From Clavelina lepadiformis (lineage: Eukaryota; Chordata; Ascidiacea; Aplousobranchia; Clavelinidae), in NCBI RefSeq assembly GCF_947623445.1, contig NC_135243.1, positions 18,732,479 through 18,796,478 of the forward strand: DNA of 64,000 bases. The letters are read 5' to 3'. Of the stretch, positions 1-64,000 are shown one piece after another (the first letter of the stretch is position 1; each line of letters begins with the position of its first letter). Under the pieces are notes generated by a model. The model saw nothing but the letters and a program-made list of their open reading frames with translations, made no database searches and had not been told where the DNA came from. The translations under genes and the position numbers were made by a program.

Positions 1-893
1 TCGCATTAACAGTAATTAGCATGTTATTAAAGAGTAAATTCAGACATTTACCGTTGTCTAAAATAGTTGGTTTTGCTTAAAAATGCACACGTTAGTTGCA
101 TTAAGTGTTGAAAAATATTATATGGCTCTAACGGAAATAAAATTAACAATATGTGGCTTTCATGGCTCTCTTACCCAAAAAGGTTCCCGACCCCTGGTCC
201 AGAAGAAGCTGCTTGATGCGTTTCTCAACTTTAGTGAGAAAAAACAGGAGCGAGTCAATTTGTGATTCTGTCAACTTGATATGGGATAAACTCAGCTCTT
301 CTGGGAAGAGGTGAGCTGCTCGTCATTGAGTAGAAAAGGCTAAATTATTACCATATGGTTAAAGATAAACCTTTAAAACGATCAGCGCAGCCAACATTTA
401 ACCTACCATCTCGAATTACTTCCACCTTTACTGCTAATGAAATTTGGTGATATTACACTTCGTAATTCTATTAGTAATAGTCTCATTCGCAAGGTTGTTT
501 TTGTGAAATTTACGTAAATATCATACATTTTTTTTAGCTCAAGATGAGGATAAAATTGATAACTTCTACTCAATCTTTTGGAAAGAGCAGCAAAAGCTAA
601 ATAGTATGAAAAGAAATGGGGAAAGATATCACCCTGAGTTAATAAAGTAGGTTTAGGTCTCCTTGAGTAATAAACTACTGAAGTAATTGGTGTAAAGATA
701 TCAACATGTTTTAAGTTCAGTTGACCTCAATTTTTTGTTTAATTCGTAAAAGCGTGCTAAAAGAACTGAAATCCAAAAGTCTCAGTCTAGCATCACATGA
801 CCGATTTCTCGTTATATCAATCGATGAAATGAAAGGTGAAACTTTTCTTGGTATTTTTAACACTATTAATCACACTGTGTAAGATTCTTATTC
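1..893. other. Non-coding stretch, nothing recognised
   Basis: AT-rich sequence with only short open frames. I recognise no conserved protein segment, RNA gene or clear terminal repeat here. Confidence 0.4.
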
Positions 894-967
894 ATGCTTA
901 TTTTGTTCACAGTGAAAGAAAATATTGTGTATAATGCAGCAACAGACCGAATAAAAGGGCCTCGTTC

Positions 968-1378
968 ATGTTTTGTAGAATCATTGGATGGTTTTCGTTA
1001 TTGTCGTACCGTAATCGGGTACATATTCGTGTTGACCAAAGCAAGCCTAACAATGTGTCTGAAGACAGGCCTACTGATTTTAACTTTATATTTTCGACAC
1101 CTAACCAAAACAGCCAACCCACAGCTAACAAGTACACTGTTGCTAACACACGACCTAATGGTACACATAGAATACCGGTAAGATATAATGATTATGTACT
1201 GAAAAAAATGTGTTTGTGTCACCCTGCCTGCACTGCTTTGTTTTTTGCCACTGATTATGAATGTAGTTTTAAACTTCAAGTGTGCCTCACAAATGTTGCG
1301 AGTAGTAGGCCTATGTCAATGTCATTTCAGTATTTTCTGCGAGCTCATAAAGCCTTCTCACTGTTAGTTTTTACTTAA
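968..1378 (+). pseudogene. Possible retroelement-derived open frame
   Basis: An open frame of about 136 codons overlaps other open frames in the same stretch. The part around 1090-1200 is rich in Asn, Gln, Thr and Arg and ends in RIPVRYNDYV. That resembles the R-x-P-x-R-Y-x-D-Y tail seen after the integrase in many LTR retrotransposon polyproteins. Nothing else of such an element is visible around it. It could equally be a chance open frame, and I assign no function. Confidence 0.2.
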
Positions 1379-1626
1379 AGAAAAGAGGATGTTGATAGGA
1401 ATAAAGTACTTCTTTAAGTTTTTTATGTTGGCCATGCTCCCGCCATGTGCTTTCTTGGTGTGCATTGTGATTTGTGTGTGGACTCGTGGAGTATTAGCCT
1501 ACGTTCATGTTCATGGCTGTCTGAAATACAAGAGATTCTGCCAAACGTCTTATCGACTTAGATCAACCAATAATGTCACGAGAGTTGCGATATTAACAAT
1601 TTCCACAATTGCTTTTAGGTCACTGT

Positions 1627-2022
1627 TCAGTTCAAATCGATGATCCAAATACAATTTAATTCCAGATGGATCGCTGCCAACCTCAAATATGTAACCTCTT
1701 TCATAGGCTTGAGCAGCGCTATATTTTGTGCTCTTTTTATTTTATCAACAAGTTTAATATAACATTGATAAATTTCTCTTAGGCTTCTGGGAAGGCTTTC
1801 AGCCGCGACTGCTTTCATCACTAACAGCCCTATACCTTCGAAAGCATTAACAATCTCAAGAACTTGTGGAAAATTTTTGGCATAGTATTGTGTTGCCTTC
1901 AGCCAACTTCCCCATCTGGTGACTACGGGTTGTGGGGGACTGTTGATTGCTGAAAACTTTGCTCTTCGATCGTTATTTTTTACCACTGAAGCTTTTACTG
2001 CAGCTTTTACTTTGTTATGCAA
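1627..2022 (-). pseudogene. hAT-type transposase fragment
   Basis: About 130 codons read on the minus strand. The segment with VTRWGSWLKA followed by YYAKNFPQV matches the conserved middle part of hAT-family transposases and hAT-derived proteins, where a P-x-x-x-TRWGSWL block precedes an aromatic YY-x-xN motif. The N-terminal BED finger, the catalytic core and the C-terminal hAT dimerisation region are missing, so this is a decayed fragment. It starts about 225 bp left of a short inverted-repeat element, but nothing shows that the two belong together. Confidence 0.6.
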
Positions 2023-2247
2023 ATCAAAGAGAATAGAACCATACTAGAAATAGTTTTATAGCCTGTTTTTTAAATCACTCCTTTACATTTTCCGCAATAC
2101 TTGATAAAAGTTGCATGAAAAATAGAAAAAAGTTGCAACATAAAATTCCTACAAACAGCTTAAAACATCATACTACAAACTACATAGGCTACATTCTGAG
2201 TATGTAGCAAGCTGTAAAAAAGTTGCAAAAACTTGCACTAGGTATAA

Positions 2248-2798
2248 CTAGGGCAACCAAAAGTCAGTATGGTCAATTTTTTTTAACCTGCCCAGAATGT
2301 TATCAAACAAGCACAAAACAAATTTCAGCTTTGTACGACGTGTGGTATAGAAGTTATTAGGTCAAATAAAGTCAAAATGTTACGTTAGGTCAAAATACGG
2401 TCAAATTGTTTCGTTAGGTCTTTTTTTTAGGTCAAATCTATTACACTTGTAATTTTGTAACCATTTTGTGATATTATTCTTCCGTTTTTCTTTTTTCTTT
2501 TACCGCAAACAATTCCAGTGCCGCAAATTTTACTTAGAACCAAAGCCACAAACAGAGGGAAGGCTTTTCAGCGCGTTTGGTGACGTCACGATGTAACGGC
2601 ATTGCATTTGAAACTGCAAGTTGTCAATCTTAATACGCAGAAACGAAAAAAAGTCAACACTAGAAAAGCATTTTGTCATTTTTAAATGCAGCTTTAGATT
2701 AGAAAGTTGCTGTAGACAGTGTAGAGACTATCAGTATAGCGTTTTTCAAAATAAGGTCAAAATTTAAACTTTTTAGGTCAAAAAACTGGTTGCCCTAG
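2248..2798. mobile_element. Non-autonomous inverted-repeat element (CTAGGGCAACCA family), copy 1
   Basis: The left end reads CTAGGGCAACCA and the right end is its inverse, TGGTTGCCCTAG, giving perfect 12-bp terminal inverted repeats. The interior is about 550 bp, AT-rich and without an open frame. It carries several copies of a TAGGTCAAA motif. A second copy in the opposite orientation lies at 11147-11817, inside an ANKS6 intron, and matches through almost the whole interior. No clear target-site duplication is visible around this copy. Confidence 0.75.
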
Positions 2799-3259
2799 TT
2801 TTTACACATATATGTTTTCTTAACAGCCCGTCCCAAACCAAGATTTTAATTACAAAAGTATATAGGCTATCCCGTCATGCACTAACATAGCACAGGTAAC
2901 TTCATAGAACAGGTTATTGACGCTAACTACGTTACCATCTCCACCTACAAATATCAAGCAAGTGCACACTGCACAGCAACATGTCTATATCACAATATTG
3001 CATTATTGTGCAGTTAATCTCGCCGTTTGTTAACACAAAATGCTGTAACTTGCTATAGGAGGCACTTGCCTCAGTTAACGCTCGGTATCCAAGACACCTG
3101 CCACCGTTACCGCTAGGTATCCGAGGCAAGTGGACTGTTACGGCCCCTTATTAATTGATAGAACAAGTCTAAAAAATGATCAAAAAATTCAAAGAGCAAA
3201 AGACTGATCGTTGCATAGTGAACGGAGAGTTTTATGTGGCAAAATTAAGGGACATAGTG

Positions 3260-3546
3260 CCGTACCGAAATGGTCATGTAAAGCAGGTGGTGGTCATGTT
3301 CGGTTAATTGTTAATTTGTGCCAAAATCTAGAAAAGTTCATGCAGCTTGTTTGGATTATTGGTTAGGTTAAATCTTCAAGACGATGGATACCGTATGCAA
3401 AATGTTGATTTTTAGTTAGATTTGGATTAAAAGGTAGATTTAGGTTACTGTGTTGTAACAGTTTTGCAGTTAGGTTGGGTTCATTAGAAACTGTAAAATA
3501 TAGGTTTAAACAGACAATCCTTTTCCGGTGAAATAGTGGAAGCCGG
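3260..3546. repeat. GTGAAATAG-end dispersed repeat, degenerate copy
   Basis: This shares the internal blocks GATTTGGATTAAAAGGTAGA and TTAGGTTACTGTGTT and the right end GGTGAAATAGTGGAAGCC with five other copies in the window (7892, 13067, 34313, 34876 and 53781). The left end is poorly conserved, so the start is approximate. Confidence 0.5.
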
Positions 3547-4040
3547 TCATATTAAGCAGCTTCTGTAACAAAACTAAGTTGTGTAATAATTGGTTGTATA
3601 ACATCTGAGTGACATAATTATGACATAAATTATTCATTCGAGTGACATAATTATCCCTAACCCATTACTGTAGTTTGAACCGTACTAACCATTGTGTCAC
3701 ACTCAGTTGATGAACTACAATAACAAATTAGCTGATTGTACTTTGTGAGCTTGAAGTGGTATTTTTTGGAATATGTAACTCAATGCATCACAGAATTAAA
3801 GACTAGAATAGTGATTGTGATAACAGGATAAACTTATTTAAAAAAATTTCTACTGAATTGTGCCAGTTACCAACAGAATAAAATCAACTTTTCTTGACTA
3901 TTCTGATGCTGACCAAAGTTGAATTCATTACTGGTATCAAGGTTAACTATACACCATCGGGAACACATGGCTGTGTTTACTGGGAGGCAAGGAAGAATTG
4001 TGGATATGATAGAATTTTAACCTTAAAAGGCCAGAATTCT

Positions 4041-4073
4041 ATGACCATTGACATACAATGGATACATCATTAA
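4041..4073 (+). promoter_or_regulatory. Upstream ORF overlapping the ANKS6 start
   Basis: An ATG at 4041 opens a ten-residue frame that ends with TAA at 4071-4073, in another frame, just after the inferred ANKS6 start at 4058. If 4041 lies in the mature 5' leader, it could reduce initiation at the main start. The transcription start is not known, so a regulatory role is only inferred. Confidence 0.3.
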
Positions 4074-7000
4074 GTGTTTCACAAATTCATAGTCTATTAG
4101 CTGCTGTTGAAATTGGAGAATTGTCTAAGGTAAACCTTTTTCGTTGTTGTTGAACTGAAGATAAAAGTGATTACTGGTTTGCATTGCATATTTCAAAGGT
4201 GGTCAAACTGCGACTCGCCAACATGTTTTTTGTAGCTCTTCTAGCTGAATAGTTATATCCATTATCTCTGCCTTGTTTACTGTATTTACACTGTTGATTT
4301 TACGGCTCGCTGGTGTTTGTAGTTTTCTGCGAGTGACTCTTTCATTGAACAAGTTTGCCTACCCCTGACATATTGGATGGTTAATGTGTGCCCAAGTCTT
4401 TTCTGTTCTTTGTAAAAGACCCACCTTAGCTGCTCAACCACTCACTTTGCAAACTTTTCCAATTGGGTATTGTTTGTTAACCTGTTAACTTGAGGTTAAT
4501 AGGACCAATTAAATGAAATGAAAAAACATCATTTTTAATACAATGACTTCGAATTATCTGAAGTCGGTAAAATTGTTGGCATATAGGCATGAAGATGTGA
4601 AGGATAGTGGAATAATTCCATCATTTTTTGTTGATTTTATGCCTTGTTGGTCCTAATGCATTTATTTAGTTTAGCTCCTTTGTTGGCAATGCTCTTGTGT
4701 ATACTAATTGTGTTCACCTAGCTATAACTCATAATTAATGTATATCTGTTCATTACTAGGTTCAGATGCTGCTTGAGCAAGGTATTTCTGTAGAAACTAC
4801 TGATGTTGATGGCAACAGTCTTCTTCACATTGCAGCAGCCAATGGTCATGAGGATATTGTCAGATTGCTTTCAATTAAAGGTATTTTTAGCATGTTGTAA
4901 ACAACTACAAACAACAACAAAAATTGTAATCGATTTATGGTAAACCCGTATTTGTCACAATTTAATCTTGGATAAGAAATAGGAAAAACCATGAGCAAAG
5001 CCTTGCTCCTTGGTTTTCCACGATGTTCTGATGATGATATTTCAAGCGCTGTCTCAGAGTTATTCTGATAAACTGCATATATTTTAAACATTGTGATACA
5101 AATTGTGAATCGATGCAATAGGTTATTTAACGCACTTTGTCATTTTCATCTTTTTCGCATAGTTTTTTTTAGTTTAAAAAACAATTTTTGTTTGGTGATG
5201 GTCACCAGCCAAGAGTCTGAAAAATTGCATGCTGCAGATGAAGATGTAGCACTTGTGGTTACTTCAAGCTTGTTTATTTACAACAGGTGCATCGCTTGAT
5301 CGACCCAACTTGTATGGCTGGACACCTCTGATGCAAGCATCACGTCATGGTTATGAGAAAGTGGTTAAACATCTCCTCAATAATAAGGCAAAAGTTAATG
5401 CTACAACTCCAATAGGCATTTCAGCTTTAACACTTGCCATACATGGTGGACATACAAAGGTACGGTGAAACATTTCATGTGAGATTATACTTCTAAGTAT
5501 CAGTGGTTTAGCTTGGATTTTGGACTGGGTTTGGGCTTTCCTAGTATACGCTATAATACGCTATGCTGTACGCTATGTTTTTGAATTTAACGGTTAAAAA
5601 CTTCAATTTTTTGTCGTAGTTTCATCTAAACCTCTACTGAAGTGTGTCATTTTTAGTTGGTTGATTTTCTGCTTGGCAATAACGAAATTGTACTTGATGA
5701 TGCTGAAAATGTCACATACTTCACCTCACCACTAGCAGTTGCTACAATGTATGGGCGCGATGACGCATTAAGGTCGTTATTACGACTTGGTGTTCCTGCA
5801 GACCAGAATTTTAAGTACACGGAGTGGACACCATTGATGATTGCTGCTTTAACAGGCAAGCATTGATTTGATAGACAGATTTTTTTTATCAGCGTCTGAT
5901 TGTTTATACTTGCGTGGAATACTGCATTGTTGGTTGTCATATTATTTTTAATTATTTTATTTGCATGCCATCCTTTAAAAAGTAAAAAAGTAGCACTTAA
6001 TATAGTATATAATTATGCTCAACCTAAATAAAGCTGTTAAATCATAGTGTGTTATTTTTTGCAATGAATTTACAGGGCAGCTTCCTATGGCAAGGCTGCT
6101 GGTGGACAGGGGAGCAAATGCCAACTTCAAGAACAAGCAAGGAAAAACAGCACTAGAAATTGCCACTGATTGTGAAAAGACAGAAGTACGTGGGTACTTG
6201 GATCGAAAAACTACTGACAAGCCTGCAAGAGGTAAATTTTGAATTGTTAGACGAGATGAAGTTCCTAAGAATGATAACTTGAATCGAGGTTTCCCTGTCA
6301 AACCCCCAATCAATTTGTTTGCAGTTGCTGACAAGGGTGATGGCATTATTCTAGCTGTTAAAGCACGTAAGTTAAAAGCATGTCGACTATTTGTATGGTT
6401 ACATAATGGTACGTCAAACAATTTGTTGATTCTGTTTGATGAATTTTGAAGGCGATTACAGTAAAGTTGCCAACATCTTGAAAAATGATAGAATTCAGGC
6501 CAACAAAGCTTCTTCTGATGGCGCTACGCCTCTCATGTATGCCTCCATAAATGGTCAGCTTAATATGATTAAACTTCTAATTGATTGTGGGGCAGATATT
6601 GATGCCAAAGACTATGAAAATGGCTGGACAGCTTTAATGCAAGCTACCTATTATGGGTGAGTAGATCATGTCAGGGAAAACTAAACATTTTCTTGGTAAA
6701 TGCGTACATTTTCTCTTATTGGTGGTGTGCAGTGCTTGCCACCAAACACCACTTAGACTGGTGTAATATTGGAAGCTCAACTTCATTAACAAGTGGTATG
6801 CGTGTTCTTTTTGCTTATTTCATATAACAGAGATCCAGGCTATGTGGGTGTTCATGTTATAACCAAAATAACCTGTCTATGACATGTACGTGCTGATTAG
6901 TGGTTAAGGGCATGTATTAGAAACTGTAATTTATAACTTATCTCTTAGGAAAAATGAAGCGGCCATATTTTTGATACAGTGCGGGGCAAATGTACATATA

Positions 7001-10000
7001 CCAGCACGTAATGGCGTAACAGCTTTTGATATGGCTATGCTGATCAGTAAGTAAAATGGTATTAAAATTGACACTATATTGTCACCCATTTTAAGTACCT
7101 GATAATATGATTCTGTTATCGTTAACAGTTGTGGTTTCTTTTAAAATAACCTTGGTCTCATTTTGTTCAAAGTTGTTTTTTTTTTCCAGATTTGCATGAT
7201 ACTAGACTCTTTCGCTTGCTCGCTGAGAAAGTGATGCAAGGGAAGAGAGACAACACCGGTAGTGAACCAACACAGCTCACGAAGGCATGGGAGGGAACAG
7301 GAACAGGGTCGCTTCTCTCAGATGCACAGACTCAAATAAACAAGTCCCCTGGTATTATTTACATGTAATCAGTCAGAATACCTTATAATGAGGGACTCTG
7401 ATTTTTGCAAGAGCTGTCTATTTATGTCAATCTAACGTTTAATTGTTTGTCTCAGTATCAACTCTATCTGGGACTAAACGGGGCATTTGGTCTCGTATGA
7501 CTCGCAGCGTGAAAGGGATGAAGCTGACCAGAACATTCAAGAAAAGTATCTTGCCCAACAAAGTAGTAAGCTTTGAAGAAACACTGGTCGCGCCAGACGA
7601 AACTGACCCAAGTGGGGAAAATAAATGTAAGAAATCAGAATTTTTAACACATTCATTTAATGTTAAAGTGTGTGGCCAGAATATGGGCAATATTTTTTTC
7701 TGAAGCGGTTTTATATGTTTTACGTGTTTTAAAACTACTGTTGTTAAAAACTGTTGAAAAATATGCAGCATTTTGCAAAAAATGTAAAAAACGAAAAGAA
7801 CGAAACGTTGCCAAAATATGCAAATTCATTTGCAGCATACTTATGCTATGCACTAACCTGTGCGCTACACACGCAACCAGTCACTAAACGAAGTCACTGT
7901 TTCACCAAATGTAGGTGACGTCACGCAGCCTGTTTTTGAAGATAGGTTAGGAAAGTGGGTATGTTTAGGTTACTAAGTTATAAAATTTAAGTTAAGCTAA
8001 CAAAAAACTGTAAAAAATAGCTTTATACGTATGAATTTTTTCCGTGAAATAATGGCAGCCATCGCTCGCTAAAGTACAGTCATAGATGCTTACGGCGTAG
8101 TTGCAATTAATTAGTTATGATTTAACAACTGCGAGTTAAAAAGTTTGCAAAATTTTCTGTAATAATAGATTAATGGTGTTAGGCGGGGTTCAATCAGTTG
8201 CTTTTTGCCAACTATATTGCGGTCGCGGTATGGATACCGAAGTGGTCACGTTGGCAAAACCAGAATGAGATTTTTATACATTGCAATAGAGGATGTTCGG
8301 TGCTGTGTTGAAGGAGGTTTATAGGTTTCAAAAAAGGGTTAATTTCTATATGCAGTAAAAATATTAAAAATGCAATTACAGTACTTAAAATTGCTCAGTG
8401 GGGATACCTGAAATTTTGCATATGAACTAGGCTTGTCTGATATTATCTCACGCTAGGATATGGCAAAGATCACATATTTTTATATCCCGTTATATAGGCC
8501 CAAAGTCAAAAGTGGATTTTTAGACCTAAAAACAAAACTTCCCACTTTTCCATGCCAATTTCTATCAAAGTTTTTCTCGCAACCTGAAACTTTGAAACAC
8601 ACCAAATTGTAAGGGGATTCCCAGGTTAGAAAACAATACCAACCATGCTGCCTTCTGCTTGCTCTGAACAGGGTTTTAAAGCTCTACGTCAGAGTCTAAC
8701 GAAATCAGAGAAAACTTAGTTTTAAAACCTTATGCTCCAGAAGTGGTTGTGATGGTGGTCGTTAACTGGGGTTCCACTGTAAATCTTTTCAATAAAAAAC
8801 TTATTGGTACATCTTTAATATACTGAAGCGGAAATCTCCAAAAAAAATTTAGTTGTGCAACAATTTTTATTGCTAGAAGCGTATGGCATATTATCTGCAG
8901 CTTATGACATTATTAGCTGTAATTATGTCACAATGTGAAACTAATATCTATGGTGATCTCCAAAAATTTTGAAACATTCTCTGTTCAGCATACCGGTATA
9001 TGCTGATAATTTTTTCATTCAGTTTATTTTGCATTTGCGCCTAACTCTGGCCTTTTGTTTCATTGGGGCATTTTTTTGCACCTCTATAGTATTCAGATAA
9101 AATCCTTACAGAAATCAAGAAAAAATGAAGTTCACATCTCTTGAAATTAGGTTTCAAACTCTGATGGGGTTACAAGTACACCCGTTTCAAAACCTATTGG
9201 TTAGATTAAGGTTATTTTATTCTTTCATCAGTTTCAAATTAAACAAAATTAACATTTGAAAGAAAAAGTTAATTGCAATGGAATGCCACCAGGTTTTTAT
9301 TGTTATATGATTATCAAAAGTTTTTTTCTTGCGAGCATGCAAGAATAATAGTATTTACTGACAAATTTTTATAGACAAAAATAATGGAGAAGTTGCTGGT
9401 GGGGATCCATACACAATGGTTAGTGCAGTTTTAAGCATTTTGTTTTTCTTTTAAGCCACCCCACTGCTTACGATGTGATATATTTAATTTAAGCGTATTC
9501 ACTGTTTCTAACATTGAAAAAGTGTTGTCTTTATTGTAGTGGGCAAAATTTGATCTTTTGTTAGCTACATATATTTTCAAAAATGTAAGATTTTTGGTTA
9601 CGGTGTTATAGACTCATCACTCTGCCCCTACCAATCACTTTCCATCAGAAAAGCTTTCTCCGGTAGTACCTCCTTTTCAATCAAACACCGGTGTTGACAA
9701 ACAGTCCATGGCAACTCAAAGAAAATTGTCTGGTTCCAAAAGTTCAATGTCTAACAGCCTGAATAGCAGTGGAGGCGAGGTAAGTGCATGAAGTTAGCTC
9801 TGCTGGCTGCACTGAAATTTTTATGAGATTATTAAACAAGCAATAGAACCACATCAATATGATATAACATCCAGATGTTGGCAATCCGTACCTTGAAAGC
9901 TGCGTTGGTATTGTACCGGTAATTTGCAAAATCTAACGACGGTTTCGGAAAACTAGCTTGGTACTTGGCAGTGGTCAGTACTTTGAAAGTACTGTCGGTA

Positions 10001-13000
10001 ACGGAACCATTACTTGGCAAAAAATGTACCGACAGTGCCGGTATTCGGTACTTTGTTAGTACTCGGTACAGGTACTTTTTTTAAAGATACCATTCCAAGC
10101 GCAATTTTTGTCTCAATGCGGGCCCAGCTACAGGTTACTGTAGGTCAAAACATATGTGGCCTCACTTTCTGAAGATTTGATGGATATTTGTAGATTTAAA
10201 AAAGAACAGCAAATGGTAAAAGTTGGCATTAAGGTTTCATTAAAATGAACTTTTGAAAACATACTTCATAACGTCTTGAAATAATCACCCAAAATGTAGC
10301 AATTATCGGGACTGACAAAAACTTTTTGAAAAAAGTAATTCGGTACAGGGGTTCGGTATTTTTTTCCAAAATTACTGACGGTAGCGGCATCGGTACTTTT
10401 TGTACAGCAGATCCCATTGTAAGTGCAATTTTTGCCACTATTATGACCACCCCCAAAATTACTTTAGGTCAAAAAATATGTGAACTCACTCCTTGCGAGT
10501 TTATTAGACATTTGTAGATTTAAAAAAAAAAAAAACTAAAATTGGTGTTAAGGTTTAATTGAAATGAAATTTTGAAAAAGTTACTTCTCAAAACTGTGAA
10601 GTAATCACTTTAAAGTATCCAGTTATGGAACCGACTTATATTTCTTCAAAAAAGTAATTCGTTACTGGGATTCGGTACAAAAGTACCAATGGTACCGATA
10701 TCAGTATGGCCCACCGTTGATTACATCAGTTAGCATTGGCTTGGCAGAACTTGTATAAAACAAAACAGGCATATTGTAACTAATAACGGAGCTCATATTA
10801 ATTTCATAAAAGGAACAATTTAAAAAATATTGGAGTAAGAGACAATGTAAGATTATCATCGAATGAAATAAGACCTATATTGTATTTAGTGATAAGTGTG
10901 GAAATGCAAGAACTTATTGCTTAGGTAGAATTATGTAGGCCATTTTGAACATATTCTGGCAATAATATCATCTGTTTTTCATATAAAAACATGTCCCCTA
11001 ATAATTATAGCAAAGTGGTGGCATACTGTAACTATGCAGTTAATGGTGCCATTTTATTCCATACAATTGCTGATGCATCCGACATTAAACACTTTGCACA
11101 ACGATTACATTTATCTTAGATCAAGAAGGATGGTTTTACGTTATTACTAGGGCAACCAGTTTTTTGACCTAAAAATTTTAAATTTTGACCTTAAAATTTG
11201 CAAATTTTGACCTCATTTTGACCTAAAAAGTTTAAATATTGACCTTATTTTGACCTAAAAAGTTTAAATTTTGCCCTTATTTTGACCTAAAACGTTTAAA
11301 TTTTGACCTCATTTTGAAAAACGCTATACTGATAGTCTCTACAATGTCTACAGCAACTTTCTAATCTAAAGCTGCATTTAAAAATGACAAAATGCTTTTC
11401 TAGTGTTGACTTTTTTTTCGTTTCTGCGTATTAAGATTGACAACTTGCAGTTTCAAATGCAATGCCGTCACATTGTGACGTCACCAAACGCGCTGAAAAG
11501 CCTTCCCTCTGTTTGTGGCTTTGGTTCTAAGTAAAATTTGCGGGACTGGAATTGTTTGCGGTACAAGAAAAGAGAAAAACGGAAGAATAATATTACAAAA
11601 TGGTTACAAAATTACAATTTTAATAGATTTTGACCTAAAAAAAAGACCTAACGAAACAATTTGACCGTATTTTGATCTAACGTAACATTTTGACTTTATC
11701 TGACCTAATAACTTCTATACCACACGTCGTACAAAGCTGAAATTTGTTTTGTGCTTGTTTCATAGCATTCTGAGCAGGTAAAAAAAAATTGACCATATTG
11801 ACTTTTGGTTGCCCTAGTTATTACCTAAGGATGGATTAATGTGAAAATCAATAACATTTGAGAAAAAGAATGTACACTACACAATTATCACCATATAAGC
11901 AGTGATACAAAAGATTTCCAATGATAAAACCACAAACAGTCATGCAATGCAATGCAATACAATTACTTTTTGCTCTAAGAGTGGTGGAAGTACCTGTTAA
12001 TGAGATGCCTTGATTTTTCTTTTAGAGCTCAGTCAGCCGTAGTGTTGTTCGGCCCAACAAATTTCTTCAAAGTCCTAACAGCTCTGGGAGATACAATACT
12101 GGTTTGAGCAATAGCCACAGCCCACACTCATCAGGTGGTGCTCCGTCTGTGTCACATAGTTTCACTTACGGTCATCAACGAACAACAAATGCAGTTGAAG
12201 AGCGACACAATCACTCTGGTATAACTTTAATTCTACTATATTATTGCATTTTACACTATAAGTTGTAATAAGTAAGCTATTATTTAAAATAAATTTTCAG
12301 AGTAAAACAATTGTTACTTTTAATGCAAAATTCCTCGGTTCAGTTTCATATTTGCTTGCTCAGGTGACCGTCATTCGGACACTGCTCTGGATACAATGGC
12401 AAAGCGAAAACAAAGAAAAATTGTATCCTCACCTGCCAGGTATATTGCATTGTTCTTGGCATTGCTACAAGTATATTTATAATTTACATTCACCTTTCGA
12501 TGTCAAGAATAACTCAAGTTTGTATTTCGTTAAGTGTTGATGGTGTTATGTCAAGAAATGTGATGCCAACTGACCAGCTACTTACGGAAGCAAAGGTAAT
12601 TCTAGTGCTAAGTATAAGTAAACCAAAAAAAAACTTGGACAAAAAAGGAATCTTTGTTATGAAACCTCGTTTAGGAAAGAGCAGCGCTAAGTGACGTTCG
12701 AAGTTATCAAAGGCACAATCGCAGCAGAGCTGGTTCGATTGCATCGTCTCAGAGCACAGGCTCCACGCTTACACCACCTCGTAGTCCCCGTAGTTTTCAC
12801 ATGGATAAAAGATCTAATGCTTCATCAAGAGGTAGCAGAAGTATTAAAAGTAGTTCCAGTTCAAAAAAACGGCCACCATCACTTAGTGAAGAAGGTAAAC
12901 AATTCATGTTGAAAAATTAGCATTTTTGCTAAATACTGACATTGTTGTACTGTACAATAAAGTATCAAAAAATACGTATTTTTAACAAACAAACTTTTTG

Positions 13001-13909
13001 AGGGAAAATTGGCTTTTTTAAGTATATTTGAAGCATTCAGTTTGTCTGTGAGTTGAGTTATTTTACTGGCCGTCATTATTTCACTGGAAAAAAACTAATT
13101 TCATAGTTTCTTGTCAACCTGACCTGAGGGTTATAAATTTAGCCTAAATCTAACTTTAATTAAAGCGTAAATAGATAACATCAACTTTTTTCTTAACGAG
13201 CTACGTGACCTACTTACAGTGAAGTAGTCAGTTTCTATTTCAAAAGTAGTTTCACGATGTTATTATATAGTTGTAACCTAAAGTGTTCCGTACAGATGAA
13301 ATAAACAACATATTACAAAAACTGTCCTTGGAAAAATACCAGCCCATCTTTGAACAAGAAGAAATTGACATGGATGCCTTCCTGAGTTTAACTCAAGGTG
13401 ATCTTCGAGAACTTGGGATTACCCAGGAATTACCACGGCGGCAAATCCTACAGGCCATCAGCAAAATTAATGTTGAAAAAGTAGGTGGACCATAAAGTTG
13501 AAAATAGTGAAGCTGGAAGCAAAGTTTTCAGCTCAAATGGTTTTTAATGCTAAAATTACTTCATCCTAATTCATTCCTTTACAGGATAGCAACAATGAGC
13601 AGCAGAATTCTGTTGAAATAACATCGAACAAGTCTGTCTCACAATATGCGGCTAATCCAAAACCAGGTGAAGGTGATCTTAAGTTCTGAAGTTATCTTAC
13701 TTCACACAAGTCCTTTAAAACTATTTTGCCCCACCAACACTTTTGCCATAATTGTGAAAAGAACTTAATTTCAACTAGCAACTATAGCTGTGTTTTTGTG
13801 ATCATACTCTTCTTACTTTAAAATGTAAAGATGAACCATATCACCATTTTTAGGCTCAGGAACATCAGCATGGAGTTATAATCATTCATCACCGCGAATT
13901 TTCACTTGA
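4058..13909 (+). CDS. ANKS6: ANKS6-like ankyrin repeat and SAM domain protein
   Basis: Nineteen exons join in frame: 4058-4129, 4760-4880, 5287-5459, 5657-5855, 6076-6231, 6325-6366, 6452-6656, 6949-7046, 7190-7351, 7456-7626, 9375-9418, 9612-9779, 12026-12218, 12364-12439, 12556-12595, 12675-12894, 13296-13480, 13585-13666 and 13854-13909. They give 2463 nt, or 820 aa; human ANKS6 is about 870 aa. Residues 1-360 hold about nine ankyrin repeats (for example [36 protein letters not shown]). Residues 410-710 are a Ser/Arg/Lys-rich linker with a TPPRSPRS motif. A SAM domain lies at about 714-775, followed by a short tail. Known vertebrate ANKS6 binds ANKS3 through SAM and activates NEK8 at the ciliary inversin compartment. 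ANKS3 fits less well because the repeat number, the N-terminus and the linker differ. All splice sites are GT-AG except intron 4 (GC-AG). The start is the first ATG in frame with the ankyrin region. Confidence 0.9.
4194..4367. mobile_element. hAT-like element remnant in ANKS6 intron 1
   Basis: The left end reads AGGTGGTCAAACTGCGACTCG and the right end reads CAAGTTTGCCTACCCCTG. Together they form degenerate inverted repeats of the CAGGGGTNGGCAAACT kind typical of non-autonomous hAT elements. About 175 bp, no coding capacity. Confidence 0.5.
5856..6075 (+). other. GC-AG intron in ANKS6
   Basis: The exon 4/intron junction reads ACAG|GCAAGC and the acceptor is TTTACAG|GGCAG. Splicing here joins the TG-Q-L-P-M stretch of an ankyrin repeat without a gap and keeps phase 1. 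No GT donor nearby preserves the frame and the repeat. GCAAG is the usual form of the rare GC donor class. Confidence 0.75.
7892..8060. repeat. GTGAAATAG-end dispersed repeat in ANKS6 intron 10
   Basis: The left end AGTCACTGTTTCACC and the right end GTGAAATAATGGCAGCC are inverted relatives. The interior shares TAGGTTACTAAGTTATAAAA and the TAAAAAATAGCTTT block with the other copies of this family. Confidence 0.6.
8610..8740. repeat. Dispersed repeat, partner of 32690-32810
   Basis: The segment with ATTCCCAGGTTAGAAAACAA and ACCAACCATGCTGCCTTCTG recurs with few changes at about 32697-32760. A shared continuation through TTTTAAAGC-CTACGT runs past that point. The nature of the element is unknown. 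Confidence 0.55.
10020..10690. repeat. Tandem pair of about 320-bp repeats in ANKS6 intron 12
   Basis: Two diverged tandem units occupy about 10020-10345 and 10346-10690. Shared marks in the same order are GTAAGTGCAATTTTTG or its variant, TAGGTCAAAA-ATATGTG, GACATTTGTAGATTTAAAAA, TTAAGGTTT-ATT and AAAAAGTAATTCGGTAC. Both are flanked by stretches rich in CGGTACT/AGTACCG, which also fill 9890-10080. Confidence 0.6.
11147..11817. mobile_element. Non-autonomous inverted-repeat element (CTAGGGCAACCA family), copy 2
   Basis: The ends CTAGGGCAACCA and TGGTTGCCCTAG match those of copy 1 at 2248-2798, in inverted orientation. The flanks carry the 6-bp direct repeat TTATTA on both sides, consistent with a target-site duplication. 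Its left part is expanded by a minisatellite (11158-11325) of about four units built on TTTTGACCTNATTTTGACCT and AAAAAGTTTAAA. Copy 1 has fewer of these units, which explains most of the 120-bp size difference. It lies in the long intron before ANKS6 exon 13. Confidence 0.8.
13067..13232. repeat. GTGAAATAG-end dispersed repeat before the ANKS6 SAM exon
   Basis: The left end GCCGTCATTATTTCACTGG, the interior AGCCTAAATCTAACTTTAAT and the right end ACAGTGAAGTAGTCAGTTTC match the family seen at 53781-54017 in the same orientation. It lies 63 bp before the exon that encodes the SAM domain. Confidence 0.6.
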
Positions 13910-15305
13910 TTGACTTGTTTAGACACAAGGTCATTATTTGATCCAAAACTATCTTGCATATGTGCTATCATATTACATGAAACAGCATAGTCTTACCAAT
14001 ATTATTTTCAGTGCCTTTGCTTAGCTACCTTCAGTATTGCATTTGTAAAATAATCCTTTGTTCCTCAGTTAGCTAATGATGTGTTTCAGATTGCATGTGT
14101 TTTATTTTTTTTGCGTGATTAAGGTAATTAATTTTTGTGTCTTAAATTATACGTTTTAGGTGAAAATATTGTCATTTGGTGAGTTTTGGTGCTCTTCACT
14201 TTGTAGTTTTTGTACATGCGGAATTTTGACCATTGCAAAATTTGCAGTATTACCTTCACTTTATTTACCTGTAAATTGTGTATTGTGTTGCAATTTTACT
14301 GTGCCAAATTATATGAGATTGTTTATGAATGGTAACATAACGTAATGTGCTTCTGGAAATCTTTAAAGTTCATTCATTAGTAAGCATTTCGTGAAAAAGC
14401 AGGAAAAATCCTGACAAGAATTTTATGCCAGATATTTTTAGATGTTGTTTAATTGCGAACTTCAACAGGTGTTTCATGTAAGCAAAGGTTTCATTGATAA
14501 TAATCACGACTACACCAGTTGATACATAACGTTGATTACCACAAACCAATTTAAGCGCATAGATGCAATAGTATGGTCACTTTCTTGCATCAATATCAGA
14601 AATATTGATACAATTTGCCTCTTTGTTATGATTCCCAAGTTTTAAAAAGTGGTACACTTCAGCTGCAAAATTTTTGGATTCACAAAGTCCAAAATCAAAA
14701 TTCCAAAATTGTTCATATATAATTGCGTTGCCCAAATTTGGAACTGCTCATCAGAACACTGAACAGGGTTACTTTACTGAAGGGTATCAGAATGGTAGTG
14801 CAACTGGGAATCAAACCTGGCTCGCATTTTTGCAGGCATGTGCAGCATATTTTAATACCTATAAATACTGTATAATGGAATAGTTGATGTAGCCATTTGT
14901 TTAGATATTTTTGACTTGTAATAATTTATTATCACTGCAGTTAGCCTATATACTACACCCATCAAAGGTTCTGGTGCTGATTTAGGATTTTTAGCTCAGT
15001 TGCTACACTTAAAGCAGTAAATTGGTCTTCATTGAAAAGTTTTAATGTAAATATTAGGCAAACATTGCTGATGACTTATATAAAATGCTTGTTTGCTGAG
15101 TATCAAAATAAAAAACCTCTAGCGTACTACACACGTAGTCAACTAAAAATGAAGTACGGTAAAATAGATTAATACAGTACCTAATGAATAACATATTCTT
15201 GACAATTTCAATGATCGCAGGTGTAAGCATGAACATCTCAGGGACACAATTCATAAAATGTTTTAATAGATATATAATAATGACACGAGTAATTTGTAAT
15301 GATTG
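13910..15305. other. Intergenic stretch between convergent ANKS6 and USB1
   Basis: About 1.4 kb between two gene 3' ends, holding the two 3' untranslated regions and a truncated SINE-like segment near 14710-14835. No further gene was seen. Confidence 0.5.
14708..14835 (-). repeat. SINE-like fragment
   Basis: It shares GCCCAAATTTGGAACTGCTC and the following ATCAG with the element at 16424-16610. Read on the minus strand, it contains AGGTTTGATTCCCAGTT near 14822-14806, a good match to an RNA polymerase III B box. The 5' tRNA-like end is not clear. Confidence 0.4.
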
Positions 15306-17071
15306 CTACAGTAAGAAAAACATAAACTGTTTGTTGCCTGACTTCAATACAATATTCTTAACAACAAAAGAAAAAAGGTGTGGGTTGTGGTCTTCAATGA
15401 CTTTCCATAACTGTTTCATATAAGCCAGCGCAGTGTCTTTGCTTTCATCTTTTGAAATGTCACCAAGACACCAAGCAATACTCATGTGGTAAGAAGGATT
15501 TGGGTAGTATGTATCACACTTGAAATCCAACAAGGTCAGATCAACTTTTTCCACCAATTTCTGAACACTTTCCACAGTCCCATGTAGTGTAACCTGTTCC
15601 AACATTAAGTTCGTTAACTACGGAACGTGAGACAAGTTCTTACAACCTTTATCTTGACATTCAGCACACAGACAGACTTAGGTGAAGCTACCACATAAAA
15701 TTTAACAAATAATAAAAACATAGCCATGCTTTGATTTGTAATTGAAATGATAGCTACTGTATAATAAAATCTATACTATACAATTATAAATTTTTGCTCT
15801 ATCTGCAAACATTAAGTGAGATTCAAAGTTGACTATTAGTTACCCAATAACAATCCAAATAAATTAACGAGTACCTCAAAACCACAAAATGACCTTGTTT
15901 TTTCTTCATTAACATAGTATTTTAGATCATTACTGGAAAAATTTATTGAAAACGCTGAAGAATTTCTTAAATTGTCTCGAAGTGTATCAACCATGGGTTC
16001 AATCTCATGATGCGGTATTGTAACTGTTTTCGAAATACTCAAATGCACATCTTCAACCAAATTCCATTGAACATCTGGCTAAAAAAATTGACAATAACTA
16101 AAAAACACAGCCATTAATAAAGACTGGCTCGAAAATAAACTAATTAAAACCTTAAGGGTTCCAAGGACAAGTTTTGAATCGTACATAAAAAAAAAATTCA
16201 ACCACCAACTAATCAAGTTCATCATAGCAATTTAAGTAAACTTGTGGTAAATCTTTATCCTTGAACTGAGGAAAGTCTTGGCACAGCTTAAACGACGATG
16301 ATTCCTGATAAATGATTCTTCATTGCCTGAGCTATGGTTACCGAGCTTGTCTTTGTGCAAGTTCCGATGGAAAGAGTTTTTATTTGTTTTTTTTTTAGAG
16401 TATTACTGCCCACATTGTACTATATATTGCCCAAATTTGGAACTGCCCATCAGGTCTATTGAACTGCACAACAGCAGAAAAAAGCTTCATTCATAACTTC
16501 GTAAAGGGTATTACAACAATTTTGAATCAAATTAAGTTTGCATGTTCACAAGACAGGTGCTCTAACTGCGTAACTGCTCCGCCACTGTGCCGAGTAGGAG
16601 TGTAGAAATCGTTAAAGTTAACTGAAAAAAACGTAATCTGCTTAAAAATTAATTAGTACTTCAGCAGCAAGTACAGTAAGTGGTACTAAGAGCACTGAGT
16701 AATCAACCTATCCACTATTTTAAGTAGTGGCATATGCAACAAGATAAAAATTATGCCTACTCACTTTTAATCTGGGTTAATATAGATTGACTACTGTCCT
16801 TTAGTTCATTTATTTGCAACTCAGGGTAAGGAATGCAGACATAAGTTGCCCAATTACCCCTTACATGTTCAAATGATCTGATTCTTCCATCATGCTTTGG
16901 AAGGTTACTATGTTTTTGGTCAGGATCACCAAACATTGATGAAATTTCCCTTGGCAGTGGCAGTTTTAATTTTAATGTATTGCTGCTATTTTCCACAAAG
17001 GCATCTTCTGTATCACTGGTGGAATCACTGCTGCCTCCATAGGCTTCATTAAGTAAGTTTAATGATGTCAT
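15306..17071 (-). CDS. USB1: U6 snRNA phosphodiesterase 1 (Usb1/Mpn1)
   Basis: Three exons on the minus strand, 17071-16765, 16074-15875 and 15593-15306, join in frame to 795 nt and 264 aa, the same size as human USB1. The family is a 2H phosphodiesterase that trims the 3' oligoU tail of U6 snRNA and leaves a 2',3'-cyclic phosphate. Both catalytic HxS motifs are present: VHLS at residues 113-115 and the HMS of YHMSIAWCLGD at 205-207. GRIRSFEHVRGNWATYV near residue 62 and EEKTRSF are further family hallmarks. The C-terminus ends in the conserved KSGNKQF block. The first exon codes an acidic, Ser-rich, probably disordered start (about residues 10-30). At exon 2, a tandem pair of AGs leaves only the second in frame. 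Intron 1 carries a SINE-like insertion. Confidence 0.93.
16424..16610 (-). mobile_element. tRNA-derived SINE-like element in USB1 intron 1
   Basis: Read on the minus strand, it opens with CGGCACAGTGGCGGAGCAGT and GCAGTTAGAGCACCTGTC, which look like the 5' half of a tRNA. A TTTGATTC B-box-like motif lies about 50 bp further on. It ends in CTGATGGGCAGTTCCAAATT, a tail shared with the fragment at 14708-14835. The length of about 190 bp and the two copies suggest a SINE family, but the polymerase III boxes are degenerate. Confidence 0.45.
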
Positions 17072-20000
17072 AATTACAGCTTTATAAAATATTTCATAAA
17101 ATAAATAACAAGCCTATCACATAACAGACACAGTTACACTTTGGACTACGAGAATCTGTAAGTTAATACTCAGTAGTGTATTAGTAGTGTATTAAGTAGT
17201 TGCCTGTTACTCAGTCTGTAACAGGCAACTTTCAGTGAGGGACTTGATCCAAATACTTGAGTCATCCCCATTGCAAGGTTGTTTCGTTTATTGTGTCGTA
17301 ATAAGAACCGCCATTGTCGTCATGAATATTGTATAATAATTGATAAGTAAATGCAAGCGCTGCAGTCATTCTGGTTTCGTGCCAAATAGTGATCCCCTTT
17401 GTGGCGTAATAAAATCATTGTCTGTTCTGTCATTCAAGTAGGCTAACACCTTTGACCTGTATATGATATATTGTTTACCAGTATTCATGTGTATCATACT
17501 ATACACAGTATATAACTTACAATATACTATTCAATCACTGAATACCACTCGCAGAACCATTGTACCACCAATCCTTTCGTCTTTAAAGGTAATATGCTAA
17601 GATAACCAATGGCAGGATAGACAAACTTAACAAAGTGTGCAGGTGCACGTTTTCTAGTGAGTCAAATCCTTTATCAGACAAAATAACCTTTATTACGATA
17701 CAAAGAGGTCACTATTGGGTATGACACTGGAACGACTGCAGTGCTTGCATTAAAGCACTACACTGGATATCTCCTCTTGTGTGACTGTGGGGAGCAAAAA
17801 GTATTGTGCTAACTTTGTTGTAGAATGGTCAAACAAAAAGTACATTCAAGCCCGTAAGGGGGTACAAGTTTAGCATCAACAAACACTCAAATGGCAAGCT
17901 ATTAACCTTCAAAGTTACCACAGCTTTTACAGTCACTTAATCTAAATGGGACAAATTCTTCTTCGCAAAAATCAAAGTAATAACCTTCAAAACAGAATGT
18001 TTTACTATAGTTTTAGCGTTAGCATCATACAAATGCACCTAGCCCATCGATATTCCGTGAACGTACGGTGAAAGAGTGCAGAAAAGCAAAAAAAACTTGC
18101 CACTCGCACTGTCGTAGAGCGGTCAAATGTTGGTGAACATGCAAACATAACAATAAGGATTGAAAGGAGACTTTGTAGTTTGTACTGAATAGGTATAACT
18201 TTTGTGTTTTTAAGATATTTGTAAACCACTCGCTTGAAAAATGTTTCATTTCAATGTTATAAACTGTTTTGTAACAACCATTTCATTGGCCAAACCTGTG
18301 GCGAAAAACGAAAAAGCATGAAGTTTTAAAACTGATTTCAACTTTTCTACAGAAGTAGTAGCCTACAGCTTTTTGAACACTTTTTCTGTGCAATAAAACA
18401 AACGCCAACTTGGTAATGTGATATGCAGGATTAAGGAGGGGAGCCACGGGTTAAGTTGTTATACGAATGCATGTTGCAATAACAATAACATTTGCAATAA
18501 CAATAGTTTTCCATTTAGCTCTCGATTTTAGTAAAACAAAAAGTTTTGGAAATTTTGAAAAAGATGCGTTAAGTTTTTGTCTGTGGAACACTGCGGCCTA
18601 CAAGGTTATTTAAGTTCAAAAGGAACTCCCAACATGCCAGAAACGTCAAATAAATATATGTTTTTCACCTAAATTGGCGTTATTTTGGTTTCGTATAGTG
18701 AAGAAAATTAAGCACAATAAAGTACTAATCTTTATTTCCTGATTTTAGCTAGCCTATTTATACATTACAGTTTATTAAGGTATTTTTGTATATAAACAAA
18801 GAGCCAAGCCTGATTGACATTTGACACAAACACAGTATATAAAGATTATGCAGTAGTTTCACTTATGCATGCACTCGTCTCCAACAAATTACCTTACCAG
18901 AATACCAGTAGGCCTACTGTAACTTACTCAAACGGAACCGGTAGGCCAAACTGCATTCTTTGCATACCACGCGGCGGGCATAAATTTCGTACTTTTGTAA
19001 TGCCGCGTTGACCAGTCTTGTTATCGGTTTCGGAACAAATTTGCACGGATTACGTATACGACTTTGTCTACTCCCGATATATTTCTTTGTAGGCCAACTT
19101 TTTTTCCGTCTTTACCCAAGTTAGAAGTAGAGAGAAAGTCAGAAAAAAAAAACAGAACAAAACCACAGTGGCCCATACGATATGCGCGGCTGATGATTTC
19201 ACCCTAGTTGTGCGCCGGTCCGGTCGGTAGGTACGAGTACGACTATCGTAATTTGCCTAATAACGACGTAGTCAAGGAGGGGCAAGGGGGGGAGTTGCAT
19301 ACAGCAAAAATATTCCCTCCGCCGAGAGATATTAGTGCTCTTTAATAATTTGGGTAGGCCATTACACGACATTTCTGTACTAAATTGCGGTTATGACAAA
19401 TAATACTTCGTTGCTGTATTACTTGTGTGAAGTATTACACAACAAACATATTCACCATGAAGACCGGCTTCACTGGCGGTTATTATTACAATATGAGCGA
19501 GGACGATTGAAAGTTGATAAATTATTTTGCTTCTGCTTTGATGGTATGCGTTCCCATTCCTCAAACGGCGTGACTATGCTGTTAGTTGTTTACTTCTGTC
19601 TATACATATTACTAAATGATAAAGTTCCCATTTTTTATTTATTGTTAGATACAAAGGCTTGCGCCTATGGGCAAAACTTACTGAATGTTACATTGCGCAG
19701 TAGTTACCAGTGAAAGCGATAAGGTAAAGGAAAGATTGTAAACATTACAACAGTAAGTAAAATTTCAGCATTTACAAAACAACTCGTGACGTAACCGTCT
19801 TTTATGGAACCCACTGTGGAAACTCTGCTATAACGAATTTTCAACGGTGATTAAAACAATTGCAATTCGGTGCTATGTTACAATAACATAAGAACTTAAA
19901 AAAAGTTGATAGAAATGCAGTTTTGAGAAACAGTAGGCCTATGCAACGATTGGGCGATGTGTGTATTTGCACTTGAAGTTAAACATCACACCGTCAGGAT

Positions 20001-21563
20001 ACGAATGACACCACGTCACCACGTGGCTGAAGGGGTGTATTCGGAAAACGTTTGTGAGTCTCAAAAACTCGTGAACAGAGGCGACGGAATTATTTTCACC
20101 ATGGGGGGGGATTCTAAAAAGGGGCACTTTTTGAATGTTATGTTGGTTGCAAATCGTGCAGTCTCGGATTCCTGGCGTTTTATTACAGAAGTTATATTAT
20201 TTATCTTTTATCGGTGTTTTACTTCCAACGTAAATGTCTTTGAACTTATACGAAATACCTACCTAGACAAATCATTAATTTTTAAGGTCACAAACAACGT
20301 ATGGGCAAAGATCTTACCAAGAATCTTTTTTAGTGATGTTTTTACGTCATAAACTGCACAAAATGTCCCCCTCCCTTATGCCCCAGTACTTATGAAGTAA
20401 AAAGGTAAGGGGCATTGCTCTGGTCATACACTTTTTTCACCCATTATGTTTGAATGTCCGTGCCGGTGGTTCATGGTTACAGACGTTGCTTTGCAGTCAC
20501 TGCAGTTTATATTAATTAATTATCTGTATATTTGACTGCTGATCTATACCTAATCCCGATCGTTTTAACGGTCAATGTGAGGTTAAATTCTGATTGACTG
20601 TCACTCATAGCTGTCTTATTGGTTTTGCATCAATCAGCACAAATATCCATATTGATTTAACTTGATTATATTGTTTCTTTGTTGACACAAAATAGGCGTA
20701 TTGATAAACAGTTGAACTTGAGACAAAAAAACAAGGTTTGTTAGACTGAGCTTTAGTTCAATGATGTATAGGACATGAACGATTACAATATACAGGCCTG
20801 TAAGTTTTTGACCATCTCTGACCCATGTGAAACACGTCATAATGAAATAAACAGAAGCACGATTCCGAACTCTTTGACACGAACTGTCGAAAGGAAATTC
20901 TATGTAAGTATGTCTACTTATCGATACGTTTGAGTAGCTTATGCCTTTTAAGAAAAAAACACAATTGCTGGAATTACATAATTTTATTTCATATTTGCTT
21001 TATTGTCGTTATGTAGGCTAAGTACCAATACCTTTATACGTCAGAAGTAAATTTTTGAAATGTGATTATATTTTGAATAGAAATCGTACTATAGTTTATC
21101 CACCAAGATTGTAACTTAAAAACAGTCGCTTTCTTTATCTCACCGTCTATCACAGTACGAAGATAATGATAACAAAAAGATTTGCAATTCCTGTGCATAA
21201 GTAAAAAGACTATATTTCGTTATGTTGTAGGGTAGCTACTAACGTTTGTTAACTTGCAAATAAACGGAAACATCTCGCACACACCTTACAAACGACACCC
21301 AGCAAACTAACCCAGAAACTTATTAAAAAACGCAATACGTTATATCATGTGCTGAAATAAATTGTTTCGGTTCAACCTCAAAATTGCTATCATTTTTCAA
21401 ATTAACTTTACACATTTTGATCAGACACCCAACTTTTTTTTTGATCATCATCATTGTTGGATATATTTTCACTTTAAAAAAAAACAAGCAAGATCAGCGA
21501 AATTGAGATTAAAAAGTCGTATTTAAATCAAACTAGCTGTAAACTGCCAGTTACTTTTACAAA
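17072..21563. other. Intergenic stretch between USB1 and SLC22
   Basis: About 4.5 kb between the USB1 5' end and the SLC22-like 3' end. Open frames at 19393-19713 and 19957-20352 (+) are over 100 codons long but resemble no family I know and lie in low-complexity surroundings. Poly-C/poly-G runs and TAGGCCTA-type palindromes are scattered through it. No gene is claimed. Confidence 0.4.
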
Positions 21564-24500
21564 TTACCTCGCTTTCGGCAAACAAAAAACTTTTGCGGTG
21601 ACCGTTCCTTGCAAATGTTCTTGGAACTTCTTTTCGGCTTCATCAAAAGTGGCTGAGAGCTTGAGGCCTTTCGTTTCGGGAAAAATCAAGGCCACTATTG
21701 CGGCCAACATGGACGTGATTCCAAAAATTATCTCTGTTAAAGCATAATTCAAACATGCCATAAAGTATACGCGTTAATGAAAGAGGACAACGTGATACGT
21801 TTATCATACGGACACACCGGTGATAACCATGGCATCTCATAATTTGTTTGAACTGTAAAAGGCGAGAAAATACTTCCAATCCTTGCAGCCATCATCGTTA
21901 AACCAAAAGCTGTGCTTCGTCCGACCGTAGCGAACATTTCAACTGTGTGCTGGTACAACACACCAAATGCTAAGCTTGCACCAAATTTTCCCACCATTGC
22001 CAATACCGTGGCGAAGCTTTCAATACCTAAAAGATGAGGATTTTTTTCAACCAGTTTGGCGAACCTTTGTCCAAATTGTTGAAATTTTGTATAATTAATC
22101 AAAAAAGCAGTTACGCTTATATAATACCGGCTATGTGACTTCCAAACTGGAGTGCAACTGTTGAAGCAAGGCAGGTCACGCTAGCGAAGAACAAGGAGTA
22201 TCCGATCGTTCTTGTGAATCCTATAAATGAAATTAGTGGAATTGCAAATAACATGGCCAGCAATTCCATCAACTCTCCAACTGCGTTGTTAACGAAGATG
22301 TTTCCAACTAGCGAACCAATGTTGAGAACCAATCCGTAGTAAACCATGCTGCACAATGTAAAAAGGAATATTCTGAACAGAAAATATGTTCAGAAACTAG
22401 AGTAAAATGTTGCAGTAAGTAACGGTACAGTTTGAGGCTAAAGCTTGTATACCTTGCGATTGCCCAAACAAGCATATCGATTACAATAAAGAATCGAGTG
22501 TAGGGACGAGAAAATATTTCTTTCAAAGAATTAATGTTGTTTTTTGCGTTTTTTTCAATTCCAGCACACTTGAAGTTTTTCTTTGCTTTGTGCCAAACGT
22601 CAGCGGAAAGCTCGGTGCCATTGCGTTTTGCTATAGTTACGCAGATTTTTTTCGCTTCGGCCAGTCTACCTTTGGTACATAACCATCTGTAAAACAATGT
22701 AACTTAAAAATAACCAAATCAAAACCTTTATTTAAATACTAGAAGAATGTTATATACATTGTACTTTGAAAATACTTGCTAGTTCAACTTACAAAACATT
22801 AGTTTTCAACTTTGTATGCTATTGAAACTGCTAATTAAACAACAACTTAAACTTAAGGAAATTTGTTCGATAAATTTAGGGTTGTAAGCAAGACATAAGT
22901 ATTGAAGCAAAAATAAGCCAAACCGACACGACTCACGGCTCAGTTAACCACGATGTACCTTGGAGACTCCGGCATAAGCCAGGCTAATGGTATTAAGGGC
23001 AGAATCGACATGGAAATTGCGGTCTCCAGTTGTCTCCAGTCTCTCCAAACATACCCGAGCAAGCTGAAAATCATGCATCCGGCACCAAATGCAGCGTTAT
23101 ATCCGAGTCCAGTAGCTATCCTCAATTCTGTTTTAGTTATTTCGGCAACTGCAAAATAAGATCTTATTAATTTAGTTAGTCGACAGGTGTCATATAGGTT
23201 ATACTATTTGCCATTTGATGAACGATTATCTTAAAATTCTAAACGGTAAACAATGAAAATATCGCGCATTATGGATAATAGAGAGAGAGGCGAGCGAAGG
23301 AAAAGTATGGCAGTTACAGACAACCTTAAGTTTAATTGCCTACTAACTTACCAAGAGAAAATCCGGCAACTGTTGTAACAAAGTCAAAGAAGGCAGTCAG
23401 ATAGCGGAAAACGCTGTAGACGTAAATGTTGGGTGAATAAGTTGTACAGAAGGCGACTATGAATAGAAATATGGGCGCCGTTCGAAACACTTTGATTCTT
23501 CCAAACCTGGAAATGAGGAAAGTATGATTGTGTAACTCTAACGCCTTTACGACGTCCATGTTGGGACAAACAACCATCACCATGATGTCAAACAACCAGT
23601 GGTTTTCGAGCTTGCAGACCGGTAAAAGCCAAAAAGTTTTTTGCGGCCGATAGTACAAAAGTTCAAGATATGGATTGTTATGACATGAGTTGAACGAACT
23701 TGCACAACAAGTTGTATCTGCAAATATGAGTCTGACGCGGATCAGGCTTTTGGAAAGACTTGACTTGTGTTTTAGTGTTTAAAATACTCGACATAGGCTA
23801 ATACGTGTTAACGTTGGAATTTTGGTTAACTTGACTAGAGTCATAAAACAAATTTTTTCAAATCGTTGTAAAATCGGTTTTGATATTTGAGAAATAATGT
23901 ACCGTATTCAAAAATCACTCGCAATACATTCTACTAAATGTGCAAAAGCGTCAGAAATGGATAAAATTAGATTTTATGGTCATATTTACTTTACGAGTAT
24001 TTTCAAAGCCGTTTGTTATCGACCTAATGCAAAAAATAATTTTTTAGACTCGGTTTGACTTGGGAATGTAATAAAAGGGCTCGAATTGACTTGCGCTGAT
24101 AGTTGGCTTGACTTGTGTCGCGGCCATTAAAACTAGTTTCCATTAAAACTGGTATCTACACGTATGGACAAACTTCACGGTTAAAGCTACATGTCAGCAT
24201 CAGTGAATGCAAAATGTATTAGATCTAAAGAACACACAAAGCGAATATTTTTGAAAGTTACTGGAATTATTACAGTGAGACTTCACAAACAAACGTTTCG
24301 TCATGACGTTTCATAGATCACTATAACCAGCAGTACGGGAGGACCATCATCACAACTTACAAAACACATACGTAACCTACATCAGTCTGCAGCAAAAACT
24401 TTGTATTTAGAATTTAGAATTAGGTTTCTTCTGGTTTCATAACCCAGACAAACGAATAAAACAACCAACTTTTTTTTACAGATCGCCAAAAACATCGACC

Positions 24501-26732
24501 CGAACCGGCAATTGAAAACCACTGGAGTAGGGACCGTGCAGTCACTGAAATTTACCTGTCACAAAGTACTCCTCCGACTATTGACCCGCAAAATAACCCA
24601 AGGTAAAACGAAAATCTGGAAAAAGCGTTGGAAATACCATTTCTGCAAACAAGGTCCCACTACATAAGAATAACAAGATCAATAGCATAAATCAATTGAT
24701 CATTTAAACAACAAACGATCAAAGAAACACATCTCAGAAAGAATTTCATGTCGGTAAAGATATCATGTTGGAGAGCTGCGCACTGCTCCCCGAGCAGTGT
24801 TTTTAAGCAAAGACAGCTAAACCTTACAAATAGAGTCTCAATCCAAAAATTTCAGCTGCAGACAACAAGGGAATCTTCATTACTTGGACGACACAACAAG
24901 TACACCATCTCTCAGTAATACTGCAGCTGAATATTAAGGACATGAGCTCCTGCTACCTCAGTGTCATCGAGCAACTCGCCCACAACAATTAGGCAAGTCT
25001 CCCTACCCAGACAACGTCTGCCAAGAGTTTTTAATCCATGCTGGTCCTGACATGATGTCTTGGGTGCGTAGCTTCCTGCTTGCAACACTACAAAACTCCC
25101 AAAATCTGGAGAAGATCTTTTGTATCGGCGATCCCAAAATCTCAGAAGGCGTTAGGGTAAGCAAAGTTTTATCGTCCTTTTCTTTTGTGTATCCTCTTTA
25201 AAATCTTCGAACGTCTGCTCAACGCCTGCATTGAACCTCTTCTCCCCGGGAGCAGGCTTCAACGCGGAAGGTCATCTGTAAACCTGGTCACTTTCATGAC
25301 CCAGGACGTAGAGGACAACTTCGAGGCTATGGAAAAGACAAGCACTGTACTTTTAGATTCTACAGCTGGCTAAGATACAAAACGTCATCCCGGCCTTCTG
25401 TGGAAGCTGCTCCATCTTTTTTTGCGCAGGCATATTAAAATGCAACCCATGTTATATCTTACTGTTCTGTTTACCATGCTTTCCACGAAATACATGGCCT
25501 ACGGATTTTAGATGAACAACATCTGGCTTAAAAGAGGAAGACCAGAAAAAATGTCAAGCCGTCATCATTAATGTCATGGCGTAATCGGTGTATAACTTTG
25601 TCTAAATGGTGGCCGTGAAAATAACTACATGTTCTTCGTATCGTTGTATCATTATATAGTTATAGTGAATATAAGCGTCCACACAAACACTGGATCGATA
25701 CTTCAAAAGCAGCCGGTAATAGACAAACGAACACTGGGTTGGCATTCTTGCACTAAAAGCTAATAAAAGTTAAATAAAACCAGGGTCGGCTTACGATCTT
25801 ACACAGGAAAATATTTCACTGGCTTTTCTTCCGTATAACGTTCGCTGTATAGGGGAGACCGGGGAAACCACATTCCCATGAAAATATTTTATCATGGGTA
25901 TGCGGTAAAAGCTGTACTATGGCAAGGTATAAGGCTAACTGTCTTGAACAAATGAGCAGCCTATAGCTACAGTAGCGAAGGAGGTGCACTGATTCGGCTG
26001 AAAATTGTAACAACCCTCCCCGGTCTCCCCTAGCACTGCTGGTCGTTAATACTTGTGCGGAGAAAGCAAAGTATAGGGTAAGATCACAAACATTGACACT
26101 AGTATTATACCTCAGTTACAATCGTTGATTTAAAGATGCTTCGATCATAAACGTAACCGTCAACGCATTCAACGACGCTCATTCCAGTCGAATTGACAAG
26201 CTGACTTAGACAAGTTGAATTCAGATTTTTTGCGCATAATCCAATATCGTCGAACGTGTTCTGTTTGCAGCGATCATAATCCTTCCAACAAACACGACAT
26301 TATTTTTATCCGGTAACCTACGTTTTACCAAATGAACCCTTCAATCAAACCTCAGCTTTTGAGTTCCAAGGAATGAAAAGCTCTTTGATAAAATCTTCAG
26401 TGAGATTTGGGTAAACGCTCTTGTTATCGAAAGGATGGACATAGCAACGGCTGTTCGGAGTGTTACCTGTTAAATGTCATCTCAAGCAAGATTGAACTAT
26501 TTCAAAATATACTGCTTAATTATGAAACAGTAAACTCTTAGAAGCTTCAAAATGATGTTGAACAAAGAATTTTATGAGCTCGGCATCAGACAACAAAAAA
26601 CATACCAAGAAAAACGGCTCCGGTACGAAGAAACGATCCGAAAACCATCCCGTAATAAGTGATCACAATTAGCAGAAGATGATATTTTCCATTGCCGAAT
26701 ATGTCTTCGACGACGTCATCAAAGGAAAACAT
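21564..26732 (-). CDS. SLC22-family organic ion transporter
   Basis: Ten minus-strand exons join in frame: 26732-26606, 26466-26351, 26281-26111, 24659-24556, 23506-23352, 23148-22959, 22686-22453, 22372-22128, 22026-21818 and 21731-21564. They give 1719 nt, or 572 aa, a normal length for this major facilitator family. The start MFSFDDVVEDIFG, TM1, a large Cys-containing extracellular loop with N-x-S/T sites, then VECVDGYVYDRSIF-x-STIVTEWDLVC match the SLC22 N-terminal half. The loop motif after TM2 reads LCDRFGRI. MPESPRW follows TM6, and the C-terminus has LIFPETKGLKL followed by an EAEKKF tail. Substrates may be organic cations, anions or carnitine; the sequence does not say which. The last acceptor is set by frame at CAGAG|ATAATT. 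Intron 3 is about 1.45 kb and holds a dead reverse transcriptase. Confidence 0.92.
23690..24130. repeat. CTTGACTTGAGTC-type repeat in SLC22 intron 4
   Basis: Multiple GACTTGACT / ACTTGACT / CTCGACAT words are spread over about 400 bp, with similar sequence at 27180-27300 and 60830-61075. The copies are diverged and their ends were not defined. Confidence 0.4.
24964..25610 (+). pseudogene. Non-LTR retrotransposon reverse transcriptase relic in SLC22 intron 3
   Basis: In broken frames the translation reads YPDNVCQEFLIHAGPDMMSW, then after a frameshift FKIFERLLNACIEPLLPGSR and further on VNLVTFMTQDVEDNFEA. These follow the order of conserved blocks in non-LTR (jockey/RTE-like) reverse transcriptases: PDN, KILERL...EPLL, GFR-x-GRST and TLLTQDIEDSF. 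Stops and frameshifts occur between the blocks, and the catalytic F-x-DD box is not visible. It is antisense to the host gene and clearly dead. Confidence 0.65.
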
Positions 26733-27400
26733 GATTTGGTGTGATGTTAAACCTAATTGTAGAAATCTATGTCTATAGTACGTGGAACAATGATTTTAAC
26801 AAAGACTTTACTAAAAAGCTGGTTTGCTATGTTTTGTATAGGCCAAAAGCCTTTTGTGTACGCTATCATAATGCCTAGAGTCAATTTTTAGCTTAACTTA
26901 ACCTGAGTTTTCTTACTTTATTATTCTTACTTCTTACTTACTAAAAAATTACTTAAAATACTAGGCTCAAGCCAGTTGTTGTTGATTAAGCTTTGGTGTT
27001 CAGTTAACACCGAACTTTGTTTCTTTTGACCAACCACAACACTAAAGTAAAATCTACACCGAAGTTTGTGTGTTTATAAAGGCGTATATAGAACAAAAAA
27101 TAAGCCAATTATCAAAAAATCGATACGCTTTTGTTAACAGAAACGTTAATTTTGCTTTTTATACGGCTTGGCTTCAGAAATCAATTAACTTGAATTTACT
27201 CGAGTTTTATTTGCCAAATTACTCGGCTTCACTCGAGTCACTTCTTCCAAAAGACTCGATTTGACTTTTGTCTTAAAACGTGAACGACTTGACCTGATTT
27301 CTCGTTTTCCTTTTCCTACAAGAATTTTAAATTCTAAATCTGGCAAAGATTGTGAAATTACTTAACATTTGGTTACGGATATAGAGTTGGACTAAGTTCT

Positions 27401-28498
27401 TGTGTTAGATGAGGTGATTGTTTTTTTCACAAACATTGACATTATGGAACATAAATAAGATTTTTCAATTGATTTTCTGTTTACAACTTTACAGGAAATT
27501 GCTCCGTGGCCCTGGGAACACAACTTCTACGACAATAACAACGATATCGCAAATAAATTAAATGAATGCCGAATATAAAATTCAAGGCGAAGTCTTGATA
27601 TATCTAAAGTGACTTTTGAAAAACTTTGTCCCCATCAAAAATGGATAATTGACTGCAGACATTTTTTGATCCTTCACGTATAGCTAACTTTGACTTGACT
27701 CCCTTATTTATTACAGACTGAGGCCTGCACCGATTATATTAGTTGTCAAACGTTTGCTTAAGCGTAACTAAGGAACCACAATTTTTTTAAGCTTATGACA
27801 TATATTCCGTAACCTAACGGTAGATCCCAGTACTTAAAAAAGACAATTTTAACTTTAAAGTGGTAAATTTTATACTGATGCTGGAATGTCTGTGATTTAA
27901 TTAGTTATTCCTGTCTACATTTACTTTTATCATCTTTGACTGAAAACATTTTTACACGACTTAAAGTTGACCATAATTCACTGATCGTTACAGAGCAAAC
28001 ATTTTTACGGTTTTGAGTCTTTGATACAGCTCTCGCATGTGTTACATCAGGGGTCGGCAACCTACGGCCCGCGGGCCGGATCCGGCCCGCCATGCGAAAT
28101 CGTCCGGCCCGAGACATATTAATTAGTTATCACAAGAATACGGCCCGCCGTGTCTTATTGAGTTTCAAACTGTAGTGTTAGCATTTAGCAATTATAGTAT
28201 TAATGAAAATTCCGGCCCGCCAAAGAGTTGTACGCTCGACATTTGGCCCGTGACTAGCAAAAGGTTGCCGACCCCTGATTTAAGGGTAAGATATTCGCGT
28301 TTCAGAAAAGCTGTCCCGGCAGTTACGGCCCGCCAGTATATTTTATTTTATTAAATTGGCCCGCGGCTCAAAAAGGTTGCCGACCCCTGTGTTACATGAT
28401 CGATTTGGTATTTCCGTTTTCATTTTGTGTCTTTCCTTGAAATCGTTATCAAAAATGATATAGCTATGAATCGTTATTTCTCTACCAATGCATTGCTA
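27401..28498. repeat. Duplicated segment, copy A
   Basis: It aligns in order with 29512-30108. Shared words include GTCAAACGTTTGCTT, ACTTTAAAGTGGTA, AATTCACTGATC-TACAGAGC, GCATGTGTT and GATCGATTTG-TTTCCGTTT. The main difference is a 350-bp hAT insertion in this copy at 28048-28389. No coding content was recognised. Confidence 0.65.
28048..28389. mobile_element. hAT-type MITE with 8-bp target duplication
   Basis: The left end is CAGGGGTCGGCAACCTACGG and the right end AAAAGGTTGCCGACCCCTG, inverted repeats typical of hAT elements. It is flanked on both sides by TGTTACAT (28040-28047 and 28390-28397), a perfect 8-bp duplication as expected for hAT insertion. The interior is 342 bp and full of GGCCCGC words. 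An additional right-end copy (AAAAGGTTGCCGACCCCTG) lies inside at 28259-28277, so the element carries two right termini. Copy B of the host segment (29512-30108) lacks the insertion. Confidence 0.92.
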
Positions 28499-29511
28499 TA
28501 CTTGTTGTTGTGCCTGCGGAAGATAGGCACTATGGTTAGCCATATGTGTCAGAGTTGGCTTTATTTAGCGCGTTCGTATATTGCGAAAGCGTTTACAGTT
28601 TACGAACGCGTAGGTATGATATTTTTCCTGGCTGAAAGGTTCATAAATTGCATGCACGTTAAATCATCTTGTAAAAACATAGCTGTATTGGCCGAACGGC
28701 ACATTATTATAGATAATTGTAAATTGTGAACGCGTTCACCAATTTTCAACATGTTTGCAATTTGAAAACGCGTTCAGATGCTTTATTTTTGGCAAATATG
28801 TCCCTTAACATGCAATTACAAATGTGAAATAAACACTGTACGATAATTGTAAACATAGTGTGCTAATTTTCATAATTAGCCCTTATTCCTACAGAATTCT
28901 CGTGCAGATCTGATCATATTATAATGTTTCTAGTGTTTTATTTCGGCTGCTTAGCTCAGTTGGTTTTCACTTTCAATAAATCGTAGCGGGTTTCGGTGTT
29001 GTCAAAGTATTTTAGGACTTTACTCAAATAAACTTTCTGAAGTTGGAAACACGGTTGAAGAGCGCAACGCCGGTCAGGACGATGCAAGTTTTGGTCAGGT
29101 TGAGTTTCATACGAAGTTGACGAGTTCTGGTATGGTATGGCACCAGTTGCGGTTTAAGGCGTGGGTTGATGGAGCTGATGCCCCAGGCCCACCAGAATAC
29201 GTACGCCTTCATAAAAAAAAGCACTTTTACCCAAAAGTCTTTACAGTCTGTAAGTTTTTTGTCAAATCTTTACTTGAATGACATGCTCTCAGGCAAGTCC
29301 TGTATAGCGAAATACAAATAAAACATGAAAATTACGGTAAGCATATGCAGTAGTATTGTATAAAAGCAATAGTAGAATAACGAAGCAACCTAAAATTTAA
29401 CTTCAATTTATTTCAATCAACTTTTGCAAGCTTGATCTTGCTTGTCCAGGTGTAACTATATATATGACATATGTATCTGTGAAAAATTTTCGTATCCCTC
29501 AATCATATTTT

Positions 29512-30108
29512 TGTGTTAAATGAAATGATTGTTTTTTCTGACATAATGGTACATATAACTTATAAGGTTTTTCAATTAATTTTCTATTGCTGGGAATACA
29601 ACTAGTACAACAAAAACTTTTTAATTAAATATTGTAATAAAATTCAAAGCGGTGTCTTGATATATCAATATAGTGACTTTGCAAAAACATTTTACTCACT
29701 TTATCTGTTGACAGTCTAGGCTTGCATCGATTATTATGAGAGTCTAGATGTCAAACGTTTGCTTGTTTAGCTACAGACATAAATTTCTTAACCAAAATGA
29801 AGATTGCAGTACTTGAAAAGAATTGTTAAACTTTAAAGTGGTAGATATTATACTGTTGTTGAAAAGTTTGTAATTTATTTATTCCTACTCCTTTTGCCAT
29901 CCTTGGACTATAACAGTTTTTGCTCGACTTTAACTTGGCGGAATAATTCACTGATCACTACAGAGCGAAACGTCTTACGTTGCTCGAGTCCTTGCTACAG
30001 AGCATGTGTTTCCTGATCGATTTGACGTTTCCGTTTCCCTTTTGTGATTTATCTTCAAATTATCATCGAAAATGATACAGAGAAGATACGAATCGTTATT
30101 GCATTGCT
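29512..30108. repeat. Duplicated segment, copy B (empty site for the hAT MITE)
   Basis: It aligns with 27401-28498 apart from the MITE. Where copy A has GCATGTGTTACAT plus MITE plus TGTTACATGATCGATTT, this copy has GCATGTGTTTCCTGATCGATTT, the unoccupied target. It continues to the right into sequence shared with 33212-34310. Confidence 0.65.
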
Positions 30109-30140
30109 GCTTGCTCTCGTACCTGCAGAGATACACATAA

Positions 30141-31200
30141 ACCTATGTACGCAGACCCATTCTTACTTCACTTTTAAACTCATGGATAACGATGAACTTA
30201 ACTTATTAAAATTATCATGTCATGTGTAGCCTATACTAGGCTTAGTTTGATTTGTGTGAGTTTTTGTTTATCTGTTGGCAGGCAGACAGCCACACTGGTG
30301 ATCCGACAAACTCGCTCAGGTTTCTGTTGGGAGATGGATGAAAGAACGCTTTCTGCTTCGCCGGTATCGTCACGGTCCAACATGGACCTGCCTTGTAGTC
30401 CTTGCTGGACTTCATGGCAATCCTTTATCTACCTTCCGCTTAAAACCTACTTTTAATGGCGATTTTTTTTCTATTTCAGCTTATTTTGTTGCTCTCATCT
30501 CATCTATACGGGGAGAGTGGTGTGGCGCCGGCCACGCTTGGGAAATTTCCTTTTCAGTTTTCGTTTTTCACCTTCATTTACATTCTTGCGTTGATTACTT
30601 TTCTTTATATACCCCTTGCGTTTCAAACTTTGACTACCGAGTACCTTACTTCACGTTACGTTTGCAAATAAAGTTTCATCAGTTTTTATTTTTTGGTCAA
30701 CGCATGCTTCTGTGAAGAAGTAAATTAGTTGTGCTTCTCGACAAGAGCACGCAATTTTGCTAAGAATCAGACGAAGCCTCATCACCTGTGTACTGACAAT
30801 CTGATCGACCACGTATTAAACGGCATGTTTGTTTGGCAGAACTAACTTTATTTGTTTCTTAATTCTTTAAGATTACTTGTTTTCTGTTAAACTAAACGTC
30901 GCTCGTGGCTTTCATCTGTAAAGCGTGATGAAGCTAGGCCACGTTGCACCATATTGAATTAAGAGATCAGCTAATACAAGAATTAGACTGTAGAAAGAAG
31001 CGCTCACTCCTAAGTACAGACTGCTAAGCAACATACCAGAAATTTAGCAAGAAAACACCTTGGTTTATTAAAAATATGCTATGTCGTCGAAAAATGTAAT
31101 TAATTGATTACAATTAAAGAAGAAACAATAAAAAAATTGCATTGGCAGGTAAGTCCCTAATGTGAAGCCGCACGTCAAATTTCTAAACCAATAATAGCCA
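30141..31200. repeat. Duplicated segment continuing copy B
   Basis: It aligns with 33212-34310. Shared words include GATGAACTTAA, ACGGCATGTTT, TTCTTAATTCTTTAA, ACTTGTTTTCTGTTAAA, CTTGGTTTATTAAA and TTCTAAACCAATAATA. About 590 bp at 30225-30815 are absent from the partner, so either an insertion here or a deletion there. Confidence 0.55.
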
Positions 31201-32689
31201 CATAGCCTGTACGTTTGCCCTACAATGGAAATATTTTAATATAATTTTTAAGGAATGTGTTGATTAAGTTTAAAAAAAAACTTTGATTGAAAGATTTGGC
31301 TGTTTTGAAGTCTTGCAACCTACTGTATGTTAAATAATATAATTTATTTTCCAAGACTAAATTTATTATGTGTTGCATATACTAACTTTATATTCAATAC
31401 TGGATTGTTAATGTTGCTGGCGGATGTAGGTATTAAATTATTATAGAAAGTTTAACGAAGTTTGCTCATTCGACTAAGGCTGTGGAGCCGGAGTAGAAAG
31501 AATTTTGAGTCAATAGAATTGAAGTCAGTGAAATTGACTGACTCCGACTCCAAGTAATTGCGACCACTTAATTGCAATTATTATCAATTGAATAACTTGC
31601 TAGACGTTTAATGAAATTGCTTAGTGCTATTCGGTAACCGGCAGCTGGTTAAATAAAAACGCTATTTCAAATTTCCGTTAAAAACAAAATTTTCGCATTG
31701 AACCTTTCATAAATATAAACTTTATATTTGACGTCAAAAATTTAGGCTAAGCTATAATGTCACATTTACCTAAAGAAAAATATACAATGTGACACTAAAG
31801 TGCTTGGTATAAATTTCCCAGCGACAATGTTAAAACAATAGGTAGCTTATAGGGTACGAGTGTGCAAAACTCATAGGCCTAGCGCAGAAATGACAGTACA
31901 GTACATAAATACATCAGATGGTGTTGCATTAGAAAACTAAAACTAAACAGATTGCTATCAGAAAACTAGGACTAAGCCTATAAGCCAACAACCACCAATA
32001 GCTTGAGGTTTAACACTAGGCTGATGTGTCATCGAAATTAAAAACACGGCAAAATTTACATGCGGACATTTCAGAAACTTTTAGCCAATTGACCATACGC
32101 TAAAGGTCTATGCTGATAACCTACATCCCAAACGGCCTAGCCTACGTTTTATCTTAAATTGAAATGAAGACTTAGCCAAGAGGACAAGGCATTTCTTTGC
32201 ATTGGCGGCTAGCGGCCTCTTCAGGGTTTCCAACTTCGGAAAGCTGTTTTTGGGTAAAGTGGTAAGATACCGGCAAAATATCAACGCAAATTTCGTCGAC
32301 TACGCATATAGGGAAGGCAAACTGAGTCAAGCAGCCGTAAATGGATTAATTCGGTGAAGGTGGCGTCAAACACCAAAAAATGCCATAAAATCTTTGTTTG
32401 TTTTATTATACAGTGAATTTACTAAAAGACCGGTTACTCAAAAAATCCTACATGCCCCATGTTGCCCGTGAGTGCCCCACTCACGGCAAATTTTGAATGT
32501 CAATTTAGTATGCTTTGAACTAACATTCCATAAAATGCCTTCAAAAAACCATGATTCAAACTTTTTTTTAACAGAGGCGCAAAATAAACAGTAGAATTTT
32601 TGGCCTAAAAAAAACAATTTTTGCTACTTTTACGCTAATTTTTAGCCTAATTCTGCACGCGACCTCGGACATTGAAGCACGCCTACTGC

Positions 32690-32810
32690 TAGGGTAATTC
32701 CCAGGCTAGAAAACAACACCAACCATGCTGCCTTCTGATTGGTCTAAACATGTTTTTAAAGCCCTACGTAGGATGTCCAAGAAAACCATAGAGATTTCAG
32801 TTTTAGGTCT
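32690..32810. repeat. Dispersed repeat, partner of 8610-8740
   Basis: It shares ATTCCCAGGCTAGAAAACAA, CACCAACCATGCTGCCTTCT and the following TTTTTAAAGCCCTACGTAGG block with the ANKS6 intron copy. Origin unknown. Confidence 0.55.
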
Positions 32811-33211
32811 TTGACGCCTCCTAAACAGTACGATCCACGATACTGCACATCGACTGAATAATTCCAAAATATTCATTTGCATAAACTACGTTTATAATTA
32901 TTATTATCGTACTGTATTTGTTTCACAAAGCCTATATGTGATTGGATGGTACGGGATATAATTGCATGAAATAAATCATATGACCAAAAGTTTGTAGGAA
33001 ATATTTTGAGAACTATGTAACAAATAACTTCAAACCTTTATAAGCATTTCTGTTAGTTATTACATTAACAACATGGCGTCCAACGAGTAGGTAAATTGGC
33101 AACACATTGATAAATTGCTAACGTGTCAACAATTTGTGAACGTATTCTTTACGAAGGCGCTGAATAAAGCGAATTCTGACACACATGGCTAACCAGTAGA
33201 CACAAGCACAA

Positions 33212-34310
33212 CCCTAATGTATGGCAAGCCATTCTAACACCACCTTTAACCTCATGAATAGCGATGAACTTAATAAAACTCAGGTAAATATCTTGTTCAA
33301 GCTTCATTTGACTTCCATTCAGTTACGGCATGTTTATTTTGCAAAATTGACTGTATTTGGATCTTAATTCTTTAACATCACTTGTTTTCTGTTAAATCAA
33401 ACCTTGCTCATGGTCGTGGTTTTCTTCTGCAGCGCGCCCTGCGTGATGGAGCTAGGTTATACCTAGGACCATATTCATTTAAAAGAATAGCTAATACATG
33501 AATTAAATTGTAGAGAGAATTCCTGCATCTGTCACGCTAAATTCTTCTTTTCTGGCTCTCTCCGCTTATACGGCTGGTCACATAGCTAACGTTTGCTCTT
33601 CGAACTTTTAATAATTTTAAAATTTCTTCACTGATGCGCAATAAAAATAACGTTTCTCATTTTTCACCAATACAAAGACCAGTCCATCTTACAGAGAACA
33701 AAACGTAGAATAAAAAGTAAAACTCTTGTCCACAAAACCACAGCGTAATCAACTATAATTAAGGTGTGAGATTAGAAATTGCGGGCAGCATAACATGCCT
33801 CGAGGAGAGTTGTAGATAAACCGTAAACCGTGTACGTGTGTAGAAAACTTACTAAAATCAATAGAAAGATTCACAAGTGGCATATCGATAAATTATATTA
33901 ATACCAAACACGCAATCACATATCGTGTACAAGGATGACCTCAACACTCTGAATGGAATACATCTTAATATTATAAAAACACATCTCAGAATACATCTAA
34001 ATATACATCTAAAAACATATCAAAGTGCAGTACTGGATTAACACGCCTTTCAGCATGGTTATTACACACAGAATCACAAAGTTCGAAATTTGGTGACACG
34101 ACATCTTCCTCACTCCAGAGCAGAGTGCTGAGCAACATATCACAATTAGCAAATAAACTTCTTGGTTTATTAAAGGTTTAAGTTATGTCGTCAAATAATG
34201 TAAATATAAGTTGCTTCGAATTGACGAAGAAGCAATGAAAAAATTGTATTGACAAGTAATTCCTCTAATGTGCAGTAACAGTTGAAGTTCTTAAACCAAT
34301 AATAAAGGGA
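33212..34310. repeat. Duplicated segment, copy C
   Basis: It aligns in order with 30141-31200 (see that entry) at moderate identity. With copies A and B, it shows that 27.4-34.3 kb grew by duplication of a unit of several kb, followed by decay. Confidence 0.55.
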
Positions 34311-34312
34311 AG

Positions 34313-34465
34313 GCTGCCATTATTTCACGGGAAATATTGTGCGTTCGAAGCTGTTTTCATAGTGTTTTGTTAACCTAACTTAAATCTTATAAGATGTAAC
34401 ATAGACCTAACCTAAGTCTAACTTTAATAAAATGTTAAATAGCTAAAATCAACTTTTTGCATACC
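34313..34465. repeat. GTGAAATAG-end dispersed repeat
   Basis: It begins GCTGCCATTATTTCACGGG and runs through GTGCGTTCGAAGCTG, GTTAACCTAACTTAAAT and AATAGCTAAAATCAAC. The same order is found at 53781-54017. The right end is missing or degenerate. Confidence 0.6.
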
Positions 34466-34875
34466 CAAGAACAGGAATGCTGGCTTGCCTTGGTTTGCTT
34501 TCTCATTGAAAAAATTTATGTTAAGCTATTTCATTGAAAATTCTGATTTATTTAACAAACGATAATAAATTTCAATGCAAACGTAGTGTTACTAAATTTG
34601 GGAACGTTAATTTCAAGGCAATGTTGTTTAAATGCAAAACAACATACAGTAAAGCAACTGCAGAAATGAGCGGTATTATTCGAAAATTATAATTTTAAAT
34701 AATCACAGGTCAACAAAATTTCGCGTTTTTAAACCTTAAGATAACTTGCAGTACAGGAATATGTCGAGTTAAGAAACATTTGGATATCGATAATAACTTT
34801 CTTTATTTGAAATTAACAAAAGTTCTGGCAACTATTTACGGCCAATGACACAACCGGAAACATAAACATTTGGTT

Positions 34876-35118
34876 GTGACTATTTCACCGTAAATAGGTA
34901 ACGTAGCCTTTTGTTAAGATAGAAGGTGATGTTATGAGATGTAAAAAGGTGTGCTTTTTGAAAAAGTTGACTTTGGCTATTTAAGGTTTTATTGGAGTTA
35001 GATTTAGAGTAGAAGGTAGGTCTAGGTTACTATGTTCTATAACATTGAATTTAGTTTAACATGAAACTCTGAAAAATAGCTTTGAACGCACGATTTTTCC
35101 GATGAAATAGTGGCAGCC
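34876..35118. repeat. GTGAAATAG-end dispersed repeat, complete copy
   Basis: The left end GTGACTATTTCACCGTAAAT and the right end GATGAAATAGTGGCAGCC are inverted relatives. The interior runs AGGTAGGTCTAGGTTACTAT then AATAGCTTTGAACGCAC, the reverse complement of the copies at 34313 and 53781. About 240 bp with no coding capacity. Confidence 0.65.
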
Positions 35119-35869
35119 TAAACATTTCGCTTTGGTTTTTATAAGTCTATGCAGGTTCTTTTTTAAGGTTTGGTTTGGGTGACCGCTAAGTAGTTTTAAG
35201 AGACCGCAAGTGTTTCATTTAAATACCAAAAAATAGTAGTAGTAAGTTGCAAGTCCAAATTTTGGGAAACCGCTGGAGAAATTTGGGGGACCGTTTCGGT
35301 CCCCCAAAACACCTTTAAAAAAACACTGAGTCTATGCATCATAAAGCTTTCGACCCTAACCAGTCAACAAGATTTAGATTCTTGAGACAAAAAGGCGATG
35401 TATGTGTGGAATAATGAGATTTCTTTTATTCGGCACATCCGTACCAGCAACAAACATATACCGCTACGGCATTAAGACCGTGTGGGGGCCATGGCTAAAC
35501 TTGAGCCCGGGTACCCTTTTGGTAAAATCCATCGGTGTGTCGGTAATACTAAGTGGTTTGATATTACGTTATACTTACTTAAATTTTAACCAACAATCTC
35601 TCGTCACGTAATAAATTTTATCCAAATCGTCGAAATGCTTCTAGTGAAAATTTGTCACAAAAACGCCTATTCCCTCCAAATTTAGTCGTAGATCAATTTA
35701 ATCTATCGATCACACGGACATTGGAATAGTTGCAAATGTTGTTGCTAATTTTGTATAGGCAAGCAAAAAACACATTTTTTTAATTCCCCAACAATGTGAA
35801 AAATTAAATGTACATTTAGTTTGCTCGTCAAATTGTCATTAGTTATTTTTTTAAGTTGGAAGTCAGCAG

Positions 35870-36121
35870 CAGTGACGGCTCGTGAGTTTCATTTTTGAAA
35901 GGGCTGCAGCTTAGTTGGGCACTTTCAAACCTTATATCACTTGTCCATTTTTAAATAAACGGTTTGAAAATGCTGACAATTGTCACTGCTAGACATTCAA
36001 CAAATTTTTTATTGTGTTTGAGCACTGAAACAATGAACAATGAAAAGTACAACAAAATTTAAGCACATATGCGTCACCAAGAACTATTCATGCTCTCTCA
36101 TACAAAATGTACGTTTAGGCC
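35870..36121. mobile_element. Internally deleted derivative of the 51-54 kb element
   Basis: Three blocks align in order with the flanks of the gene at 51374-53127. Block 35870-35938 matches 50958-51029 (CTGCAGCTTAGTTGGGCACT, then TTCAAACCTTATAT). Block 35940-36010 matches 53694-53766 (TTGTCCATTTT-AATAAACGG). Block 36025-36121 matches 54033-54126 (TCATACAAAATGTACGT-TAGGCC). The 2.7-kb coding part is missing, as in non-autonomous derivatives of DNA transposons. Confidence 0.7.
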
Positions 36122-37798
36122 TACCGAGGTATAATTGAGCATGCTGAGGTCACATTAACATTGGGAAAATCTCTGTCCGGCGTCATAATTCACTGAAGAA
36201 ATTCGGGCTCATTCAGCGAGTTTATTGGAAAGTAGCACGTGCTCGAAAGCAGTGGACATTTACGAGAAAAGGCAGAGAAGGCTGTACTTCAAAGATGTTT
36301 TTCTTACTAAATAAATGAACGATTTGTATTTTATGTGTATTATGCGTCAATTGACGCACTTGGTTGTTCTAGGTAGTTTAAAAGCGCGGTCGTTCTAGTG
36401 TTAAAGACTGTATGTTTTCTTGCAGGCTAACTTACTTCGGAATGAACCCTGTAAACTTCTATTGGCCACAGCCTTCAGACCATGACCTTTACTGTACGTG
36501 CACTGCTTCAGCCTATTGCATCTTTAAAATGACCGTAAAAGCAATCCTTAAAAGGTTAAAACAGTAAAACTGATTCGTCATGATGTTGGTGACGACTGAT
36601 GTGAATTTGAACGACAGAAGATTTTATTTACAGGCAGGAATATGGAAGCATTTTTTGTTTAAGAAAGCCATATATTATTCAAATGACTTAATATTATACT
36701 GTTAACGGCAATAGCTCCAGAATTAATCTAAGTTAAAGCGTGAAACTTCAATGTAACTTCACCGATTTATGACGGCCTAAGATTTTATGCGAAGAGCTTT
36801 TGAATGTGTTCACTGTTCACCTAACTGAGTGGATGATATGGAGATAGTGACGCAGCAATTTCAAGAAACAGACAAATAGTATAAGAAAATGCCAAACGTT
36901 AATTTTCTTGCAATGAACACTGAACAGGCTGAGACGAACTCTATTTAACACCAGAATTAAGTCATTTCTTTTGTTATACGTCCTTGTGCTTCAACTATAG
37001 GGTTGCCAGATCACTTGAATTTTTTTCAAGAAAGTTTTGACGTCGAGAGAATACTGGTTTTTTACAACTTGCACACAATAAATACTATTGAATTATATTG
37101 GTGCGGCAAATGCTTATGAAGAAAAAATATATAGCGATAGGTATTCAACCGCATTTACTAAAAGACAATTTTACATTACCTGTCGATGTGCCATTGATGC
37201 ACGATACGCGGGTGTTTATGCCAAGTACCGATTGCTTCATTAAAGATGAGCCGTTGCACCAAAGTCATTCACCAAGTGTTAGTTTTTAATGAAAGCTCTA
37301 AAAGTACAAAAAAGGTGAAAAACTGCTGCTGATTGCAAGCTTTGTACTTTCTGTTCATCTGTACTACCAAAAAAATGTTTTCATAATTAATATATAGGAC
37401 GCTTTTTAAAAAACAATATACTCAAGGACAATGACATGATTTTCTAAGATCAAGGACATGGCTACTTTTGATACCAAATTCAAAGACACTCCTTCGTAGT
37501 CAAAGACGTTTGGCAACCCTAGCTTCAACTCACCCAGTCAGCCAACCCCTTAATCCGCTACTGTGCTTTGTAAATAAAACTGTTACAACATAAGCAGACT
37601 TCTACCGCTTGCAAAGCCAATAACATTCCATTGCATCACATTTATACTTTATTTTATATCTCCAAATACGAAAAAATGAGGTTTCATGCGTAATAACTGG
37701 CGATGGTATATAGATAATTATATAGATAAGTAGATGAATAATGTACACAATCATTCGTAAATTACAATACAACAAACTATTTTTTTACTTTTAACTTT

Positions 37799-37812
37799 TT
37801 TATTATTTTATT
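37799..37812 (-). terminator. Possible polyadenylation signals of the LCCL gene
   Basis: Two AATAAA hexamers on the minus strand (37799-37804 and 37807-37812) lie about 205 bp after the stop codon of the multi-LCCL gene. The surroundings are AT-rich, so chance occurrence is possible. Confidence 0.4.
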
Positions 37813-38016
37813 AATTCCTGTGATTATATTATATGCTTAAACAGCGCTTCGAATTTTCATCTTCAAAAAATTCTGAAAGTAATTGTGAACGTTTACACAC
37901 AACAAAGCAAAAACACGTGCTTTCATACAACATATGGCTGAAAATGATCAAATATACTTCGAAAAAAATTAACTGCATTGTTTTTGTTTTTGTCCACCGT
38001 GTCGTCAGGAAAGCTT

Positions 38017-41000
38017 TTAGCCTAGTATAAACGACCGGAGCCATGAACCGTAAGAGCGACTTGTTATGCCGTTCTTTATGCTGCCAGTATACGACTTCTG
38101 GCCTTGCTTCACGTAGACCACAACTTTTCCGCCGGAATCTAGGGTAAGTATAATAAATTTAAAAGCAGGATTACTATGCTGCACAAAAATATTTGATAAG
38201 GAGGAGCTCCAATTTTCCAAAGTAAAAAGGCAACCTAATTACATGACATTTGCGAGCACGACGACATTATGAAGAAACTATAAAAAACTCTTTCCTACAT
38301 TTGAAACATTTTTTGCATAACAATTGTGGTGCTATGCTTAAGCTCAACGCTGAAATTATCTAAATTCCGAAACACCGATTCTCACAAAGATTTTGGCAAA
38401 TATTTTAATTACGAAAGAATACTTACAATGCCCAAACACTCAGAATGATCCATAAATTTAAAATTAGCCACTAGTTCCTATTCTAATTTGTTATTGCTTG
38501 AGTGGTGTTTATCTGGTGAAGGTGTACCGCTAGGTCCGCGATATATTACTCACTAGTTATTGCACCAAGGTGAATTGCAGCGCGGCAAATCGCAGAATCA
38601 TCGGTATAAACCCCAGTTCCCCAAACAGCAGCGCTTGACGAAAGACATCCGGAAGGACAGAAAACTTCAAAACTTACTGTTTCTGAAGCAAATCTGCTAT
38701 CCCGTGCGTTCGAACTACACGTGACTGCATTTGCCTGGGCTGATGTCGCTGCATAAGAGTGTGCGTAGACATCAAACACTTTCAACGTTTAAATAATAAA
38801 CTTAATAGAAAACAATGTTCGGAAAAAAGGATGATTTTTAAAATCAGCTAACAGTAACATAACATCGCTATAATAACAAAGCAGTGGTTTCAGATGTTGC
38901 GTTTATTTTAATTATAACTACATTGTTTTATCCATTTTTTCACAACTTATTTTCTTTACCTGGAATTGTTTGCTTAAAACTGAAAGATGATTCCCAAGAC
39001 CCATAGGATGAACTTGTAACTGAGTTTCTCTCCACACCTGCATAAGATGATTGACCTGGTTGCTTGTAGACTGTAATTTCACCACCTGAATCTATATATT
39101 AAATAAAGAAAGTTATCAGATTATGATATTTTGTCTTGTTTCTAACACAAATGTGGATCGATTTCTTTAGAAAAGAATTATTTCGCAATTCAATTACGAC
39201 ATTATGCTCACCGTTCAATCTTCCATCATGTATAGCAGCTCTACATATGGATGAATCGTGAGTATAAACAATACTTCCCCACAAAGATCCACTGGACTCG
39301 ACACAACCAGGTGGACAGGTCACTTCAAAACTGGTTAGCGAAGTGAACCTCGCATCACGGGCAGTTGTTGTGCAGATAATTGAAAAACCTGTGCAACATA
39401 ATTCCGTTCATACCGTGAATTTGTGTAAAACGATTAAAACAAACACCAAAAAAGTTGAAAATTCTTTTTTCACCTTAAAAAGAGGTTGATTATTGTAACA
39501 ATTTTGTTGTTGTTTATGAAGACTACTTTGGTCAAAAACTTAAATTGCATGCTGTTAAGAGCGCAACTGTTAACTTGGAAAATGTGGATAATTAAATATT
39601 AATGAAACGTTTTCAGCTGCTTAAAACAAATATTACATTTTGGTTGATATAAGATTTGTAGTTTCCAAGTTTTGACACAGGAACTACTTGGTATATACCA
39701 TTAGATTTACCATTAGGGATTTCTGATGTAAACGTGAAAGATGAATCCCAAGCTCCATATGATGAACTTGTTATTGAGTTTCTCTCAATACCGGTATAAG
39801 ATGATTGACCTGGTTGTCTGAAGACTGTGAGATCTCCACCATTATCTGGATTAAAAGATAGCCGTTAACTAAAAATGCATGAGAATTTAGAAAAGCTTCA
39901 TTTACCATTAATTTAATATTAAAATTACTGTCCAAAGACTAAATGATTATACGTTGAAGATGCAATAACATTTGTAAATGCGAAATTAAATTTTTCAATG
40001 GACAGCTTTGCATCATGAACGGCAAGCTTTCATTTCGATTATCAGATACAAATAGTAACAAATTTTCCAAAAATTAATCTTTCGAGGTATTCATTGAAGT
40101 CCCCCACCCCCCCTAAAAAAAAATCAAAGAAAAAAATTAGTTTTTTTGTAATTACAGTTATATCAGAAAGTTTATAAGTTTTATTTCATAATGCTTGAAC
40201 AATAAAAGTTAAAATAGTTTACCAGTCAGCCTTCCATCGTGAATGGCAGCTCTACATATGGATGAATCGTGAGTATAAACAGCACTTCCCCAAATATTTC
40301 CATTGGATTCAACACAGCCAGATGGACAAGTCACTTCAAAACTATTTTGAGAAGTAAATCTCGCATCACGGGCAGTTGTTGTGCAGGTAATGGAACGATC
40401 TTCGAAAGTAAAAACATTCCTTTAACAGTTGTTTCATTTAGAAAGTAAAAGCGACTTATTGTTGTATCACAGAAGGCTAATTGCAAAATGATACTTATTT
40501 TATTAGTTGATATTTTTAGAAAGACATGTTTAATTAACATCAGTAAACATTTGTCGTTCAATAATTATTTTTACAACCAATCGGTTTCAGAAGTTGTTTT
40601 ATTTTGTTTAAAACTACGTTGTTTTATACTTTTCTTCACAAACTCATTTTCTTTACCTGGAATTGTTTGCCTAAAACTGAAAGATGAACCCCAAGACCCA
40701 TAGGATGAACTTGTAACTGAGTTTCTCTCCACACCTGTATAAGATGATTGACCTGGTTGCTTGTACACTGTAATTTCACCACCTGAATCTATATATTAAA
40801 TAAAGAAAGTTATGAGATTATGATATTTTATCTTGTTTCTAACACAAATGTGGATCGATTTCTTTGGAAAAAAATAATTTCGCAATTCAATTACGGCATT
40901 ATGCTCACCGTTCAATCTTCCATCATGTATAGCAGCTCTACATATGGATGAATCGTGAGTATAAACAACATTTCCCCACAAAGATCCACTGGACTCGACA

Positions 41001-44000
41001 CAAACAGATGGACAGGTCACTTCAAAACTGGTTAGCGAAGTGAACCTCGCATCACGGGCAGTTGTTGTGCAGATAATTGAAAAACCTGTGCAACATAATT
41101 CCGTTCATACCGTGAATTTGTGTAAAACGATTAAAACAAACACCAAAAAAGTTGAAAATTCTTTTTTCACCTTAAAAAGAGGTTGATTATTGTAACAATT
41201 TTGTTGTTGTTTATGAAGACTACTTTGGTCAAAAACTTAAATTGCATGCTGTTAAGAGCGCAACTGTTAACTTGGAAAATGTGGATAATTAAATATTAAT
41301 GAAACGTTTTCAGCTGCTTAAAACAAATATTACATTTTGGTTGATATAAGATTTGTAGTTTCCAAGTTTTGACACAGGAACTACTTGGTATATACCATTA
41401 GATTTACCATTAGGGATTTCTGATGTAAACGTGAAAGATGAATCCCAAGCTCCATATGATGAACTTGTTATTGAGTTTCTCTCAATACCGGTATAAGATG
41501 ATTGACCTGGTTGTCTGAAGACTGTGAGATCTCCACCATTATCTGGATTAAAAGATAGCCGTTAACTAAAAATGCATGAGAATTTAGAAAAGCTTCATTT
41601 ACCATTAATTTAATATTAAAATTACTGTCCAAAGACTAAATGATTATACGTTGAAGATGCAATAACATTTGTAAATGCGAAATTAAATTTTTCAATGGAC
41701 AGCTTTGCATCATGAACGGCAAGCTTTCATTTCGATTATCAGATACAAATAGTAACAAATTTTCCAAAAATTAATCTTTCGAGGTATTCATTGAAGTCCC
41801 CCACCCCCCCTCAAAAAAAATCAAAGAAAAAAATTAGTTTTTTTGTAATTACAGTTATATCAGAAAGTTTATAAGTTTTATTTCATAATGCTTGAACAAT
41901 AAAAGTTAAAATAGTTTACCAGTCAGCCTTCCATCGTGAATGGCAGCTCTACATATGGATGAATCGTGAGTATAAACAGCACTTCCCCAAATATTTCCAT
42001 TGGATTCAACACAGCCAGATGGACAAGTCACTTCAAAACTATTTTGAGAAGTAAATCTCGCATCACGGGCAGTTGTTGTGCAGGTAATGGAACGATCTTC
42101 GAAAGTAAAAACATTCCTTTAACAGTTGTTTCATTTAGAAAGTAAAAGCGACTTATTGTTGTATCACAGAAGGCTAATTGCAAAATGATACTTATTTTAT
42201 TAGTTGATATTTTTAGAAAGACATGTTTAATTAACATCAGTAAACATTTGTCGTTCAATAATTATTTTTACAACCAATCGGTTTCAGAAGTTGTTTTATT
42301 TTGTTTAAAACTACGTTGTTTTATACTTTTCTTCACAAACTCATTTTCTTTACCTGGAATTGTTTGCCTAAAACTGAAAGATGAACCCCAAGACCCATAG
42401 GATGAACTTGTAACTGAGTTTCTCTCCACACCTGTATAAGATGATTGACCTGGTTGCTTGTACACTGTAATTTCACCACCTGAATCTATATATTAAATAA
42501 AGAAAGTTATGAGATTATGATATTTTATCTTGTTTCTAACACAAATGTGGATCGATTTCTTTGGAAAAAAATAATTTCGCAATTCAATTACGGCATTATG
42601 CTCACCGTTCAATCTTCCATCATGTATAGCAGCTCTACATATGGATGAATCGTGAGTATAAACAACATTTCCCCACAAAGATCCACTGGACTCGACACAA
42701 ACAGATGGACAGGTCACTTCAAAACTGGTTAGCGAAGTGAACCTCGCATCACGGGCAGTTGTTGTGCAGATAATTGAAAAACCTGTGCAACATAATTCCG
42801 TTCATACCGTGAATTTGTGTAAAACGATTAAAACAAACACCAAAAAAGTTGAAAATTCTTTTTTCACCTTAAAAAGAGGTTGATTATTGTAACAATTTTG
42901 TTATTGTTTATGAAGACTACTTTGTTCAAAAACTTAAATTGCATGCTGTTAAGAGCGCAACTGTTAACTTGGCAAATGTGGATAATTAAATATTATTGAA
43001 ACGTTTTCAGCTGCTTAAAACAAATATTACATTTTGGTTGATATAAGATTTGTAGTTTCCAAGTTTTGACACAGGAACTACTTGGTATATACCATTAGAT
43101 TTACCATTAGGGATTTCTGATGTAAACGTGAAAGATGAATCCCAAGCTACATATGATGAACTTGTTATTGAGTTTCTCTCAATACCGGTATAAGATGATT
43201 GACCTGATTGTCTGAAGACTGTGAGAACTCCACCATTATCTGGATTAAAAGATAGCCGTTAACTAAAAATGCATGAGAATTTAGGAAAGCTTCATTTACC
43301 ATTAAGTTTATATTAAAATTACTGTCCAAAGACTAAATGATTATACGTTGAAGATGCAATAACGTTAGCAAATGCGAAATTAAATTTTTCAATGGACAGC
43401 TTTGCATCATGAACTGCAAGCTTTCATTTCGATTATAGGATAGAAATAATAACAACTCTTTTAAAATTAATCTTTCGAGGTATTCATCAAATTTCCCCAC
43501 CCTCTATTCCTAGCCCCCCAAAAAAAAACATTGAAAGAAAAATATTAGTTTTTGGTAATTACAGTTATATCTGAAAGTTAATGAATTTTATTTCATAATG
43601 CTGGGGTAATAAAAGTTAAAACAGTTTACCAGTCAGCCTTCCATCGTGAATGGCAGCTCTACATATGGATGAATCGTGAGTATAAACAGCACTTCCCCAA
43701 ATATTTCCATTGGATTCAACACAGCCAGATGAACAGGTCACTTCAAAACTATTTTGAGAAGTAAATCTCGCATCACGGGCAGTTGTTGTGCAGGTAATGG
43801 AACGATCTTCGAAAGTAAAAACATTCGTTTAACAGTTGTTTCATTTAGAAAGTAAAAGCGACTTATTGTTGTATCACAGAAGGCTACTTGCAAAATGATA
43901 CTTATTTTATTAGTTGATATTTTTTGAAAGACATGTTTAATTAACATCAGTAAACATTTGTCGTATAATAATTATTTTTACAACCAATTGGTTTCAGAAG

Positions 44001-47000
44001 TTGTTTTATTTTGTTTAAAACTACGTTGTTTTATACTTTTCTTCACAAACTCATTTTCTTTACCTGGAATTGTTTGCCTAAAACTGAAAGATGAACCCCA
44101 AGACCCATAGGATGAACTTGTAACTGAGTTTCTCTCCACACCTGTATAAGATGATTGACCTGGTTGCTTGTAGACTGTAACTTCACCACCTGTATCTATA
44201 TATTAAATAAAGAAAGTTATCAGATTATGATATTTTGTATTGTTTCTAACACAAATGTGGATCGATTTCTTTAGAAAAGAATAATTTGCAATTCAATTAT
44301 GACGTTATGCTCACCGTTCAATCTTCCATCATGTATAGCAGCTCTACATATGGACGAATCGTGAGTATAAACAATACTTCCCCAAACATTTCCATTAGAA
44401 TCAACACAATCAGATGGACAGGTCACTTTAAAACTAGTTTCGGAAGTAAACCTCGCATCACGGGCAGTTGTTGTGCAGATAATTGAAAATCCTGTGCAAC
44501 ATAATTCTGTTTATACCGTAAATTTGTGTAAAACGATTAAAACAAACACCAAAAAAGTTGAAAATTCTTTTTTCACCTTAAAAAGAGGTTGATTATTGTA
44601 ACAATTTTGTTGTTGTTTATGAAGACTACTTTGATCAAAAACTTAAATTGCATGCTGTTAAGAGCGCAACTGCTAACTTGGCAAATGTGGATAATTAAAT
44701 ATTATTGAAACGTTTTAAGCTGCTTAAAACAAATATTACATTTTGGTTGATATTAGATTTGTAGTTTCCAAGTTTTGACACAGGAACTACTTCGTATATA
44801 CCATTAGATTTACCATTAGGGATTTCTGATGTAAACGTGAAAGATGAATCCCAAGCTCCATATGATGAACTTGTTATTGAGTTTCTCTCAATACCGGTAT
44901 AAGATGATTGACCTGGTTGTCTGAAGACTGTGAGATCTCCACCATTATCTGGATTAAAAGATAGCCGTTAACAAAAAATGCATGAGAATTTAGGAAAGCT
45001 TCATTTACCATTAAGTTAATATTAAAATTACTGTCCAAAGACTAAACGATTATACGTTGAAGATGCAATAACATTTGTAAAAGCGAAATTAAATTTTTCA
45101 ATGGACAGCTTTGCATCATGAACGGCAAGCTTTCATTTCGATTATCAGATACAAATAGTAACAAACTTTCCAAAATTAATCTTTCGAGGTATTCATTGAA
45201 GTCCCCCACCACCCCCCCCAAAATAAAAACATTAAAATAATTTAGTTTTTTGTAATTACAGTTATATCTGAAAGTTTATAAGTTTTATTTCATAATGCTG
45301 GGGTAATAAAAGTTAAAACAGTTTACCAGTCAGCCTTCCATCGTGAATGGCAGCTCTACATATGGATGAATCGTGAGTATAAACAGCACTTCCCCAAATA
45401 TTTCCATTGGATTCAACACAGCCAGATGGACAGGTCACTTCAAAACTATTTTGAGAAGTAAATCTCGCATCACGGGCAGTTGTTGTGCAGGTAAGGGAAC
45501 GATCTTCAAAAGTAAAAACATTCGTTTAACAGTTGTTTCATTTAGAAAGTAAAAGCAACTTATTGTAGTATCACAGAAGGCTAATTGCAAAATGATACTT
45601 ATTTTATTCTTTGATATTTTTTGAAAGACAAGTTTTTTTAACATCAGTAAACATTTGTCGTATAATAATTATTTTTACAACCCATTGATTTCAGATGTTG
45701 CTTTTTTTATGTATAACCATGTTGTTTGAACCATTTTTTCAAAAATCTATTTTTTACCTGGAATTGTTTGCCTAAAACTGAAAGATGATCCCCAAGACCC
45801 ATAGGATGAACTTGTAACTGAGTTTCTCTCCACACCTGTATAAGATGATTGACCTGGTTGTTTGTAGACTGTAATTTCACCACCTGAGTCTATATATTAA
45901 GTAAAGAAAGTCATAAGATTATGATATTTTGTCTTGTTTCTAACACAAATGGGGATCGATTTCTTTAGAAAAGAATAATTTGCAATTCAATTATGACGTT
46001 ATGCTCACCGTTCAATCTTCCATCATGTATAGCAGCTCTGCATATGGATGAATCGTGAGTATAAACAACATTTCCCCAAACATTTCCATTAGAATCAACA
46101 CAATCAAATGGACAGGTCACTTTAAAACTAGTTTCGGAAGTAAACCTCGCATCACGGGCAGTTGTTGTGCAGATAATTGAAAATCCTGTGCAACATAATT
46201 CTGTTTATACCGTGAATTTGTGTAAAACGATTAAAACATACACCAAAAAAGTTGAAAATTCTTTTTTCACCTTAAAAAGAGGTTGATTATTGAAACAATT
46301 TTGTTGTTGTTTATGAAGACTACTTTGATCAAAAACTTAAATTGCATGCTGTTAAGAGCGCAACTGCTAACTTGGCAAATGTGGATAATTAAATATTATT
46401 GAAACGTTTTCAGCTGCTTAAAACAAATATTACATTTTGGTTGATATAAGATTTGTAGTTTCCAAGTTTTGACACAGGAACTACTTCGTATATACCATTA
46501 GATTTACCATTAGGGATTTCTGATGTAAAAGTGAAAGATGAATCCCAAGCTCCATACGATGAACTTGTTATTGAGTTTCTCTCAATACCGGTATAAGATG
46601 ATTGACCTGGTTGTCTGAAGACTGTGAGATCTCCACCATTATCTGGATTAAAAGATAGCCGTTAACAAAAAATGCATGAGAATTTAGGAAAGCTTCATTT
46701 ACCATTAAGTTAATATTAAAATTACTGTCCAAAGACTAAATGATTAATTATACGTTGAAGATGCAATAACATTTGTAAATGCGAAATTAAATTTTTCAAT
46801 GGACAGCTTTGCATCATGAACTGCAAGCTTTCATTTCGATTATAGGATAGAAATAATAACAACTCTTTTAAAATTAATCTTTCGAGGTATTCATCAAATT
46901 CCCCCACCCCCTAGTCCTAGCCCCCCAAAAAAAAACATTGAAAGAAAAATATTAGTTTTTGGTAATTACAGTTATATCTGAAAGTTAATGAGTTTCATTT

Positions 47001-49930
47001 CATAATGCTTGAGTAATAAAGGTTAAAACAGTTTACCAGTCAGCCGTCCATCGTGAATGGCAGCTCTACATATGGATGAATCGTGAGTATAAACAGCACT
47101 TCCCCAAATATTTCCATCGGATTCAACACAGCCAGATGGACAGGTCACTTCAAAACTATTTTGAGAAGTAAATCTCGCATCACGGGCAGTTGTTGTGCAG
47201 GTAAGGGAACGATCTTCGCAAATAAAAACATTCGTTTAACAGTTGTTTCATTTAGAAAGTAAAAGCGACTTATTGTTGTATCACAGAAGGCTAATTGCAA
47301 AATGACACTTGTGTTATTAGTTGATATTTTTGGAAAGGCATGTTTAATTAACATCAGTAAACATTTGTCGTGTAATAATTATTTTTACAACCCATTGATT
47401 TCAGGAGTTGTTTTATTTTACTTATAACTACATTGTTTTTTCCATTTTTTCACAAACTTATTTTTTACCTGGAATTGTTTGCCTAAAACTGAAAGATGAT
47501 CCCCAAGACCCATAGGATGAACTTGTAACTGAGTTTCTCTCCACACCAGTATTAGATGATTGACCTGGTTGCTTGTAGACTGTAATTTCACCACCTGAAT
47601 CTATATATTAAATAAAGAAAGTTTTGAGATTATGATATTTTGTATTGTTTCTAACACAAATGTGGATCGATTTCTTTAAAAAAGAATTATTTCGCAATTC
47701 AATTACGACATTATGCTCACCGTTCAATCTTCCATCATGTATGGCAGCTCTACATATGGATGAATCGTGAGTATAAACAATACTTCCCCACAAAGATCCA
47801 CTGGAATCGACACATCCAGATGGACAGGTCACTTTAAAACTAATTAGCGAAGTAAATCTCGCATCACGGGCAGTTGTTGTGCAGGTAATTACAGGGTGTG
47901 AATCACCTGCAAAATTCCTTGAAAACTTTACCACAAATTATCGATGTGAAAAACATTATTCAAACGGTTTTTTAAATAAGCATTACATGTCGATTTGCAA
48001 ATTTGTTAGGTATGTATGTAGTTAATGTTTGAAAAACAAATTTGTGGGGAACTTTTTATTTCCCATATTAAAGTATCATCAATCGAGGTTTTCATGCATT
48101 TCAAAAAAATATCAGCACCAAACTTTACGTGCTTAACTCGTAAAAAATCACCTTCCATATGGAGACCTCTATAGATTGAATGAAATAAATTGCGTTATAA
48201 CAGTACTAAAAGAATTTTACACGAAATAGAGCGTTCCAGTAATAGTTGGTAAAAGTTTTGGGGAGCCCTTAACTCTTTAAAAGATAAAACTATTATAGAT
48301 AATTTATTCGCAAAGTGATGTTTCTACATCCACTCCAACTCAAAGTGGTGTTTAGAAAGCTGTAATAAAAACAGGAGTAAATTATAAAAAAGTTTTTAAG
48401 GAAAACTTAAAAATCTTAAGACGTTTCCATCATCTTTGCGCTTGCATCAATTAGTTTTCTTAACTTTAGTCTGAGCAAGGTTTTTTTCTTTTCATACCTG
48501 CGATGTCACAGTTCTTTATTTTTCTTCATTATGGTATAATTGTTCCTATTGTTAAGCAAATTTGTAAATCCTTAAGGGTCGTATGTCCAGTTTTCGCTAG
48601 TAGCATGAACTTTGGTTGTGAGACGACTGTATATAATCGAGCTAGTGGCATGAATTTTTATTCAGCTATCTCAGTTATATAATAGGCGGAGTGATGTTAA
48701 CCTCAGAAATGTCATTATGATGTAAAATTGGCATCAATGTGTATTGAGCTCATAACTTGTTGCTTACCAACAAACGTAAAAATGTAGACTACTTTTTAGC
48801 ACGGCCCCTAGTGAGATATGTGCAAAGGAAGTAGTGATACTAGTACTAGGTAGTTCATGCTAGCCCTGTTCGGACTACTGACCGTTAGCATGACTTTTAG
48901 TTTGTGCTATACTATAAAGAGAACTGTGCATATAGCACCAGTTTTTAGATAAACAAAGGAAAACGAATACAGACTTTTCATATTACAATTTAATGTCACT
49001 AAGGAAAGGTTTGAAATGGTAGTCTAACTTAGAAGTTTGAGTTAGGCAAAAATACGCATTTATCAGTTCTCACTTTTATTATTCAGAAAAAGAGTACAAA
49101 GCTCTTACATGCGTTCTGATATGACACGAATATTACAATACTGTGTTACATCATGATCAGATACGTTATGTTTATGATTAGAACGCCGTGTTTAGAAAAT
49201 TTTGTTTTGCTGTTCTAGCTAGAGTAACTTAGTCATAGCATACGTTTGTAATAATGGAAGGAAGGTTTTCGAAAGCTTTGAAATGGTTTTTACTTTGTGG
49301 TGATGATAAAAAATATAAAAGTACTACAATAAAACGTTTTAAATGATTATAAATCTTTTTCAGTCGGTTTCATTCCTATCGAAAGGTATAACGCAAGCAA
49401 AGCACTTCACGTTTTTTTACTTGATCCAACGAACTAATTGTCGTATGATACAAGGATGTTGTTCAGGAGTTTATTATGCCTATTTTATTTTTATTTATTT
49501 TTTATTATATTAGTTCATTTTATTATACTGTTTATTATAAAAACGCTACAGCCTTGCCTTCATACGTAGACAACGGTGTCAGCCGGCAGTAAGTAAAGAC
49601 GTTCTCACCATACTTAAAGTCCTATATAGCTAAAAAAACAAAACGACGGAGTATATGCAAAGACCTTTACCTCAAATATACTGTATGTAGGGGTAATTAG
49701 GCCAGGGATGCAGTGCTAAAAAAAACGAAATGTGGGAACGCACATTTTTTCAAATAGTGGCCAAATGTGGGAACTCCTAAAAATAGCCATTTTCAACAGT
49801 ACTTCCCAAAAGAATAAAGTGTGGCAACGCCGTTCCTACTCCACTACATCCGTGATATAGACGAACAAGCGTGATACTCACAGACTGAAATTCTCAGCAA
49901 CAGGAGAGCCAGTGATCCATACAAAAGCAT
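38017..49930 (-). CDS. Secreted protein with 12 tandem LCCL domains
   Basis: Twenty-five minus-strand exons, all joined in phase 1: a signal exon 49930-49882, then twelve pairs. They are 47906-47721/47600-47469, 47213-47037/46642-46508, 46185-46009/45889-45758, 45503-45327/44948-44814, 44491-44315/44195-44064, 43806-43630/43239-43105, 42782-42606/42485-42354, 42096-41920/41542-41408, 41085-40909/40788-40657, 40399-40223/39845-39711, 39388-39212/39091-38960 and 38748-38554/38138-38017. Total 3789 nt, 1262 aa. The signal peptide is MLLYGSLALLLLRISVC. The first exon of each pair codes C-x-TARDARF, CPxGC, YTHDSSICRAAIHDG; the second codes GGEITVYKQPGQSSYTG and SYGSWGSSFSF. Together these form the four-cysteine LCCL fold of Coch, CRISPLD and Limulus factor C. 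No transmembrane segment or other domain was seen. A lectin-like, matrix or defence role is only inferred. Confidence 0.88.
39312..42902. repeat. Recent 1697-bp tandem duplication in the LCCL array
   Basis: 39312-41205 and 41009-42902 are aligned at an offset of exactly 1697 bp over about 1.89 kb, exons and introns alike. By eye I see one base difference (in the poly-C/A run, 40115 versus 41812). The unit contains four exons, or two LCCL domains. The neighbouring units at 1.69-1.71 kb spacing are clearly more diverged. This indicates a very recent unequal crossover, gene conversion, or an assembly duplication. Confidence 0.93.
49706..49851. mobile_element. Short inverted-repeat element (MITE)
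   Basis: GGATGCAGTG at the left and CACTACATCC at the right are inverted repeats with one mismatch, enclosing 146 bp with three GTGGGAACG/GTGGCAACG words. It ends 31 bp from the signal-peptide exon of the LCCL gene, inside its first intron. Confidence 0.55.
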
Positions 49931-51373
49931 ATCTTCACAGAGGTTTTTCACTTGCAAATCTAACCTAATAAACCGACGAAACTGTGAATCAGTGAATAAA
50001 CATATCGTTAAACTAGAAATAGCGATGTAAATCGGTCCATAAATCTACAGAGTGGAAGTGAGTCGATACCTATACTTTCACAACCTCTGATCATAGTATG
50101 TGAAAATATTAAATTCTGAATATTGGGTGCTTAATAAAGCATTGCTTTGTAGTACCCAAACTTATGTAAAACCTTTGTTTTAATTCATTTCAATATTTAA
50201 ACGTAATCGGTCCTTCTTTGTTTAATCGTTTTTATAGGTTGCGTTATTTTAGGTCATAAGCGGAAGACTATTATGACCGGAAAAAACAATACACTTTACC
50301 AAACTGCGGTAAACCTAGTAAGCAGATTTTCTGCGATGACTTTGTTTACCAAAACATGATCGTGCAAGCAATCAATCAGGAAGTTATCGCGCCAAGTGTT
50401 TGCTAAAATCAAGTTTATGGAAAGATTCAAACGCGCTTACAAAACAAAGAACGACCGGAGTTGTTGAACAGAATACAAGCTTTCGATTGCCAGTTTACAA
50501 GTGCCCTTTGTGTTTACCACGTTTGTGTTTACCACATAAAATAAATTTTTGTTTGTGTAATATACTAACATTTAAGAAAACGTTAGCTAAACCCTTCTTA
50601 CAAATGCTGTGATACACACTATGCATGCTTAGGCGGAAGGCATTTTTCACTGACCGCTTACGTTCGCGATCTATTGATGCAAAACCATATGTATAGGTTA
50701 CGCTATCAATTGCGTTGACTTGTGTAGGTAGTTTTCGAAAAAGTTATTGGTTTTAGTAATTATTATCATCAAAACTATGCTGCAAATTTGGGGTTTACGG
50801 AAATACATTCGAAGATTGTGACGCCATACAGACAAACCACAGTGTGTCAATGACGCTTGCTTGAGGAACGAAATGTTTTGTATCGAATTAGAAATTATGC
50901 ACACAGGTAACAAACAGCAAGTAGCGTTCAACTGGGGCATGGGTTCATCAGGACACTCAGTGGCGGTTCGTGCGTTTTATAAAGGGAAAGACTGCAGCTT
51001 AGTTAGGCACTTTCAAACCTTATATTACACTGTGCTGCGTTAATTTTTAGGTTACTAAAGTATTGACGGTTCTTAGTGTACTTTTTGATGCTGAATCCAA
51101 AACTGTTATCCGTTTTCTTCAATCAGGTCTAGTTTTTTTGCAAATTGCATTTGAAATTTTTGACAACTTCAGCTTTCAGCGTTTGCGATTGAGATTTGTG
51201 GTGTCATAAAAATGATTTAGCTTTTGAATTAAGTTTTGATGAAACTTGAGTGACATCACAATGAGAAGAACATAACGAATGCACCTGGTGCTTGAAAAGT
51301 TAAACTTCTGAACTTGTTTTTACAGGCTAGTTTAGTGTGCAGTTTAGATGATTTGTTTTTACAGTACTGTACA
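49931..51373. other. Intergenic stretch between divergent LCCL and 51-kb genes
   Basis: About 1.4 kb upstream of both the LCCL gene (-) and the transposase-like gene (+). It should contain the LCCL promoter, but no TATA box stands out. The left edge of the 51-54 kb element begins near 50958. Open frames here match nothing I recognise. Confidence 0.4.
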
Positions 51374-53127
51374 ATGAGAAAGTGCAAAAACGATCCAGAC
51401 AGGTTCTGTTACATATGTGGCAAGGTCACCCTGCGCAGTCGCCAAGCAAAAATTACGCAGTTTGTTAAGAAAGCATATTATGCGTATTTTGGAGTAAAAC
51501 TAGGCGATCAGGACAAGGCATTTGCTCCGCACATATGTTGTAAAGCCTGCGTTGAAAACTTGAGATTATGGAGCCTAAAGAAAATAAAGAGCCTTCCTTT
51601 TGGTATTCCTATGGTATGGAGAGAAGGAAAAGACCATGTCACTGATTGTTATTTTTGCATGACCAACTTACAAGGTATGCTGATACTTGCACTGTATGGA
51701 GGCATTTTCATTAATTGCTTGATTTAAGAGTAAAAGTGTTCTTTTTCATTTTAGGAATAAACCGGAAGAACAAACAACATGTGAAGTACCCTGATGTTTC
51801 TTCAGCCATGAAACCAGTACCACATGGCCCTGGTATTCCTGTTCCAGAACCACCTGGAGAAATAAGTGAAATGGAGTGTTCTTCATCTGCAGAGAGCAAA
51901 GCAAGTGAACAAGACACATGGGATGCAGAGCAAAGTACAAGCCAACCGAAGCCTCTTACACAGCCTGAGCTGAATGACCTAACACGAGATTTAAATCTCA
52001 CCAAAGAATCCGCTCAGCTCCTAGGATCACGACTACGTGAGAACAACTTGCTAGCTCCATGCACCACATATTTCTGGTATCGGTATAGAGATAAAGAGTT
52101 TAGAAAATATTTCAATTATGACGAAGACCATTCCCTAGTATACTGTCAAGATGTTTCAGGATTAATATTAGCTTTGGGCATAGTCTACAGTTCGGCAGAA
52201 TGGCGATTGTTTTTGGACTCATCTGTAAAGAGTTTGAAGGTAGTATTACTACACAATGGCAATAAGATTGGTTCTGTTCCTGTTGGACATTCAGTGAAGC
52301 TCACTGAATGCTATGAAGACATGAAATTCCTTTTGAAATCTCTTCAGTATAGCCAACACAAATGGAAAATATGTGGAGACTTAAAAATGATTTCAATACT
52401 TCTTGGGTTACAGGCCGGTTACACTAAACATCCATGTTTTTTGTGTCTGTGGGACTCGAGGGCTGATGATCGCCACTACACACAAATTAGCTGGCCACCC
52501 AGAACAAGTTTTACACCTGGTTTTAAAAATGTCAAATTTGCTTACTTAGTTGATCCACAAAATATTTATTTGCCACCTCTCCACATTAAACTTGGTCTCA
52601 TGAAAAACTATACCAAAGCACTTGATAAGGATGGCCCAACCTTCAAGTTCTTACAAATGAAATTTCCCCGTATCTCTGAAGCGAAGCTACGAGCAGGAGT
52701 CTTTGATGGGCCACAGATCCGTGAGCTGATGAAAGACGAAGGTTTTACTGCACACATGAGTGCAGTAGAAAAAAGAGCATGGACAGGATTTCGAGCAGTA
52801 ATTTCAAACTTCCTTGGAAAGCATAGAAGCCCTGATTATGAAGCACAGGTTAAAGAGCTGCTTGAAAGTTTTCAATCCCTTGGAGCCCGGATGTCTGTAA
52901 AAATGCACTTTCTGAGTTCGCATTTAGATTACTTTCCTGACAACTGTGGTGACTACAGCGAAGAACAGGGAGAGAGATTCCACCAAGACCTTCGCCATAT
53001 GGAAGAAAGGTACCAAGGATACTGGGATGTAAACATGCTTGCAGATTACTGTTGGTGCTTAAAAAGAGATCTTCCCAATACCACACATAGAAGAAAATCT
53101 TTGAAGCGACACTTTTTGTCAGCATAA
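51374..53127 (+). CDS. Zinc-binding, transposase-like protein of unknown function
   Basis: Two exons, 51374-51674 and 51755-53127, join in phase 1 to 557 aa. The start MRKCKNDP agrees with a widespread family of uncharacterised invertebrate proteins that I recognise from its opening. The N-terminus has paired Cys motifs (CYIC, HICCKAC, CYFC within residues 1-100) like a ZAD-type treble-clef zinc finger. A Pro-rich linker follows (residues 110-170). The body has a GDLKMISILLG segment, then KHPCFLCLWDSR (CxxCxW), and near the end GERFHQDLRHMEERYQG. An acidic residue in the first, the Cys motif and a late Glu would fit an RNase H-like DDE transposase core. This is inference. The frame is intact, so it is either recent or under selection. 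Confidence 0.75.
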
Positions 53128-53456
53128 ATCATTTGTATTTATATTGTTATTGCATTTAACGTCGTAATATCATCATGTGCCGCACAACGCTTTCTGTGTT
53201 AAGCTATTTCGAACACTTCATTTTTATTTCACACATTGATGTTGGCAAGTATTTCACATTTAAAACACATTTGTGATGTGAAGTGTTTACGTGTCTATAG
53301 TGTAACATATTAACTTCTACTTTTAAGTTGAGCGCCGTTGAACAAAATTATGCGTTAGGAAGCTTTCTTGGTTAGTTGTAAGTGCCTTTATTTCAACTGT
53401 GTCATTATATTTTTTTAGTATTTAAAATGGCTGTCATTGCAAAAACCTTACATTCA

Positions 53457-53462
53457 AATAAA
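53457..53462 (+). terminator. Possible polyadenylation signal of the 51-kb gene
   Basis: An AATAAA hexamer lies 330 bp after the stop codon, the first canonical one on this strand downstream. Confidence 0.3.
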
Positions 53463-53780
53463 AATACCATCTTGCGAAAATTGACAACATGCATGACCAA
53501 TTACGCTACCCCAGAAATTAGTTTCTTTGTGCACAATAATGACCAAAGCTAGCATAATTAAATATGTGATAGAAAAAAAACTTGACCTGATTGAAAAAAA
53601 CTGGTTGCATTTTTGAGTTCAGCGCAAAAAATCAATTCAGAAACAGTTAAAACATCTTTGACCTATGAAAAAAAATTTTCAAACGAAGCACAGTGTTATT
53701 TGTCCATTTTCTAATAAACGGATTTAACCTACTGCCTAGGATTTAGGCTACTGCTAGTTCTTCAACAAAATTTCATGAGC

Positions 53781-54017
53781 TGCCTCTATTTCACATGAAA
53801 AAATGGTGCGTTCGAAGCTATTTGTCACAGTTTCTTGTTAACCTAACTTAAATTTTATAACATAGTAACCTAAATCGACCTTTTAATCTAAATCTAACTC
53901 CAATAAAACATTGCATAGCTAAATTTAACTTGTTGCATACCAAATCTCCTAGCCTAATCGCTTATCTTGAACAACAGGCTGCGTGACCCTAGGCCTACAT
54001 ACGGTGAAATAGTCACT
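53781..54017. mobile_element. GTGAAATAG-end MITE nested in the 51-54 kb element
   Basis: The ends TGCCTCTATTTCAC and GTGAAATAGTCACTTCG are imperfect inverted repeats. The interior has GTGCGTTCGAAGCTA, GTTAACCTAACTTAAATTTT and TAACATAGTAACCTAAAT. In the related copy at 35870-36121 the flanks run directly together (CAACAAATTTTTTATTG), so this is an insertion in the larger element. It is the best-preserved copy of the six. Confidence 0.75.
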
Positions 54018-54276
54018 TCGATTTGATATTATGCTTGAGCAATGAAAGTGCAACGTACGGTAGACTTTAAATTCATAAGCATCTCAAGGAACTCATGCTC
54101 TCACATACAAAATGTACGTATAGGCCGATCGCCTACAGCTAACTCCTTTTCAAAAACATAGATGTGGGGGTGTGGCTAACCTAGCGAAAGCCTTGGTATG
54201 GACTACTGTTTGTTGGCAGTTGAATGTGTTTATTTTGCTTATGCTAACCACAAAATCCGTGGAAGACGTGCTAGTG

Positions 54277-55110
54277 CGGGGTTGTTCAAATGGCGGATCG
54301 CGATCCGGATCTTTTCAACTTTTTGCGTGGATCTTCAAATGTAGCCTTAAAAAAAAACTTTTTACAGTATTTTCATGTGGATACTAATTGTCAGTGTTGA
54401 AATTAATTTTTTGAATTTATAATAGCATAATTTTGCTCCTTCTCAGCATTGAAGCGCATCGTTTTCGTTTACTCATTTACGCTTCACTAACTCGACTAAC
54501 TATTCTCTTGTCTTCTCTTTGCGCGGTCAGCTGGTTTTCTGCACAGCGGGGGGCCGCGGCGAAACAAGAAAAACTTCTAGAAATGTATCACTTGCAGAAA
54601 TACTTAATTTACACTAAATGTTCTTTCTTTAGTTTTACAATTATGATATATACAGGAAGCCAGATGTTTTTGCTACTAACATGTAAAAATCTGATCAGTT
54701 TACGACGTATTGTTTTCAAGTAATTAACGATTGAAAATGTGTGTGCAGGGTCGGCCACAACCTAGTTAAAATAGTAAAGTCGCGAGCCCGGTTAGGACAG
54801 GGTTAACACGTGGCTGTCAATACGCAGACATTGCTTGTTGGTCGATACGCAGATATTTGTTCAATTAGAAACACAAAGGCAAGAAAGCATTGAATATTGA
54901 ACAGAAAAAAAGTATGAGGCTGCCATTCTGTAGCACACTTCACTTTTGACTTTTACAAAGTTATTATTATGTTGTAGGGTACATTTTCATGAATAAAGCA
55001 TATTAAAAATTAAAGCATGTCCAATATATTTACTATTCGTATTTAGTGGATCATCATGTTGTCAGGTTTGGTTGTGGTGGATCATGGCAGAAATCATTTG
55101 AAAACCCCTG
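54277..55110. mobile_element. hAT-like non-autonomous element
   Basis: The left end CGGGGTTGTTCAAATGGCGG and the right end AAATCATTTGAAAACCCCTG are inverted repeats of the CAGGGGTTTTCAAAT kind. Flanks GCTAGTG and GTTAGTG are a near-match target duplication. About 830 bp. The open frame 54433-54723 inside has no similarity that I recognise to a transposase. Confidence 0.65.
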
Positions 55111-55691
55111 TTAGTGTTTCCCTTATTGCTGCAAACAATTCAGTGCAAATTTTAATTCAGATGATTTAAGCCATAGCACGATATTAAAAGTAAAACAAAT
55201 TTCTTTCATGGAAGTTCACAAGCGCAAAAATGAAGAAATCGGCTCCATTACAAACTGAAGAAAGGAATTAACTTGGCAAAATTCTAAAGGGTATTGATGA
55301 TCAAAAATGTCAGTAATCTTTATAAAACAACTCGATCAAGTTAAGTGCTGGAAATGACACTGCCTCATAATGTGTATTTCTAACACGCTCAGCTAGAATA
55401 CATGATTTACTAAAAGATAGTAGTAGGTACAGTACAGGTTTTGTTAACTAACGCCGCATCAATTGCACAATGTTTAAATCAACAGGAATAAATTCATTGA
55501 ACGTATATAAAACAACACATACTGTTACAACTCTGCCGTAATCATCACATGAATACATACATAACATATAGCACAGTATTTCGGGGCATGATTACACTTG
55601 TCGATTCTCAAACCTTCATCCGTGTCAATAAAAAGACAACAAAAAACGTCTAAAATATAAACGAGTTTTGAACTGAGCACCAAAACATATT

Positions 55692-58600
55692 TTATACTGG
55701 ACAACAAGGATTATCAGCAACCAACATCACGTCTATAGCGTAGAGTTCGAGTAAGTCCATGATAAAGTGTCGATCCCCAACGGGATCTAGACCCATAGCT
55801 CGGATATGTTCCTCGGTCAACGTACGATCCGGTGACGTTGACGTTTCGATCAAGGTACGAAATAACTGATTGTTTTGACGGGTAAAAAAACTGTAATAGA
55901 TATGAAAAATGTGAGTGATGGTACGATAGTTGGTACCAATGGTTTAAGAGATAACAAGCTATTGGAATACGTACGACTGATAAAATTGTTCTTCGGAGGG
56001 AAGCTCTGAGTTTCCAAGTCCCTTTTGGTGGAGTAAATCTTTTCTAAATTCACATTAAAACATGTTGAAGTTGTTATGTCAGAAACCACGCAGTGAACAT
56101 TGCAAAGGAATGAAACAGCAACAATGATGTAGTCAAAAATTGTTATCAGTACATTAACTACAAAATGTGTGTGTTCCTATAGGAGTGTGAGGTTTCATTT
56201 AAAATTAAGAAACTATTTCCATACTACATACCTATGGTTTTGCAAGTTTCGATAATTTTCACGATCTACTTTTGTTACACGAAGCAGGTTATGATATCTG
56301 TTATCAACAACCTGAACAAGTTGGTTATCAACATACACATCATAAAGACCTTTTTTCTCTTGAAATATTTTCTCTGTGGTGCCTTTGCAACAATCAAAAA
56401 ATTTTAAAATATAATTTGTTTGAAAATCAGTCAAATATTGTAATATCATTCAACACTACTAATAATATATACTAAATAGACAAACTCTAAGGTGTTCATG
56501 TGCCATCCCGACATTATTGTTTATAGATATATTTCCATGAAAAAATATGTGACAAATGCACTCCATTAGACCCAAATACTCAGTGAGTAAAGTAAAGCAG
56601 TACATTTATGTAATATATACATGATACGATTGTGTACAAAGTGTGCTACAAACATGTTTAAATTTACTTACATGCAGAAATTTAAAAAGTATGTCAAGAA
56701 GTAAACACTTCTAGTAGATTCGATTTCGACTAAAACAGGCTTATAATTTAAACTACTCACAGGCTACGTAAGTCATCTCAGATTCCAGCTGGTCAATGTC
56801 AGCGATATTTACATAGAAATAAGGCACAGCACATTTATTATTGAACCCAGCCAACGTTACTCTTCCCAGGCAGCAAGCACAGTATACTGCAAAGTGTAAA
56901 TAAAAATGCCATTAAAGAAATCCAGTAACTGACACACATCACTAAATAGCCACAGACATATATCGGTGCTCTACCATAAACAGTGTTTCTCAAGTTGGGT
57001 GTTATCACTATCACCCTTCACTCCTATAGATGTTGCCATTTTGGTAAATACCAAATTGATTTTTCAGTCAAAAAAGGCAGCGGGCAGCATTGAAATATAA
57101 CAAGAAAAAACAGAAAGCCTCTAAAATGCTGAACAAACAAATAGATGCTGACATAAGGAGCAAAGATGCTAGTAATTGTTGTTGCAGTTCTATTACTATG
57201 TAGTAGTTTTATTAAAGCAGCGTTTTCCATCTTTGAAATCATAATACCAAAACGTTTGTGGGAATCTTTTAAGTATGCATGTGCACCATATCCTGTACAT
57301 GCAGTACAGGCTATTGTGTAGTTTGATATAAATACCGTATTTACTTGATTGTAAGCCGCGGCTTACAAAGTTTTTTTTTCATCATGTTTGCGGCTTAAAT
57401 TCAAGGGCGGCTTACAATCAAAGGCGGCTTACATTTTTTCTTTTTGCCTTTTTCCTTGTCGACTTTGCCATAGATGTTTTGCGGTACTGCGTTGTCTGAT
57501 ACCGACAATTGTGAAGTTGTGACGTGCATTTTAAATTGTCACATGCATTTATGACATGCATTCGAAAGAAAAAAAGGAGTTGTCAGTTTTATTTATGGTA
57601 CGGTACTTAATTAACATACCAGTAAATTTGGAGAGTACTGCAGTGTTTTTAAGAAATTGTTTAAGAATGGGTAAAAGACGAGCGTATTCTGCGAAGTTAA
57701 AATTGAGGCTGTAAATTTTGCAGAAAAGCACTCAAATCGAGAAACAGGGCGCAACAAGTTTTTTTTTCATTAAGTTTGCGGCTTAAATTCAAGGGCGGCT
57801 TACATTAAATTTTTAACACTATCGCATGCGGCTTACAATCAAGGGCGGCTTACAATCAAGTAAATACGGTAAGCATAAATACAACTTCTACAACGATTAA
57901 CTTTTTATGTTTGAAAATCAATGTTGCTATTACAGTTTCAAGATAAACTTCAAATGCAAAGACAAACGGGGCTCACCAAATATCACCCATGTACTTAGGA
58001 TGGAACTGAATAGTTTTCAGCATGCAGCAAGAATACAAACATATCCATCAAATATCATTAATTGTGACAAATGGAATGGAAACAAAAGTCCCTGTTTTAA
58101 CACTATATTTGGACTAATTTCGCCACTAACAGTGAGTGCCTTGGCAGAGGAAAATGTCATAACTCAGTGAGACCTTGTGCCAGAGTAAACTTACGAACAT
58201 TACACAATCGCTCTCGATTAAGGTGCATAGTTTTCCTTAACCCCAAAAGTCTTCCAGTAGAAACAATCTCTTTGTGTATTTTTGAATGATTTTTAATTGT
58301 GCAATTGTGCCAATGGCTTAATTATGTTTTAGGTATATTCATGCAAAGACTAAGTAGGCTAGTAAATCTAAGTTAAAATGAGCAACAATACAAACTGGAA
58401 AACACTGTTGAAGATAATCATGAAACCAAAAACAAATAGTGTTTACAGACAAAAGATAAATAGCAGCATAAATTATTAACCAACCTCTGTAGCAAACAAC
58501 TCCAATCGGAGGTGGTGAAAAAAACAAAATTCTTTTTTGTAAGAGCATGAGTTTCCACAAAACAAAAATGTTTTCACCGAAAAATTGAATAAACTGAGAA

Positions 58601-60555
58601 AAGCAACCGGCTGGATGTGTAATCTGTTAAAAAACAATAATAAAGCAAACATAAATTAAATACGCAGAACCCAAAAACTATATATTTTTATGCATTTTAC
58701 TTTTTTATAATTTGCGAAAGCTGCTATGATGTCACTTGGGCTGTAACCGAGCAGATAAGCCAGTAACCCAGCATAAAAGATAAGTAGATAAACAGATTAA
58801 ACAAGAATTAAACAAAGCAGATGCTTTGAGCAATATTTCTGGTCAACTAACTTTATTGCTAAGGCTTTAATAGAATTTTTTTATACTGAAACATGTTCAC
58901 AATTACAATCTATGAACCAAGTTCAAAACTAAAAAAGTAATTATGTATTATCTTAGGTGAAGGGGATCATAGATCCTTCCCACCAAGTTGCACTTATATC
59001 AAGCAAGGGCTATCAAAATTTAGCCGACTTATAGCTGCTAGCAGCTAAAAGCTCTTAGCGACTGAAACTTTTGTTAATTATATGCCAAAACTATACATGT
59101 AGGAGAGTTTGGAGAAAAAATTTTGGTAATGCATTGGCTCATGGTAACATGCTCCCATCCGGCTAACGACTAAATTCGAAGCCCTAATATCAAAGAAAAA
59201 TCTGAACTTTATACACAAATGACAGTAACCATTTATATTAAAGTGTATTAAATATAAAAATCCAACATTTTCTGTGTTTGCTTGAAAAGGTGACCGTTTT
59301 TCTTTTGCCATAACCAGCTGACAAATTGCATCTGCAGTTCCAACAATTACGCAGGATTTCCCGAACCTGGAAGCGTATTGATATATAAGTTACCTTCATT
59401 TGTGGGAAACGAACATGATGTTGGTTTCGTCGAATGATAAAATCGCTTGAAGGTTGATTACAAAGGGGAGGTAAGACACCACATCTATCCTTATAGAATT
59501 CTAACAGTTGTTCATATCTGCCTGGAGTTTGCAACTGGTGCCTATAAAAGTTAATGAATTAGGTAATTATTTCACATCATACAGCTTGACCTTGGCTATA
59601 TCACTTACTTACTGAAGTACTAATAATATGGCTTTTAAAACATGTAAAACCAACCTGACTTGCAGCTCCAGAAACTGCATATGTTTGAATAATGACGTAT
59701 AAGAAGGCGAAATAATTCCAACAGATTTCATCCTTGCTCCTCTTTCTTCTATTGAATCAACTCGGATTTTTTCGAAGCAACTCAAACCGAACATATCATT
59801 AATTCGGAAATATCTATCGTAGGAAGAAAATTCTTGAGTCATTTAGAAAATAGGACACATGTGCAATATCAAGTTATATAAATTGTAAGTAAAATTTGGT
59901 CTAATCTTCAAATTATTTTACTAGGTGACTATCATCATCATTAGAAATTGAAATGAAAATATGTTAATTATATACTTCAACAAAAACTTTAAATTTCAAT
60001 AATTTCTATCTACTTTATCATATAATGGTATTATTAATATATAAATAACAATATAATTCATAGCATACTTTATTTCAATTTAAATTAAATTTCTTACATG
60101 AAGTCTGAGTCAACTTTGTGTGCACCACTTGGCATTGCTTGAAACTCAACAGATTTCAACTCAGCATCATTTGGAACAGACCATTCCACGATATTACCTG
60201 CATGAAATTAAAACAGTAGCCTTGACAACAATTTAAAGCTAACCTAGTGAAGATATTTGATAGTTTACCAAAATCGAAGTAACAACTGACTATTACTAAT
60301 AATAATTAATAAGTTTATTTTCTTACCATGGTGAGTATCAAAAGCTACTACAAAGACAGTCATAACAACGTCAGGTTCACTTTCGAGTTGGTATTCTTCA
60401 AAAATATTACTAAATTCAATCTGCTTTGCAGAATTGTCAAGTATAGAATGCTTAGAATGATGGTTTCTGTTTGCGATGGATAAAAAACTGGCAGAAGTGG
60501 CTGCATCGTTATCTCTATCATCAAGTAAAAGTGGTTGGGATTCATCATGATCCAT
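55692..60555 (-). CDS. DENND11: DENN domain-containing protein 11 (LCHN)
   Basis: Nine minus-strand exons join in frame: 60555-60327, 60197-60098, 59813-59655, 59541-59394, 58623-58485, 56886-56761, 56382-56232, 56043-55978 and 55890-55692. They give 1317 nt and 438 aa, against about 455 aa for human DENND11 (KIAA1147). The family belongs to the DENN proteins, often Rab exchange factors; its own role is poorly known, with a reported link to neuritogenesis. Hallmarks in order: [40 protein letters not shown], the [12 protein letters not shown] block, [13 protein letters not shown], and a C-terminus with [15 protein letters not shown] ending DNPCCPV. Exon 8 uses the donor CA|GTCGTA, which the frame and the alignment length both require. 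The TACG|TATT alternative breaks the frame. Intron 5 carries a MITE. Confidence 0.93.
57333..57871. mobile_element. Inverted-repeat element in DENND11 intron 5
   Basis: The left end TACCGTATTTACTTGATTGT (continuing AAGCCGC) and the right end GCGGCTTACAATCAAGTAAA (continuing TACGGTA) are perfect inverted repeats of about 27 bp. The element carries further GGCGGCTTACA words within each arm, is about 540 bp long and has no open frame of note. The outer TA on both sides could be a TA target duplication. Confidence 0.85.
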
Positions 60556-61963
60556 TTCTCAACTTAATCACTTGTTTCAGTGTCTCATTTTTTTCAGAAA
60601 ATGTATTTTTTTTAATATTGTCGAACACAGTATTCATGACTTCTATAACAAAAAGAAAGATTAGCCTAGCATAACTTAAAATACTTTGTTTTTATGTGTT
60701 GACTGGACTGTAAACTTTGCAGTGTAGCGGTGCTCATAAGATATACTCCATGACCGATAGCGAGCGATCAGGACCAAAGTCAAAACGCTAACTAGTAGTA
60801 ATAGTAATTAGTTAATTACTGATTGGATCAAGTCAAGTAAAGCCAAGTTAAAATATAATGCAAGTCAAAACAAGTCATGTCATTGGCTATACCTTTAACT
60901 GATCAATCGCAATGAAATCAAATGTCTGTAATTCATTTGGTCAATAAATTAACAACCAAGATTTAATGACTTGGTCAACTTACTTTCCGAGACTCGAGTC
61001 AAGTCAAGTCATTTCAAGCATTGACTTGGGTCAAGTCAAGTAATTTAAAAACGTGACTTGAGTCATTACAACACTGGTACTGTCTAACCTGAATTTAACA
61101 TCTTAATTATGAGATATGAAATTTAGATTTAGCTTTCACAATTTATTGGAAAATATCGTTCCATCATTACTGATAAAATAAAGTTTGAACCTCTGTATAG
61201 GCTATAACTGTGAATTGTTCAACTATTGTCCAAGTCACAAATTGGCAGAGATATATAAATGGTAGGGTAGTGAAGGATTAGCGTTACAAATAAAAATAGG
61301 CTTGCATTGTCAATATGACTTAAGAAGTAACGCTGTGTGAGTGGGAGGCTACTGGTTGTTTTTTCCAGGTTTTCACGTTATAGCTGTAGGCCTATAGACA
61401 GTTAACCGTAACTGAAAACGGGAAAATATCAAAAAGTGGCTCGCTAGCGCTCCAAGTAAACCGGGCTAATGAAAAAAAATACCGAAACTATCACTCAGTT
61501 CACATTTACTTGATTACAGGATACAATATGCGGCTCAATATAATTTGCTTGAAGGTCCACATTTGGACCGCGGCCCACAGTTTGCCGACCATTGCTAGAC
61601 TGTCAGATTCACCGATTGTATAATGGCACCACTGTCATTCTGGCAGAATCCTAGCAGAATCATACTATCCAAACGAACAACAGTGTTTCCGACTCTAAAA
61701 TTTTCAAAAACAGAATGAAACAGCATTTTATAATAAAGCAGACAAAGTTTAACGCTTCCAATCATCCAATTAAAAAAAACAAAAATCTTAGACACATATT
61801 TCAAAAATAAAAATGATGGTAACACAAAACAACAAGAAGGAAAAAAACAACAAAGTATACACACAAAACGAGTTTCAAGAGATATGAATGTTGTACTCCT
61901 CCGTCACAATTAAAAAAAATTTGAATACATGACGTAATAATGAACAAAAGGAAAAAGGCCTTG
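60556..61963. other. Intergenic stretch upstream of DENND11
   Basis: No gene was seen. It holds GACTTGAGTCAAGTCAAGTC-type repeats (60830-61075) and, near 61540-61600, ACCGCGGCCCACAGTTTGCC followed by GACCATTG. The latter looks like the eroded end of a hAT element related to the one at 28048. Confidence 0.4.
60830..61075. repeat. GACTTGAGTCAAGTCAAGTC-type repeat
   Basis: A dense run of TCAAGTCAAG words between 60830 and 61075, ending AGTCATTACAACACTGG. Weaker relatives occur at 23690-24130 and 27180-27300. Confidence 0.5.
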
Positions 61964-62340
61964 TTGCAGATTCTTAAAGAAGATTTCCTCCTCTTCACGA
62001 TGGTGACCTTGAGATCGATCCCCCCTGGCCGGAAAGTTCCGAATTTCACAAAAACGCGACAGGTACTAAGAAATGCGATAAGACCCCCAAAACGTAAAAA
62101 ATGCCGTATTTATGAAATGTTTCACGTCAATTCTGCTGAGTGTTGTCGGAAGATGTGTCACTTTTTTATTGCAGATTCTTAAAGAAGATTTCCTCCTCTT
62201 CACGATGGTGACCTTGAGATCGATCCCCCCTGGCCGGAAAGTTCCGAATTTCACAAAAACGCGACAGGTACTAAGAAATGCGATAAGACCCCCAAAACGT
62301 AAAAAATGCCGTATTTATGAAATGTTTCACGTCAATTCTG
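61964..62340. repeat. Identical direct repeat, 172 bp at a 205-bp period
   Basis: 61964-62135 and 62169-62340 are identical by eye over 172 bp, separated by 33 bp. The repeat contains the purine/pyrimidine tract TTTCCTCCTCTTC. On the minus strand this is a purine tract of the type that precedes a 3' LTR. It lies downstream of the minus-strand gypsy integrase, so it may be part of that element's 3' end. Confidence 0.9.
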
Positions 62341-62345
62341 ACGAA

Positions 62346-62867
62346 CGATCAATTAAATAGACACTCAAACCACACAAGTAGTGACACACTTAAACTGTAA
62401 AATCTTAGTATAAACAAAAGAATATAACAATATAAAAATATATAATCTCAATATAAAAACACGTATAAAAACACGAACACAAAAACACAAAAATTTGCTA
62501 TTAATAACTACATATACGTGCGTGAGTGAAGTGAAAAGATGCGTCTATTATCGTATTTTACCTTTTAACATCTGAGTAAAAACAAGGTCTACGTTTAATG
62601 CGTTGTTTAAAGGTTTGGAGAATGTAAAACATCATCGGTTACTAAACTGTTATTCTGAACTGCGTTCTGAATATTTTCCGGCACTATGTACACCCCTGGT
62701 CGCAGCTGATAATTATAGTAGTCGTTATTTCCGGTTCCGGACTGCAGCATGCACGAAAGTGATGGCAGTTGTTTGTCGGATCTGTTGAGCAAGAATTTTG
62801 CCCTTCATTCTCGCTCACACCTTCTTTGCGATTTTCTATCAAATAGTTTGCAGGAGGAATAACTTTT
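62346..62867. other. Stretch between integrase and repeats
   Basis: Read on the minus strand, 62867-62690 continues the integrase in another frame (YVVKKVIPPANYLIENRK and on) before stops accumulate. The rest is AT-rich with AAACAC/ATATAA words and no recognised gene. LTR boundaries could not be found. Confidence 0.4.
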
Positions 62868-63890
62868 TTAACAACATAGGGGCCTGTCGTAACGCTTCTT
62901 CATTTGAAACCTACGTTGTTCCAACGTTGATTGAATTGTTTGGTGAACCAATTTCATTCGATCTTGAAGATGAAGGATGTCTTCACACTTTGGAGTAAAA
63001 TTTGGTGCCTTACTAACAAGATCTGCAGGCAACCTAAGATTATTTCCAGTGAGCAAGTAATGAGGAGAAACTCCAGTTTCCTCGTGAACACTTGAATTGT
63101 AAGTAGCGCTAACCAAGAAGAGCGCGTCATCCCAAGAAGTTGGGTCAACCTGAACATAATTTTTTAAAATCGCAATTATGGTCTGATTGTTTCTTTCCAC
63201 AGCACCGTTTCCCATTGCGTGATACGGGCTGGTTCTTGTCTTTTTGCAGCCCATTAACCGTGAGAGCTCTTGAAAAAGAATACTTTCAAAATTCCGGCCC
63301 TGGTCGGAGTGAATTGTTTCTGGGACGCAATGTATCGTCACCCAACGGTGGTAAAGCAAATAAGCAGTATCTTTGGCATTTTGGAATTTCATTGGCCAAC
63401 ACTGCATGTATTTTGTGTAGGTGTCACATACGACAAGAATATAACGGTTGTCGTTTCCTGTTTCGGGTAGACCGCTTAATACGTCGATTTCAACTTTCTG
63501 CATAGGTGTATTTTCCTCTGATGGAACTAATGGGGCAAGAACAATCCGCCTTGGTACTTTTCTTAAATCGCACAAGCAACACTCTTTGCAGTATGTTTCG
63601 ACATCTTTGTGGCAAAATGGCCAGAAAAAACGCTCCTTTAACCTGGCAAATGTCCTTTTAACGCCCATATGTCCACCTCCGTGAATTAAATCGTGAACAG
63701 ACTTCAACACATCATTCTTCATTGTTGAGGGCACCAGCAACTGAGCATAAACTTCTTCCAGAGAATTCTCGATTTTTTTTTGAATGATGGTTGGCGTTCC
63801 TGGCTCATCCACTGAAACAGTCTTTTCAACACTGGATCTTTTTGCTGCGCCTTAATAGTGTTTTCGGTTGACCATCCAGATGCTTCTTTT
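62868..63890 (-). pseudogene. Ty3/gypsy-type integrase, broken
   Basis: A long minus-strand frame (the part from a methionine is 314 codons, and it extends in frame to about 63890). It starts with the typical pre-integrase run ASGWSTENTIKAQQKDPVLK. An H-x-H-x-C-x-x-C zinc-binding region follows (LIHGGGHMGVKRTF, then CKECCLC). The D,D-35-E core is complete: VEIDVLSG, HSDQGRNF and AVERNNQT. The frame ends early at RPLCC, and the homologous continuation is in another frame, so there is a frameshift near 62868. Reverse transcriptase and RNase H are deleted upstream. The element cannot be autonomous. Confidence 0.88.
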
Positions 63891-63999
63891 GCTTTTGGGA
63901 TTCAGGCAAGCGTCTTGGTTGCTGGCGTATAGGGAGCGAGTCTCCAGTTTCGATTGAGTGTTCGACCAGTTCTGTTTGTCCAATATTGTACGGGTGCAG
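63891..63999 (-). pseudogene. Start of gypsy reverse transcriptase, truncated
   Basis: On the minus strand from 63999 the translation contains TELVEHSIETGDSLPIRQQPRRLP. This is the conserved N-terminal part of Ty3/gypsy reverse transcriptase (H-x-I-x-TGD-x-x-PI-x-Q-x-x-RR-x-P). Within about ten codons it runs into the pre-integrase sequence in a different frame, so several hundred residues have been deleted. The element continues beyond the window. Confidence 0.75.
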
Positions 64000-64000
64000 C

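Follow-up and report, generated by a model that had tools for sequence, protein, structure and literature searches.

A gene of Clavelina lepadiformis predicted to encode a secreted chain of twelve LCCL domains that apparently grew by duplication of a two-domain unit

How a gene comes to encode a chain of LCCL domains and almost nothing else, and what such a chain may do, is the question raised by a locus in the 64-kb stretch of Clavelina lepadiformis DNA analysed here (the window). The LCCL domain, which is small and ancient, has been linked to the binding of LPS and glycosaminoglycans as well as to proteins of deafness and sepsis; the described animal LCCL proteins met in the literature carry one or two copies. 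Its reported hallmark consists of four conserved cysteines and the motif YxxxSxxCxAAxHxG (PMC10892792). The locus lies on a contig of 25,070,715 bp in a genome reported to comprise 210.1 Mb and nine chromosomes, with a scaffold N50 of 25.1 Mb and a longest scaffold of 28.8 Mb (PMC10884593).

Scripted splicing of the minus strand at GT-AG sites (positions 49930-38017) yielded 25 exons and a stop-free product of 1262 aa, with all 24 introns being of the GT-AG type and in phase 1. According to the splice and Pfam, the product was composed of a 17-residue hydrophobic, signal-peptide-like start and 12 LCCL domains, with nothing further. Pfam model PF03815 matched the joined product in 12 stretches (959.7 bits, cut-off 22.6), and the domains delimited by a local HMM covered 95% of the protein, separated by gaps of only 3-8 residues. 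Five other Pfam matches (Rxt3 and weaker ones) had their best stretches within LCCL domains. When all six frames of the window were scanned with the local HMM (speed filters off, matches of at least 8 bits kept), 24 half-domain exons were recovered, together with one stray 14-bit match (35209-35295, plus strand). After the 17-residue start, the protein contained 48 cysteines, four per LCCL domain; six N-glycosylation sequons were present in the mature form, and the hallmark motif was seen by eye in each of the twelve domains of the spliced product. These results bear out a preliminary description of the locus, which had claimed 25 phase-1 exons, twelve LCCL domains each split into two such exons, no non-LCCL domain and, in sum, one secreted LCCL-only protein, and which had proposed the PF03815 search of the joined product. 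The NCBI annotation lists the gene as LOC143451316 (uncharacterised). Its isoform X2 (P0001) agreed with the splice at every residue from 1 to 1009, those of the signal exon among them, before turning to an alternative end; in this model, the signal exon is joined to nine and a half domains. The reading as several short genes was rejected in view of the single signal exon and of the NCBI model and an orthologue (see below), both of which span the array. The gene structure is well supported, and the locus is predicted to be a single gene whose product is a secreted chain of 12 LCCL beads (Table 1).

Table 1. Parts of the locus. Coordinates of LCCL domains are based on the splice, the local HMM and Pfam; tandem units include introns.
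Feature	Position	Strand	Details
Exon 1, start codon and signal-peptide-like start MLLYGSLALLLLRISV(C)	49882..49930	-	donor gtgagtat, phase 1; identical in P0001, near-identical in P0121
LCCL domain 1	47469..47906	-	exons A1 47906-47721, B1 47600-47469
LCCL domain 2	46508..47213	-	exons A2 47213-47037, B2 46642-46508
LCCL domain 3	45758..46185	-	exons A3 46185-46009, B3 45889-45758
LCCL domain 4	44814..45503	-	exons A4 45503-45327, B4 44948-44814
LCCL domain 5	44064..44491	-	exons A5 44491-44315, B5 44195-44064
LCCL domain 6	43105..43806	-	exons A6 43806-43630, B6 43239-43105
LCCL domain 7	42354..42782	-	exons A7 42782-42606, B7 42485-42354
LCCL domain 8	41408..42096	-	exons A8 42096-41920, B8 41542-41408
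LCCL domain 9	40657..41085	-	exons A9 41085-40909, B9 40788-40657
LCCL domain 10	39711..40399	-	exons A10 40399-40223, B10 39845-39711
LCCL domain 11	38960..39388	-	exons A11 39388-39212, B11 39091-38960
LCCL domain 12, divergent, last	38017..38748	-	exons A12 38748-38554, B12 38138-38017 incl. stop codon
Tandem unit U1, two LCCL domains, four exons	46186..47906	-	1721 bp
Tandem unit U2	44492..46185	-	1694 bp
Tandem unit U3	42783..44491	-	1709 bp
Tandem unit U4	41086..42782	-	1697 bp; one base differs from U5
Tandem unit U5	39389..41085	-	1697 bp
Alternative terminal exon, NCBI isoform X2	40042..40112	-	within intron A10-B10; adds GGVGDFNEYLERLIFGKFVTICI after first half of domain 10; outer ends set by hand
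AATAAA polyadenylation-like signal	37807..37812	-	205 nt past stop; consensus match only

Domains 1-10 fall into five tandemly repeated units of about 1.7 kb, with two domains and four exons per unit, after which come domain 11, which is of the odd type, and the divergent domain 12; this arrangement was absent from the preliminary description. U4 and U5 differed by a single mismatch in 1697 bp, compared with an identity of 93.7-95.1% (gaps apart) in the other nine unit pairs, and the near-identical tract at U4/U5 spacing extended over 1916 bases (39312-41227) with two internal mismatches. With U4/U5 set aside, the closest pairs were U2-U3 for the A exon of odd domains (0.028), U3-U4 and U3-U5 for intron 2 (0.023) and U1-U3 for intron 3 (0.033), a mosaic in which different segments have different closest units and which points to exchange between units. 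With phase 1 at both boundaries of every internal exon, the gain or loss of a whole unit leaves the reading frame intact. That the chain grew as a 1.7-kb unit made up of four symmetrical exons (phase 1-1) was duplicated time and again, and that the units exchanged sequence, is well supported. New in the present analysis are the cassette of two domains and the finding that it was duplicated very recently. The single base that distinguishes U5 from U4 (about 40113 and 41810, respectively, minus strand; TTAG in U5, TGAG in U4) lies just ahead of the alternative exon of isoform X2, whose acceptor site may therefore be affected.

When the odd domains were compared, the first exon was the most variable. 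Codons 20-40 of these A exons gave a pN/pS of 1.17 (on average 6.3 nonsynonymous and 1.6 synonymous changes per pair), which is a hint only, because the pairs lack independence and a conversion can transfer several changes together. No nonsynonymous change was found in codons 41-57, which carry the AAIH motif (pN/pS 0), and whole-exon pN/pS was below 1 in all four exon classes (0.58, 0.39, 0.44 and 0.47).

A Pfam search placed LCCL at 61 places in the Clavelina genome. Genes were modelled from twenty 10-kb stretches, so that the family count, which excludes five places (C5, C6 twice, C7 and C8), is a lower bound. On the contig of the window gene, about 2.5 Mb away, five four-LCCL genes (g3-g7) were located at 21.20-21.29 Mb, in a cluster that also holds a further secreted-looking gene (g1/g2, P0131) and a partial group at 21.234-21.237 Mb; a six-LCCL group was found on contig C9. 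In eight other multi-LCCL genes or gene pieces that were modelled, LCCL was split into two phase-1 exons at the same place as in the window gene, which makes the split older than the window array; LCCL matches on C3 (model positions 40-91) and C6 (44-87) crossed the split point, showing that it is not general in the genome. The splice ends of the paralogues are approximate, and g8, a rough model with an internal stop kept as X, was used only in the domain tree. Genes g3, g4, g5, g6 and g7 were represented by P0129, P0125, P0123, P0124 and P0128, respectively (P0123, P0128 and P0129 from NCBI, P0124 and P0125 from a second annotation of the species). Judged by eye, these proteins carry four LCCL domains followed by a stalk, a hydrophobic stretch and a short tail and thus look membrane-anchored. 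Elsewhere, a 4.5-kb stretch with LCCL exons was 99.87% identical on two chromosomes (L042 5509-10000 on C4 and L049 4329-8824 on C5), reflecting either a recent duplication or an assembly effect; the C4 copy reaches the end of the fetched stretch.

The second annotation contains P0121, an automatic model with 6 LCCL domains that lies on a 4.1-Mb contig and is titled 'unnamed protein product [Clavelina lepadiformis]'. Its start (MLSYGSLALLLLGISVC...) is almost the same as that of the window protein, and the ends are also shared, with 90% identity between the B exon of domain 12 and the last 40 residues of P0121. Among 92 matches of P0121 to this genome, the best 11 were all in the window locus (76-94% identical), and those elsewhere reached at most 68%. 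Odd domains of P0121 matched odd and even domains matched even domains of the window protein, with best identities of 91, 96, 87, 97 and 92% for domains 1-5 and of 73% for the last domain. On these alignments, P0121 is taken as an orthologue of the window gene, with the same two ends and 6 versus 12 domains. In its last domain, a first half of the even type is fused to the second half of domain 12; given this hybrid and the automatic model, some exons may have been missed, and the count of 6 is approximate. The second-annotation counterparts of g1, g2, g4 and g6 were 95-98% identical to these genes, compared with only 87-97% at best for domains 1-5 of P0121. Individually, P0124 differed from g6 at 3 of 418 columns and P0125 from g4 at 8 of 417, plus gaps from rough splicing, and P0132 was 97.6% identical to g1 and 95.2% to g2. 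P0132 has 5 LCCL domains and NCBI model P0131 has 4; the extra third domain of P0132 matched nothing in this genome at more than 55% identity, and the g1/g2 tract carries a further LCCL 3 kb downstream that is omitted from P0131, so that the domain count of g1/g2 depends on the model. Of the four other second-annotation proteins compared, these three thus had closer counterparts here than P0121 did, but the fourth, P0147, had no counterpart above 62% in this genome. The difference in domain number between the two annotations, which is known from protein models, is new in the present analysis. The sources of the annotations could be different populations; Italian and Swedish mitogenomes are reported as having been compared as one species (PMC3971592).

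The preliminary description had regarded a protein made almost only of LCCL as a new architecture. In that form the claim was not supported, as long LCCL arrays are annotated in other animals and the gene itself already has an NCBI entry, and the search of tunicates and deuterostomes that it had suggested recovered the same architecture in Styela, Branchiostoma and amphibians. At least five LCCL domains were present in 29 of the best 120 of 169 matches, a count that includes P0001 and several isoforms of other genes. Among the matches listed, such proteins came from Styela (LOC120338417 with 7-9 domains depending on the isoform, LOC120347949 with 7; array sizes 9 and 7), three Branchiostoma species (13 in B. 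lanceolatum), frogs, newts and a caecilian (amphibian arrays of 6-15, with 13 in a newt and 15 in a frog) and Lingula (LOC106170475, 12), and four were unnamed. A long array is annotated in lungfish as well. Shorter arrays were found in Ciona, Phallusia, lungfish and bacteria, to which a further search added bdelloid rotifers. Proteins with at least five LCCL domains from ray-finned fishes, birds, reptiles or mammals were not among the matches listed (the best 120 of 169, 232 and 624, with few of the new rows of the last set domain-counted). These poly-LCCL relatives rule out that the protein is unique to C. lepadiformis. With 12 domains making up 95% of its residues, the window protein falls into an informal poly-LCCL class (at least five LCCL domains forming most of the protein). 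The other members resemble it in having long LCCL runs after a signal-peptide-like start (sequences judged by eye), but have other linkers and tails, such as the Cys-rich tail of the B. lanceolatum arrays with up to 13 LCCL, whereas two types of domain alternate along the Clavelina array, in units of 1.7 kb. In the open-access literature, no printed description of animal multi-LCCL proteins (tunicates, lancelets, frogs) was found, one search being too broad to inform; the long animal arrays are apparently annotated but undescribed. In bacteria (P0027, P0144, P0172 and others), three to five LCCL domains occurred in a row where counted, in some cases with an OmpA domain, so that array-making is not limited to animals.

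To compare the arrays, a quick tree of 159 domains of at least 80 residues from 23 proteins was used, only for contrasts between proteins (148 inner branches, 19 starred and 74 open; few columns). The arrays of the lancelet, newt, caecilian, two frogs, Lingula, the rotifer and the 9-LCCL Styela protein needed one change each (support 28-100, the lowest value being that of one frog), and the domains of the 7-LCCL Styela protein, the Ciona set, lungfish and Clavelina C9 were scattered. In several long arrays, the domains thus cluster with others of the same protein, as though each array had been built or homogenised on its own; this pattern is new in the present analysis. The window gene and the four-LCCL Clavelina family formed one group of 37 rows (support 98), with one long-branched P0131 domain outside. 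The four-LCCL family has the LCCL domain and the phase-1 split in common with the window gene, but differs from it in its membrane-like tail and in that its domains group by position between paralogues (1 with 1 and so on), the pattern of whole-gene duplicates. The domains of the window protein and P0121, in contrast, grouped by odd or even type, which points to internal multiplication, and their last domains grouped together (99). This contrast with positionally stable, membrane-like paralogues is new in the present analysis. Together, the window locus and its relatives suggest that long LCCL chains were made more than once in chordates and some other animals.

An AlphaFold model of P0001 (15-row alignment) displayed repeated LCCL-like units joined by linkers below 50 pLDDT, with a pTM of 0.26; 699 of 1032 residues were at a pLDDT of 70-90 and none at 90 or above. 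The model may be described as beads on a string, its overall chain shape not being reliable. Its best PDB match in Foldseek was the LCCL domain of cochlin (1jbi, target TM 0.86), to which the sequence of domain 1 was also related (1JBI, E 5.2e-17). The second match was 8i03 chain I, a chain of the SIN3L complex. Rxt3, DUF6296 and the other additional Pfam families were taken as cross-hits rather than real domains, as all of them lay on LCCL stretches; the 8i03 match fits this for Rxt3. The cross-hits of the PF08642 (Rxt3) profile on LCCL and the fold match to 8i03 chain I suggest a fold common to a nuclear and an extracellular domain. The mature window protein is acidic (pI 5.58; 14 Lys and 75 Arg versus 68 Asp and 43 Glu), and of four domains for which values were computed, only domain 12 is clearly basic (pI 9.08). 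Simple electrostatic binding of LPS or heparin is therefore not favoured, and charge-driven binding of these ligands was rejected as the sole mechanism.

Known LCCL proteins provide partial parallels. For CRISPLD1/2, cochlin and Limulus factor C, which are extracellular, binding of lipid A, heparan sulphate or LPS has been reported, but in these proteins a single LCCL domain or a pair accompanies CAP, vWA or complement/protease modules, which Pfam did not detect in the window protein. Membership of the CRISPLD and cochlin families was rejected, as the Pfam scan of the window protein gave no CAP/SCP and no vWA domain, respectively. In CRISPLD2, lipid A binding is reported for both LCCL domains. 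Sulphated heparan sulphate is reported to be bound by cochlin, for which the authors suggest the LCCL domain, described by them as possibly lectin-like (PMC9333281). The apicomplexan LAP/CCp proteins, reported to contain up to four LCCL domains, are in part like the array, but mix them with LH2, SR, pentraxin-like and other modules, unlike the window protein. The closest parallel in mechanism is offered by DMBT1, also known as salivary agglutinin, which is described as a secreted SRCR chain with 7-21 domains in humans through tandem copy-number variation and whose short form is reported to bind bacteria 30-40% less (PMC9038570). Like the window protein, it is secreted and repeats one small disulphide domain in tandem; in DMBT1, the number of these domains varies by tandem repeat. 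DMBT1 is built of SRCR rather than LCCL, however, and is an analogue and not a relative; its mechanism alone is compared, and family membership was rejected, since no SRCR, CUB or ZP domain was found in the Pfam scan. For the window gene, the corresponding variation (12 versus 6 in P0121) rests on two annotations, one of them an automatic model.

The best reading, which we hold tentatively and with slightly less than even confidence, is that of a soluble multivalent pattern- or glycan-binding protein with a mode of working like DMBT1, LCCL replacing SRCR; the multivalent binding that the preliminary description had thought possible is plausible, as is a role in defence. Each LCCL bead would bind weakly to a repeated ligand, either microbial and lipid A- or LPS-like or a sulphated glycan, and the array would turn weak binding into a strong coating or agglutinating interaction that scales with domain number. 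Array length would change, perhaps quickly, by gain or loss of units with the frame intact, and the window protein would be the soluble counterpart of the four-LCCL membrane-tailed proteins of the 21.20-21.29 Mb cluster.

The main rival, possible though somewhat doubtful, is a structural or lubricating matrix protein of the tunic, mucus or egg coat, in which the domains would be spacer or cross-linking beads and their number would shift through repeat instability. Near-identical beads are frequent in structural proteins. Cochlin is reported to be a major matrix component, and the amphibian arrays have Pro/Thr-rich linkers, one of them being named mucin-2-like; the gaps of the Clavelina array, however, are very short, its membrane-tailed paralogues suggest recognition, and codons 20-40 of the odd domains are more variable than the rest. 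Much less probable is a self/non-self or gamete recognition factor that would signal through differences in length and sequence between individuals, with the four-LCCL membrane-like proteins of the cluster serving as receptors. C. lepadiformis is described as colonial (PMC10884593), the family is clustered on one chromosome, and the window gene differs more between the two annotations than four family members do, but arrays of at least five LCCL domains also exist in non-colonial frogs, lancelets and Lingula. Equally improbable is a partial assembly or annotation artefact, with fewer units or with several shorter genes expressed, since the near-identity of U4 and U5, an intron 1 of almost 2 kb and the NCBI isoform ending in domain 10, which would fit it, are set against an assembly reported to derive from 117-fold HiFi reads with a QV of 67.4 (PMC10884593), a divergence of 5-6% between the other unit pairs, the X2 model with its signal exon linked to the array, and an orthologue that keeps both ends in one protein.

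If the number of beads in the chain changes within one species, a second domain type would join the soluble repeat-array binders of naturally varying length, and the effect of multivalency would be directly comparable in natural arrays of about 6 and 12 domains. A wider proposal, which we consider unlikely, is that of a hypervariable, length-polymorphic locus at which the LCCL arrays of individuals differ greatly in length through unequal exchange of the two-domain cassette and are kept variable by host-microbe or self/non-self recognition. LCCL would then be an independent equivalent of the SRCR arrays in DMBT1, and a single gene family would include soluble as well as membrane-bound forms.

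Outside the gene, three further regions of the window contained open frames. A 327-codon open frame (62868-63851, minus strand) resembles, by eye, the integrase region of Gypsy-type elements, and two open frames of 143 and 470 codons, the first of them Cys-rich (51296-53127, plus strand), possibly belong to a transposon-derived gene. Open stretches at 21749-23778 (minus strand) look, by eye, like exons of a multi-pass transporter.
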